In this document: positions 1 through 42,571 of the stretch, piece by piece
Numbering within the stretch: the first letter of the stretch is position 1
How the letters are laid out: every line of letters begins with the position of its first letter
Assembly: GCA_028713285.1 (NCBI GenBank)
Contig: JAQTOP010000022.1
Span: 1-42,571 of the forward strand
Reading direction: 5' to 3'
Length of the DNA stretch: 42,571 nt
Origin: Terrimicrobiaceae bacterium
GTDB taxonomy: Bacteria; Verrucomicrobiota; Verrucomicrobiia; Chthoniobacterales; JAATET01
Translations under genes and position numbers: made by a program
Notes under the pieces: model-generated
The model's database searches: none
What the model saw: the letters and a program-made list of their open reading frames with translations, nothing else
What the model was told of the DNA's origin: nothing

Positions 1-67
1 TGAATTCCAGCCAGCTCAGCTCGCGATTAATGAAATACTTCGGGTCTCGAAAATCCATTACAGCCAT
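1..67 (-). CDS. ppk1: Polyphosphate kinase (N-terminal fragment)
   Basis: Only the first 22 codons lie in the window; the gene continues past base 1. The visible peptide contains FINRELSWLEF, the near-invariant N-terminal signature of PPK1, the membrane-associated enzyme that polymerises ATP gamma-phosphate into polyphosphate. The first ATG is at 67-65; a second in-frame ATG at 58-56 would give a start three codons later. An AAGGA stretch lies four bases before the first ATG and favours it. The catalytic histidines lie outside the window, so only family membership can be judged. Confidence 0.85.
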   Translation of the reverse strand, partial: MAVMDFRDPKYFINRELSWLEF

Positions 68-182
68 CGTCCTTCACTTCCCTCCCACAGCGTCAAGCGG
101 CCCATCTTTACTAATCCGTCACGGGGGAGCACGAAAGTAATCACCGCAACCGGAAGCTGCAAACGGATTTCGGGAGGGCGCA

Positions 183-623
183 TCAAACCGCGATGTCCTC
201 GTTCCAGAGCTCCGGGCGGGCGGCGATGAAGTCGCGCATCATGGCGACGCACTCCTCGTCCCGCAGCACGGTGAGCCCGACCCCCTGGCGGCGCAGCCAA
301 TCCTCCGCGCCGAGGAACGTAACATTCTCCGCGATGACGATTTTCGGAATCTTGTAGAGCAGCGCGGCGCCGCTGCACATCGGGCAAGGCGAGAGCGTCG
401 TGTAGAGCACGCACTCGCGATAGACGGACGCCGGCTGGCGGCCCGCGGCCTTGAACGCGCTCATCTCCCCGTGCAGCAGCGGATCGCCCAATTGCACGCG
501 CATGTTGTGCCCCCGTCCGATGATTTCGCCTCGATGCACGATCACGGATCCGATGGGGATGCCTCCCTCGCTCCACCCCTGCTTCGCCTCGTCAATCGCC
601 GCCTGCATGAATTCGTCGCGCAT
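183..623 (-). CDS. Cytosine deaminase, yeast (Fcy1) type
   Basis: A 146-residue zinc-dependent deaminase of the CDA fold, expected to convert cytosine to uracil in pyrimidine salvage. Zinc and catalytic residues are visible: His51 and Glu53 in HGE, Cys80 and Cys83 in SPCPMC. The similarity to yeast cytosine deaminase is close and runs the whole length: EGGIPIG near residue 20, GRGHNMR near 36, the SPCPMC block, and a C-terminal WNEDI that matches the WFEDI lid holding the substrate-contacting Asp. TadA-like proteins lack that tail. The reading frame is open upstream to 830, but homology begins at ATG 623, which abuts the divergent RNase III-like gene. The exact substrate (cytosine, isocytosine or a related base) is inferred. 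Confidence 0.85.
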   Translation of the reverse strand: MRDEFMQAAIDEAKQGWSEGGIPIGSVIVHRGEIIGRGHNMRVQLGDPLLHGEMSAFKAAGRQPASVYRECVLYTTLSPCPMCSGAALLYKIPKIVIAENVTFLGAEDWLRRQGVGLTVLRDEECVAMMRDFIAARPELWNEDIAV

Positions 624-699
624 GCATGACGATAACAAAAATCGCTTCCGCGAAAATATCCCTTTGCGTCCCCGGCATCCTTCGCGTGAGCCTCCCCGC

Positions 700-1002
700 A
701 TGCCCGCGAAACTCCCCTCCGATGTCCGCAGCGCCGCCTGGATCGGCGACGCCGTGCTCAGCCTCTTCGTTCGCGGGTGGATTCTTCGCGAGCACGGCGC
801 GATGGACGGTGGACGGCTCACGGCGTTCACCTCGAATCAATTTCTCGCGATTTTCGGCAATCCCACCGAGGTCGAGGCAGGCATCGGCCGCATCTACGAG
901 CGCGACGGCCTGCCCGCCGCCTTCGCCGAAATCGAGGCGAAGCTGCTGCCTGTCTTCCTCGCCCAGGAACGCCGCCGCGCCCGCCAGCGCATCCGCCGGT
1001 AA
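700..1002 (+). CDS. Short RNase III-domain protein (Mini-III-like)
   Basis: A 100-residue protein made of a single RNase III fold without a double-stranded-RNA-binding domain. AWIGDAVLSLFVR (residues 13-25) matches the IGDAV metal-binding signature of Mini-ribonuclease III. TEVEAGIGRIYERDG (56-70) aligns with the second acidic helix of the family (EALIGAIYLDGG in classic RNase III). In Firmicutes, Mini-III matures 23S rRNA; that role here is inferred. ATG 700 was chosen because homology starts just after it and a GTGAG lies nine bases upstream. The same frame is open to ATG 622, which would overlap the divergent deaminase start and add a low-complexity Arg/Pro-rich leader. Confidence 0.75.
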   Translation: MPAKLPSDVRSAAWIGDAVLSLFVRGWILREHGAMDGGRLTAFTSNQFLAIFGNPTEVEAGIGRIYERDGLPAAFAEIEAKLLPVFLAQERRRARQRIRR

Positions 1003-1046
1003 GTCCGGCTGGTCATCACGCGGGGGATGCCGCTACGCTCCGGCGC

Positions 1047-2198
1047 ATGCGCACGTGGCTTCAGTATCTCGCGGCGGTCCTCGGCTGGCTCCTTCTCGCA
1101 AACGCCTCGCAGGCGGAGGAAATGCGCGCCGCGTGGGTGGCGAGCGTCTATAATATCAACTTCCCCTCGAAGCCCGGGCTCTCCGCCGACGCGCAGAAGG
1201 CGCAAATCCTCGCGATCCTCGAAACCGCCCGGCATGCCCGGCTGAACGCCCTCATGGTGCAGGTCCGCCCCGAGTGCGACGCGCTCTACGAATCGGGCAT
1301 CGAGCCCTGGAGCCGCTTTCTCACAGGCGCGCAGGGCCGGTCGCCGGGCTACGATCCGCTTGCGTTTTTCATCGCCGAGGGCCGCAAGCGCGGCATCGCC
1401 ATCCACGCGTGGATCAATCCCTATCGCGCCGCGACCCACGCATCCGACCAGCGCAGCAGCCGGCACGTCGCCAACCGCCTGCCCGCCGCCACCCGCCGCG
1501 TCGGCGGGCAGCTCTGGCTCGATCCCGGCTCGACCGCGGTGCAGGATCACGTCGTCGCGGTCGTGCATGATCTCGTGCGCCGCTATCCCGTCGCGGGCGT
1601 GCATCTGGACGACTATTTCTACCCCTACCCCGACACCTACTCGGGCAGCTTCCCCGATGCCGATCTCTACGCCCGCTACCAGGCCTCTGGCGGCCGGCTT
1701 TCCCGCGCGGATTGGCGGCGAAATAATGTGAACACGATGGTTCGCCGCCTCCAGGCGACCGTGCATTCCGCCCGCCCAGGAGCCGTATTCGGCATCAGCC
1801 CGTTCGGCATTTACACGAAGGGACAGCCGCCGGAGGTAAAGGCGGGCCTGGACCAGCTCAACGAACTCTACTCCGATCCGGTCGCCTGGCTGCAGCAGGG
1901 CTGGGTCGATTACCTCGCGCCGCAGCTCTATTGGAAGGACTCCAGCCCGCAAAGTTTCTCCGCCCTGCTGCGCTGGTGGCGCAACCCCGGCATCAATCCA
2001 CACGGCATCCCGATCTATCCCGGCATTCGGATCGAAGCGCTGAGCGCCCCCTACAACTGGCCCGCCGGCGAGATCGCCCGCCAGCTCGCGCTCGAACGCA
2101 CGATCGGTCCCCGCAAGGCCGGCGGCTTCGTTCTCTGGGACTTCACGCCGCTCCGAAAGAATACGAAGGACGTGGTCGGGATCGTTCGCGGGAACTGA
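1047..2198 (+). CDS. Secreted glycosyl hydrolase-like 10 (DUF187) protein
   Basis: A 383-residue secreted protein of the GHL10 (DUF187) family, predicted TIM-barrel glycosidases. Residues 1-23 form a signal peptide ending NASQA. The mature start, EEMRAAWVASVYNI, is the typical strand 1 of the family. ARLNALMVQVRPECDALY (64-81) and AWINPYR (121-127) are conserved barrel segments, and GVHLDDYFYPYP (184-195) is the family hallmark with the candidate catalytic Asp pair. The C-terminal QLYW and GGFVLWDF strands are also present, so the domain is complete. The substrate is unknown; some relatives are linked to peptidoglycan or exopolysaccharide. The start lies 44 bases after the RNase III-like gene. 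The longer open frame from 777 runs through that gene in another frame and is rejected. Confidence 0.85.
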   Translation: MRTWLQYLAAVLGWLLLANASQAEEMRAAWVASVYNINFPSKPGLSADAQKAQILAILETARHARLNALMVQVRPECDALYESGIEPWSRFLTGAQGRSPGYDPLAFFIAEGRKRGIAIHAWINPYRAATHASDQRSSRHVANRLPAATRRVGGQLWLDPGSTAVQDHVVAVVHDLVRRYPVAGVHLDDYFYPYPDTYSGSFPDADLYARYQASGGRLSRADWRRNNVNTMVRRLQATVHSARPGAVFGISPFGIYTKGQPPEVKAGLDQLNELYSDPVAWLQQGWVDYLAPQLYWKDSSPQSFSALLRWWRNPGINPHGIPIYPGIRIEALSAPYNWPAGEIARQLALERTIGPRKAGGFVLWDFTPLRKNTKDVVGIVRGN

Positions 2199-2218
2199 TT
2201 TCGCCGTCGGCAAAATGA

Positions 2219-2236
2219 ATCGGCACAAATGCCGAT
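2219..2236. terminator. Hairpin between convergent genes
   Basis: A perfect 7-bp inverted repeat, ATCGGCA and TGCCGAT, with a CAAA loop lies in the 42-base gap between the stops of the GHL10 gene (plus) and the Pro/Ala-rich protein gene (minus). It could end transcription from both sides. There is no run of T on either strand, so intrinsic termination is uncertain. Confidence 0.4.
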
Positions 2237-2240
2237 CCGA

Positions 2241-3005
2241 TCAATTTGCCAGCGGCGCGGGAGTCGGCGGAGGATTGAGGGGAATCGTGGGCTCGACGCG
2301 AAACTGGCCGAGGCGGCGAAGGTAGGCCTCCTCCATGAGGTCGCACTTCACCTTCAACTTGGCGTCGATGGACGTCATTTTCGCGAAGAGCAGACGGAAA
2401 TACGCGCGCATGGCCTGGCGCTTGCCCTCGTCCGTCTTCGCCGCCTCGGCCTGCTCGTGCAGACTGCGAATGGCCTCGTCCTTGAGGGCCAGAAGCTTCA
2501 CTTCCTGGTAACGCACGGCGAGCTTGCGATCGACGTCGAACTTGTTTTCCGCGACCTTCGGCGGAGCGGGCGGTACGCCCTCGGCGCCCGGCGGACCCTG
2601 CGGAATCAAGTTGTCGGGATTCGGCAAATCACTCGGAGCCGCCTCGCCCGACGGGAGACTTTCGTCCTTGGATTCAACTGGAGCGCCGAGGCTGGAGTCG
2701 GTCGGCTCGGGCAGATAATCCGCATCCGACTTGCCGGCAGGCGATGGTGAGGGAGCCGAGGCACTCCCCGGCGCGATTGATTCCTTCGCTTCCGGCGTGG
2801 CGGCGGAAGAGGCATCCGCTTTAGCAGGCGCAGTGGGTGCCGGAGAGGCGGCGGGAGCAGGAGTGCTCGCGACGGTGGATTTGAGGGCGGGCGAAGCGGG
2901 AACGGGCGTCGGTGTGGGCGAGGAGGCCGGTTTCTCCTGTGCCATCGCCGGCTGCGCAAGCGCGAGCAGGGGGGCGATGGTGAGCGGGAGCAGGCGGTTC
3001 TTCAT
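2241..3005 (-). CDS. Secreted Pro/Ala/Ser-rich protein of unknown function
   Basis: A 254-residue protein I do not recognise. Residues 1-22 are a signal peptide ending QPAMA. About 130 residues of low-complexity Pro/Ala/Ser linker follow, with no cysteines. A compact charged, mostly helical C-terminal region then spans roughly residues 150-235 (ENKFDVDRKLAVRYQEVKLL onward), rich in Lys, Glu and Leu, and the last 20 residues are again proline-rich. The build suggests a periplasmic or surface protein whose helical domain stands off from the membrane on a flexible stalk. ATG 3005 directly precedes the signal peptide. It is divergent from pabB, with a 75-base shared upstream region. Confidence 0.6.
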   Translation of the reverse strand: MKNRLLPLTIAPLLALAQPAMAQEKPASSPTPTPVPASPALKSTVASTPAPAASPAPTAPAKADASSAATPEAKESIAPGSASAPSPSPAGKSDADYLPEPTDSSLGAPVESKDESLPSGEAAPSDLPNPDNLIPQGPPGAEGVPPAPPKVAENKFDVDRKLAVRYQEVKLLALKDEAIRSLHEQAEAAKTDEGKRQAMRAYFRLLFAKMTSIDAKLKVKCDLMEEAYLRRLGQFRVEPTIPLNPPPTPAPLAN

Positions 3006-3080
3006 GTATCGCGGAAAGGCGGCAGGCGACTCGGACTTGCAAACGAAACAGGTTTATTCTGTCTTGGCAAGTCGTCAGCC

Positions 3081-4343
3081 ATGGCCAGCCGAGCACACCA
3101 GTTTCGCGAGATCGCGCTCCCGCTGAGTCCGGCGGAAGCGGCGGCGGGGCTTGCCGACCGGGAGGGCATGGTTTTTCTGGATTCGGCGGTCGAGTCGCCG
3201 GGCGCGCTGTCGATCCTCGCTTGCGAACCGGAAAAAATCCTCGAAGGCACGGCGGCGGACTGGCCCGGACTCCAGCGCGAGATCGAGGCGCGAGCGAGCA
3301 CGGGCGGCGATCTGGGGCTCCCGCACGGCGCGGCCATCGGCTGGTTCGCATACGACGGCTCGTTTCGCTTCGGCATGTATCCCGACCTGCTGGCCTACGT
3401 GCACGGGGAGGAGCGCTGGCTGGCCTTTGGCAATCCGCGCCTGCCCGGAGCCGTTCCCGAACATCCCGCGGAGCGCACGGATTTCCGTCCCGACCTCTCG
3501 CGGGAGGATTATTGTGCAATGGTCCGCCGCGCGCAGGATTACATCGCGGCGGGCGACATTTACCAGGTGTGCCTCGCGCATCGTTTTCGCACCGAGTGGC
3601 GCGGGGCGGCGTGGCCGTTCTACGAGGCGCTGCGGCACTACTCGCCGGCGCCGCACGCCGCCTGCCTCACCCTCGGCGATACGACTGTCCTCTCGGCTTC
3701 GCCGGAACGTTTCCTGAGCCTGAGCGGGCGGAGCCTGCTCACGCGCCCGATCAAGGGCACCCGCCCGCGCCGCGCCGACGGCGATGCGGACGAGCGCTCG
3801 GCTTACGATTTGATCACCTCGCAGAAGGAAATCGCCGAGCTGGTGATGATCACCGATCTCGAGCGCAACGACCTCGGCCGCGTGTGCGAATACGGCTGCG
3901 TGCGCGTCGCCGACCTTTTGAAGCTCGAGCGGTTCGAGCAGGTCTTCCACCTCGTCTCGACCGTCGAGGGCACGCTGCGGCCGGGCGTTTCGCACCTCGA
4001 AGCGATTGCCGCCTGCTTCCCGGGCGGCTCGATCTCGGGCGCGCCGAAAAAGCGGGCGCGGGAAATCATCGCGGAACTCGAACCGGCCCCGCGCGGCATC
4101 TACACGGGAGCCATCGGCTTCCTCGGCTTCAACGGCGAGAGCCGCTTCAATATCGCCATTCGCTCGGTGATCGTGCGCGGGAACGAGGCGACGTTTCATG
4201 TCGGCGCGGGCATCGTGGCGGATTCCGTCCCGGAGCAGGAATGGATCGAGACGCTCGACAAGGCGTCGGGCATCCTGCTCGCGGCTGCACGCATGCCGGT
4301 GGATGCCCATCCGCGAGTCACCGCGGACGAGCGCGAAGCGTAG
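3081..4343 (+). CDS. pabB: Aminodeoxychorismate synthase component I
   Basis: A 420-residue chorismate-binding enzyme for p-aminobenzoate and folate synthesis. PIKGT (223-227) carries Lys225, equivalent to the active-site nucleophile lysine that separates PabB from anthranilate synthase TrpE, where this residue is usually Ala. Further signatures are MITDLERNDLGRV (256-268), FPGGSISGAPK (313-323) and FNIAIRS (356-362), all needed for Mg-chorismate binding. The length fits a stand-alone component I; no glutamine amidotransferase partner (PabA) or lyase (PabC) lies beside it. ATG 3081 has no clear ribosome-binding site. The gene converges with the Mla lipoprotein gene, leaving nine bases between the stops. 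Confidence 0.92.
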   Translation: MASRAHQFREIALPLSPAEAAAGLADREGMVFLDSAVESPGALSILACEPEKILEGTAADWPGLQREIEARASTGGDLGLPHGAAIGWFAYDGSFRFGMYPDLLAYVHGEERWLAFGNPRLPGAVPEHPAERTDFRPDLSREDYCAMVRRAQDYIAAGDIYQVCLAHRFRTEWRGAAWPFYEALRHYSPAPHAACLTLGDTTVLSASPERFLSLSGRSLLTRPIKGTRPRRADGDADERSAYDLITSQKEIAELVMITDLERNDLGRVCEYGCVRVADLLKLERFEQVFHLVSTVEGTLRPGVSHLEAIAACFPGGSISGAPKKRAREIIAELEPAPRGIYTGAIGFLGFNGESRFNIAIRSVIVRGNEATFHVGAGIVADSVPEQEWIETLDKASGILLAAARMPVDAHPRVTADEREA

Positions 4344-4352
4344 GAGATTTCC

Positions 4353-4970
4353 TCACCCGTGGAGCTGGCCGAGCGCGCGGAGCAGCTCGTTCAACTCGAC
4401 GCGCAGCGCCTCGTTCCATGCGGCCACCAGCGCGGCGGGAGTGCGGCTGGCGACGGGCACGGATTGCGTGAACATCCTGCGCAGCGCGATCACGCTGCCC
4501 TTGTCCGTTCGCCGGAAGACCTGGACCTCCATCGTGAGGACGGCTTGCGGGGCCGTGGGATTGCGGAAATCGCCGTAGAGCGCGGTGAGATTGCAATCGA
4601 TGGAGATGTCCTGCCCGCCGCCCGCGCCAGGCTCGGCGACCTCGCCGTAGAGTCCAGACTCGCGCGTCCAATTCCGCAAGATCGACGTCATCATGTCCGC
4701 CGGCGAGACGAGAAACTGGTTGTAGGGATCGACCTCCCAGCGGCCGGCGCTCAATTGATACACAAATCCGTCCGAGGCGAAGGGCGCAGCCACATCGACG
4801 AAGCCCACGGACGCGGTCGCTGACGAGTTCGCCGGCCGCAGCGCGCGCAGGGACGCGGGCTTCCCGGGATCGAGCGCAAAATACTCCGGCTTCGGCCGGG
4901 GACAGAATGAGGAGCAGGCCGCGAGCATCGCGACAAGCAGGGCGAGCGAAAGGGGCGCGGCGCGGGTCAC
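4353..4970 (-). CDS. Mla-type ABC transport auxiliary lipoprotein (PqiC/DUF330-like)
   Basis: A 205-residue outer-membrane or periplasmic lipoprotein of the ABC-type transport auxiliary family (PqiC-like, PF03886). A signal peptide ends in the lipobox LAAC with Cys19 as lipidation site. EYFALDPGKPA shortly after matches the YFLLDP start of the family domain. The start is a GTG at 4970-4968 that overlaps the mlaD stop as GTGA, so translation is probably coupled. It is the last gene of the mlaE-mlaF-mlaD cluster. It likely helps bridge the MCE protein to the outer membrane during phospholipid transport; this follows from family and context rather than sequence alone. Confidence 0.85.
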   Translation of the reverse strand: MTRAAPLSLALLVAMLAACSSFCPRPKPEYFALDPGKPASLRALRPANSSATASVGFVDVAAPFASDGFVYQLSAGRWEVDPYNQFLVSPADMMTSILRNWTRESGLYGEVAEPGAGGGQDISIDCNLTALYGDFRNPTAPQAVLTMEVQVFRRTDKGSVIALRRMFTQSVPVASRTPAALVAAWNEALRVELNELLRALGQLHG

Positions 4971-5929
4971 GGTTTGCGAGGGGGTTTTGCCGGAGGCTCC
5001 ATCACCTTCGAGGGCCTCGGCGGCTTGCTGAAAATGATCCTGGATGGATCGCGGGAAATCTCGGCGCTGGCTGCGCGGAGGTTCTCGGAAATGATGCGCA
5101 GGTTCGCCAGCGTGGCGGCGATGTCGTCGGCGTTCAGGCGCGAGGCGGGTTCGACGTTGCCGAGGATCGTCCGCAACTGATCGTTCGATTTTTGCACCTC
5201 GTTGAGCAGGGCGCGCGTGTCGGCGCTCAATTCCTTGACCTTCGCGTCATCGACGGCCTTCGACACGGTGCCAAAGAGCTTCTGCGCGTCGGCGCTCAAT
5301 TTCTCGAGCTGCGCGCCGGTCACGACATCGTTGAGATTTTTGAGCAGCTTCTGCGTGTCCTCGCTGATGCCTTTGATGTTCAGATTCTCGACCTCCTTCA
5401 TCATCTTGTTGACCGAGTCGAGCAGGTTGGTGAGTTCGCCCGGGGCGTAGGGCAGGAAGTAATTGCGCGGCTTCCAGTTGATCTTGAGCGGCTGGAAGCG
5501 CGACTGATCGAGGTAATTGATCTCCATGTAATTCAATCCCGTGATGCCCTGCGGCTCGATCTGCACGCGCAGGCCGCGCGCGATGCTCCGGTCGAGCTGG
5601 ACCTGGAGATTATCGACCTTGAACATGTCGGGGAAGATCTCCTTGTCGAGTTCCATGAGGATCACGACGTAGTTCGCCACGGTCGAGCGATCCACCTCCG
5701 GATATTCGGTGAACAGAAATCCGATGCTGCTCACCTTGCCCACCGTCACGCCGCGAAATTTCACCGGCGATCCGACCTCGATTCCCTGCACCGTCGCGTC
5801 CACGTAGGTCTCGATCCGGATCTTCTCCTTGAAGAACTGCCCGATGCCAAAAATGATCAGCGCTCCCGCGAGCAGCAGAAGGCCGGCGATGATGAATACG
5901 CCGATGCGGAAATAACTCGCCTCCTTCAC
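4967..5929 (-). CDS. mlaD: MCE-domain lipid transporter subunit MlaD
   Basis: A 320-residue MCE protein, the periplasmic substrate-binding ring of an Mla-type phospholipid ABC transporter. One N-terminal membrane helix (about residues 8-28) anchors it. The MCE domain follows at about 38-140, with VQGIEVGSPVKFRGVTVGKV as its conserved core. From about 170 to the end the protein is a long heptad-rich helical tail (repeated LSADAQKL and LSADTRAL units), longer than E. coli MlaD and closer to actinobacterial or PqiB-like MCE proteins with extended needles. The start is GTG 5929, overlapping the upstream ATPase stop as GTGA, with a strong GAGGAGG site five bases ahead. The frame open to 6565 is a shadow. 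Confidence 0.92.
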   Translation of the reverse strand: MKEASYFRIGVFIIAGLLLLAGALIIFGIGQFFKEKIRIETYVDATVQGIEVGSPVKFRGVTVGKVSSIGFLFTEYPEVDRSTVANYVVILMELDKEIFPDMFKVDNLQVQLDRSIARGLRVQIEPQGITGLNYMEINYLDQSRFQPLKINWKPRNYFLPYAPGELTNLLDSVNKMMKEVENLNIKGISEDTQKLLKNLNDVVTGAQLEKLSADAQKLFGTVSKAVDDAKVKELSADTRALLNEVQKSNDQLRTILGNVEPASRLNADDIAATLANLRIISENLRAASAEISRDPSRIIFSKPPRPSKVMEPPAKPPRKP

Positions 5930-6702
5930 GCGGCCTCCTCCTTTGCTTCGCGGTGAAAGAACTGTCGCACGAACGGCTCCGTCGAATGATCGCGCAATTC
6001 CTCCGGCGCGCCCTCGGCGATGATTCCCTTTCGTTCCTTGTCGAGCATGATCACACGGTCCGCCACCGCGTAGATACTGGCCAGCTCGTGGGTGACAATC
6101 ACGAATGTCATTTCCATGTCCTCGTTCAGCCGCAGGATGAGGGCGTCCAGCCCGGCGGAGGTCACCGGATCGAGGCCGGCGGACGGCTCGTCGAGAAATA
6201 CCACCGCCGGATCGAGAGCCATCGCCCGCGCAATCGCCGCGCGCTTCTGCATGCCTCCGCTCAGTTCGCTCGGCAGTTTTGAGATCGAGTTTTCCAGCCC
6301 GACGAGGCGCAGCTTCATCCACGCGACCAGCTCCAGCGCCTCCTCGGGAAGGTCCGTGTATTCCTCCAGCGGCAGGCGCACGTTTTCGCCCAGCGTCATC
6401 GAACCAAACAGCGCGCCGCTTTGATACGACACGCCGATCCGCTTGAGAATCGCCTGCCGCTCCGCACCCTCGGCCGCCACGAGGTCGCGCCCCTCGATGC
6501 GCACCGCGCCCGCCATCGGCGGATACAGCCCGATGAGATGCTTGAGCAGCGTGCTTTTCCCGCAACCCGATCCGCCGAGGATCACGAACACCTCGCCGCG
6601 GCGCACGTCGAACGACACGTTCTCGAGGATCGCCTCGCCGGCGTAGCCCGCCGTGAGCTCGCGCACCTCGATGATGTTCGAGCTGTCAGAATTTGATGGC
6701 AT
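5926..6702 (-). CDS. mlaF: Mla-type ABC transporter ATP-binding protein
   Basis: A 258-residue ABC ATPase of the MlaF/Ttg2A type that powers phospholipid movement through MlaE and MlaD. Walker A is GGSGCGKST (43-51), the Q-loop region is near 93, the signature LSGGM is at 147-151, Walker B VVFLDEP at 167-173, and the H-loop VTHE follows. LSGGMQKRAAIARA is typical of the Mkl/Mla branch. ATG 6702 gives a 17-base overlap with mlaE; an earlier in-frame start at 6726 would reach further into mlaE and adds no conserved residues. Confidence 0.93.
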   Translation of the reverse strand: MPSNSDSSNIIEVRELTAGYAGEAILENVSFDVRRGEVFVILGGSGCGKSTLLKHLIGLYPPMAGAVRIEGRDLVAAEGAERQAILKRIGVSYQSGALFGSMTLGENVRLPLEEYTDLPEEALELVAWMKLRLVGLENSISKLPSELSGGMQKRAAIARAMALDPAVVFLDEPSAGLDPVTSAGLDALILRLNEDMEMTFVIVTHELASIYAVADRVIMLDKERKGIIAEGAPEELRDHSTEPFVRQFFHREAKEEAA

Positions 6703-7792
6703 AAAAAACGACCGCGAAAATCGCATCGACCAGGATGATTAAAAAGATGCCGCTCACGACGGCGCGCGTCGTCGATTCGCCCACCGCGCTTGCGCCCGAC
6801 TTCGTCTGCAGCCCGCGCAGGCAGCCGATGCCGCCGACGAGCGCGCCGAAGAAGAACGATTTGATGAGCCCGGCGAATACGTCGTGCAGCGTCACCGCCG
6901 ACACGAGCTGGTTGTAAACCGCCGCCCATGGATGGCCAAAAAACATCACCACCATCAGGCCTCCCGAGATGCCGATGACGTTCGCATAGATCGTGAGCAG
7001 CGGCGTCACGAGAATCGCCGCCATCAGCTTCGGCACCACGAGAAATCGCACGGGATCGAGCCCCATCGTCGTGAGGGCATCCACCTCCTCGTTCACCTTC
7101 ATCGTGCCAATCTCCGCCGCGAACGACGAGCCCGAACGGCCCGCGAGCACGATGGCCGTCATGATGCCGCCCAGCTCGCGCAACATCGCGAGCGCCACAA
7201 GATTCACGACGAAAATATCCACGCCGAATTGCTGGAGCGGCACCGTGGATTGGAAGGCCATGATCATGCCGGTGAGAAATCCGATCATGCCCACAATCAC
7301 GAGCGCGTTCACACCCGCCGTCTCGACCGTATGCCACATCTCGCCCCAGCGCACCCGGCGGGGATTTGCCATGCCGGCCGCGAGCGCCACCGCCGCCTGC
7401 CCGGTGAAAACAAGTTGGTCGCGCACATCCCGCGCCATGCCGACTCCGATGCGCCCGAGCGCCACCGCCGCCGGCTCGCGATCGAGCGTCCGTCCGCCGA
7501 GCGTGGGGAATTCCACTTCCGCATACGGTTTCAACAACCCCGACGCCTCGGCCGGCAGCCCCTCGATCTTTGCGCCGCGCGCGTTTTCGAGTTTGTAAAA
7601 AAGCGCGGCGCCCGCCGAGTCGCAATACGTCACGCCCGATGCATCGACGGTCGCGCCCTTGCCGGCGGCGCGCACGGCGCGATCCCACACCGTCGCGGCG
7701 TTCTCCGCATCCAGCCGGCCCTTCAGCACAATCCGCGTGCCGGAATCCGACCGCTCGACGGCGACCTCGGCAGATTCGGGCTCTACAGGCAT
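6686..7792 (-). CDS. mlaE: Mla-type permease with N-terminal STAS domain
   Basis: A 368-residue inner-membrane permease. Residues 1-105 form a STAS-like domain (RIVLKGRLDAENAATVWDR and CDSAGAALFYKL), a role played by separate MlaB in E. coli, so a fused MlaB-like module is present. The MlaE permease fold runs from about 115 to the end, with several membrane helices and the conserved ELGGIMTAIVLAGRSGSSFAAEIG stretch (written here only in part as a marker: GRSGSSFAAEIGTMKVNEE). ATG 7792 begins the STAS domain; the frame is open further upstream without homology. It starts 41 bases after the methyltransferase gene and is probably co-transcribed with it. Confidence 0.92.
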   Translation of the reverse strand: MPVEPESAEVAVERSDSGTRIVLKGRLDAENAATVWDRAVRAAGKGATVDASGVTYCDSAGAALFYKLENARGAKIEGLPAEASGLLKPYAEVEFPTLGGRTLDREPAAVALGRIGVGMARDVRDQLVFTGQAAVALAAGMANPRRVRWGEMWHTVETAGVNALVIVGMIGFLTGMIMAFQSTVPLQQFGVDIFVVNLVALAMLRELGGIMTAIVLAGRSGSSFAAEIGTMKVNEEVDALTTMGLDPVRFLVVPKLMAAILVTPLLTIYANVIGISGGLMVVMFFGHPWAAVYNQLVSAVTLHDVFAGLIKSFFFGALVGGIGCLRGLQTKSGASAVGESTTRAVVSGIFLIILVDAIFAVVFYAIKF

Positions 7793-7833
7793 TTTGTTAT
7801 TCGTATCCCATCGTCCGCGCGGCCGTCGAGGGT

Positions 7834-8715
7834 TCAGCCCGCAACGACCCACACCGTCGCGGCGGCCGAATCGGGCGGGTATTCCGACGGCGGCGGCACG
7901 GAATGGAGACGCGTCGCCCGGGCTGAGCCCCGCGCGATTGCCGCGACATCGAGATGTTGCGCATTGGACGAGAGCAACACCCGCCCGCCCGGCTCGATCA
8001 AATCCAAAGCCCGCTCGAGCAATCCGCACAGATCACGCTCCGCTCGAAATACACGCCCGCCCGCCCCGCGCGAAAACGTCGGAGGGTCGAGAACGATCGC
8101 ATCGAACCGCTCGCCGCGCCGCGCCAGCCGCGGCAGCACCGCGAAAACATCGTCCGCGATGAAGCGATGGCGCCCGCCCTCGAAGCCGCTGAGCGCGAGG
8201 TTGGCACGGCCACGATCGAGCGATTTGCGCGACAGATCGAGGTTGAGCGTTTCCGCACCCGCCCGCGCCGCCGCGACGGAGAAGGCGCACGTATAGGCAA
8301 AGCAATTCAGCATGCGCAGCGGACGAAGTGTTTCCAGATACGCACGGTTCGCCCGCTGGTCGCAGAAAAGTCCGACCGAGTAGCCCGCCGAGAAATCGAT
8401 GCCGAACCGCAACCCGCGCTCGGTCACAATCGTTTCCATCGGCCCGACCGCCCCGAAAGTTTGCGTGGGTTTGTCGTCCCCGCCGGGTTGCTTCACGAGC
8501 CGGCGAACGAAAATCCGGGCTGCTCGCAATCCCAGGGCCGCCAACCACTCCGGCAGATACCCGACGATTTGGCCGCCATCGTCCGCCGCGCTCACGAGGT
8601 AGTCGTCGCCGAAGCGTTCGACCCAGCCATCCGCGCCGGTCCACAGGCGGTGCGCCGTGGTGTCCTCCGCCGCGAGGGCCGACAGCTCGGCGGCGGTGAT
8701 CAGCCGTCGGTTCAC
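7834..8715 (-). CDS. RlmI-like class I SAM-dependent methyltransferase
   Basis: A 293-residue methyltransferase related to the RlmI/YwbD 23S rRNA cytosine-C5 methyltransferase group. The SAM-binding motif lies in LRMLNCFAYTCAFSVAAARAGA (about 133-154). GLFCDQRANRAYL (115-127) is a family hallmark, and the catalytic motif IV is LDPPTFS (209-215). It is shorter than E. coli RlmI and has no recognisable PUA domain, so the RNA target is uncertain. The start is GTG 8715, overlapping the M48 protease stop as GTGA with no Shine-Dalgarno sequence, which suggests coupled translation. The open frame extends much further upstream, but only as a shadow of the protease gene. Confidence 0.85.
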   Translation of the reverse strand: MNRRLITAAELSALAAEDTTAHRLWTGADGWVERFGDDYLVSAADDGGQIVGYLPEWLAALGLRAARIFVRRLVKQPGGDDKPTQTFGAVGPMETIVTERGLRFGIDFSAGYSVGLFCDQRANRAYLETLRPLRMLNCFAYTCAFSVAAARAGAETLNLDLSRKSLDRGRANLALSGFEGGRHRFIADDVFAVLPRLARRGERFDAIVLDPPTFSRGAGGRVFRAERDLCGLLERALDLIEPGGRVLLSSNAQHLDVAAIARGSARATRLHSVPPPSEYPPDSAAATVWVVAG

Positions 8716-10490
8716 GCCGGAAGGGGGCAGCCCAGCACGTCCGCCACGGCACGCAGCAGCGCCGCCTCGCGCGGATGGATTACGCCGTCGTGCCGGACCG
8801 CCGCCGCGCAGGCATTCAAGATTTTCCGTTTCGTCGCGGGATCGGCCTCCGCCATCCGCTCCAGCGCGGCCTCGACCGCAGGGAAGTCGCACGCTTCGGC
8901 GCGGCGCATCGGAAACGCATCCGGTTTCAACAGCAGTGCGGCGACTCCGGCGGAAAATGCCGCGTCGCGCGCCGCCGACTCCCCGTCCGAGAACCACGCC
9001 AGCGCCGAAAGCACGGTCGCGATATCGGGCAGCAGCGGCAACGGCGAACGGTAGCGCACGATGGGCCCGACGCTCTTCGTGAAGAAGTGATCGACGTGCC
9101 GCACCAGCGCCTGATGCAGGACGAACTCGAACAGATCGACCTCGCCATCACACGCGATGAGCCGGCGGACATTCTCGCGGAAGGCCCTGTATTGCGGCTC
9201 GGAGAGCTTTCGCAGCGCCGGCAGGCACAGGTCCATCATCGCGAGGGCGTCGGTGATCTCGCCGCTCCGGCCCAGATCGCGCGCGACTTCGGCCCGTTCC
9301 GCGTCGTTCAACTCGATGCCGGCAAGCTGGCGCTCGCGCGTGGCCGCATCCCTGCTCAACAGCAGCGCGTAGATGAGCGGGACCGCGCTCGCCGTCTCGC
9401 GCGCCCCCTCGCGGACGAAGGCCGGCAGCGCCGCAAGCATCGCCCCGACAGTGGCAAGATTGTTCAGCGCAGGGCGGGTCGCCGCCTCGATTGATGGCGG
9501 CGAAGCGGCCAGCCGCGCAGGATCGAAGCCCGGCGCGATCGCGCGGATGCGTTCGTCGAGCGGCGGGTGCGTCGCAAAGAGCGCGAGGAACGACTCGCCC
9601 AGGCCATTGCCAAAGAAGAGGTGACTCGCCTCGTCGGCCCGGGCCGATTGCAGGCGCGAGCCTTCCTTCCCGATCTTCCACAGCGCGCCCGCGATGCCGT
9701 CGGGGTTGCGCGTGAACTGCACCGCGGACGCGTCCGCGAGGAATTCGCGCTGCCGGCTCACTGCGGCCTTGATGAGTTTCGCAAAAAACACGCCGACCGA
9801 GCCCACGAGCCAAAGCGCCGCGCCGATGGCGAAGATCGGTATTTGTGCATTCTTCCCGTCGCGGTCGCTTCGGGCGCTGCCGCCGAAGCGCGCGCCGATT
9901 TCGAAAACGATGCGTCCCAGGATCGCAAGGAGAAGAATGCCGTTGAGCACGCCCATGAGGCGGAGGTTCAGCCGCATGTCGCCGTTGAGAATGTGGCTGA
10001 ACTCGTGGGCGACGACGCCCTGGAGTTGATCGCGGTTGAGTTGATCGAGCGTGCCGCGCGTGACCGCGACGACCGCGTCGCCGGCGGTATTCCCCGCCGC
10101 GAAGGCGTTGATCGCGCGCTCGTCGTCGAGCACGTAGATGTCCGGCACCGGCACGCCCGAGGCGAGCGCCATTTCCTCGACGACATTGCGCAACTGCACC
10201 TCGCGCAGGTCGGTCGTGTGCGGGGCGATCTGCCGGCCGCCGAGCATTTCGGCCACCACGCCGCCGCCGCGCGACAGCTCCGCGATGCGATACAATGCGC
10301 CGAGCGCGACGACAACGATCACGCCCGCCGAGACCATGCCGAGCAGTCCCATGTCGGTCAGCGCCTCGTGCATCGCGAATGCCGCAAGCCCCTGGAGCGT
10401 CGCGATGATGCCCAGCACGGCGAGCACGAAATAGACGAGCAGCCACCGGGTCTTGCGGTGGGCGCGGGCCTGGCTCTCAAAGAAGTCCAT
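8712..10490 (-). CDS. M48 family membrane metalloprotease with C-terminal extension
   Basis: A 592-residue zinc metalloprotease of the HtpX/Ste24 (M48) family, expected to cut membrane or envelope proteins. Membrane helices lie near residues 17-38, 50-68, 178-198 and 218-240. The zinc site is HEFSH (162-166) plus Glu249 and Asp253 in REFLADA. VLDDERAINAFAAG (120-133) is the usual M48 preamble. Classic HtpX ends near residue 300; this protein carries about 250 extra residues, mostly helical, ending in HDGVIHPREAALLRAVADVL, which resembles a TerB-like acidic helical motif. It lies 10 bases after the alpha/beta hydrolase gene and overlaps the methyltransferase start. ATG 10490 is the first Met with homology. 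Confidence 0.9.
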   Translation of the reverse strand: MDFFESQARAHRKTRWLLVYFVLAVLGIIATLQGLAAFAMHEALTDMGLLGMVSAGVIVVVALGALYRIAELSRGGGVVAEMLGGRQIAPHTTDLREVQLRNVVEEMALASGVPVPDIYVLDDERAINAFAAGNTAGDAVVAVTRGTLDQLNRDQLQGVVAHEFSHILNGDMRLNLRLMGVLNGILLLAILGRIVFEIGARFGGSARSDRDGKNAQIPIFAIGAALWLVGSVGVFFAKLIKAAVSRQREFLADASAVQFTRNPDGIAGALWKIGKEGSRLQSARADEASHLFFGNGLGESFLALFATHPPLDERIRAIAPGFDPARLAASPPSIEAATRPALNNLATVGAMLAALPAFVREGARETASAVPLIYALLLSRDAATRERQLAGIELNDAERAEVARDLGRSGEITDALAMMDLCLPALRKLSEPQYRAFRENVRRLIACDGEVDLFEFVLHQALVRHVDHFFTKSVGPIVRYRSPLPLLPDIATVLSALAWFSDGESAARDAAFSAGVAALLLKPDAFPMRRAEACDFPAVEAALERMAEADPATKRKILNACAAAVRHDGVIHPREAALLRAVADVLGCPLPA

Positions 10491-10500
10491 GCGGCGCGAA

Positions 10501-11565
10501 TCAATTGGCCGCAGGCGCGGGGGCAGGCGTCGCAGAGGGCGCGGGAACCAGGGGCGGATGCCGCAGGAAATCCCCCACGGCCTGCTGCGCGGCGGCAGAG
10601 TTTGGTCCGAACCACACGAGATGCCCGGCGTCCCCGACGGTGACGACCTTCGCAGCCGGCAGGCGGGACGTGATCGCCTTGAGATCGACCCACAGACTGC
10701 CCGAATCCGCCGAGCCCGCCACGAGCAGCGTCGGCGCCTGGATTTTTTCGTAGGCGACGGGATCGAGCGCGCGCACGAGGAGGAGGTCGTTGCGCGTGCC
10801 GCTCTCGCGTGGGCTGAGCGGCGCCTGCGTGCCGACGAGATGCCGGAAGAACGCAAGCTGCGCCGGGTCGCGCATCACAAAATCGACCAGTGCAGAACGG
10901 GCGCGGTCGTCGAGATTTGTATCGGTTGCGAAAACGGCGTCGAGCATCCAGCGCGGATCGCGCCGCGCCTGTTTCACGAAGAACCATGCCCCCATGTCGC
11001 CGGTCGTTTTGAACAATGCGGCGTCGGGCAGGATCTGGCGCGGCTGCGTGGCCGGATCGCGCTGGTACGCGGCGATCACCGGCGAAATGAGCACGAGCGC
11101 ATCCGTGCGATCGGGATGCCGCAGGGCGAATCGCGCCGCGACCTGCGAGCCCGTCGAGAAGCCGAGCACGGACGCGCGCGCCACGCCGAGCTTGTCGAGG
11201 AGCGCGGCAAGGGCGTCGGCCTGGTCGTCAAACAGCAGCCCGGTCGTGAGCGGCGTGCGCAGGAATCCCGGGCGCGACGGCGCGATCACCCGAAAGCCGT
11301 TTTTTGCGAGCGCTTCGCCGAGGAGCATCGCCTGGTCGTAGCCGCCGGGCGCGCCGTGACAGATCAATACGGCGGGCCCCACGCCGCGCTCCGTGTATTC
11401 CACGTCTCCCGCCGCCGTCCGCACGACCTTGCTGCCCGCATCGAGCCAGGCGAGCCTGTCCTTCTTCCATCGCTCGAACTTCACGATCACTCCCGCGCAG
11501 ACGAGAAACGCTATCACGAGCAAGGCGAACAGCGCGCGACCAGACCAGCGGAGGAACGAAATCAT
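10501..11565 (-). CDS. Membrane-anchored alpha/beta hydrolase
   Basis: A 354-residue alpha/beta hydrolase tethered by one N-terminal membrane helix (about residues 9-29). The oxyanion motif is HGAPGG (70-75) and the nucleophile elbow is GFSTG (135-139) with Ser137. The acid is probably in VAGSADSG and the histidine in GDAGHLVWF near the C-terminus, so the triad appears complete. The last 20 residues are a Pro/Ala-rich tail. The substrate cannot be told from sequence; relatives include lipases, esterases and haloalkane dehalogenase-like enzymes. It is the first gene of the run leading into the M48 protease, methyltransferase and Mla genes. Confidence 0.8.
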   Translation of the reverse strand: MISFLRWSGRALFALLVIAFLVCAGVIVKFERWKKDRLAWLDAGSKVVRTAAGDVEYTERGVGPAVLICHGAPGGYDQAMLLGEALAKNGFRVIAPSRPGFLRTPLTTGLLFDDQADALAALLDKLGVARASVLGFSTGSQVAARFALRHPDRTDALVLISPVIAAYQRDPATQPRQILPDAALFKTTGDMGAWFFVKQARRDPRWMLDAVFATDTNLDDRARSALVDFVMRDPAQLAFFRHLVGTQAPLSPRESGTRNDLLLVRALDPVAYEKIQAPTLLVAGSADSGSLWVDLKAITSRLPAAKVVTVGDAGHLVWFGPNSAAAQQAVGDFLRHPPLVPAPSATPAPAPAAN

Positions 11566-11641
11566 CGCGGCATTCCTAACGCGCGCCCCGGACAGCCTCA
11601 ACCTCCAACCGCCCGCACGCACCAGGGTCGGATTGAAAATG

Positions 11642-11714
11642 TGGGGGCACTCGGATTTGAACCGAGAACCAACCAGTTATGAGCCGGCTGCTCTAACCAT
11701 TGAGCTATACCCCC
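11642..11714 (-). tRNA. tRNA with anticodon CAU (Ile2 or elongator Met)
   Basis: A complete 73-base cloverleaf on the minus strand. The acceptor pairs GGGGGTA with TGCCCCC (one G-U pair). The D arm is GCTC/GAGC, the anticodon stem GCCGG/CTGGT surrounds loop CTCATAA, and the T arm CTCGG/CCGAG surrounds TTCAAAT. The discriminator is A and no CCA is encoded. Anticodon CAU belongs to initiator Met, elongator Met or the Ile2 tRNA that needs lysidine. The strong pairing at the top of the acceptor excludes an initiator. The TTAGAGCAG and TTGGT stretches resemble tRNA-Ile2, which I favour. Confidence 0.93.
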
Positions 11715-11742
11715 CGGGGGACGCCGCCAGCAGTAGATCAAA

Positions 11743-12498
11743 TCAACCGCGAGCGCCAGCACCCAGGCGTGCGGCGAAGAACTGCGCCGCCCGGTCGAGC
11801 GCGTCCCGCTCCGCCCGCGATCCCAAGGTGTGGCCCTCGTTCGGATAAAATACGCTCTCGACCCGCGCGCCGGCCCGCCGCCCCAGACGCACCAGCGCCT
11901 CCGCTCGCTCGGGTGGGATCTTTGGATCGTTCGCGCCGTGCAACACGAGCAGCGCGGGGACGTGCGGCGGGGTTTGATTCTCATGCTCCTCGATCAGTCC
12001 GCCGGACATCACGGCGACCGCCCCGACTTCCGGCAATTCCATCGCGGCGCCAACCGCCAGAAATCCACCCAGTGAGTATCCCATCATGCCAACCGGCGCG
12101 CCCCGGGATTGCGCATAATGCCGGGTGACCCCCACGAGCGCCGTCTTCCAATCCGCCGCATGATCGCGGACGTGCGAATGCGTCGCGAAGAGCGTGGCGG
12201 TCGCGTTAAAATAATGCACGACGCCCGCGCGAAAGCCGCGCGCAGCCAGCGTCCTCGCTGATCGGCGCATCAGCGGCCCGTCGCCAAGCAGGCCGCCCAC
12301 TCCATGGAACAGCAATACCGTCTTCGCTCGCGCAGCATCCGCCGGCTCGAAAACATCCACCCGAATCGCGCGGTCCGCAATCCGCACATCCTCCTCCGAA
12401 TGCCTCGTCGCAAGTGGCTCGTGCGCGAGCAGCGGGTCGAGAACCCGCGCGGCAAATGAAAGCGCGGGCGCGCCAGCATGGATCAACGTTTCGTTCAT
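11743..12498 (-). CDS. Dienelactone hydrolase family protein
   Basis: A 251-residue alpha/beta hydrolase of the dienelactone hydrolase group. HGVGG (65-69) forms the oxyanion region, GYSLGG (140-145) contains nucleophile Ser142 (Cys in true dienelactone hydrolase), HGANDPKIP holds Asp191 and NEGHTLG holds His223, so a Ser-Asp-His triad is complete. No signal peptide is evident. The Ser nucleophile and the NDPKIP motif suggest an esterase or depsipeptide-type hydrolase rather than a chlorocatechol pathway enzyme. ATG 12498 was chosen over an upstream in-frame start at 12537 because homology starts close to it. It is divergent from trpS and 28 bases from the tRNA. Confidence 0.85.
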   Translation of the reverse strand: MNETLIHAGAPALSFAARVLDPLLAHEPLATRHSEEDVRIADRAIRVDVFEPADAARAKTVLLFHGVGGLLGDGPLMRRSARTLAARGFRAGVVHYFNATATLFATHSHVRDHAADWKTALVGVTRHYAQSRGAPVGMMGYSLGGFLAVGAAMELPEVGAVAVMSGGLIEEHENQTPPHVPALLVLHGANDPKIPPERAEALVRLGRRAGARVESVFYPNEGHTLGSRAERDALDRAAQFFAARLGAGARG

Positions 12499-12594
12499 AC
12501 TCCCGATGCAATCTAACTCTGGAATCCTGACGAGCAACCGGGGCCGATTATTCGGTCGCGCCTCCGCGCCCGTGCGGGTTTAATTCGCCCCACC

Positions 12595-13560
12595 ATGCGC
12601 ATCTTGTCCGGCATTCAACCCTCGGGGAAACTCCACCTCGGAAATTACTTCGGCATGATGCGGCCCGCCATCGAGCTGCAGGAGGAGGGCGAAGCATTCT
12701 ACTTCATCGCCGATCTGCACGCGCTCACGACGGTGCGCGATCCGACGGCGTTGCGGGAATACTCGCGCGAGCTGGCCATCGATTTCCTGGCGTGCGGGCT
12801 CGACCCCTCGCGGGCCTGCTTTTTTCGTCAATCGGATGTGCCGGCCGTCACGGAGCTGGCGTGGATCCTCAGCACGGTCACGCCGATGGGGCTGCTCGAA
12901 CGCTGCCATTCCTACAAGGACAAGACGTCGCGGGGCTTCGCGGCGTCGCACGGATTATTCGCGTATCCGGTGCTCATGGCGGCGGACATCCTGCTCTACG
13001 AAAGCGACCTCGTGCCGGTCGGACGCGACCAAAAGCAGCATCTCGAAGTCACGCGCGACATCGCGATCAAGATCAACGAGCTCTACGGCGAGGTGTTCAA
13101 GCTGCCCGAGCCGAGCATTCGCGGGGACGCCGCGACGGTCCCCGGCCTGGATGGCGCGAAGATGAGCAAGAGCTACGGCAACACGATTGAGATCTTCGAG
13201 GACGAAAAGACGCTGCGCAAAAAGATCATGGGCATCCAGACCGACTCGACGCCGGTCGAGGCGCCAAAACCCACCGACGACTCGACGATCCTGGGGCTCT
13301 ACAAACTGGTGGCCTCCCCCGGTGAATATGCGTCGATGGCGGAAGCGTTTCGCGTCGGCGGCACGGGCTACGGCGATTTCAAGAAGGCGCTTTTCGCCGC
13401 AGCGTGGAGACACTTCGGACCGATGCGGGAGAAGCGCGAGGCGATCCTGGCTGATCCGGCGTTCGTCGATGCGGTGCTGCGCGAGGGCGCGGCGAAAGCG
13501 AACACGATCGCCGAAAAAGTGATGGCGCGGGTGCGCAAGGCCGTCGGTCTGGCCGGTTAA
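12595..13560 (+). CDS. trpS: Tryptophanyl-tRNA synthetase
   Basis: A 321-residue class Ic aminoacyl-tRNA synthetase that charges tRNA-Trp. The HIGH-like motif is HLGN (14-17) in GIQPSGKLHLGNYFG, and KMSKS (189-193) is intact. RQSDVPAV, GLFAYPVLMAADILLY and VGRDQKQH, which contact ATP and tryptophan, are all present. The length is typical for a bacterial enzyme. ATG 12595 has no evident ribosome-binding site. It is divergent from the dienelactone hydrolase gene and converges with the desaturase gene. Confidence 0.97.
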   Translation: MRILSGIQPSGKLHLGNYFGMMRPAIELQEEGEAFYFIADLHALTTVRDPTALREYSRELAIDFLACGLDPSRACFFRQSDVPAVTELAWILSTVTPMGLLERCHSYKDKTSRGFAASHGLFAYPVLMAADILLYESDLVPVGRDQKQHLEVTRDIAIKINELYGEVFKLPEPSIRGDAATVPGLDGAKMSKSYGNTIEIFEDEKTLRKKIMGIQTDSTPVEAPKPTDDSTILGLYKLVASPGEYASMAEAFRVGGTGYGDFKKALFAAAWRHFGPMREKREAILADPAFVDAVLREGAAKANTIAEKVMARVRKAVGLAG

Positions 13561-13587
13561 AAAAAAGACCCGGCAGGAACTCAGGTC
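13559..13587 (-). terminator. Possible terminator of the desaturase gene
   Basis: On the minus strand the desaturase stop is followed by a short GACC/GGTC pairing and then eight uninterrupted T (complement of the eight A at 13559-13566). The T-run is strong but the stem is only about four bp, so termination is plausible rather than secure. The T-run overlaps the trpS stop codon. Confidence 0.35.
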
Positions 13588-14672
13588 GCTCGTGCGGCTT
13601 CCATCGCGAGAGCGTCGTCGCCGACGAGATCCCCTTCGTTCCCCGGCAGCTTTGGAACGAATGTGTAATGCGGATCTTCCCGCTGCTTCTTGAGGATGGG
13701 CAGAATTTCACTCCAGGTCGCCCAGAGCCCGTGCGGAGCGGGAGGCAGGTCGTGCTCGATGGCCTTGCGAAGCCTGGGCAGATTGTAAAATGGCACGGCG
13801 GGGAACATGTGGTGCTCCACGTGATACTGGAGATTCCAATAGAGGAACGCCGGAAGCCAACTGCAGGTGTAGGTGCGGCAGCACAGCCGAAAATCCGACA
13901 CGTTGGGCGACAGGCCGATGTGCTGGGGCAGCGCGCAAAGCACCGCCAGCCACGGCGCGAGGAAGCAGCCGAAGGTGAAGATAATCACGAGGAACCAGTT
14001 CCCGGTCGCGACGAACAAAGTGGCGAGGGACAGATGACCCAGAACGACCGTTCTGGCCCAGTCGCGGTGCTCGCGGCGGAGGGCGGTGTTCGATTCGGGC
14101 ACGACCTTGTTGATCCATTCACCCTTATCCCTCATGTCCCCGCGCGCGCAGCGGACCCAGGTCCGGATCGTGCGAAAAATCGCCGCGGGATCGAAGGTGA
14201 CCAATGGGAGAAGGAGCTTGAAACTGTCCCAATCGAAAGTCTGCGGCAGGACGACCTCGCCGTCGTGATCCTCGTGCACCGTGACCTGATGGTGTTTCAC
14301 ATGGCTGGGGCGGTAGCTGACGTAATCGGTCCAGCTCACAAACGAAAAAAGCTTCAGGAAAAAATCGTTCCACGATTTGGTGCGAAAAGGCGTCTTGTGG
14401 CTCAATTCATGAATCGGCCCGACCGCGCCCATGAAACTGCCGACGGTGCCGTGAGCGAACAATGCCAGGAGCAGCAGCGGCACGGACCATTGCCAGTTCG
14501 CCGCGTGAATATTGAGGAATGCGAGGTAGGAGAGCGCGCCCGTCGTCAGGTAGAGCGCGAACTGCGGGACCACCTGGCAGAGCCCGCGAAAATCGCTGGA
14601 CTTCATCAGCTCGCTCATGACCTGCCGGTCAATTTTCGTGCGATACCAGTTGATTTTGATCTGTTCGTTCAT
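13581..14672 (-). CDS. Membrane fatty acid desaturase
   Basis: A 363-residue integral-membrane di-iron desaturase (PF00487 type). The three histidine boxes are HELSH (88-92), HVKHH (124-128) and HVEHH (284-288), with a further QH at 250-251. Hydrophobic segments lie near 35-56, 63-82, 205-225 and 227-248. It should introduce a double bond into an acyl chain using oxygen and an electron donor not encoded nearby. Regiospecificity cannot be read from sequence. ATG 14672 has a good AAGGAG site four bases upstream. Two copies of TGCAACAACC lie in the 5' region. Confidence 0.88.
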   Translation of the reverse strand: MNEQIKINWYRTKIDRQVMSELMKSSDFRGLCQVVPQFALYLTTGALSYLAFLNIHAANWQWSVPLLLLALFAHGTVGSFMGAVGPIHELSHKTPFRTKSWNDFFLKLFSFVSWTDYVSYRPSHVKHHQVTVHEDHDGEVVLPQTFDWDSFKLLLPLVTFDPAAIFRTIRTWVRCARGDMRDKGEWINKVVPESNTALRREHRDWARTVVLGHLSLATLFVATGNWFLVIIFTFGCFLAPWLAVLCALPQHIGLSPNVSDFRLCCRTYTCSWLPAFLYWNLQYHVEHHMFPAVPFYNLPRLRKAIEHDLPPAPHGLWATWSEILPILKKQREDPHYTFVPKLPGNEGDLVGDDALAMEAARAT

Positions 14673-14689
14673 CCTCTCCTTAGGCTGAT

Positions 14690-14727
14690 GGTTGTTGCAG
14701 ACGGAACCATATCGGCGGGTTGTTGCA
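14690..14727 (-). promoter_or_regulatory. Direct repeat upstream of the desaturase gene
   Basis: Two identical 10-base copies of TGCAACAACC on the minus strand (complements of 14718-14727 and 14690-14699), 28 bases start to start, end 17 bases before the desaturase start. The spacing is close to three helical turns, as expected for a tandem operator. No regulator is known to me for this site. Confidence 0.3.
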
Positions 14728-14771
14728 AGAAAATGGGACGAATCCGGTCGAGCGATCTCGCCTTCCGCCGG

Positions 14772-15257
14772 TCAGTATTGAATCTTGTCGGGCTTGGCCT
14801 GGTATTTTTTCCAGACGACGACGGCTTCGTCGCGCAGGAGCTGGGTGAGCTTGATCGAGCGCTGTTCCTTGGGCAGGGCGAGCTGCTCGTAGATGGGCCG
14901 GTCGTCGAAGTTGCCGTATTCGAAGGCGTCCTCGACGGTGGCTCCGTAAAACACCTGCTCGATTCCCGCCCAATAGCAGGTCGCCATGCACATGGGGCAG
15001 GGTTCGGCGGAGGTGTAGAGCGTGCAGCCGGGGAGCTTGAAGCTCTGGAGCGTGATGCAGGCGAGGCGAATGGCCTCCATCTCGGCGTGCCACGTCGGAT
15101 CGTGGCTGGCGATGACGCGGTTCATACCTTCGGAAACGATTTTCCCGTCCTTGACAAGGACTGCACCGAAGGCGCCTCCGGTGGAGTATTCGAGCGATGC
15201 GCGCGCGGACATCTCGATGGCGCGGCGAAGGAACTTTTCGTGGTCAGTGTTTTCCAT
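14772..15257 (-). CDS. guaD: Guanine deaminase, GuaD (CDA-fold) type
   Basis: A 161-residue zinc deaminase expected to convert guanine to xanthine. His57 and Glu59 (HAE) and Cys87 and Cys90 (PCPMC) bind zinc and act in catalysis. The protein matches Bacillus GuaD along its length, including GGAFGAVLVKDGKI (27-40), SHDPTWHAE (51-59), YTSAEPCPMC (81-90), FYGATVEDAFEYGFDD-like region near 108-118 and a C-terminal tyrosine, which in GuaD belongs to a domain-swapped active-site tail. This separates it from TadA and from the cytosine deaminase at 183-623. ATG 15257 is the only reasonable start. Confidence 0.85.
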   Translation of the reverse strand: MENTDHEKFLRRAIEMSARASLEYSTGGAFGAVLVKDGKIVSEGMNRVIASHDPTWHAEMEAIRLACITLQSFKLPGCTLYTSAEPCPMCMATCYWAGIEQVFYGATVEDAFEYGNFDDRPIYEQLALPKEQRSIKLTQLLRDEAVVVWKKYQAKPDKIQY

Positions 15258-15301
15258 GGCGTTTTATCTGGTTGCGGGTTGGGTTGCTCAGTCGTGGCGA
15301 T

Positions 15302-16255
15302 TTACCCTGGCAGGAGTCGCCACAGGACGGCGATCTCGATGGTAAAGAGCCCGACGAGGATGGCAACGCCGCGCGCGGTGACGGTCGCCTTTTCCGCGTC
15401 GTCGGCGGGGAACAGCCACCAGCCGAACCAGCGAACGCAGAGCGGCATCGTGATAAAGCTGGTGATGGCGACGCTGCCCGCGTTGCCGATGAATGTGGCG
15501 AGCGAGGCGTGCAGCCCGAGGCCCGCCAGCACGGGGCTGAGGAAGCGCATTTCGAGCATCACGGTCGGGAAAAGTCCCAGCAGCACGAGCAGGGCGGTCT
15601 TCCAATCCGGCGGGCCCTTTCCCGTGACGGGATCGACCGGCACCCAGCCGGGGAACGACGTGGCCAGGCGCATCAGCTCCTCGCTTTCAATGAATGCCTT
15701 CGACTCCCGCAGCAGCTCGGCGCGCTCGGGGGCGGCCATCCACCCCTCGAGATGCTCGGCGGTGTCGTAGCGCACGAGCGTCGTCCAGTGGCCATCCTTC
15801 CCGGTGGTCGGCGGCTGCAAATACATCCCGCGATAGCCGGGATACTTCGATTGGGCCTGCTGGATTCGCACCGCCCACTCGCGATAGACGTCGTCCATCC
15901 CGGGCTTGATTTTCGACAGGATGACTTCGGTGACGGTCGTGCCCGGCGCTTCGCCGGCGCCGCCCACGTTCATCGCCTCGCCCAGGTTGCCGCCTTCGAA
16001 AAAGGGCAGCGCCTCCGCGAGGAGTGCCGCGCGTTCCGCGGACTTCTGCCAGACCGTCAATTGGTCGGGCGTCTGGAAGTTCAGCACGATCGTCCATTCG
16101 TTGCTTCCCGCGGCGCCCGGCGGAAGGATGTCGCTGCTCACGAAGCCCGGGAATTTGGCGACAGCCGCATTGTGATAAACCTGCCAGGCGGCGAAGGCAT
16201 CTTCCTCGCCGGGACGAACCTTCGCGGTGGCGATCAGGACGGCGGGGGCGCTCAT
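15302..16255 (-). CDS. Tandem antibiotic-biosynthesis-monooxygenase (ABM) domain membrane protein
   Basis: A 317-residue protein with two ABM-like ferredoxin-fold domains (about residues 5-100 and 108-205), each with the WQ-, F-x-G and W-x-x-S/A-P-E-R pattern of the family, followed by three or four membrane helices (about 222-240, 246-275 and 297-315). This arrangement, cytoplasmic ABM pair plus membrane tail, is known as a conserved but uncharacterised family. ABM domains act on quinone-like or haem substrates without cofactors, but no function can be assigned here. ATG 16255 overlaps the stop of a 24-codon mini-ORF as ATGA and has no Shine-Dalgarno sequence of its own. Confidence 0.75.
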   Translation of the reverse strand: MSAPAVLIATAKVRPGEEDAFAAWQVYHNAAVAKFPGFVSSDILPPGAAGSNEWTIVLNFQTPDQLTVWQKSAERAALLAEALPFFEGGNLGEAMNVGGAGEAPGTTVTEVILSKIKPGMDDVYREWAVRIQQAQSKYPGYRGMYLQPPTTGKDGHWTTLVRYDTAEHLEGWMAAPERAELLRESKAFIESEELMRLATSFPGWVPVDPVTGKGPPDWKTALLVLLGLFPTVMLEMRFLSPVLAGLGLHASLATFIGNAGSVAITSFITMPLCVRWFGWWLFPADDAEKATVTARGVAILVGLFTIEIAVLWRLLPG

Positions 16256-16326
16256 TTCAATTCACGTCGCATTTGTTCTGCGCCGGCCTGCTGGTTCGTG
16301 AGTTGATCCCAGTCAGTCAGGTTCAT
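16252..16326 (-). CDS. 24-residue peptide, translationally coupled on both sides
   Basis: A very short ORF starting MNLTDWDQLTNQQAG and ending in basic RRELK; it is polar, with no signal peptide. Evidence for translation is unusually good for its size. Its ATG lies eight bases after an AAGGAGGAG site, the best ribosome-binding site in the area. Its ATG overlaps the stop of the spermidine-synthase-like gene (ATGA, 16323-16326), and its stop overlaps the start of the tandem-ABM gene (ATGA, 16252-16255). It may be a functional small protein or a coupling device that delivers ribosomes to the next gene. I do not recognise the peptide. Confidence 0.6.
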   Translation of the reverse strand: MNLTDWDQLTNQQAGAEQMRRELK

Positions 16327-17009
16327 GCGATCTCCTCCTTCCGCTCGCCGACGTAAATGCGATGGGCGCAGCGCTTCGCCCGCTCATGCGCCTTTGCCGC
16401 AATTTCTTCCACGAAGAACCCCGCCCTCGCGAGACTCGCCCGGAACGCCGGCTCCGCCTCCGCCGACCAAAATGCCACCCGCCCCCCCGGCTCGAGGGCC
16501 CGTCGGATCAGTGCGACTCCATTGCGCCCATACAGGCGCGAGTTTTGCGGTTGCACAAAAGACGTCGGCCCGTTGTCCACATCGAGCAGGATCGCATCGT
16601 ATCGCACCGCCCCCGCCGCCTTGATGCAGTCGAAGACATCGCCGGTGACGACCTCCACGCGCGGGTCGTCGAGCAGTTGTCCGTTCAGGCCGCGGAGGAA
16701 GTCCCGGTTCCAGGCGACGACTTCCGGGAGCAATTCGGCCACCCGCACGGCCGCCCCCGGGCCAACCAGTTCCAGCACACGCCGCAGGCTGAATCCCAGG
16801 CCGAGCCCCCCAATCAGCACGCGCGCTCCGGGTCGCGGCTCTGGAAAAGCGCAGGCCAGATCGGCAAGCAGCAGCTCGGAGACGGTCGCCGTCGAACTCA
16901 TTAGCTGAGTGCCATTGAGTTTAAAAAAAAACTCCCCGTTGTGTTCGTGCAGTGAAAAACGCGATCCGTTCGTCGTTCGCGTTTCGGCAAGATTGTGGAA
17001 AGGCTTCAT
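16323..17009 (-). CDS. Spermidine synthase-like SAM-binding protein
   Basis: A 228-residue protein with the polyamine synthase/methyltransferase fold. The nucleotide-binding loop GGLGLG (67-72) is followed by an acidic residue, Glu92, that would hold the ribose. GDVFD (123-127) and LLDVDNGP (141-148) match the spermidine-synthase motif around the catalytic Asp, and NSRLY (156-160) fits the loop after it. It is shorter than true SpeE and lacks its N-terminal beta domain beyond about 45 residues, so the aminopropyl acceptor is uncertain; similar proteins are annotated only as spermidine synthase-like. ATG 17009 starts the conserved part. The gene ends in ATGA with the mini-ORF. Confidence 0.75.
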   Translation of the reverse strand: MKPFHNLAETRTTNGSRFSLHEHNGEFFFKLNGTQLMSSTATVSELLLADLACAFPEPRPGARVLIGGLGLGFSLRRVLELVGPGAAVRVAELLPEVVAWNRDFLRGLNGQLLDDPRVEVVTGDVFDCIKAAGAVRYDAILLDVDNGPTSFVQPQNSRLYGRNGVALIRRALEPGGRVAFWSAEAEPAFRASLARAGFFVEEIAAKAHERAKRCAHRIYVGERKEEIA

Positions 17010-17054
17010 TGGCCAACGTGCAAAAGTGGGCTGCGGCTGCGATTCCAAATTTGC

Positions 17055-17087
17055 CGAAAGCTGCACTTTCGCACGGCTTGAACCGTG
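17055..17087 (-). other. Two adjacent hairpins between PEP-CTERM and synthase genes
   Basis: Directly after the PEP-CTERM stop, the minus strand reads CACGG-TTCAAG-CCGTG (17087-17072) and then CGAAAG-TGCAG-CTTTCG (17071-17055): two perfect short stems, back to back. No T-run follows. They could be an mRNA-stability or processing element, or a weak or Rho-dependent terminator that separates the surface-protein operon from the downstream genes. Confidence 0.4.
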
Positions 17088-17088
17088 A

Positions 17089-17709
17089 TCAAATATTAGC
17101 GCAGCGGTGCTGTTCCCGACAGCGATCAGCACGTCTGCGCCGTCCACGCCATAGATGCCAGCACAATCCGCCCAGGCCGATCAGCATGAGGACGCCGGTC
17201 GTCGGCTCGGGAACGACGGTCAATGTGAAACTGGAAGGGATATAGGGAATCGACTGGTTCGAGCTACCCCGTAAATCCTGGGAGGCAGAATTCTGAGCGA
17301 CGAAGGACACTGTGTAACTCCCCGTCGCCATTGTGCCAATCGTTGTCAGGTTGATCTGCACGAGCGTGGATGTCCCCGTGAGATCCGTGCCTGAAATATT
17401 CCCCGCGCCATACTTTCGGGTCGGCGCATCGGATAAGGAAATCCATCCAGTGGGCACCGTATCCGTAAAGCTGCTGATGGTGGTCCCCATCGGTAAAACC
17501 GCCAACTGCAAGTCGAAATTGTCCAAAGCCGGTGAGCTAAGCCCACTGACTTGGACGTTCAAAGAGAAACTCTGCCCGGGCGTGATCGTGAGGCTGGAAA
17601 GTCCGGTTCCCGCATCAAGCAGACGCAAGAGCACCTGCGCCTGACCGGTTCCTAGCGCCGCGAGCAAGGAGATGCCCGCCACTCCCATGATTTTCCTAAT
17701 TATTTTCAT
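17089..17709 (-). CDS. PEP-CTERM protein with cohesin-like ectodomain
   Basis: A 206-residue surface protein. A signal peptide covers residues 1-24 (ending GTGQA). Residues about 25-165 form an all-beta domain with a cohesin-like pattern: LTITPGQSFSLNVQVSGL (40-57), then FDLQLAVLP (65-73) where cohesins have a FDLxLxYDP strand, and later LVQINLTTIG and SYTVSFVA strands. VPEP (166-169), a hydrophobic stretch (171-187) and RGRRRR form the PEP-CTERM sorting signal read by exosortase. Unusually, 13 more residues follow the basic cluster. It starts 23 bases after a dockerin-protein gene, with a GGAAGGG site. The cohesin assignment is my inference from the strand pattern; the sorting signal is clear. 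Confidence 0.8.
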   Translation of the reverse strand: MKIIRKIMGVAGISLLAALGTGQAQVLLRLLDAGTGLSSLTITPGQSFSLNVQVSGLSSPALDNFDLQLAVLPMGTTISSFTDTVPTGWISLSDAPTRKYGAGNISGTDLTGTSTLVQINLTTIGTMATGSYTVSFVAQNSASQDLRGSSNQSIPYIPSSFTLTVVPEPTTGVLMLIGLGGLCWHLWRGRRRRADRCREQHRCANI

Positions 17710-17732
17710 TTTACCCTTCCCCAGGAATCCAT

Positions 17733-20700
17733 TCAAGGAACCTGCCTCCCGTAGTTGTCCCTGATCGTGGTGATGTCCGCGGCATTCACCGCGCCATCGC
17801 CATTCAAATCTGCGCGGGGGTCAAAGCCCGCATCCCCCGCGAGTTTGCCATAGCTGTTGCGGATCCAGGTCAAGTCCGCCGCGTTGACCACGCCGTCTCC
17901 GCTCACATCGCCCTGCAAAATGCGCAATTTGACTGCTGCATTTGCAAGCACGGCTCCCGATGGGTTCGTTACGTTGCTCGCGGTGACGGTCAGCGTTTGC
18001 TGGCTGGCGACCCCGGTCAGGTTAACCGTCATCGTGGCGCCGCTGATCGCGATCGAGTTTACGGCGCCCGTCCCAACCGTCACGAGCGCGCTGCCCGACG
18101 CGATATTCTGGTCAAAAGTCAATACCACCTGATAAAGGCCGTTCACGCCTCCATAGCGACACTCGACACCGGACGGGTCGATCAGTGGAGCGCTGATATC
18201 GTAAATGATCCCTCCCTGATTCCTCCGCGAAACCACGCTCAGTAATCCCGGTCCCTTCACGACATTGGCTCCCTGGCTAAGATTGACATAGGTGCCCGTG
18301 TTCGCTGTGAACAAGCGCGAGGCGCGCACCATATAAACTGCATTACCCAATGGAGCCGGATCCGTCCAGTTGGTTCCGGTCACGAGATTTCCGTTATTCA
18401 GAAGGGTCAGGACAGTATTGGGCGCCGTGCCCCGGTAGATGTAATAACCCTGGAATCCCGGAGCCGCACTGTCGGCCGACGCCGTCCAGGACAGCGTGGC
18501 GTTGCCGATGCCGCCCGTGGTCAGAGCCGTCGGTGGGGCCACCATATCCTGCCTGAGAGTCGGATCACCCATCAGGCCGAATTGGGTGGTCGGGTTCGTG
18601 GGTATCCCGTTCAAGATGTAAGTGTGCTGCGATTCATCCGTCTGGGCCAACCCGGCCGCCGTCTGAACATGAGTGATGCCATTGGTCTGCGAGAGGCGCA
18701 TGCCCTCACCGAGGGTGCCTCCCATGCCCATGGGATGCATGAAACAATTCGGCAGATTGTAGCATGAGCCGAGAGTCCTGCCGGATGCCGCCAGAAAGGA
18801 ACGGAGCAGATTGTTCGGGCTGTCCCAATCTCCAAAGCCGCTGCCGCACGCCATCGTGAACACCGCCCGGCACCCCAACTGGGCCAGAACCGTTGAATTC
18901 GCTATGCCGAGGCAATCGTTAAATGCTCCGTAGCCCCCTCCACCAGCCCAAAGGAAATCCTGGCTGGCGAGGAGTTGACTCTGCAAGCTGGCCACGCCGG
19001 TTTGGGTATTCATGAAAGCCGAGACGTTCGCCACCCCGACATTGGCGCTCGCCGCCCGCAGAATGCCGACGGGAAGGGTGAAGGTCCCGCTTGCCACATT
19101 AAAGCCGTCTCCAACCGCCGCGCGACGCGGGACGGTGAATTGCGCCTGCCGCCATTGGTGATTGCGGTTAAGATATTGCTTGAGCAGTCGCACCTCCGCC
19201 GCCCCAGCGGTTTCGCCAGCCTGCGTGAAGACGGGCAGATTATACATGTCGATGCGTCCGACCTGTAGATCGATCGGCGCGGGTAAAACACTCTGATCGA
19301 ACTTTCCGTCGCCGGGAATGTTCTTATTCCAGGTCTGTGAACCAAAGCTGTTCGTGTAGTTCGAACTATCGGTCCATGTGCCCGTCATGTCGCCGTAGTA
19401 GGTGTCAGCGGCCCACGCACCCGTATGATTGCCATGACCGTCGGGACTAATATCTCCGGAATAGGGCACCGGCACATGTCCAAGCAGGATTACCGCATCG
19501 ACGGTGGGATCGTTCTGGTAATCGGTCTTGATCAGTGATTTTACGTTCACGACAGCGGAGGCGTAGCCTGCGGTATCCACATTTACGTCACTGACGGCAT
19601 GCTCCCGCACGATCCATCCGTCGCCGTTCAGATCGCTTTTCAATGTGGCGATCTCATTGGCCAACGATGCCGCGACGCCCGACTCCTCCATTAGCACAAC
19701 TGTGCCCCGGATGTGCTTTGGCGGAACATTAATGCCCGCCCAGCAAAAGCCGTAATTCATAGCATTGAGAGTCGAACCAGTCTGCCGCCGCACCATGTAT
19801 TCATACATCGTCCCGGCCACGACGCCGGTATCCGTCCAGGTTGTCGCCGTAGCCGGAAGGTTCGGGGTGGAGGTGAGGTATGTCCACGTTGCGCCTCCGG
19901 GAAGCTTGCGATAGATGCCCACCCAGACGCTGGCGCTCTCCGAAGCGGCAGGCCAGTTGAGCGTGATGCCGGGGGGACTGGTCGTGACTGTCGCGCTTAC
20001 ACCGATTCCCGAATCACTCTGCGCAACCGCGCCGCGACTAAGCCCAAAGCCTTCGGGCAGTGTAGGAATTGCCTGAGCCACCGGCTGACGCTGGAGAGCG
20101 CCCAGCGCGGGAAACGTCCCCGGATCGCTGTTCCAGAGGCGGACCATGTCATAATCCACGCTGACGGGTGTATTAAAAGTGCCCGCCGCCGTCCAGGAAT
20201 CCAACCCCCATTGGCCGGTTGGCAACGGCGAAGCTCCAATGGCCGCCGCGCTGGCGTAAAAGGTCTGCATGCCCAGCAGGTTCCCCTGGCCCATGATGCT
20301 GGAAGAGGTATCGATCTCCCCCGTACCCGCCACGCCGAAGACCTTCATCGTGATCAACCCCGTCGCAGGGTTGGTGTTAAACGTGACTCCCATGTGCGCC
20401 ACAGTACCCGGGGTTCCAAACGGACCGCGCATGTAGCCCAGTCCAGTCCCGCCCGTGGGAGGCAAAGTCAAACTGAATGTATCGCTTTTTGTAAACGAGG
20501 CGGCTGTGCTGCCAACACCTGAAGCGGAGCCAGTTACGACATGCAATTGAAGCGCCTCGGAGGTGTTTCCATTAAAAATCAGGCGCATCCCGGTGGTTCC
20601 CGAAATAGTGGATATGTCGAGCCGCGGGAACCACGCGGAAACATATTTCTCGACAGAATTCGGGCAGATAAAGAAGTCGAATCCGCCGTTCAAGGTCACG

Positions 20701-21032
20701 TAAGCCGTGCCGCCGATCGTGACCGTTCCGGCCAACGCCGCCCAGGAGTTAGCCGGACTCGCAGGGTTGTATTTCACTATATTGACGGCTCCATTTCCCA
20801 TGGGCGCCGCTTCATTAATGTAGCTGCCGCTGCCGGATGCAAATGGGCTCCCGCTCTGGATCGAACCCGTCGCAGGAAGGCTCCTGGTCCCACCCGTTAC
20901 GGATACGCCATCATCCTGGAAAATGAGAGCCGCCTCCGCAGCCGAAAGGCTTAGCAAGAGCACGGCGCTCAAACAGGCTGGAAACAAATGGTGGAGAAAT
21001 TGTTTGTCGGTTCGGATTTGTGATGGATTCAT
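17733..21032 (-). CDS. Secreted dockerin protein with gingipain (C25)-like centre
   Basis: A 1099-residue secreted protein. Signal peptide about 1-35; beta-sandwich-like N-module about 36-310, shared with the two upstream genes; FN3-like domain about 345-435; C25-like region about 440-830; second FN3-like domain about 835-920; Ig-like domain about 935-1040; type I dockerin 1041-1099 with two calcium loops (D-x-S/N-x-D-G-x-V-N-x-x-D). C25 features are VDAVILLGHVPVP (511-523), MACGSG with Cys729 at the gingipain nucleophile position, and MGDPTLR (821-827). The GHG motif that carries the catalytic His in gingipains is replaced by GGGG (697-700), so peptidase activity is doubtful. ATG 21032 sits 49 bases after the preceding gene. 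Confidence 0.85.
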   Translation of the reverse strand: MNPSQIRTDKQFLHHLFPACLSAVLLLSLSAAEAALIFQDDGVSVTGGTRSLPATGSIQSGSPFASGSGSYINEAAPMGNGAVNIVKYNPASPANSWAALAGTVTIGGTAYVTLNGGFDFFICPNSVEKYVSAWFPRLDISTISGTTGMRLIFNGNTSEALQLHVVTGSASGVGSTAASFTKSDTFSLTLPPTGGTGLGYMRGPFGTPGTVAHMGVTFNTNPATGLITMKVFGVAGTGEIDTSSSIMGQGNLLGMQTFYASAAAIGASPLPTGQWGLDSWTAAGTFNTPVSVDYDMVRLWNSDPGTFPALGALQRQPVAQAIPTLPEGFGLSRGAVAQSDSGIGVSATVTTSPPGITLNWPAASESASVWVGIYRKLPGGATWTYLTSTPNLPATATTWTDTGVVAGTMYEYMVRRQTGSTLNAMNYGFCWAGINVPPKHIRGTVVLMEESGVAASLANEIATLKSDLNGDGWIVREHAVSDVNVDTAGYASAVVNVKSLIKTDYQNDPTVDAVILLGHVPVPYSGDISPDGHGNHTGAWAADTYYGDMTGTWTDSSNYTNSFGSQTWNKNIPGDGKFDQSVLPAPIDLQVGRIDMYNLPVFTQAGETAGAAEVRLLKQYLNRNHQWRQAQFTVPRRAAVGDGFNVASGTFTLPVGILRAASANVGVANVSAFMNTQTGVASLQSQLLASQDFLWAGGGGYGAFNDCLGIANSTVLAQLGCRAVFTMACGSGFGDWDSPNNLLRSFLAASGRTLGSCYNLPNCFMHPMGMGGTLGEGMRLSQTNGITHVQTAAGLAQTDESQHTYILNGIPTNPTTQFGLMGDPTLRQDMVAPPTALTTGGIGNATLSWTASADSAAPGFQGYYIYRGTAPNTVLTLLNNGNLVTGTNWTDPAPLGNAVYMVRASRLFTANTGTYVNLSQGANVVKGPGLLSVVSRRNQGGIIYDISAPLIDPSGVECRYGGVNGLYQVVLTFDQNIASGSALVTVGTGAVNSIAISGATMTVNLTGVASQQTLTVTASNVTNPSGAVLANAAVKLRILQGDVSGDGVVNAADLTWIRNSYGKLAGDAGFDPRADLNGDGAVNAADITTIRDNYGRQVP
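17736..18240 (-). repeat. Ig-like plus dockerin module, copy 1
   Basis: C-terminal cassette of the C25-like protein gene. It is clearly homologous in DNA to 21085-21590 and 24773-25272. It encodes an Ig-like domain containing VVLTFDQNIASG and a 59-residue type I dockerin. Confidence 0.85.
20110..20930 (-). repeat. N-terminal beta-sandwich-like module, copy 1
   Basis: Encodes about 275 residues running from LIFQDD to LWNSDPGTFP. The same module occurs at 23640-24492 and 26172-26985. It resembles LamG/concanavalin-type beta-sandwiches in composition and strand rhythm, but I cannot name the family. Shared landmarks are NSWAAL, LNGGFD-FV, GMRLIFNG, VTFNTNPATG and VDYDxVRLxNSDPG. Confidence 0.75.
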
Positions 21033-21081
21033 GCTTGAGATTGGGAAAATGTCTCGAGTTTCGGCTGCATGTATTGTCGAT

Positions 21082-24000
21082 TCACGGAACCTGCCTCCCG
21101 TAATTATCCTTGATGGTGGTGATGTCCGCGGCGTTCACCGCGCCATCGGCGTTCAAGTCGGCCCGCGGGTCGAAGCCGGCGTGCCCCGCGATCGTGCCAT
21201 AGCTATTGCGCACGCCGGTCAGGTCCGCCGCATTGACCACCCCGTCCCCATTCACATCGCCCTGCAACACGCGCAGCTTGAACGCCGCGCTCGCCAGGCT
21301 CTGGCCCGCGGCATTCGTCACATTGCTGGCCGTCAGGGTCAATGCCTGCTGGTTGGACACCCCGCTCAAGGTCGCTGTCATCGTCGCACCATTGATCGCC
21401 GTCGCACTCACGCTGCCCGCTCCCGCAGTCACCGCCACGGCGCCCGACGCGATATTCTGGTCGAAGGTTAATACCACTTGGTAGCCATTAATTATCGCCC
21501 CATAGCGGCACTCGACTCCAGCGGGGTCGGTCAGCGGCAGGCTCGTGTCGCAATCGACTCCTCCCTGATTCTTCCGCGAGGAGGCTCCGGCGAGTTGCGG
21601 CGGGAGGGCCGGCAGATTTCCGCTCCAGTCCACGCTCTTGACTACTCCGGTGGCCGGATCGGTGATCGTCAGCACTTTGTTGACCAGCGTCACCAGGGGA
21701 TGGGTCGCGTCCAGCCGCGCGTCGATGTCCGGCCACGGGTCCGAGAGGTCGGGCGCCCCGTTGACCGAGACGCTCGGAAACATCCTCACCCTGCCTTGAC
21801 TGTCAGACGTCAGGTTGGTGTCGTAGCTCGCACTCAGTGTCACGTTTTGTGAATTCGTATATTGGACGCTCAACGATGGCATTGTGCCAGATCCCCACGC
21901 CACGCTCGGCTGGCGCGGTGTCAATGCCGCCTTGAAGGCCGCGAAATCGGCAAACTGCCCGCCGCTCGCCGTGCTCGTTCCTATCTCCACCACGAAGCCC
22001 GTTTGCGAACGGCCACCGTGCGGCACCGCGGTCGCGAAGAGGCTTTTCCAGACGCCTGCGTAATCCTGCGGAGCCCCGGGGGCGGTCAGAGTGCGGATGC
22101 CGATGTATGTGTTTCCTTCGTGGAGGAAATACCAGGTCGTTCCATCGGCGTTGGCCACGGCGTCGGTTTCATCCATCGAGAGCGGATAGCGCATCGCACA
22201 CTCGGTGCGCAGCGCGTTCGCATGCTCGCTGCGGCGAATTTGAGGTGGATTGAGTGTGCGATCGGTAAAGTAAAAGTCCGGACGCCCGGGGGAGGAGTTC
22301 GGCCAGGGGTCGGTCGATGGGATATTGAACATTATGATGGCCGTGTTCTTATAATGGGCCACCTGCATGAACGGCGAGTGCGGGGCCTGCCACCAATTCA
22401 GCCCTGACTCGTCGGCCAGCCAGTAGGGATGCCCTGCCTGAATATATTGCAAACGATCCGTCGAACGGTAAGCGATGCCAAATCTGCTGCCATCCTGGAT
22501 ATGCGTGGTATTTGGAACATAATAGCCAACCATCGATCCGACGGCGAATTCCCTGTCGCGCCACACGCGCCTGCGCAATGCATCGTTCACCCGCGCATCG
22601 TAGGCTCCACCGACAGCCCAGATCGGCTCGGACGTCAGAACCCAATGCGCCTTCCCGGCATTGTCGCTTGCGAGATTGGCGATGCGATCCAACGCCGCCG
22701 GAGGGCGGTAAGACGAAAGGGCGGGATAAACTGTGAAGAGACAGTCTCCCCAGTTGGTCATCCGTGCCGCCTCGGGCCTGCATTGATTCCAATAAAGCCA
22801 GTTTAGAAGCACGGTGTCGTTCTTGTTGCCGTCATCGACGCCAGGGCCGATTCCGCCATTGGTATAGACGGAATTGTAAAAGCGCGGATACGGATCAAGA
22901 ATATATCCGCGATAGACGTTCACTGAAAGGTGAGCTAATATATGGGTAATAATGCCTTCGGCGATGCGCTTGACCTCGGGATCCTGCGCAAACTCATAGA
23001 GATTTAGCATGGGGATCAGGTGGGCCGGAATGTAATTTGGCGAGGAAGCTTCGGAGAATGAGCGGTCGAAACGCAGGCTTCCCTGCCGGCGCAATTCCTC
23101 CTTGTTGTGCGACATTAGCACGAGTGAGCTCACTCGCGCGGTTCCTAATGGGAGATCCGGCCTGTCGGACCGCTTGGGATTTGGATAGTCCGGAAGCCAC
23201 GTGGCCGCGGGAAATTTTTGCGCCAGAAGGTATCCGTTGGAAAGCCTCATCAAATGGTGGTTTTCTGTGCCGCCTCCATACCAAAAATACATCCGTTGGG
23301 TATCCGTCGCCACCTGCGCAAGCTGCGCCGGAGAAAAACGGTCGCCGAATTGGTAAATGGCGCGCACAACTCCCAAGGGAAAAAACTCGGATCCCTGTAG
23401 TTGTTCAAAAGTCGTCAATACGGACAGATTGCTGGCTGTGTAACTAACGGCGTTGTTGGAGTTCGCCGAACCGGCCGGGAACTTGTAAAGATTCGCCAGA
23501 TTATATGCCATTCCGAAGTGGGCCGCCGGGGTTGGCGCGGGCCATTCCAGGCCGAGGAGCCATTTCTTGCGGGAATCGAAAGAACTCCAATCGGGTGGGG
23601 TCGGAGGAACTGGCGGGAAAATTCCCGGAACACCGAAACTCCCAGGATCGCTGTTGTAGAGGCGAACCGAATCATAATCCACGCTGGTATTGGCAGTGAA
23701 GGAAGCGCCGTTTGCCGATCTTTCCGTCATCGTCCACGCGCCTGTCGGGAGGGTGATGGCTCCGATTGCGTCGGCGCTGGCGTAAAAGGACTGCCTGGCC
23801 AGCAGATTGCCCGCTCCGACGGTGTCCGAGCTGGTGTCGATGGCATTGGTGCCAGCGGCCCCGAAGACCTTCACCGTGATCTGGCCTGTAGCGGGATTGG
23901 TTTTGAAGGTGACTCCCAGATGAGTGATCGCCCCCGTCGTAAATTGATTTGGAGTGCCGGTAATTGCGCCCGGTAGAATCCAGGTATCGTTTGTCGTGAA

Positions 24001-24675
24001 GGCCCCCGGCAGAGACCCCAGGCCCGCGCCCGCCCCGGTTTTGAATTCGAATTGAACGCCGCCACTGCTAATGCCATTGAAGATCAGACGCGCGCCCGAG
24101 GGCCCTGAAATCGTTGTAATATCCACCGGGCGAAACCACGGTGCACCCGCTTCGCCGGAGATCGGACGGACAAAGATGTCGAAGGCGCCGTTCAAGTTCA
24201 GGTAGTTGATACCGCCCGTGTTGATCGGAGTTGCGACCAAAGCCGCCCATGAGTTGGCAGCCGTCGTCGGTGTGAAGGTGACGATGGTCTTGGCGCCGGT
24301 TGTCCCGGAGGCCACCGAACTGTTTACGTAATTGCCGGCGACGGCACTAAATGGACTCGCACTGCCGATAGTATTGGTCACGTTGGGCGCCGTGCCGCCC
24401 GGCCCGAGCGCCCCCATTCCGCCAATAGCGCCTATATCTCCCGCGCCAGCGGTTCCAGATCGGGTGCCGCTGAAATCAGCCTGAAAGATCGGGACGGCCA
24501 TCGCGCCAGCTGGAAGGAAGGCAATCGCCGCCTGGAGGGCCACGCCCGGCCAGCAACTTCCTATCAGCCGCGGCGCATCCTTTTCAGGGCGGGGACGGAA
24601 ACGATCTCCGGTTTCCATTCCGGTAGGAGTCGCCCGATTTCGCGAGCGGCTTGTGGTTATTTGCTGGTGGTTCAT
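21082..24675 (-). CDS. Secreted dockerin protein with toroid lyase-like centre
   Basis: A 1197-residue protein. A charged leader precedes a hydrophobic segment (about 37-60, ending GAMA), so export is likely; an alternative start is ATG 24618. The shared beta-sandwich-like N-module spans about 61-350. The centre, about 360-1025, is helix-rich and Trp/Tyr-rich with GGGTENHHLMRLSNGYLL (467-484) and SSPNYIPAHLIPMLNLYEFA (544-563), then a beta-rich part. This order recalls alpha/alpha-toroid polysaccharide lyases with a C-terminal beta-sandwich (heparinase and alginate-lyase types). Asn472, His473 and His474 are candidate active-site residues. Ig-like domain about 1030-1138 and dockerin 1139-1197 close the protein. 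The family assignment of the centre is tentative; substrate unknown. Confidence 0.8.
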   Translation of the reverse strand: MNHQQITTSRSRNRATPTGMETGDRFRPRPEKDAPRLIGSCWPGVALQAAIAFLPAGAMAVPIFQADFSGTRSGTAGAGDIGAIGGMGALGPGGTAPNVTNTIGSASPFSAVAGNYVNSSVASGTTGAKTIVTFTPTTAANSWAALVATPINTGGINYLNLNGAFDIFVRPISGEAGAPWFRPVDITTISGPSGARLIFNGISSGGVQFEFKTGAGAGLGSLPGAFTTNDTWILPGAITGTPNQFTTGAITHLGVTFKTNPATGQITVKVFGAAGTNAIDTSSDTVGAGNLLARQSFYASADAIGAITLPTGAWTMTERSANGASFTANTSVDYDSVRLYNSDPGSFGVPGIFPPVPPTPPDWSSFDSRKKWLLGLEWPAPTPAAHFGMAYNLANLYKFPAGSANSNNAVSYTASNLSVLTTFEQLQGSEFFPLGVVRAIYQFGDRFSPAQLAQVATDTQRMYFWYGGGTENHHLMRLSNGYLLAQKFPAATWLPDYPNPKRSDRPDLPLGTARVSSLVLMSHNKEELRRQGSLRFDRSFSEASSPNYIPAHLIPMLNLYEFAQDPEVKRIAEGIITHILAHLSVNVYRGYILDPYPRFYNSVYTNGGIGPGVDDGNKNDTVLLNWLYWNQCRPEAARMTNWGDCLFTVYPALSSYRPPAALDRIANLASDNAGKAHWVLTSEPIWAVGGAYDARVNDALRRRVWRDREFAVGSMVGYYVPNTTHIQDGSRFGIAYRSTDRLQYIQAGHPYWLADESGLNWWQAPHSPFMQVAHYKNTAIIMFNIPSTDPWPNSSPGRPDFYFTDRTLNPPQIRRSEHANALRTECAMRYPLSMDETDAVANADGTTWYFLHEGNTYIGIRTLTAPGAPQDYAGVWKSLFATAVPHGGRSQTGFVVEIGTSTASGGQFADFAAFKAALTPRQPSVAWGSGTMPSLSVQYTNSQNVTLSASYDTNLTSDSQGRVRMFPSVSVNGAPDLSDPWPDIDARLDATHPLVTLVNKVLTITDPATGVVKSVDWSGNLPALPPQLAGASSRKNQGGVDCDTSLPLTDPAGVECRYGAIINGYQVVLTFDQNIASGAVAVTAGAGSVSATAINGATMTATLSGVSNQQALTLTASNVTNAAGQSLASAAFKLRVLQGDVNGDGVVNAADLTGVRNSYGTIAGHAGFDPRADLNADGAVNAADITTIKDNYGRQVP
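21085..21590 (-). repeat. Ig-like plus dockerin module, copy 2
   Basis: C-terminal cassette of the toroid-domain gene, homologous in DNA to 17736-18240 and 24773-25272. The two calcium loops read DVNGDGVVNAAD and DLNADGAVNAAD. Confidence 0.85.
23640..24492 (-). repeat. N-terminal beta-sandwich-like module, copy 2
   Basis: Second copy of the module also found at 20110-20930 and 26172-26985. It carries a Gly-rich insertion near its start (IGAIGGMGALGPGG) that the other copies lack. Confidence 0.75.
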
Positions 24676-24769
24676 GCCGGGGGGGAGGCCTTCGCTTTGC
24701 CTTGCGTAAACCAAACTGGAATCCGCTGATATTATGTTCGCAACATTACTCGCACTATTCCGGTTGATT

Positions 24770-27049
24770 TCAAGGAACCTGCAGGCCGTAATTGTTCCGG
24801 ATGCTGGTGATGTCCGCAGCATTCACTGCTCCGTCGCCATTCAAGTCCGCCCGCGGATCGAAGCCCGCCTGCCCGGCGGATTTGCCGTAGGCGTTTCGCA
24901 CACCGGTCAGATCCGCCGCGTTGACTGCGCCGTCTCCATTGACGTCCCCCTGCAGGACGCGCACCTTGATCGCCGCACCTGCCAGAAATTGCCCAACGGA
25001 ATTTGTGACATTGCTGGCGGTGACAACCAATGTCTGCTGGTTGGCCACGCCGCTCAAGTTCACGGTCATGGTCGCCCCATTGATCGATGTGGAACTGACG
25101 CTTCCTGTTCCTCCCGTCACTGCCGCCGTGCCCGAAATGACGTTCTGATCGAAAGTCAGAATTAGCTTATAGGTGCCGGCAACCGGGGCCCGCCCTTCGA
25201 CCGCCGCCGCGCCCGTCTGTGGCAGGCCAATATCGTAGTTTATGCCTCCCTGGACCTCGCGCGAAACTGCCGAGGCGAATGTCGGCGGCTTCGGCTGCTG
25301 ACTGACGACATCCCAAATCGTCTGCTGCATGAGCAGCATATCGGCGGGGGAAATGGCCGTATTGTTTACGAATGGGGCGGCGACGCCGTTGGCGTTCACG
25401 TCGTTGACCAGGCCCACCGGGCTTTGCCTGAAAATCGCCGCATACGCCGTCCATGCAGCGACATTCTGGCCTACGGAATTCATATGAATGCCATCGCGAT
25501 GGAGATCCCTAATGGAGGTAAAGTCCTGAAATTGCCCCGCCCGCATCTTTATATCCAACGCATTGAGAGCCTCTCCGACGGGGATCACCTCGATATTTGG
25601 ATTGGTCTGGCGCACGGCTGCGACAAGGTAGGTGAAGTAGTCGCGCGCGAGGGTGCTCGGCTGGCTGGGGATGTTTTGAATGGGAGCCAGATAAGCCGCG
25701 CTGTTGCTGTTCAGGTCGCTGTAAACCACCGTCGGCCAGGCTTCGTAGATGAAAAATCGGGTCGAAGCATTGTTGGCATTCGTCCGGGCCGCCGCGATCA
25801 TGCCATTGACGGAGGCCGTGTCGGTGGCGAGGGTGGCGGGAGCCGTGGAGTCCGGAAACGGCTCCATCGTAACGACACTCCAGGTGTTCCCGGGCAGCGC
25901 CGTGGGCCAGGGGACAAGATTGGTCGCCGGCTGGGCGGAGACGGAAGTCAATCCCACGGCCGACCGCGTGGAGATCGTGTCGTTTGGATTGTTATAAATA
26001 AAGGTGAGGCTGGTCCCCGGTCTGAAATGATATCCCCACAAGTAGTTCGTGCCCTGGGTCGCCTCGTATCTCGTGCCGACATTTCGAAAATTGATGAACA
26101 TGTCCTGGGTCAATGAGTTGCCGATATGAAATGCCGTGAAATAACCGACGAGCGGCGGCGGTGTGGCGCTCAGGCCCGGAAAAGTCCCGGGGTCGCTGTT
26201 CCATAGGCGGATCGTGTCGTAATCGACATTGGTGGCGGTGCCAAATGTAGCGCTCGGATAGGAACGAGCGGTCGGCGACCACGCTCCGGTGGGAAGCACC
26301 GACGCGCCAACGGCCGCCGCGCTGATATAGAAAGTTTGCATTCCGATCAGATTGCCAATGCCGACCAGATTGGAACTGGTATCGATCGCTCCGCCATTCG
26401 ACGCACCGAATAGCTTCATCGTGACCTGGCCCGTGCCGGGATTGGTATTGAATGTGATTCCCAGGTGCGCGACCGTTCCAGGCGTCATGGGATTCCCTGC
26501 GCCGCTGATGCTATTTGGCAAATTGAAAGAATCGTTCGTCGTAAACGAGCCAGGGGAGCTGCCCAAACCCGTCGCGGAGGCGGTCGAGATCTCGAGTTGA
26601 ATCTGGCTCCCGCCAGCCCCGTTCAAAATAAGACGCATTCCGGCGGAGGCCGTTTTGGTGGAAATATCCACCGGACGAAACCATGCGGTGCCAGCTTCAG
26701 CGGTATTGACACGAACAAAAAGATCGAACCCGCCGTTCAAGGTCACATACGTCGTGCCGCCGACGGTTACGCTCCCAGTGAGGGCCGACCAGGAGTTCGC
26801 CGGACCCGCGGGAGTGTAAGTGACGATGGTTGCGCCGGCGTCGCCGACGGCAAGCGACGACTTCAGGTAGCTCCCACTGTCGGGTGAGGCGACGAGCGGG
26901 CTCGCCGCCGTGATCGAACTCGCACTACCGAGGCTTCGAACTCCGCCGGTGATGGAACTGGCATCGTCCTCAAAGATCAGAGCGGCCCTGCCGCAGAGGG
27001 AGAGCGAAATGAAGGCGAGTGAAAAAAAGCAAAGCTTACAATGGTGCAT
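24770..27049 (-). CDS. Secreted dockerin protein with SGNH/GDSL esterase centre
   Basis: A 759-residue secreted protein, first gene of the cluster. Signal peptide about 1-22 (ending CGRA); beta-sandwich-like N-module about 23-293; SGNH hydrolase domain about 300-545; Ig-like domain about 590-700; type I dockerin 701-759. The hydrolase has HIGNSLTQ (308-315) with nucleophile Ser312 and block V RDGIHMN with Asp519 and His522, so the Ser-His-Asp set is intact. Such enzymes often remove acetyl or other ester groups from polysaccharides, which would suit the lyase-like neighbour. A near-consensus promoter lies about 40 bases upstream of ATG 27049, which has no Shine-Dalgarno sequence. The next gene starts 94 bases downstream. 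Confidence 0.88.
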   Translation of the reverse strand: MHHCKLCFFSLAFISLSLCGRAALIFEDDASSITGGVRSLGSASSITAASPLVASPDSGSYLKSSLAVGDAGATIVTYTPAGPANSWSALTGSVTVGGTTYVTLNGGFDLFVRVNTAEAGTAWFRPVDISTKTASAGMRLILNGAGGSQIQLEISTASATGLGSSPGSFTTNDSFNLPNSISGAGNPMTPGTVAHLGITFNTNPGTGQVTMKLFGASNGGAIDTSSNLVGIGNLIGMQTFYISAAAVGASVLPTGAWSPTARSYPSATFGTATNVDYDTIRLWNSDPGTFPGLSATPPPLVGYFTAFHIGNSLTQDMFINFRNVGTRYEATQGTNYLWGYHFRPGTSLTFIYNNPNDTISTRSAVGLTSVSAQPATNLVPWPTALPGNTWSVVTMEPFPDSTAPATLATDTASVNGMIAAARTNANNASTRFFIYEAWPTVVYSDLNSNSAAYLAPIQNIPSQPSTLARDYFTYLVAAVRQTNPNIEVIPVGEALNALDIKMRAGQFQDFTSIRDLHRDGIHMNSVGQNVAAWTAYAAIFRQSPVGLVNDVNANGVAAPFVNNTAISPADMLLMQQTIWDVVSQQPKPPTFASAVSREVQGGINYDIGLPQTGAAAVEGRAPVAGTYKLILTFDQNVISGTAAVTGGTGSVSSTSINGATMTVNLSGVANQQTLVVTASNVTNSVGQFLAGAAIKVRVLQGDVNGDGAVNAADLTGVRNAYGKSAGQAGFDPRADLNGDGAVNAADITSIRNNYGLQVP
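24773..25272 (-). repeat. Ig-like plus dockerin module, copy 3
   Basis: C-terminal cassette of the SGNH esterase gene, homologous in DNA to 17736-18240 and 21085-21590. The calcium loops are DVNGDGAVNAAD and DLNGDGAVNAAD. Confidence 0.85.
26172..26985 (-). repeat. N-terminal beta-sandwich-like module, copy 3
   Basis: Third copy of the module at 20110-20930 and 23640-24492. It encodes the segment from LIFEDD to LWNSDPGTFP of the SGNH esterase protein. Confidence 0.75.
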
Positions 27050-27087
27050 TTGGAGCGCGGTCTGAGATTTAGGGGGTGGAACCTGCG

Positions 27088-27116
27088 AGGATAGCGCCCT
27101 GATTGCTTCCTGTCAA
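27088..27116 (-). promoter_or_regulatory. Sigma-70-type promoter of the dockerin operon
   Basis: On the minus strand, -35 TTGACA (27116-27111) is separated by exactly 17 bases from -10 TATCCT (27093-27088). This is the best promoter match I found in the window. It would start transcription about 30 bases before the SGNH esterase start codon. No equally good promoter was seen ahead of the other two dockerin genes or the PEP-CTERM gene, which supports one operon. Confidence 0.7.
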
Positions 27117-27119
27117 GAA

Positions 27120-27153
27120 TCGCCCACCTCAGGGCACTCCCTCCATCGGGCGA
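27120..27153 (-). terminator. Possible terminator hairpin after the ABC exporter gene
   Basis: TCGCCC and GGGCGA close a 22-base interior that holds a second small stem, AGGG/CCCT. It lies just after the exporter stop and just before the -35 box of the dockerin promoter, as expected for a boundary. A T-run is missing (only TTCTT follows). Confidence 0.35.
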
Positions 27154-27163
27154 GCGGAGCGAC

Positions 27164-28951
27164 TCAATTCGCGGCAGCGACCGCCTGCATTCGTCGGAGC
27201 CCGGCGAAGCGGCCTCCGTCCCGCTGCGCAAGCTCGGAGGGCGGGCCGCACTCGACGAGCCGGCCCTTCTCCAGAACGATGATCCGATCGGCCAGGGCCA
27301 GGGTGCTAAGCCGGTGGGCGATGATGAAGGTCGTGCGACCCGCCATGAGCCGCTCGAGCGCCTGCTGCACAATCCCCTCGCTCGCCGCATCCAGCGCACT
27401 TGTCGCCTCGTCGAGAATGAGCACGCGGGGATCTCGCAGCAGCGCGCGCGCGATGGCGATGCGCTGACGCTGCCCGCCGCTGAGCTGGATGCCGCGTTCG
27501 CCAATCTCGGTGTCCAATCCCAGCGTCAGGTCGCGGATGAACCCGGAAGCGTTCGCCGAATCGATTGCGGCCTGTAGCTCCGCGTCACTCACACCGCTCG
27601 CCCCGTAGAGGATGTTTTCGCGCAGTGTGCCCGCGAACAGGATGGTCTCCTGGCTGACAATCGCGAGGTGCCGCCGATACGTCCGCACATCGATCGCGTT
27701 CATGTCGATGCCGTCAAGGAGGATGCGCCCCGCCGTGGGACGGTGAAATCCGGTGACGAGGCTCACGAGCGAACTCTTTCCCGAGCCACTTTCGCCAACG
27801 ATGCCAATAGTCTCGCCGGCGGCGACTTCAAGGTCGATGTCCTGCAGCGCCTGTGACGCACCCTGATCCGACTCGTAGCGAAAGCCCACGCTTTCGAAGC
27901 GGAATTCCCCGCGCACGTTTTCGACGGCTGGTTTCCCGCGGTTCTCCTCGATGTCGGGGCACTCGAGCACCTCGCCGATGCTGCGCAGGCCGTCGCACCC
28001 GCGGGTCACGATGGGAAGGATGGAATTCATTTGCATCACAGCCGCGATGACCGTGTTCAGATAGCCCGTCAGCAGAATCATGTCGCCCGGCGTGAGCGGC
28101 AGGATGTGGCGGGTGCTGAGCCATGCGCCCATCGTGAGGCAGGAGAGGTTGAAAAACATGAACATCACCCACGCCATCGCCGCAAAGAGCGTGGCGGTGC
28201 GGTCAAACGACCGCGCCGCGCTGCGAACACTGCCAAGCTGACTTTCCACACGGGCGATTTCTTCCGACTCGGCGGCGTGCGCGCGCGTGACAGGGATCAT
28301 GTTGATCATACCCAGAATTTGCGCGTTCATGCTCTCGATCTGCTTGCGGAAGGCCGTGTTGTGGCGTTGCAGGCGGCCCGTCATCGTGAAGCGGATAAAG
28401 GCGATCATCGGCACAATCAGCGCGAAGACCGGCAGAAAGACGGGCATCCGAATGGCCGTCACCACGAGCGCGACGATCATGCTGACGGCGGCAAGCAGGC
28501 CTGTCTCGACGATCTGGCGGCTGAGTTGCTCGACGGATTCCACGTCCCGCAAGACCTTTGTTTGCAATGCAGCCGTGTTCGTCCGGCTGTGAAAGGCGAT
28601 CGAGAGGACCTGCAGTCGCCGCACCAATGCGGAGCGCAGGCGGCTCTCGACATTGCGCACCGCGCGGCTGAGAGCATTTCCGTATAGCACCGACGACGGG
28701 ATGTTTTGCAGGAGCAGCACCGCACCGACAGTGGCGTTGAGCCAGAGCGATCTCCCCGCAGTCGCATCCGGTCGTGCGATGATGTCGATGATGTTCGCCG
28801 TGACGAGCGGAAGGACCCAGTTCGGGCTCGCCTTGAGGAGATAAAAGAGCACGGTGAGAACCACCCAGCGCCGCTCCGGCCAGTAGAGGCTCATGAGAGT
28901 CGCCCAGGGTTTGTTGCCCCGAAAATGATTCTCGATCGGGTCAATCTGCAT
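27164..28951 (-). CDS. ABC exporter (MsbA-like half-transporter)
   Basis: A 595-residue type IV ABC transporter half with a fused membrane domain (about 25-320, six helices) and ATPase (about 345-595). Walker A GESGSGKSS (386-394), Q-loop VSQE near 432, signature LSGGQ (490-494), Walker B VLILDEAT (510-517) and H-loop His546 are all intact, so it should act as a homodimer. Lipid, peptide or drug export are all possible. ATG 28951 was chosen; the frame is open to a TTG at 28978. It ends just ahead of the dockerin operon and is transcribed in the same direction, but a hairpin and a strong promoter lie between, so co-transcription is uncertain. Confidence 0.92.
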   Translation of the reverse strand: MQIDPIENHFRGNKPWATLMSLYWPERRWVVLTVLFYLLKASPNWVLPLVTANIIDIIARPDATAGRSLWLNATVGAVLLLQNIPSSVLYGNALSRAVRNVESRLRSALVRRLQVLSIAFHSRTNTAALQTKVLRDVESVEQLSRQIVETGLLAAVSMIVALVVTAIRMPVFLPVFALIVPMIAFIRFTMTGRLQRHNTAFRKQIESMNAQILGMINMIPVTRAHAAESEEIARVESQLGSVRSAARSFDRTATLFAAMAWVMFMFFNLSCLTMGAWLSTRHILPLTPGDMILLTGYLNTVIAAVMQMNSILPIVTRGCDGLRSIGEVLECPDIEENRGKPAVENVRGEFRFESVGFRYESDQGASQALQDIDLEVAAGETIGIVGESGSGKSSLVSLVTGFHRPTAGRILLDGIDMNAIDVRTYRRHLAIVSQETILFAGTLRENILYGASGVSDAELQAAIDSANASGFIRDLTLGLDTEIGERGIQLSGGQRQRIAIARALLRDPRVLILDEATSALDAASEGIVQQALERLMAGRTTFIIAHRLSTLALADRIIVLEKGRLVECGPPSELAQRDGGRFAGLRRMQAVAAAN

Positions 28952-29112
28952 GGCCTGGAGGACGCACGCCCGGCTCAACGAGCGGCTCCGTGCGAATTGT
29001 CATGCTCTGTTCTTTGGAGTGAAAAATCGGCGCGTCAATAAAATGATGCGGAACCGCCTCGATCCGCCACCTCCGGCTCGCGTGAGGGCTCGAATCGTGA
29101 TAGAGAGCTGCG

Positions 29113-29766
29113 ATGCCGACACCCCGCATGGACCAGCCCGAGCCCTGGTGGCAGGCGCTCCTGGCGATGGTGGCCGTCGGCGGCATCTCGGCGTCGCTGC
29201 CCGAGCAATTGACCTTCGGCCCGCGCTGGCTCCTATCCGCGGTGATCGTCGTCCTGCTCGCGCCGACCGTCTTCGCGCACCACACGGGCCGCTATTCGCT
29301 CAACCACGCGCTGGGCATTTTTAATAACGCGGTCATCACGCTCGCCCTCATCAGTTCGCTGGTCCTGCTCGTCGCGGCTCTGCCCGCCCACAAGCAGGCG
29401 GCTGTGGCGCTGCTGCGTTCGGCAGCGACGCTTTGGGTAACGAACGTCCTTGTTTTCGCGCTGTGGTATTGGCGGCTCGACGGTGGAGGACCGGTCGCGC
29501 GGCACCGGGCCGGCGGCTACGGCAGCGCGAGTTTTCTGTTTCCCCAGCAACAGATCGAGAAAAGCGAACGCGCCTCCCTGGCGGCGGGCCGCTGGTCGCC
29601 GATGTTCGTTGATTACCTGTTCGTCGCGTTCAACACGAGCGCGGCCTTCTCGCCGACGGATACGCCCGTCCTCGCCCGCTGGGCCAAGCTGCTCAACATG
29701 GCGCAGGGATTCATCTCGCTGACTATCGTCGCTCTGCTCGTCTCGCGAGCCGCAGGGGTAATGTAA
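29113..29766 (+). CDS. DUF1345-like integral membrane protein
   Basis: A 217-residue membrane protein with four or five helices (about 15-30, 38-55, 70-92, 102-118 and 195-213). The C-terminal stretch FNTSAAFSPTDTPVLARWAK (about 174-193), followed by a hydrophobic helix ending SRAAG, matches the AFSPTD signature of DUF1345-type proteins, where that segment resembles an ion-channel pore loop. Function is unknown. ATG 29113 or the in-frame ATG 29128 could start it. It is divergent from the ABC exporter and converges with the DUF6504 gene, 14 bases apart. Confidence 0.75.
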   Translation: MPTPRMDQPEPWWQALLAMVAVGGISASLPEQLTFGPRWLLSAVIVVLLAPTVFAHHTGRYSLNHALGIFNNAVITLALISSLVLLVAALPAHKQAAVALLRSAATLWVTNVLVFALWYWRLDGGGPVARHRAGGYGSASFLFPQQQIEKSERASLAAGRWSPMFVDYLFVAFNTSAAFSPTDTPVLARWAKLLNMAQGFISLTIVALLVSRAAGVM

Positions 29767-29780
29767 AAAGGGACGACGCG

Positions 29781-30119
29781 TTACGGCCCCGGCCGGGCGG
29801 ATTCCTCCTCGATGCTGTGCAGCCACCACCGCGAGGCGACACGGCTGCTCGAGCGGCCAAAGCTGCGTTGGAAATAGATCCGCATCACGAGGCCGTCGGC
29901 GGTTCGCAGCCGATAGCCGTGCCTGCGCAGATACCGCTCGCCGCTGCCGTGCCTGCAGTCGCCATGCTCCTTCCAGCGCTCGAGCACCTCCGCCACGACC
30001 AGCTCGCGATTCCGCCATCGAAATTTCCCGGGCAGACCCGGCTCGCCCATCGCCATGCGGGAGGGGTCGAAACTTTCGCGATCGGGAACGAGCGCCTCGC
30101 TGAAAAAGGTTCGCGGCAT
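29781..30119 (-). CDS. DUF6504-like protein
   Basis: A 112-residue soluble protein rich in Arg, Trp and Glu. GKFRWRNRELVVAEVLERWKE, then GERYLRRHGYRLRTADGLVMRIYF and ASRWWLHSIE (each marked here by its key words: FRWR, RYLRRH, MRIYFQR, RWWLHSIE) match the small DUF6504 family found with DNA-repair or polymerase genes in some bacteria. Its role is unknown. ATG 30119 begins the conserved part, two bases after the stop of the TPR lipoprotein gene, so it is probably the last gene of that operon. Confidence 0.7.
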   Translation of the reverse strand: MPRTFFSEALVPDRESFDPSRMAMGEPGLPGKFRWRNRELVVAEVLERWKEHGDCRHGSGERYLRRHGYRLRTADGLVMRIYFQRSFGRSSSRVASRWWLHSIEEESARPGP

Positions 30120-30121
30120 GT

Positions 30122-31441
30122 CTATTGGAGTGACGTGAGGAAGTGGTCGTATTTCGAGCGGTCGGAGGTCCCCTCGGGCAGCGAGACGCGGGCTCCGGCC
30201 ACGAGTTCGTAGGCGAGCCGGCGGGCGGCGACCTCCCGGCCCGTGCTTTTCAATAGCACGGCGTATTCGTAGATCACGCCGAGCGTGTCGGGATGCGTCC
30301 GTCCGATGGATCGCCCCAACCCGGCGATCGCGCGCTGATACAGCGGGGCCGCGCCGGCGGAGTCGCCGCGGTCGCGCAGGACATTTGCAAGGGTCGCCGC
30401 GTTGCCAAGGGTGTCCGGGTGATCGGCTCCGAGAATGCGCTCGCGAGCCGCGAGCGACGCCCGCGCGAGGCTCTCCGCTTCGGGCAGCGATTTCTCGTTC
30501 GTCAGCGTGCGGGCGAGATTCTCGACGGTGGCGAGCGTTTCGGGGTGATCGGCTCCCAGCACGGCGGTCCGGCGGGCAAGGCATTTGCGGTAAAGCGCCT
30601 CCGCCTCGGGAAGGCGGCCGGTCTCGAATTCAAATGCGGCGAGATTGCTGAGCGCGAGGAGCGTCTCGGGATGGTTCGGCCCCTGGACGCGCTCGCGCGT
30701 TTCGAAGCATTCGGTATAGAGCGTGCCCGCGGCCCAGGGATCGCCCTTGCGCAGAAGCAGGTTCGCGAGATTTCCCCGCGCGGCGAGAGTGGCCGGGTCG
30801 TCGGAGCCCGCCGTCTTTTCGAGCGCGGCGACCAACTGCCGGTAAAGCGGCTCGGCCGCAGGGTAGCGGCCCCTGTCGGAGAGCAGATTCGCGAGGTTGT
30901 TCAGGCACGAAAGCGTGTCGGGGTGGCTCGGGCCGAGTGTGCGACGCATCGAGTCCAATGCCTGCCGGTAGAGCGGTTCCGCGGCGGCGAAATTTCCCCG
31001 GCCCCGCAGGACGATGGCGAGGTTGTTGAGGCTCGCAAGCGTGTGCGGGTGATCCGCACCGAGCGTGCGCTGCCGGGCCTCCAGGCACTGCCGGTTCAAT
31101 GTTTCCGCCTCTGCGAGCCGGCCGCGATCGTTCAGAAGATTCGCAAGGTTGCTGAGGGCGACCAGGGTGTCGAGGTGCTCCACACCCAGGGTCCGCTGGC
31201 GCTCGGCGAGGCATTGGCGGAGCGCTTTTTCCGCGGCGGAGTAGTCGCCTTTTTTTTGCAGGCTGAGGCCCTGCGTTTCCAGGTCGTCCGCATTCGGAGC
31301 CGCCGCCACCGGCGCCGGATTGGATGGCTTCTTGTGACACGAGACGAGGAGGGAAACGCCAACGACTGCGGCAGCCAGCCCGCCCGCAAGCGAGCGGCGG
31401 CCGGCGCGCGCGAGACGCGCCGATCGGGAAAGCGAGTTCAT
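30122..31441 (-). CDS. TPR-repeat lipoprotein (kinesin-light-chain type)
   Basis: A 439-residue lipoprotein. A long basic N-region leads into a hydrophobic stretch and lipobox LVSC with Cys35. After a Pro/Ala linker, eight or more 42-residue tetratricopeptide repeats fill about residues 52-410. Each contains the kinesin-light-chain-type sequence LG-x-x-HPDTL followed by NLA-x-x-L and A-x-x-LYR. These build a superhelical protein-binding surface, so a scaffold role at the membrane is likely; the partner is unknown. ATG 31441 overlaps the stop of the upstream fusion gene as ATGA. Confidence 0.85.
   Translation of the reverse strand: MNSLSRSARLARAGRRSLAGGLAAAVVGVSLLVSCHKKPSNPAPVAAAPNADDLETQGLSLQKKGDYSAAEKALRQCLAERQRTLGVEHLDTLVALSNLANLLNDRGRLAEAETLNRQCLEARQRTLGADHPHTLASLNNLAIVLRGRGNFAAAEPLYRQALDSMRRTLGPSHPDTLSCLNNLANLLSDRGRYPAAEPLYRQLVAALEKTAGSDDPATLAARGNLANLLLRKGDPWAAGTLYTECFETRERVQGPNHPETLLALSNLAAFEFETGRLPEAEALYRKCLARRTAVLGADHPETLATVENLARTLTNEKSLPEAESLARASLAARERILGADHPDTLGNAATLANVLRDRGDSAGAAPLYQRAIAGLGRSIGRTHPDTLGVIYEYAVLLKSTGREVAARRLAYELVAGARVSLPEGTSDRSKYDHFLTSLQ
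30240..31260 (-). repeat. Tandem 126-base TPR coding repeats
   Basis: Degenerate tandem repeats of about 126 bases within the lipoprotein gene, each encoding one 42-residue TPR with HPDTL or HPETL. They are similar enough to be prone to recombination or assembly collapse. Confidence 0.7.
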
Positions 31442-33279
31442 GCGTTCCCGTCCTCCGCTGGTTGCGCGTCCAAAAGACAGGCGGGATCGGCGTTCACCCA
31501 AGCAGGGCATTCCGCTTCGAATGCCAGCCGCTCGCCGGTGAGCGGGTGCGCAAAGCGGAGCTTCCACGCATGCAGGCAGAGCGGCGGCGCGCCGGGCGGC
31601 AGCGTCTGGGTGCCGCCCAGCTGGAGATCGGGCAGATAGGCCGGGTCGCCGCAAATGGGAAACCCCATGCGCCAGAGATGGACACGAATCTGGTTCGTGC
31701 GCCCGGTGAGCGGTCGCGCCTCGACCAACGCCGTGCCGTCGGACGAACGGGCAAGGACACGGAACTCCGTGCGGGCGGGAAGCCCGGCGGCGGCGGCGTC
31801 TGTCGTCCGCGCGCCCAGCGCGCCGGGTTCGGCGCTGATCGACAGGTCGCAGGCGAACCGGTCGCTTGCGGGCGCGCCCTGCACGCGGGCGAGATAGGTT
31901 TTTCCCACAGAGCCCGCGGCGAACTGCGGCTGAAGGAGCCGCGCGAAATGCCGCGTGCGCGCAAAGGCGACGAGGCCCGTGGTATTCGCATCGAGACGAT
32001 GCAGCGAACGCGGGCTCTGCGGCGCATAGACGGCCGCGAGGATCGACTGCAGCGTGTTGCGTTCGTAGCGTCCACCTGGGTGCATCGGCAGCGGGGCGGG
32101 CTTGTGCAGCACGAGGATGGCCTCGTCCTCATGGAGAAGGCGAATGGCTGCGCTCACGTCCGGCTCGATTGCGGCGGAAATGAGGCGCAGGTAGCGCTCT
32201 CCGGCGCGGACGATGCGCGCGGCGTCCGCCGGCAGGCCCTGCGGATCGAGCAGTCGGCCCGCTTCGCATTTGCGATGCCATTCGGCGCGCGGGACATGGC
32301 CGAAAATCCGGCACAGCATGTCGAGGAGCGCATCGCCGTCGCACGCGGCGGGCACGTTGATCGGGCGAAGGTTTTCGCAGGGCCGGCTGCCCGGCAGCGG
32401 CGCGGTCGCGCGACGGATCGCCTCGTGGCGCGAGGCGAGCCTTTGCGCCATTTCCGCGGCGGGATCACGATGGCAATACGGGCACGCGTGCGGCGGTCGA
32501 AATCGCGGATCGCGCTGATCGTCGGCGGTCAGCGGCGTGAGGCAGGCAAAGCATTGTGTGGAAGTCGTCTCGCGCAGGCCGGGGTCCACGCCCACCCGCT
32601 GGTCGAAGACGAAACACTCGCCCTCGTAGTGGTCGCCGCCGCATTCCTCGAAGTATTTCAATATGCCGCCGTCGAGCTGGAAAATCTGGCGAAACCCCTC
32701 GCGCTCGAGGAACGGTCCCGCCTTCTCGCAGCGGATGCCACCCGTGCAGAACATGACGACCGGCTCGTCTCTCAACGCCGCGGGAAGCTGTTTCGACGCC
32801 TCCGGGAATTCGCGAAAATGGTCGATGCCGAGGGAGCGGGCGCCTTTGAAGGTGCCGAGCTTCACCTCGTAGTCGTTGCGCGTGTCGAGCAGCGTGATCG
32901 GGCGGCCCTCGTCGAGCCACTGCTTCAACGTCGTCGCGCACAGCTTCGGCGAGGGGTGCGCGGCGGGATCGATGCCTTCGACGCCGAACGCGATGATTTC
33001 CTTCTTGATCCGCACCAGCATCCGGTTGAACGGCTGCTCCGCGCTTTCGCTGAATTTCGGCGCAAGATTTTCCAGGCCGGGGACGCCGCACAGCCCGGCG
33101 AGAAGATCGTCGATCTCCAAACGCCCGCCGGCGACGAAGAGATTGATTCCCTCGGTGCTGAGCAGAATCGTGCCCTTGAGCCCGGCGGCCTTGCAATGGG
33201 CAAGCAGCCGCTCGCGCAGCGGCTTGAGATTGCCGAGGCGCGCGAATTGATACGCGGCGATGTTGGTGAAGGCAGGCAT
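31438..33279 (-). CDS. Fused tRNA uridine hydroxylase (TrhO)/RluA pseudouridine synthase
   Basis: A 613-residue fusion. Residues 1-235 match TrhO (YceA), the rhodanese-like enzyme that hydroxylates tRNA U34: KGTILLSTEGIN (35-46), and FCTGGIRCEKA (177-187) with active Cys178. A zinc-ribbon-like segment with Cys243, Cys246, Cys266 and Cys269 corresponds to the TrhO C-terminal domain. Residues about 375-600 are an RluA-type pseudouridine synthase: HKPAPLPMHPGG (392-403), SLHRLDANTTG (425-435) with catalytic Asp430, and GRTNQIRVHL. Both active sites look intact, so one protein may make two RNA modifications. ATG 33279 fits TrhO starts; ATG 33291 would add four residues. It is followed by the TPR lipoprotein with ATGA overlap. 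Confidence 0.88.
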   Translation of the reverse strand: MPAFTNIAAYQFARLGNLKPLRERLLAHCKAAGLKGTILLSTEGINLFVAGGRLEIDDLLAGLCGVPGLENLAPKFSESAEQPFNRMLVRIKKEIIAFGVEGIDPAAHPSPKLCATTLKQWLDEGRPITLLDTRNDYEVKLGTFKGARSLGIDHFREFPEASKQLPAALRDEPVVMFCTGGIRCEKAGPFLEREGFRQIFQLDGGILKYFEECGGDHYEGECFVFDQRVGVDPGLRETTSTQCFACLTPLTADDQRDPRFRPPHACPYCHRDPAAEMAQRLASRHEAIRRATAPLPGSRPCENLRPINVPAACDGDALLDMLCRIFGHVPRAEWHRKCEAGRLLDPQGLPADAARIVRAGERYLRLISAAIEPDVSAAIRLLHEDEAILVLHKPAPLPMHPGGRYERNTLQSILAAVYAPQSPRSLHRLDANTTGLVAFARTRHFARLLQPQFAAGSVGKTYLARVQGAPASDRFACDLSISAEPGALGARTTDAAAAGLPARTEFRVLARSSDGTALVEARPLTGRTNQIRVHLWRMGFPICGDPAYLPDLQLGGTQTLPPGAPPLCLHAWKLRFAHPLTGERLAFEAECPAWVNADPACLLDAQPAEDGNA

Positions 33280-33355
33280 TCGACGAACCATGAAAATGGG
33301 GCGGGCGAAGGCTCTGACAAGTTCCGAGTGCGCGATGGTGTGATAGACTCGCCCG

Positions 33356-33995
33356 ATGGCCTGCTGGATCGGCACCTCCGGTTTTCAATATCCCGAATGG
33401 ACGGGTGCCTTCTACCCCTCAGACCTTCCAGTGAAGAAAATGCTTCCGTATTATGCGGACCGCCTGGCGAGCACGGAGATCAACTACTCCTTTCGCCGGA
33501 TCCCCGGCGCCGCAACGCATCACGCATTTCGCGCAGTTGCGCGATTGCGAAGACGTTCTCTCCGTTTTTCAAGAAGCTGTCTCGAGGCTCGGCTCGAAGC
33601 TGGGTGTGACGCTCTTTCAACTGCCTCCGGCGTTCAAAAAGGATGTCGGGGTGCTGGCGGATTTCGTGTCCTTGATTCCGCAGGGGATGCGGGCCGCGTT
33701 CGAGTTTCGCCACGCGTCGTGGTTCGACGAAGCGGTCTTTGCCTGCCTCGCCGCGAGGAACGTCGCGCTTTGCCTGGCCGAGTCCGCGGAGCTGGCCGCG
33801 GCCCGCCGCGCCACTGCGGATTTTGGTTACCTGCGGCTGCGGCGGGAGGATTATTCGCCGGCGGAGATCGGGGATTGGAGCGAGTGGCTGCGAGCCCAGC
33901 CATGGGACGAAGGATTCGTTTATTTCAAGCACGAGTCGCGGGGCGTGGGACCGCGATTTACCGCGCAGATGGCGAAGCGGATGGGGCCAGCGTGA
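33356..33995 (+). pseudogene. DUF72 protein gene with internal deletion and frameshift
   Basis: The first part, from ATG 33356, reads WIGTSGFQYPEWTGAFYP and EINYSFRRIPG, the start of DUF72. Near 33505-33512 the reading frame that keeps DUF72 homology changes: APQRITHFAQLRD, LGVTLFQLPPAFKKD, FEFRHASWF and FVYFKHE follow in another frame and run to 33995. About 20 conserved residues (the segment normally between the SFYRIP and KAPQ-ITH motifs) are also missing, so the lesion is a deletion of 3n+1 bases rather than a single-base slip. In the original frame a read-through gives an unrelated Arg-rich tail. The gene is probably inactive unless this is a sequencing fault. Confidence 0.85.
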
Positions 33996-34031
33996 GATGG
34001 AGCGTGGCGCGGAGTTCCGTCTGCCGAAAAT

Positions 34032-34640
34032 CTACGCGGGCAATTCGACCGCCGGAGTGGGCACCAGCACATAGCGCATGCCGGCGGCCTTCGCGGCCTC
34101 GATCCCGGTCGGGCTGTCCTCGAAGACGAGGCACGCTTCCGGCGCCACGCCGAGGCGGCGCGCCGCTTCGAGGAATGGATCGGGTGCGGGCTTGCCATGC
34201 ACGACATCCTCCATCGCGACAATCGCGTCGAAGTAAGCCGTCAGCCCGAGCGCATCGAGTGTCTGGACAACGACTTCGCGGTGCCCTCCGCTCGCCACCG
34301 CCATCGGCGCCGTTTCGTGAAATTGCTTCACGAGCGCGACCACAGGCTCTATCGGCAGCACCTCGGGAATGAGCTCCATGAAATACCGCTCCTTGATGCG
34401 CGGCGTGCTTTCGATATCCAGCTTCGTGCCGAAGCGCTTGTTGAGCCGCTCGACGATCACGTGCGTCGGCACACCGCCCCACGAGTAAAACAGGTCCTCC
34501 GGGAACGTGCCGCCCAGTTCGTTCATCGCGCGGGTCCATGCGCGAAAGTGCGCAGGCATCGTATCGGCGATCGTCCCGTCGCAATCGAAGATGTAGGCCT
34601 TGAACGGGTGGTCTGGAATCGCGAGCGGATCAATCGGCAT
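34032..34640 (-). CDS. HAD-family phosphatase, beta-phosphoglucomutase-like
   Basis: A 202-residue HAD hydrolase with a small helical cap. Motif I is FDCDGTIADT (18-27) with nucleophile Asp19 and acid Asp21; VASGGH supplies motif II, HGKPAPDPF motif III and VFEDSPTGIEAA motif IV. The GTIADTMPAHFRAW region resembles YqaB/fructose-1-phosphate phosphatases and sugar phosphomutases. The substrate, probably a small sugar phosphate, cannot be fixed. ATG 34640 starts the domain; the frame is open to 35192 only as a shadow of ilvN. It is divergent from ilvN with 79 bases between. Confidence 0.85.
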   Translation of the reverse strand: MPIDPLAIPDHPFKAYIFDCDGTIADTMPAHFRAWTRAMNELGGTFPEDLFYSWGGVPTHVIVERLNKRFGTKLDIESTPRIKERYFMELIPEVLPIEPVVALVKQFHETAPMAVASGGHREVVVQTLDALGLTAYFDAIVAMEDVVHGKPAPDPFLEAARRLGVAPEACLVFEDSPTGIEAAKAAGMRYVLVPTPAVELPA

Positions 34641-34719
34641 GGCAGGAAAGGTTAATGAGCAGAAAACGGTTTGACGAAGCCAAACTTCTTCCCCACTCTC
34701 GTCGGTTCCTTCATACTCC

Positions 34720-35199
34720 ATGCGCCACACTCTTTCGGTCCTCGTTGAAAATAAATTCGGCGTTCTTGCCCGCGTGGCCGGCATGTTCAGCGGACGCGGA
34801 TTCAACATCGACAGCCTCAATGTCGGCCCGACACTTGACGCGACGACTTCGCGCATGACGATTGTCGTCCGCGGCGATGACAAGGTGCTCGAGCAGGTGA
34901 CCAAGCAGCTCGACAAGCTCGTGGAAGTGATCGACGTGCAGGACTTCCGCGACGAGGAATACGTGGACCGCGAACTCGTGCTCCTTCGCGTGAAGGCCAA
35001 TTCCAAGACTCGCGCCGAGGTCCTGCAAATCTGCGACATCTTTCGCGCGAAGATCATCGACGTGCAAACCGAGCGCCTTTCCATCGAAGTCACCGGCACC
35101 GACGGCAAGATCGACAAATTCCTTTTGCTGATGGATCCCTTCGGCATCATCGACCTCACCCGCACCGGGAAGGTCGCCCTCTCCCGCACCAACGACTGA
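34720..35199 (+). CDS. ilvN: Acetolactate synthase small (regulatory) subunit
   Basis: A 159-residue regulatory subunit of acetolactate synthase, which makes acetolactate for valine, leucine and isoleucine. An ACT domain at residues 1-77 starts [22 protein letters not shown] and contains [11 protein letters not shown], the valine-binding core. The C-terminal domain includes [10 protein letters not shown] and FRAKIIDV. No large subunit gene (ilvB) lies in the window. ilvC follows after 35 bases, so the two are likely co-transcribed. The start lacks a Shine-Dalgarno sequence and no peptide leader or attenuator was seen upstream. Confidence 0.95.
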
Positions 35200-35234
35200 T
35201 CGCTTCCTCGTATTTCCTTCAGCCTCTTTCAACC

Positions 35235-36263
35235 ATGCCCGCCAAAATCTACACCGACAAGGATGCCGACCTCAAAGCCCTCAAAGGCAAAACCTGCGCC
35301 ATCATCGGCTTCGGCTCCCAGGGCCACGCCCACGCGCTCAATCTCAAGGAGAGCGGAGTCAAGGTCATCGTCGGCCTTTACCCGAAATCGAAGAGCCGCA
35401 AAGTCGCGGCCGACTACGGGTTCGAGGTGCTGGACACCGGCGAAGCGGTTAAAAAAGCGGACGTGATCTTCGTCGCCGTGCCCGACACGAAAATCCCCGC
35501 TGTTTACAAGAAGGACATCGAGCCGAATCTCACGAAGGGCAAGACTCTCCTCTTCAGCCACGGGTTTGCGATCCATTTCAAGACCATCGTTCCGCCGAAG
35601 GACGTGGACGTCATCATGGTCGCGCCAAAGGGGCCGGGCCACATCGTCCGCCGCCAGTTCACCGAAGGCAAGGGCGTGCCCGCGCTCGTCGCCATCTACC
35701 AAAACCCGAGCAGGGGCGCGAAAAAGATCGCGCTCGCCTGGGCGAAGGGCATCGGCGGCACCCGCGGCGGAGTGATCGAGACCAGCTTCAAGGAGGAAAC
35801 CGAGACCGACCTTTTCGGCGAACAGGCCGTGCTCTGCGGAGGCGCGAGCGCGCTGGTGCAGGCCGGTTTCGAGACGCTGGTCGAGGCGGGCTACTCGCCC
35901 GAGATGGCGTATTTCGAATGCCTGCATGAATTGAAGCTCATCGTCGATCTCATGAACGAGGCGGGCATTGCCGGCATGCGCTTCTCGATTTCCGAGACCG
36001 CCAAATGGGGAGACGTGACCGTCGGGCCGAAGATCGTGGACGCCGGAACGAAGAAGAGGATGAAGCAGGTGCTCAAGGACATCCAGACCGGCAAGTTCGC
36101 GAAGGGCTGGGTCGCCGAATACGAAGGCGGCTACAAAAACTACAATGCGCTTCTCAAAAAGGGCGCGGAGCATCCCATCGAGAAAACGGGCGCCCGGCTT
36201 CGGGGCCTCATGCCCTGGATCAAGAAGCGCAGCATCAAGGGCACCCAAGCGTCCTATAAGTAA
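35235..36263 (+). CDS. ilvC: Ketol-acid reductoisomerase (class I)
   Basis: A 342-residue enzyme for the second common step of branched-chain amino acid synthesis, converting acetolactate to dihydroxyisovalerate with Mg and NADPH. The nucleotide-binding motif is [10 protein letters not shown] (25-34), and Lys51, Ser52 and Ser54 in YPKSKSR lie in the loop that usually selects NADPH. The metal-binding core [14 protein letters not shown] and the conserved [11 protein letters not shown] helix are present. The length is that of the short class I form. It follows ilvN and precedes a small hairpin. Confidence 0.97.
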
Positions 36264-36284
36264 GCTGGAGGCTCCAGTTTCTCA
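36262..36284 (+). terminator. Hairpin after ilvC
   Basis: AAGCTGG and CCAGTTT (one G-U pair) flank an AGGCT loop and overlap the ilvC stop, followed by a few T and C. It is a weak candidate terminator for the ilvN-ilvC unit. The rest of the stretch to 36420 holds no gene I can support. Confidence 0.4.
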
Positions 36285-36424
36285 GCGGGACCATCCTGGG
36301 ACGGCGCCAAGTCAGGAATCTCCCCGATTCATTTCGCGGTTCGCGAGCTGCAATCGCGGGAAGAGATGGCCTCTCGGGCTGTCGATCAGGATCGCTTAAT
36401 ATTCCTAGAGCAGGATAAATCAGG

Positions 36425-36454
36425 TTGACATCCCGCGGGGCAACCGCCTAGCCT
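36425..36454 (+). promoter_or_regulatory. Candidate promoter of the outer membrane protein gene
   Basis: A perfect -35 TTGACA (36425-36430), an 18-base spacer and TAGCCT (36449-36454) as -10. Transcription would begin about 50 bases before the ATG at 36515. The -10 box is only partly consensus. Confidence 0.5.
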
Positions 36455-36514
36455 CACCCCGTCAGTAACCGAAAACCCAATCGTTATTGCCTTACAACCA
36501 AACCCTGAAACCAA

Positions 36515-37048
36515 ATGAAAAAACTCTCTCTCTCTCTTCTACTCGGCGCGGTCCTCGCGACGGGATCCGCCTTCGCGGGAACGGAATCCAAGTCCTTCAA
36601 GGATAAGGTTCCCGTCGCTCCCGAGGAATGCAAATTCCGCGACATGGAATTCCAGCTCGACACCTTCTATACGGGCTTCTTCGGTTCGCACGGGAGCCAC
36701 CTTTCCACCGGTTCGGGCGGAGGCTTCGGTCTGAACTTCTTCTTCGCGAAATACTTCGGCATCGGCTACGAGGCCGCTTGGTATGACAACAATGGCACTG
36801 CCGAGCATTTGCCGCTCGGTGGGAATTTCTTCTTCCGTTATCCGATCTGCGCGATCAATCTCGCCCCCTACGTCCTTGTCGGCGGCGGCGCGGGTTGGGA
36901 CGGCACGACGATTGGCTACGGCAATGTCGGCGCCGGTCTCGAATATCGCTTCACCAAAAATATCGGCCTGTTTGTTGACGGTCGTTACTTCTACGGTGGT
37001 TCCGGCAACGTCGGAAATCTCCGCAGCGGCCTTCGCTTCGCGTTCTGA
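36515..37048 (+). CDS. Small outer-membrane beta-barrel protein
   Basis: A 177-residue protein with signal peptide 1-21 (ending SAFA). The rest alternates aromatic and polar residues in short strands separated by Gly-rich turns, for example FGLNFFFAKYFGIGYEAAWY and GLEYRFTKNIGLFVDGRYFY (marked by FGIGYE and GLFVDGRY). It ends in Phe (RSGLRFAF), the signal for outer-membrane assembly. This fits an eight-strand OmpA/OmpW-like barrel without a peptidoglycan-binding domain. The ligand is unknown. It has its own candidate promoter and a strong terminator, so it is likely monocistronic and well expressed. ATG 36515 lacks a Shine-Dalgarno sequence. Confidence 0.8.
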   Translation: MKKLSLSLLLGAVLATGSAFAGTESKSFKDKVPVAPEECKFRDMEFQLDTFYTGFFGSHGSHLSTGSGGGFGLNFFFAKYFGIGYEAAWYDNNGTAEHLPLGGNFFFRYPICAINLAPYVLVGGGAGWDGTTIGYGNVGAGLEYRFTKNIGLFVDGRYFYGGSGNVGNLRSGLRFAF

Positions 37049-37074
37049 GCGAACTGCGCATCCAGAATCACTCC

Positions 37075-37110
37075 AAACGCCGTCCCGTCAAAAACGGGGC
37101 GGCGTTTTTC
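37075..37110 (+). terminator. Strong intrinsic terminator
   Basis: A 14-bp stem (37075-37088 with 37094-37107, one G-U pair) with a CAAAA loop ends in five T. It lies 27 bases after the outer membrane protein gene. The arms begin with AAA and end in TTT, so it may also stop transcription coming from the opposite side. Confidence 0.92.
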
Positions 37111-37167
37111 TTTGGCGAGTGATCGCGCGACCGTCGCAGACAAGCGCCCCCCTGGGCGAGCCAGTCC

Positions 37168-37593
37168 TTATTTCGATTTGAGAAGGTCGCGGATCTCCTC
37201 AAGCAAAACTTCGGAGCGAGCCGGCACGGGCGGCGCGGCAGCCTCCTGGCGTTTGAGGCGGTTCACGACTTTGACGAGGAGAAAAACGCAGGCAGCGACG
37301 ATGAGAAACTGGATGACGATCGTGACAAATGACCCGTATGCGACCACTGCGGTGTGCGCCCGTGCGTCAGCGAGGCTTTTGTAAACTCCGAACTTCCAAT
37401 CCAGGGGAACGAAATAGTCCTGAAAGTTCAGTCCGCCAACGCCGCCCATCGCCTTTCCGATTGGCGGCATGATGACGTCGTCGGTCAAAGACTTGACGAT
37501 GTTTCCAAACGCCGCGCCGACGATCACGCCGACCGCGAGATCGATGACATTTCCGCGCGCGATGAACTCCTTGAATTCCTTGGCCAGGCTCAT
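37168..37593 (-). CDS. mscL: Large-conductance mechanosensitive channel
   Basis: A 141-residue channel that opens under membrane tension during osmotic downshock. MSLAKEFKEFIARGNVIDLAVGVIVG-type start (marked by EFIARGNVIDLAVGVIVG) is the MscL signature with the N-terminal helix and TM1 gate. TM2 lies near 88-110, followed by the charged RLKRQ cluster and a C-terminal helix EEIRDLLKSK that bundles the pentamer. ATG 37593 is the canonical MscL start; the frame is open slightly upstream. The gene lies 29 bases after the WYL regulator start region ends, in the same direction. Confidence 0.95.
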   Translation of the reverse strand: MSLAKEFKEFIARGNVIDLAVGVIVGAAFGNIVKSLTDDVIMPPIGKAMGGVGGLNFQDYFVPLDWKFGVYKSLADARAHTAVVAYGSFVTIVIQFLIVAACVFLLVKVVNRLKRQEAAAPPVPARSEVLLEEIRDLLKSK

Positions 37594-37622
37594 GGTTTTT
37601 CGAGGCTCCACTCGTGGAGTTA

Positions 37623-38642
37623 TCACCCTTTATATTTTTTTGCCATGGCTTTCGCCGAAGCCGCGATTTTCTCGCGAAGCCCTTTTGGCTTCAGCACTTC
37701 GGCATGTGCGCCCCAGCTCAGAATCCAGTTTTCCAGGTCGGGAGCCACGCTTACCTCGAGGCGCAGTTCGGCCCCGCCGTCGCGGGTGGCATGCAACTCC
37801 TGCGAGGGATGCCACTTTCGCTCGAGCGCGAGCCGCGCGGCGAAGGCATCGAGGCGCAGGACGACGCGTTCGACCTTTCCGCTCTGGAAGGCGGAGAAAC
37901 TTCCCGAGAACATATCCGTCACCGAGAAGTCCCTTGGTTTTGAAAACGCGGCACCGGGGCTCGGAACATCCTGCAACCGCGAGAGCGCGAAAGTTCGGAC
38001 CGCCTTGCGGTCGCAATCGCGTCCGATGAGATACCATTGATTCGCGAGGCAGCCGAGATGGTAGGGTTGGACGCGTCGCACCTCGTCGCCGCTCCTGCCC
38101 AGCGACCGGTAGCGAAAGCTGACTTCGCGGTGCTTGAGCGTCGCCTCCGCAAGAATTTGAAACGTGTCCAACTCCGCAGCCGCCAGGCCCTGCGGGCGAA
38201 AGGAAATCGCATCGGCAAGCTCATGCAGCGCGATGCCGCTTTCCCCTTCGAGCCCCGCAGCGAGTTTGGAAAACGCCGATTGGAGCGGCTTCTCGAACGC
38301 CGTGCCCCGATATTGTTCGACCGCCTTCTGCGCGATGAGGAGTGCGACAATTTCGCCGTGGCTTACCTGCACGGCTGGAAAGCCCGTCACCGGCTCGGTG
38401 TAAAAATATCCGTGGGCCGCCCGGTCATACGCCAGCGGAAGGCCGAGCTGGTCGCGCATGAACTCGACGTCGCGATGAATCGTTTTCGTGGCCACCTCCA
38501 GCTCGCGGGCAAGCTTGAAGCAGTTTGGAAACCGTCCGGCTGCAAGTTGGTTGTGAATCGCCAGCATCCTCGCCAGCGGCGGCCGCGAGGCGCGCGCCGC
38601 TGCCGCCGCGCCGGCAAATTTCCGTTCAACTTTTTTCGGCAT
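37623..38642 (-). CDS. WYL-domain transcriptional regulator (YafY type)
   Basis: A 339-residue regulator. An N-terminal helix-turn-helix at about 37-75 (CFKLARELEVATKTIHRDVEFMR region) binds DNA. The WYL domain at about 160-245 includes HREVSFRYRSLG and LANQWYLIGRDCDR, with a WYL variant (WYL at 205-207), and a WCX-like C-terminal extension follows. Such proteins respond to nucleic-acid or nucleotide ligands, often in stress or defence contexts, but no defence genes lie nearby. It is divergent from a 52-codon gene. Confidence 0.88.
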   Translation of the reverse strand: MPKKVERKFAGAAAAARASRPPLARMLAIHNQLAAGRFPNCFKLARELEVATKTIHRDVEFMRDQLGLPLAYDRAAHGYFYTEPVTGFPAVQVSHGEIVALLIAQKAVEQYRGTAFEKPLQSAFSKLAAGLEGESGIALHELADAISFRPQGLAAAELDTFQILAEATLKHREVSFRYRSLGRSGDEVRRVQPYHLGCLANQWYLIGRDCDRKAVRTFALSRLQDVPSPGAAFSKPRDFSVTDMFSGSFSAFQSGKVERVVLRLDAFAARLALERKWHPSQELHATRDGGAELRLEVSVAPDLENWILSWGAHAEVLKPKGLREKIAASAKAMAKKYKG

Positions 38643-38688
38643 TGGACAGCCAGTGTCTGATGGCAGGGCGTAGTGTCAACGCAGGAAT

Positions 38689-38847
38689 ATGAAAACCATC
38701 AACGCCCTGCTGAAATCCCTGCGCTCGCAACACGGTCCCGTTTACCAGCAGCTCGAGCTGCCGCTCTCGGGCCGTAAACTCACCCGCGACGAGGAGCGCA
38801 CGATCCTCCGGCTGCGCCGGCTGCGCGAGCGCCTGGCTATTGCCTGA
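38689..38847 (+). CDS. 52-residue basic protein of unknown function
   Basis: A short ORF with an AGGA site four bases before its ATG. The product is MKTINALLKSLRSQHGPVYQ at the start, then a LELPLSG turn and an Arg-rich amphipathic helix (ILRLRRLRERL) at the C-terminus. It has no signal peptide or cysteine. It is divergent from the WYL regulator and its stop lies 10 bases from the convergent RsbW-like gene. The position, the ribosome-binding site and the helix make it a credible gene; I do not recognise it. Confidence 0.6.
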   Translation: MKTINALLKSLRSQHGPVYQQLELPLSGRKLTRDEERTILRLRRLRERLAIA

Positions 38848-38857
38848 ACGCCGGCCT

Positions 38858-39286
38858 TTACGCCGCCTCGGCCGCCGAGGTCACCGGGTAACCGATCGAT
38901 TTGACGAGGGTCAGTCGCGTGCCGCGCGGTTTGGGTTCGTAAAGCACCCGGTCGAAGGCCGAGTGCATGATGCGCACTCCGAGCCCGCCAGGCCGAAAGT
39001 CGGCAAGGTCGCGGCTGCGAATCTTCGCTGGGTCGCAGGATGCGCCGTAGTCGCGAAGGATGCACCGGATGGAGCCCTTGAGCCGGTCGATGTTCAATCG
39101 GATGACCCGCCTGGTGCAGCCGCCGTAGGCGTAGCGGATGATGTTCGTGCAGGCCTCGTCGAGCGCGAGCACCATGAGTTCGGCATCCATTTCGGACACA
39201 CCCGAGGCGAGGAGAAAATCCCGCGCGGCGTGGCGCATGCCCGCGAGCTCGGAGGTATCGGCGGGAAATTTCAGTCGCAGATTCAT
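38858..39286 (-). CDS. RsbW-like anti-sigma/serine kinase (HATPase_c_2)
   Basis: A 142-residue GHKL-type ATP-binding protein. LALDEACTNIIRYAYGG (41-57) is the N-box with the catalytic Glu and Mg-binding Asn. The G1 region is DYGASCDP (79-86), and the G2 region GGLGVRIM (99-106) completes the nucleotide site. Such proteins bind a sigma factor or phosphorylate an STAS anti-anti-sigma protein. ATG 39286 overlaps the stop of the PP2C gene as ATGA, so kinase and phosphatase should be made together. No STAS antagonist or sigma factor lies in the window. Confidence 0.85.
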   Translation of the reverse strand: MNLRLKFPADTSELAGMRHAARDFLLASGVSEMDAELMVLALDEACTNIIRYAYGGCTRRVIRLNIDRLKGSIRCILRDYGASCDPAKIRSRDLADFRPGGLGVRIMHSAFDRVLYEPKPRGTRLTLVKSIGYPVTSAAEAA

Positions 39287-40560
39287 CGAAAGGCTGCCAC
39301 GAGCAGGGTCAGGTCGTCGCGCGGCTGGGTACCGTCGCGATGCATCCGCTCGGCGGCGACCAGGTGGTCCACGATGGATTGCGCCGAGTCGAATGGCCCG
39401 CGCAATTGTTCCGCCAGCATCTCGTCGAAAAATCGGTCGGTGCGCGGATCGCGGGATTCGGAGAGTCCATCCGTAAAGCAAACGAGATAATCGCCCGGCG
39501 CAAGCTCCACCTTGCCCTGCCGGTAGCTCACCTGCGGCATCACGCCGAGCGGCAGCGCGCCCTCGGTGAGCACTTCAATCGGCTCGCCCGCCGCCCTTGC
39601 GACGAACGGCCGGCAGTGCCCGGCGCTCGCAAGCTCGACGCGGCGCGAGTCGGGCGTCATCCGCCCCACGAGCAGAGTGACGAACATTCCGCGGACGATG
39701 TGGTCGTGCAGCGTGGAGTTCAGCGTGGAGAGCGCGTTGGCCGGGCTGGTGGTCGTGGCGAAGACGAATTGCATCGCGCTAAGGGTCTGCGCCATGAGGA
39801 GCGAGGCCGGCATGCCCTTGCCCGAAACATCACCGATCGCGAAGTAAATCTCGTAGGGGCTGCGTGGATGCACGAAGAAAAAATCGCCGCCCACGTCGGT
39901 CGCCGCCCTGTTGTAGCTGGCGAAGAGGACGCCGGGTATCTCGTCCGGCACGGCCCGCGAGAGCAGCTCCTGTTGAATCTCCGCCGCGATGGAGACCTCG
40001 CGCTCGATGCGCTCCTGCTCGCGCATGCGCTCAATCGAGCGCAGCTTCTGGATCGCGGTGGCGATGAGGTTGGAATACGCCTCGAAGCCTTCGAGATCCT
40101 CCGCCTCGAACGCCTGTTTTCCCCTCGGATTGAGCACCTGAAGCACGCCGATGATCGTGTCGTTCCACTTGAGCGGCGCGCACAGGATCGAGCGGGTGCG
40201 AAATCCGGTGGATTGATCCGCGCCCCGAAAGAAACGCGGGTCGGCATACGCGTCGGGAATGAGCAGGCTCTCGTCGTGGGCGAGCACCCAGCCGGCAATC
40301 CCCTGGCCGGCCTCGACGCGAATCTTCGGCTGGCTGAATTCCCCCTCGCCGCGCGAGGCGATCACGAGGTCGAGGTGCCCATCGGTTCCCTCGCGAAGAA
40401 AAAGCGATGCCGCCTCGGCCTGCATCACCCGGCGCGCGACTTCGAGAATGGCACGCAGCAATTCATCGAAATCCGTAATCGAATTGATGAGCGCGCTCAC
40501 CTCGACGAGTCCGCGGTAGATTTCGAGGGATTTGCGCAGCGATGCGATGTCTTCCGCCAC
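39283..40560 (-). CDS. GAF-domain PP2C (SpoIIE-type) serine phosphatase
   Basis: A 425-residue signalling phosphatase. A short coiled-coil start is followed by a GAF sensor (about 20-170, with QGIAGWVLAHDESLLI and RSILCAPLKWND) and a linker helix with IAAEIQQELL, then the PP2C/SpoIIE domain (about 205-425). VGGDFFFV and AIGDVSGKGMPASLLMA carry metal-binding Asp residues, and DDLTLLV is the last motif. It would dephosphorylate an anti-anti-sigma factor in response to a ligand or redox signal at GAF. The start is GTG 40560 with GGGAGG eight bases upstream. The kinase-like gene follows with ATGA overlap. Confidence 0.9.
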   Translation of the reverse strand: MAEDIASLRKSLEIYRGLVEVSALINSITDFDELLRAILEVARRVMQAEAASLFLREGTDGHLDLVIASRGEGEFSQPKIRVEAGQGIAGWVLAHDESLLIPDAYADPRFFRGADQSTGFRTRSILCAPLKWNDTIIGVLQVLNPRGKQAFEAEDLEGFEAYSNLIATAIQKLRSIERMREQERIEREVSIAAEIQQELLSRAVPDEIPGVLFASYNRAATDVGGDFFFVHPRSPYEIYFAIGDVSGKGMPASLLMAQTLSAMQFVFATTTSPANALSTLNSTLHDHIVRGMFVTLLVGRMTPDSRRVELASAGHCRPFVARAAGEPIEVLTEGALPLGVMPQVSYRQGKVELAPGDYLVCFTDGLSESRDPRTDRFFDEMLAEQLRGPFDSAQSIVDHLVAAERMHRDGTQPRDDLTLLVAAFR

Positions 40561-40645
40561 AAATGCAGCCTCCCAGCGGCCCGGGCCAAAATCGAGCCGG
40601 AAAATTCACTGGAATTCCGGACGGCGTGAGCCAGAGTTCCGTCCA

Positions 40646-41407
40646 GTGAAGAAGCTCGCATTTTTCCTCCTCGCAACGCTGGCCGTCACGCGCGCGCCGG
40701 CAGCCACAGCCTACGAGGCGCTGCAGGTCATCAAGAAGAATCGCGGAGATGCCATCCTCAAACAGCTTGTCGAGGTGCGCGGCGAGACCGGCCAGCCGCA
40801 GCCGGAGAGCTGGACAATCCTGATGAGCGACCCCGCTGCGCGCGCAGGCATCCGTGAGTTCGTCGTGACCGGGAAGGAGATCGCCTCCGAGCGCACGCCC
40901 CTGCACGGCCACGCGGGGGACGGCCGCCTGCCGGTGCTGGATTTTGCCCGGCTGAATCTCGATTCCGACGGCGCGTTTCGTCTGGCCAATCAGCAGGCGG
41001 CCCGGACGCGGGTGGGCTTCCACACGATTGATTACACGTTGCGAACCGACGACACCGATGGTGCGCCGATGTGGGTTTTGCATCTCTTCGACCATATGGG
41101 AGCGCCGGTTGGCACGCTTCAGGTATCCGCCGAAAGCGGAAAAGTCGTGCGGGCGTTGCAGATCGATCCCGATGCGCGCGTGAAGCCGACCGCGGCTTCG
41201 CAGCCCGCGGCGACGCCGAGTTCGTCGGACGACGGGGAGATCACCACCCACTTCCCGGGCGGAGTCTTCGGGTTTGTCGAACGCAGCTCGAAGCAGGTGG
41301 GCCGCTCGGTAAAGAAGGCGACCCTTACCGCGACGGGCGCCGTGCAGGAATTCCTAACCGGCGAGCGCACCATCGGCGTCGAAGAGAAAAAGCGGTCCAG
41401 CCAGTAG
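40646..41407 (+). CDS. Secreted protein of unknown function
   Basis: A 253-residue protein. The start is a GTG at 40646, directly before KKLAFFLLATLAVTRAPA, a signal peptide cut near residue 20. The mature part has one mixed alpha/beta domain (about 25-180) beginning YEALQVIKKNRGDAILKQLVEVRGE with no catalytic motif I can identify, then a Ser/Pro linker and a basic, helical C-terminus. The nfeD-like gene starts 11 bases later, so they probably share a transcript, which suggests a membrane-associated role. The longer open frame from 40532 overlaps the divergent PP2C gene and is rejected. Confidence 0.65.
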   Translation: MKKLAFFLLATLAVTRAPAATAYEALQVIKKNRGDAILKQLVEVRGETGQPQPESWTILMSDPAARAGIREFVVTGKEIASERTPLHGHAGDGRLPVLDFARLNLDSDGAFRLANQQAARTRVGFHTIDYTLRTDDTDGAPMWVLHLFDHMGAPVGTLQVSAESGKVVRALQIDPDARVKPTAASQPAATPSSSDDGEITTHFPGGVFGFVERSSKQVGRSVKKATLTATGAVQEFLTGERTIGVEEKKRSSQ

Positions 41408-41418
41408 GTTCGGGTGCC

Positions 41419-41883
41419 GTGGACGCGATCCTCCTCCTCGCGGGCGTCGGATTCGTGCTGCTGCTCACGGAGATGTTTCTGCCGGGTGGCGTGCTCGGCC
41501 TCCTCGGCGCGCTGGCGCTTGTCGGGGCGATCGGACTCGGCTACGCGCGGTTCGGCGCGCTCACCGGCACGGTGCTCCTCTGCGCGCTGGGCACAGTCAC
41601 GCTCGCCGGCTTCTGCGCATGGATGGCGATTTTGCCCCGCACAAGCGTCGGACGCCGCCTGACCCTCGGCCGCACCCTGGACGCGGGCGACACTCTGCCG
41701 GCTTCAACGCCGCTGGTCGGGATTGAGGGCATCGCGTTGACCCCATTGCGGCCCGCTGGCAAGGCGCTTATCGCGGAGCGCCGTGTGGATGTGGTCGCCG
41801 AGGGTGGTTTTATCGAGATTCATTCGCCGATCGTCGTGATTGCCAGCGAAGGAGTGCGCGTCGTCGTCCGCAAAAAGGCATAG
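41419..41883 (+). CDS. NfeD-like membrane protein
   Basis: A 154-residue protein with three closely spaced membrane helices (about 2-22, 24-44 and 50-72) and a C-terminal OB-fold (about 95-154, LVGIEGIALTPLRPAGKALI and RRVDVVAEGGFIE). This is the short NfeD1b form without a ClpP-class protease domain. NfeD proteins are partners of flotillin-like SPFH proteins, and floA follows 48 bases downstream, so a membrane-microdomain role is likely. The start is GTG 41419; the in-frame ORF upstream from 41071 is a shadow of the preceding gene. Confidence 0.85.
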   Translation: MDAILLLAGVGFVLLLTEMFLPGGVLGLLGALALVGAIGLGYARFGALTGTVLLCALGTVTLAGFCAWMAILPRTSVGRRLTLGRTLDAGDTLPASTPLVGIEGIALTPLRPAGKALIAERRVDVVAEGGFIEIHSPIVVIASEGVRVVVRKKA

Positions 41884-41931
41884 CGCCGAACGGGCGCCCA
41901 GCTAGACTGACGGGCAACCCATCCCCTGCTT

Positions 41932-42571
41932 ATGCCTATCGCGTCTCTCCTCATCACCGCACTGCTCGGTTTGCTCCTTCTCTTCGGGCTGATCGTCGCG
42001 ATCCTCCTCGTCAACTTCTTTGGCGTCTGGCTACGGGCAAGGATCGCCGATGCGCCCGTCGGGTTTATGAAACTCATCGGCATGCGGCTTCGGCGCGTGC
42101 CCGTCGGAATGGTCGTGGACAGCCGGGTGACCGCGGTGAAAGCGGGCCTTCCAATCGAGAGCGACCTGCTCGAGGCGCATTACCTGGCCGGCGGCAGCGT
42201 GCCGAACGTCGTGCTCGCCCTCATCGCCGCGGACAAAGCCGGCATCCCGCTCGACTTCAATCGCGCCTGCGCCATCGACCTCGCGATCAAGGGAACGAGC
42301 AAGACGGTGCTCGAGGCCGTGCGAACCAGCATCAGCCCCAAGGTCATCGACTGCCCGAATCCCTCAGCTGGCCGTGTGACCATCGACGCCGTGGCGCGCG
42401 ACGGCATCGGCGTGAAGGTGCGTGCCCGCGTGACGGTGCGCTCGAATCTCGACCGGTTTGTCGGCGGCGCGACTGAGGAGACGATCATCGCGCGCGTCGG
42501 CGAAGGCATCGTGACCTCCATCGGTTCCGCCTCGTCCTACAAGGAGGTGCTGGAAAACCCCGACCGCATCT
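41932..42571 (+). CDS. floA: Flotillin-like protein FloA (C-terminus beyond window)
   Basis: The first 213 codons of FloA (UPF0365/YqfA), an SPFH-related scaffold of functional membrane microdomains. A hydrophobic N-terminal segment (about 4-30) inserts into the membrane. The characteristic [11 protein letters not shown] (about 48-58), [20 protein letters not shown] and [25 protein letters not shown] regions (marked by EAHYLAGG and VGGA) match closely. The gene runs off the window end in NPDRI, so its C-terminal half cannot be judged. It pairs with the preceding nfeD-like gene. Confidence 0.92.

Follow-up and report, generated by a model that had tools for sequence, protein, structure and literature searches.

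A dockerin operon of Verrucomicrobiota with a putative exosortase-anchored cohesin receptor

In the genome of a Terrimicrobiaceae bacterium, three genes for large secreted proteins ending in dockerins are followed by a gene for a short PEP-CTERM protein, and the question raised by this arrangement is whether the short protein is the receptor that holds the large ones at the cell. A preliminary description of the locus, made from sequence alone, had proposed that the PEP-CTERM protein carries a cohesin-like ectodomain that binds the dockerins, giving a small cellulosome-like complex with an exosortase-type anchor. Here we follow up this proposal in the window, that is, the whole stretch of 42,571 nucleotides that was analysed (contig C41 of a 3.53 Mb genome, G000, that is 97.8% complete), and across related genomes.

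The operon, its dockerins, and its sorting signal

All four genes lie on the minus strand. Gene 1 (24770..27049) encodes a secreted SGNH/DUF4886-like, esterase-like protein of 759 aa; gene 2 (21082..24675) a large secreted protein called lyase-like in the preliminary description; gene 3 (17733..21032) a large secreted protein of 1,099 aa that is C25-like by motif only; and gene 4 (17089..17709, starting at ATG 17709) a PEP-CTERM protein of ~206 aa with a signal peptide and an ectodomain of predicted cohesin fold. The intergenic gaps are 94, 49, and 23 nt, as first described, provided that ATG 24675 is the start of the lyase-like gene and ATG 17709 that of the PEP-CTERM gene; the mechanically derived open reading frames begin further upstream, at 24822 and at TTG 17736, respectively. 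The near-consensus promoter reported before gene 1 is present as a promoter-like site (TTGACA-17-TATCCT, minus strand, 27088..27116) with a 10/12 match but is weak evidence, because seven such sites were found in the region versus 3.8 expected by chance. Outside the operon, positions 15302-16255 of the window, minus strand, encode a protein in which two antibiotic-biosynthesis monooxygenase (ABM) domains precede a membrane part.

The three large proteins meet the definition of dockerin proteins by sequence, both by profile and by two symmetric F-hand loops, and their calcium-dependent binding to a cohesin is inferred. Dockerin_1 (PF00404) scores above its curated Pfam cut-off in each of them (36.7-41.1 bits versus 22.9), at 24794-24949 in gene 1 (E 2e-10), 21109-21261 in gene 2 (E 1.5e-9), and 17763-17912 in gene 3 (E 5e-9). 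Each dockerin has two complete calcium loops of the form D-x-N/S-x-D-G-x-V-N-A-A-D, and the "AAD" recognition letters are identical in 6/6 loops. Two claims of the preliminary description are therefore upheld by Pfam and by the open reading frame coordinates, namely that the large proteins carry type I dockerins with the same calcium loops and AAD residues and that a PEP-CTERM protein follows them 23 nt on.

The large proteins also share their architecture. A ~250-aa N-terminal beta domain is common to all three at 50-53% identity, as are the last ~170 aa, composed of a ~105-aa beta domain and the dockerin, at 68-71% identity; the middle parts, between these shared modules, are unrelated. The ~105-aa domain, X-like (Big-like) in character, always stands directly before the dockerin, the combined module occupying minus-strand positions 24773..25273 in gene 1, 21085..21588 in gene 2, and 17736..18239 in gene 3, and by analogy it recalls the X modules found beside some cellulosomal dockerins. 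The shared N-terminal domain, recognizable by a GGFDLFVRP...WFRPVDIST pattern, belongs to no Pfam family and also occurs in a protein encoded on contig C87. That protein (L036:15695-19441) is a right-handed beta-helix protein whose N-terminal domain, X-like domain, and C-terminal dockerin match those of the window's proteins, and it is one of only two further dockerin proteins that Pfam finds in this genome, the other being an RHS-like protein on contig C71. A GH1-like glycosidase gene lies just upstream of the C87 gene. The beta domain plus dockerin module is seen inside RHS-like proteins, near the RHS-associated core, both on C71 (L004:1-1029) and in another genome (G044:C60, L097:1-1408).

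No Pfam catalytic family was found in the window's three cargo proteins. The earlier labels "lyase-like" for gene 2 and "C25-like" for gene 3 remain unconfirmed, neither protein having a Pfam family or a convincing match in a PDB sequence search, and the esterase assignment of gene 1 rests on a DUF4886 match below the cut-off (E 0.0016) together with SGNH-type motifs read by eye.

The sorting signal of gene 4, consisting of the PEP motif, a hydrophobic helix, and a basic tail (minus strand, 17137..17214), is above the cut-off of PF07589 (25 bits versus 20.7, E 1.8e-5) and just under that of TIGR02595 (14.5 versus 16), and no other Pfam domain was found in this protein. The window's genome encodes two exosortases of the EpsH family (E 1.7e-44 and 5.1e-41), and exosortases were present in 10/10 genomes checked. 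The exosortase-type anchor first proposed is thus backed by a PEP-CTERM motif above the Pfam cut-off and by two exosortase genes, while processing itself is inferred.

Predicted fold of the PEP-CTERM ectodomain

Whether the ectodomain of gene 4 (143 aa, minus strand, 17212..17640) is a cohesin receives different answers from sequence and from predicted structure. The cohesin family profile PF00963 has no match anywhere in the window's genome, even at E 10, and the ectodomain has no Pfam match and no meaningful PDB match by profile (hmmsearch). Known cohesins of Ruminococcus are likewise missed by sequence methods (PMC11557425); therefore, the absence of PF00963 lowers the claim of sequence family membership, not that of fold. 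An AlphaFold2 model built on an 18-sequence alignment, with a mean pLDDT of 92.6 and a pTM of 0.86, predicts that the ectodomain adopts the nine-stranded cohesin jelly-roll. In a Foldseek search of the PDB with this model, ranks 1-36 were all cohesins or cohesin-bearing chains, the best being 6kgf_C (E 1.9e-7, TM 0.77), and on realignment all 50 entries listed were cohesin structures, with a best Z of 16.4 and an rmsd of 1.8 Å over 132/143 residues; the Archaeoglobus cohesin 2xdh gave a Z of 14.9. A far partner protein from genome G011, ~20% identical to that of the window and with its fold taken from its prediction as part of another chain, was also closest to cohesins (Z 12.4; ranks 1-27 all cohesins on realignment). 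The gene 4 protein is thus a cohesin by the criterion of predicted fold but is not recognised by the cohesin sequence profile. The cohesin-like ectodomain of the preliminary description held at this level, and a non-cohesin fold, which would have refuted it, did not appear.

A shared fold is no proof of binding, and no interface between dockerin and ectodomain was predicted with confidence. This was tried only on a single linked chain from the relative G011, in which the in-frame dockerin and cohesin genes are read through stop codons, a construct made for the prediction that corresponds to no biological product. In the resulting model (pTM 0.62), the cohesin was well folded and the dockerin (pLDDT ~65) was placed without confidence, the prediction being of a single chain and without PAE.

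Another PEP-CTERM protein of this cohesin family, 50% identical to the gene 4 product, is encoded elsewhere in the window's genome (C17:10964-11563, L031:1477-2121); its gene stands alone between a radical-SAM-like gene and lpxD, without a dockerin gene alongside. Conversely, the C87 dockerin protein is without a cohesin neighbour within the 546 nt left on its contig. Such unpaired genes are as expected for a system acting in trans, a possibility that they do not prove. A rival explanation is that the PEP-CTERM protein, despite its cohesin fold, is no dockerin receptor but a co-transcribed matrix or adhesin protein, with the dockerins binding something else, for example, a surface polymer or each other. 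The lone C17 paralog, the docking prediction without confidence, and the fact that a common fold shows no function all count in favour of this rival; the evidence against it comes from the comparison of genomes.

Gene pairing and co-divergence in other genomes

Searching 286 genomes of the class with the ectodomain only, its PEP-CTERM tail removed, gave three further clear loci (G136:C10, G136:C14, and G169:C13) in another family of the class, at each of which 4 to 23 nt separate the cohesin-family gene from a preceding gene whose product ends in the same beta domain and dockerin. The dockerin module was found in 24/286 genomes of the class and in 37/213 of the order. Further pairs of a dockerin gene followed by a PEP-CTERM gene occur at distances of 6-53 nt in G041, G047, G351, G196, G300, G045, G169 (contig C23), and G011 (two pairs), and at 209 and 239 nt in G044 and G021, and every paired downstream protein has a signal peptide, a beta domain of ~150-180 aa with the same pattern, and a PEP-CTERM tail. 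When orthologous loci are counted once (G041/G047/G351; G136:C14/G169:C13; G011/G300), there are about ten independent cases of this pairing in divergent lineages of the phylum. Each genome has 3 to 100 PEP-CTERM genes (~0.1-2% of genes), and a same-strand PEP-CTERM neighbour is expected by chance for ~0.05-1% of genes; given this scarcity, the joint chance of the observed pairs is tiny, even over fewer independent lineages.

The pair counts leave out matches in G066, G098, and others, where the module is divergent and another domain comes after it. In this divergent form (L107-L119, L122, L131, and L132, from G066, G059, G098, and G090), the module is followed by an extra domain of ~60 aa (LTFxIDGxxQPGxISGE...HRLTWTYxKN), and a PEP-CTERM gene with a similar ectodomain lies 53 nt after it in G059 and 18 nt after it in G090. 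A phylum-wide search with a pooled cohesin alignment found nothing beyond the members already known, the family diverging too fast for a single profile.

The two partners also occur together and diverge together. With an alignment of seven partners as query, 14 cohesin loci were found in 11/213 genomes of the order, and 11/11 of these cohesin-positive genomes are among the 37/213 with a dockerin module (hypergeometric P ~1e-9, or 2e-6 by genus, neither being corrected for relatedness). Among the newly found cohesins, G381:C123 and G369:C345 likewise follow dockerin genes of the same strand. On the other side, three genomes of the window's genus are without a dockerin module, which counts against the pairing. 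Over 15 pairs, cohesin identity correlates with dockerin identity (r 0.83, reached in 0/5,000 permutations), a co-divergence that stems in part from shared ancestry. Yet the window's cohesin is 30-35% identical to those of another family of the class versus 17-27% to those of its own order, a tendency that its dockerin follows, and the G169 pair on C23 resembles family f9 more than it does the C13 pair of that genome, in both of its partners. Cohesin and dockerin genes seem to move together.

The contact region of the dockerins offers a further hint of recognition. Loop positions 10/11 agree in 83% of comparisons between the two repeats of one protein versus 17% of those between genomes, and the contact letters are NAAD in the window, TSPD at G136:C14, NAGD in G011, NSAD in G021, and NSSD in G044, the dockerins of one genome being alike in this region and different from those of other genomes. 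The same combination, a two-fold symmetry whose letters are specific to the species, is seen in dual-binding cellulosomal dockerins. Adjacency in about ten divergent lineages, co-occurrence in 11/11 genomes, and co-divergence would not be expected of unrelated neighbours, and the contact positions differ between genomes yet are symmetric within proteins; with these points against it, a cohesin fold that does not bind dockerins appears to us an unlikely explanation. The claim that the dockerin proteins are held on the cell by the PEP-CTERM cohesin is supported by predicted fold, conserved pairs, co-occurrence, co-divergence, and contact symmetry, binding remaining an inference.

Under another rival, the X-like domain and dockerin together would form a C-terminal sorting signal that is processed, and the PEP-CTERM protein would assist that pathway instead of serving as an anchor. 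In favour of this reading, the module is at the extreme C-terminus and has a conserved end (-QVP / -LP) in most copies. On the other hand, some copies have tails after the module or lie inside RHS-like proteins, and the predicted fold of the partner is that of cohesins, the receptor fold known for dockerins. We regard this alternative as very unlikely.

A display model and its relation to known systems

The explanation that we favour is that the operon encodes a minimal surface-display device. Sec would secrete the three large proteins, each ending in an X-like beta domain and a type I dockerin, and the product of gene 4 would be their receptor, with a single cohesin domain followed by the PEP-CTERM signal. 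An exosortase would recognise this signal and attach the receptor to the cell envelope or to a surface polymer, and calcium-loaded dockerins would plug into the cohesin, one protein per anchor, such that the three cargo proteins and the fourth dockerin protein encoded elsewhere in the genome may be held interchangeably at the surface. A minimal display system, with a single cohesin and an exosortase anchor, is the likely identity of this operon, although binding and its calcium dependence, the one-to-one stoichiometry, processing by exosortase, and extracellular display are all inferred.

The receptor may not be confined to the cargo encoded beside it. Six genomes (G021, G044, G369, G381, G389, and G396) have at least 12 dockerin modules each versus one to three cohesins of the gene 4 kind; therefore, one receptor probably serves many cargo proteins. 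The domains carried by dockerin proteins include BNR repeats, PKD, fn3, FG-GAP, PA14, and beta helix, and no cellulase domain was found in the cargo proteins scanned. A variant of the display model retains the complex but has the PEP-CTERM protein released into an extracellular matrix, which would leave the cargo bound to the matrix and not to the cell. The first description of PEP-CTERM sorting linked it to exopolysaccharide (PMC1569441), which favours this variant; the present evidence does not separate matrix from cell surface, and we regard the variant as possible but less likely than not.

The term "cellulosome-like" in the preliminary description needs qualifying. There is one cohesin per anchor, and the cohesin-family search of the window's genome returned two PEP-CTERM proteins, each with a single cohesin, and no others; PF00963, a profile that misses these cohesins, revealed no multi-cohesin scaffoldin there, and there is no evidence for a cellulose substrate. 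On present evidence, the system is probably not a cellulosome. It nevertheless resembles cellulosomes with single-cohesin or sortase-anchored surface proteins (Ruminococcus flavefaciens ScaE; OlpA, OlpC, and ScaG types) in the dockerins of its secreted proteins, the putative surface-anchored cohesin, the two-repeat dockerins, and the X module present beside some of them, and single-cohesin proteins with sortase, SLH, or transmembrane attachment are known (PMC11557425). It differs from them in its PEP-CTERM/exosortase signal, in its Verrucomicrobiota host, in the lack of any multi-cohesin scaffoldin found, and in a cohesin that is unrecognisable by sequence.

A non-cellulosic cohesin-dockerin complex has been proposed in the same superphylum, namely the "planctosome" of freshwater Planctomycetes (PMC6461901), for which peptidase cargo was proposed. 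The planctosome is modelled with a 2,210-aa lamin-tail-domain anchor and an adaptor with dockerin and cohesin, whereas the window's anchor is a single-cohesin PEP-CTERM protein of ~200 aa, with no adaptor seen and no match by Pfam to a large lamin-tail-domain anchor with cohesin. Cohesin folds also exist outside cellulosomes in archaea (Archaeoglobus 2xdh; ANME archaea, PMC5244752), but no dockerin gene paired with an exosortase-type cohesin anchor was shown there. The C-terminal signal and exosortase genes of the window agree with PEP-CTERM/exosortase sorting as described (PMC1569441), in which, to our knowledge, no role is known for cohesins or dockerins. We found no published description of an exosortase-anchored cohesin with dockerin partners, and no paper naming both dockerin and PEP-CTERM, in the literature searched; subscription papers were outside this search and prior mention is not excluded.

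Together, our analyses also allow a bolder reading, which we think likely, that cohesin-dockerin display is widespread in Verrucomicrobiota and was unrecognised before, with one to three exosortase-anchored single-cohesin receptors per genome serving from one to more than twelve secreted dockerin proteins through a species-specific recognition code. Such a system would be the exosortase counterpart, in diderm bacteria, of the sortase-anchored cellulosome. Dockerin genes without a recognisable cohesin are common in environmental genomes and have so far been unexplained; with binding inferred, the missing receptors may be short PEP-CTERM proteins that escape sequence profiles. If binding is real, one class of PEP-CTERM proteins would acquire a concrete function, protein engineers would have many new matched pairs of cohesin and dockerin at hand, and there would be a hint of how Verrucomicrobiota retain their large secreted proteins at the cell.

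Follow-up and report, generated by a model that had tools for sequence, protein, structure and literature searches.

Three large genes and one small gene lie on the minus strand of the window, by which we mean the whole 42,571-nucleotide stretch of DNA that was analysed (Table 1). Genes 1 to 3 combine a shared N-module, a centre of their own, and a shared tail (the C-module) made of an X-module and a dockerin. The first ATG of gene 2, a lyase-like ORF, overlaps the upstream gene; thus, its true start probably lies below 24822. Gene 4, whose product of ~206 amino acids was absent from the original prediction, has its ATG 23 bases past the stop of gene 3, preceded by the SD-like sequence GGGGAAGGG.

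Table 1. Genes and modules of the cluster (window coordinates).
Feature	Position	Strand	Basis
Gene 1: N-module, SGNH-like centre, X-dockerin	24770–27049	-	ORF, 759 aa
Gene 2: N-module, large centre (predicted as a toroid), X-dockerin	21082–24822	-	ORF
Gene 3: N-module, putative C25-like centre, X-dockerin	17733–21032	-	ORF
Gene 4: secreted protein, beta domain and PEP-CTERM tail (17137–17214); candidate cohesin/surface anchor	17089–17709	-	
N-module, gene 1	26180–26986	-	Profile match, E 3.4e-131
N-module, gene 2	23632–24498	-	Profile match
N-module, gene 3	20112–20933	-	Profile match
Centre, gene 1; sub-threshold DUF4886	25292–26167	-	Pfam search
Centre, gene 2	21601–23625	-	0 Pfam families at E ≤ 10
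Centre, gene 3; naked paralogue at G000:C19:42793–44709	18258–20105	-	Sequence comparison
X + dockerin tail, gene 1	24773–25279 (dockerin 24794–24949)	-	Profile match
X + dockerin tail, gene 2	21085–21597 (dockerin 21109–21261)	-	Profile match
X + dockerin tail, gene 3	17736–18245 (dockerin 17763–17912)	-	Profile match

The original prediction held that an N-module and an Ig-dockerin module recur three times, and profile searches recovered both in all three genes, with coordinates agreeing to within ~10 bases. Alignment of the window copies gave pairwise protein identities of 50.6–56.7% for the N-module and 67.6–71.2% for the C-module. The best segment for each pair of genes reached BLASTP E values of 3e-69 to 3e-87, and chance is therefore excluded as the source of the likeness. 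Four genes in the whole genome carry both the N-module and the X-dockerin tail, three in the window and one on contig C87. The C87 copy is 38–42% identical to the window copies in its N-module and 66–74% in its tail, so that identities across all four genes range over 38–57% and 66–74%, respectively.

The dockerins of the window genes matched Dockerin_1 (PF00404) with 36.7, 38.3 and 41.1 bits and that of the C87 gene with 40.9 bits, against a gathering cut-off of 22.9. All calcium loops (8/8) were intact in these four genes under the rule that we assume for such dockerins, D-x-[NS]-x-D-G-x-V-N-x-x-D. The tail aligned across both X-module and dockerin with the cellulosomal scaffoldin X-dockerin chains 4u3s_B, 4wi0_B and 2b59_B, the last of which matched the gene 2 tail over residues 43–155; we take 2b59 to be a complex between a scaffoldin X-dockerin and a cohesin anchored at the cell surface. 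When the X-dockerin alignment was searched against the genome collection, it retrieved mostly general dockerins, and the best among the matches listed was 34% identical and came from a Phycisphaerae MAG. Within the same genome, an ORF at a contig edge (G000:C71 1–1029) joins an X-dockerin-like module to what we presume to be the end of an Rhs-type repeat.

The central domains had been predicted to be unrelated to one another, and an all-against-all BLASTP comparison at E ≤ 1e-5 indeed found no mutual similarity. Their proposed names were borne out only in part. The gene 1 centre has a sub-threshold match to DUF4886 (E 1.8e-4), which we read as SGNH-like, but the labels 'C25-like' (gene 3) and 'toroid' (gene 2) drew no support from Pfam or NCBIfam; at E ≤ 10 neither centre matched any Pfam family, Peptidase C25 included. 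The three centres may be catalytic. The gene 3 centre has a naked paralogue on contig C19, 36% identical over 646 amino acids, which lacks an N-module and ends where the X-module would begin. A cysteine in gene 3 (FTMACGSG), which we took to be the C25-type motif residue, is missing from the C19 copy (FTMLFGSY). That is, because the cysteine is not common to the two copies, the gene 3 centre, the C19 copy, or both may be without C25-type activity. The C19 paralogue adjoins three N-module/PEP-CTERM genes.

The arrangement had been attributed to domain shuffling into a fixed secretion-and-docking frame. Shuffling onto the docking tail is supported by mosaic genes, but the frame is not fixed. A search for the same shell elsewhere did return the C87 gene with a further centre, a beta-helix, but in a different order: beta-helix, then N-module, then X-dockerin. 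In a tree, the N-module of this gene grouped with that of an enzyme from genome G019 (100% support) and not with the window copies. A gene on C145 consists of a beta-helix and the start of an X-module without an N-module; its beta-helix is 49–53% identical to that of the same G019 enzyme, in which the N-module is present and the dockerin absent. Shuffling onto the docking tail is thus supported by three mosaics: the naked centre on C19, the beta-helix on C145, and the grouping of the C87 N-module. The reading frame of the C145 gene (G000:C145 1–200) departs from the family inside the X-module, near the contig end, and the gene is possibly interrupted or cut by the assembly edge.

The N-module also occurs without a dockerin, in seven PEP-CTERM-tailed ORFs of the genome (three on C19, two on C48, and two on C85, one of them partial), and it forms the C-terminus of two G019 enzymes. 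Since it is found in PEP-CTERM ORFs and in dockerin genes alike, the two tails are ends of the same module. Occurrence in unrelated contexts, which had been named as evidence against a dedicated shell, was therefore found in part for the N-module and not for the C-module. Among the four shell copies, the best N-module tree paired genes 1 and 3, whereas the best C-module tree paired genes 2 and 3; because neither data set rejected the other's best tree at the 5% level (AU 0.055 and 0.18), this contrast alone is not significant. An AlphaFold model built from the three window copies of the N-module had a pLDDT of 41.2 and a pTM of 0.46, and Foldseek returned weak lectin-like matches (CBM40, neurexin LNS, legume lectins) together with unrelated proteins, with 0 matches below 1e-3; these matches carry no weight here. 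We regard the N-module as a module in its own right, for the surface or for a ligand; that it binds carbohydrate is a guess.

We then considered gene 4 as a partner for the dockerins. Its PEP-CTERM tail (PF07589) scored 25.1 bits (E 1.7e-5) against a cut-off of 20.7; the genome holds 22 PEP-CTERM matches and exosortases at two loci (E 1.7e-44 and 5.1e-41). A paralogue of gene 4 with 51% identity stands alone on C17 (G000:C17:10964–11581), between two genes that we would name radical-SAM-like and lpxD-like. Gene 4 gave no match to Pfam Cohesin (PF00963) at E ≤ 10, a profile search found no Pfam cohesin anywhere in the genome and hence no scaffoldin with several cohesins, and a profile of gene 4 relatives found no match in the PDB at E ≤ 10. 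In hhalign against 23 cohesins of the phylum, gene 4 scored 20.4 and its paralogue 21.1, whereas the null set of 29 PEP-CTERM ectodomains, one of them itself a dockerin neighbour (G142:C9:79840), reached 17.7 at most. Gene 4 and its paralogue together aligned with the cohesins over 88 columns (P 9e-4, probability 22.7%), and in plain HMMER gene 4 ranked fourth among the 37 scored, under one null. Taking the nine-strand jelly roll of PF00963 as the fold criterion, we also modelled gene 4 with AlphaFold from its single sequence. The model was poor (pLDDT 49.5), and Foldseek matched it to cupredoxin-like, Ig-like and unrelated folds; no match fell below 1e-3, and the 50 listed included no cohesin. 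The gene 4 ectodomain reads like a cohesin, though the sequence signal is remote. The PEP-CTERM protein may be released instead of being retained at the surface.

We asked how often such a gene follows a dockerin gene in the phylum. Dockerin matches in a sample of 387 genomes comprised 83 rows in 52 genomes. We examined 67 places, namely 65 of these rows and two found only with the X-dockerin profile; the 18 rows left out were 11 from genus g47 with near-identical scores and seven others, mostly weak. An ORF was assigned to all but one of the places (66/67; G390 gave none); 15 of these were too close to a contig end, which left 51 evaluable. Dockerin genes were defined by HMM for the count, and calls by regular expression misclassified diverged dockerins. 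With PEP-CTERM tails recognised by our own motif-and-hydropathy rule and not by the Pfam model, a small same-strand PEP-CTERM gene stood directly behind 8 of the 28 genes with a C-terminal dockerin, although these eight are not independent events, a tandem pair in G142 being among them. No non-dockerin gene in the same regions had such a follower (0/184, Fisher P 3.5e-8), nor did any of those that look secreted (0/74, P 1.4e-5), and it was found behind only one of the 23 genes in which the dockerin lies further inside.

Counted by genome, the pair was present in 7 of 13 (the present genome, G142 twice in tandem, G141, G342, G385, G334 and G495). In G384, G470 and G522, three of the remaining six, a Pfam Cohesin domain is encoded by the gene behind the dockerin gene. 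The next genes in G413 and G216 look cohesin-like to the eye but have no Pfam Cohesin match, and in G524 (C449) no cohesin or PEP-CTERM gene stood behind the dockerin gene, the cohesins of that genome lying elsewhere. The PEP-CTERM neighbour was missing at 10 of the 11 evaluable dockerin genes of G141. The followers in G142 and G141 scored 12.6–14.0 in hhalign and are not clearly cohesin-like, and that in G385, with 16.5 over 13 columns, is not cohesin-like. Two single cases may be added: the G522 cohesin protein ends with a sub-threshold IPTL-CTERM signal, and in G342 (2870–7270) a protein of rhamnogalacturonan lyase family 11 ends in a dockerin and has a PEP-CTERM beta-domain gene directly behind it.

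We propose, with a probability of roughly 0.55, that the cluster is a small extracellular docking system in which gene 4 encodes a divergent cohesin, sorted by exosortase, that holds the dockerin-tailed proteins. Three proteins with different centres would be secreted, each with the common X-dockerin tail. After export, an exosortase of the genome would process the gene 4 product, which would stay at the cell surface, where its beta domain would bind the calcium-loaded dockerins and so bring different centres to one anchor. For gene 4, we infer the cohesin fold, the dockerin binding and the surface location. The dockerin protein encoded on C87 could use the same anchor, and the paralogue on C17 could serve as a second one. 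An N-module attached to a PEP-CTERM tail would be anchored directly, and one attached to an X-dockerin tail indirectly. We regard a broader version as an even bet: each anchor would keep a single cohesin-like domain, sorted by exosortase, as all that is left of the scaffold, each effector would carry an X-dockerin, a dockerin gene with a cohesin or PEP-CTERM gene behind it would form a recurring two-gene cassette of the phylum, and N-modules would switch between modes of anchoring. The genome has dockerins without a recognisable cohesin and PEP-CTERM proteins mostly of unknown role; should gene 4 prove to encode that cohesin, a single testable pair would connect the two puzzles, and adjacency to a dockerin gene could be used to locate divergent cohesins in further genomes.

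The dockerins could instead bind another partner, either an undetected cohesin or each other, with gene 4 being an unrelated, co-regulated surface protein. We judge this unlikely, but it is a serious alternative. It draws on the lack of a Pfam Cohesin match in gene 4, its weak separation in HMMER, and the followers in G142, G141 and G385 that are not clearly cohesin-like; in addition, a survey of cellulosome-displaying bacteria indicates that divergent cohesins can evade domain searches (PMC11557425). It does not sit well with the concentration of PEP-CTERM followers behind C-terminal dockerin genes and their lack behind the 184 non-dockerin genes of the same regions, or with the Pfam cohesins found at that same position in three genomes.

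The origin of the cluster was addressed by base composition and divergence. The region had been described as richer in A and T than its flanks, which holds on average (GC 0.591 for 17089–27049 against 0.649 and 0.638) but is not unique to it: 1-kb segments at 5001, 14001 and 36001 were as low as the cluster (0.571–0.588). Low GC had been read as a hint of transfer or of different selection, and a recently transferred island of foreign origin would also fit the patchy distribution of the N-module: a profile search of 213 genomes of the order detected it in four, and in none of three from the same genus. However, relatives elsewhere in the genome are lower still (0.555 for the C87 gene, 0.514 for the gene 4 paralogue on C17), and because of this low GC tracks the family and makes a weak case for transfer. 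N- or X-modules are also spread over C12, C19, C48, C71, C85, C87 and C145. Counts of synonymous changes, which the original prediction had called for, gave pS of 0.60–0.69 among the window copies (dS ~1.2–1.9) with dN of 0.20–0.41, the C-module being more constrained than the N-module. Because synonymous sites are near saturation, the copies are, judged from their sequences, old duplicates under purifying selection. A recent island is therefore improbable. Given its patchiness, the N-module was likely gained or lost somewhere in the order, though not necessarily recently.

Still less probable is that the dockerin tail is a stand-alone sorting or stabilising domain that needs no cohesin, on paralogues that are tandem duplicates with exchanged centres. 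In its favour, the genome has no Pfam cohesin, and an NCBIfam model for a 'GC-type dockerin domain-anchored protein' (NF041540) exists, matched by gene 1 with an E of only 0.2; against it, classical cohesins stand directly behind C-terminal dockerin genes in the phylum sample, and the tail resembles scaffoldin X-dockerins.

Noncellulosomal cohesins and dockerins were reportedly treated by Peer et al. in 2009. The proposed docking system resembles the type II arrangement of the cellulosome in its X-module with a C-terminal dockerin and in its candidate anchored cohesin partner. Unlike in the cellulosome, the X-dockerin is found on each effector protein and not on a scaffoldin, each anchor has a single beta domain, PEP-CTERM sorting replaces SLH or LPxTG, and Pfam and NCBIfam searches of genes 1–3 found no cellulase or cellulose-binding family except for matches falling on the dockerin. 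If gene 4 is the dock, the system may be a small and unusual cousin of the cellulosome. Among the papers searched, the nearest are the survey of cellulosome-displaying bacteria (PMC11557425) and the planctosome, a hypothetical system of peptidase complexes proposed for freshwater Planctomycetes (PMC6461901). The planctosome model likewise places cohesin-dockerin modules away from cellulose degradation; in contrast to the ~206 amino acid PEP-CTERM protein found here, its anchor is a lamin-tail-domain protein of 2,210 amino acids, and its adaptor holds both a dockerin and a cohesin (PMC6461901). With the PEP-CTERM/exosortase system (PMC1569441), the locus shares the PEP-CTERM tails of gene 4 and the N-module proteins and the exosortases of the genome. 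A literature search, outside which most subscription papers lay, found no work joining PEP-CTERM with dockerins, with or without cohesins; exosortase and cohesin occurred together only in a review on ANME, whose passages on them are separate. Elsewhere in the window, a tRNA-Met gene (cat) lies on the minus strand at 11641–11714.
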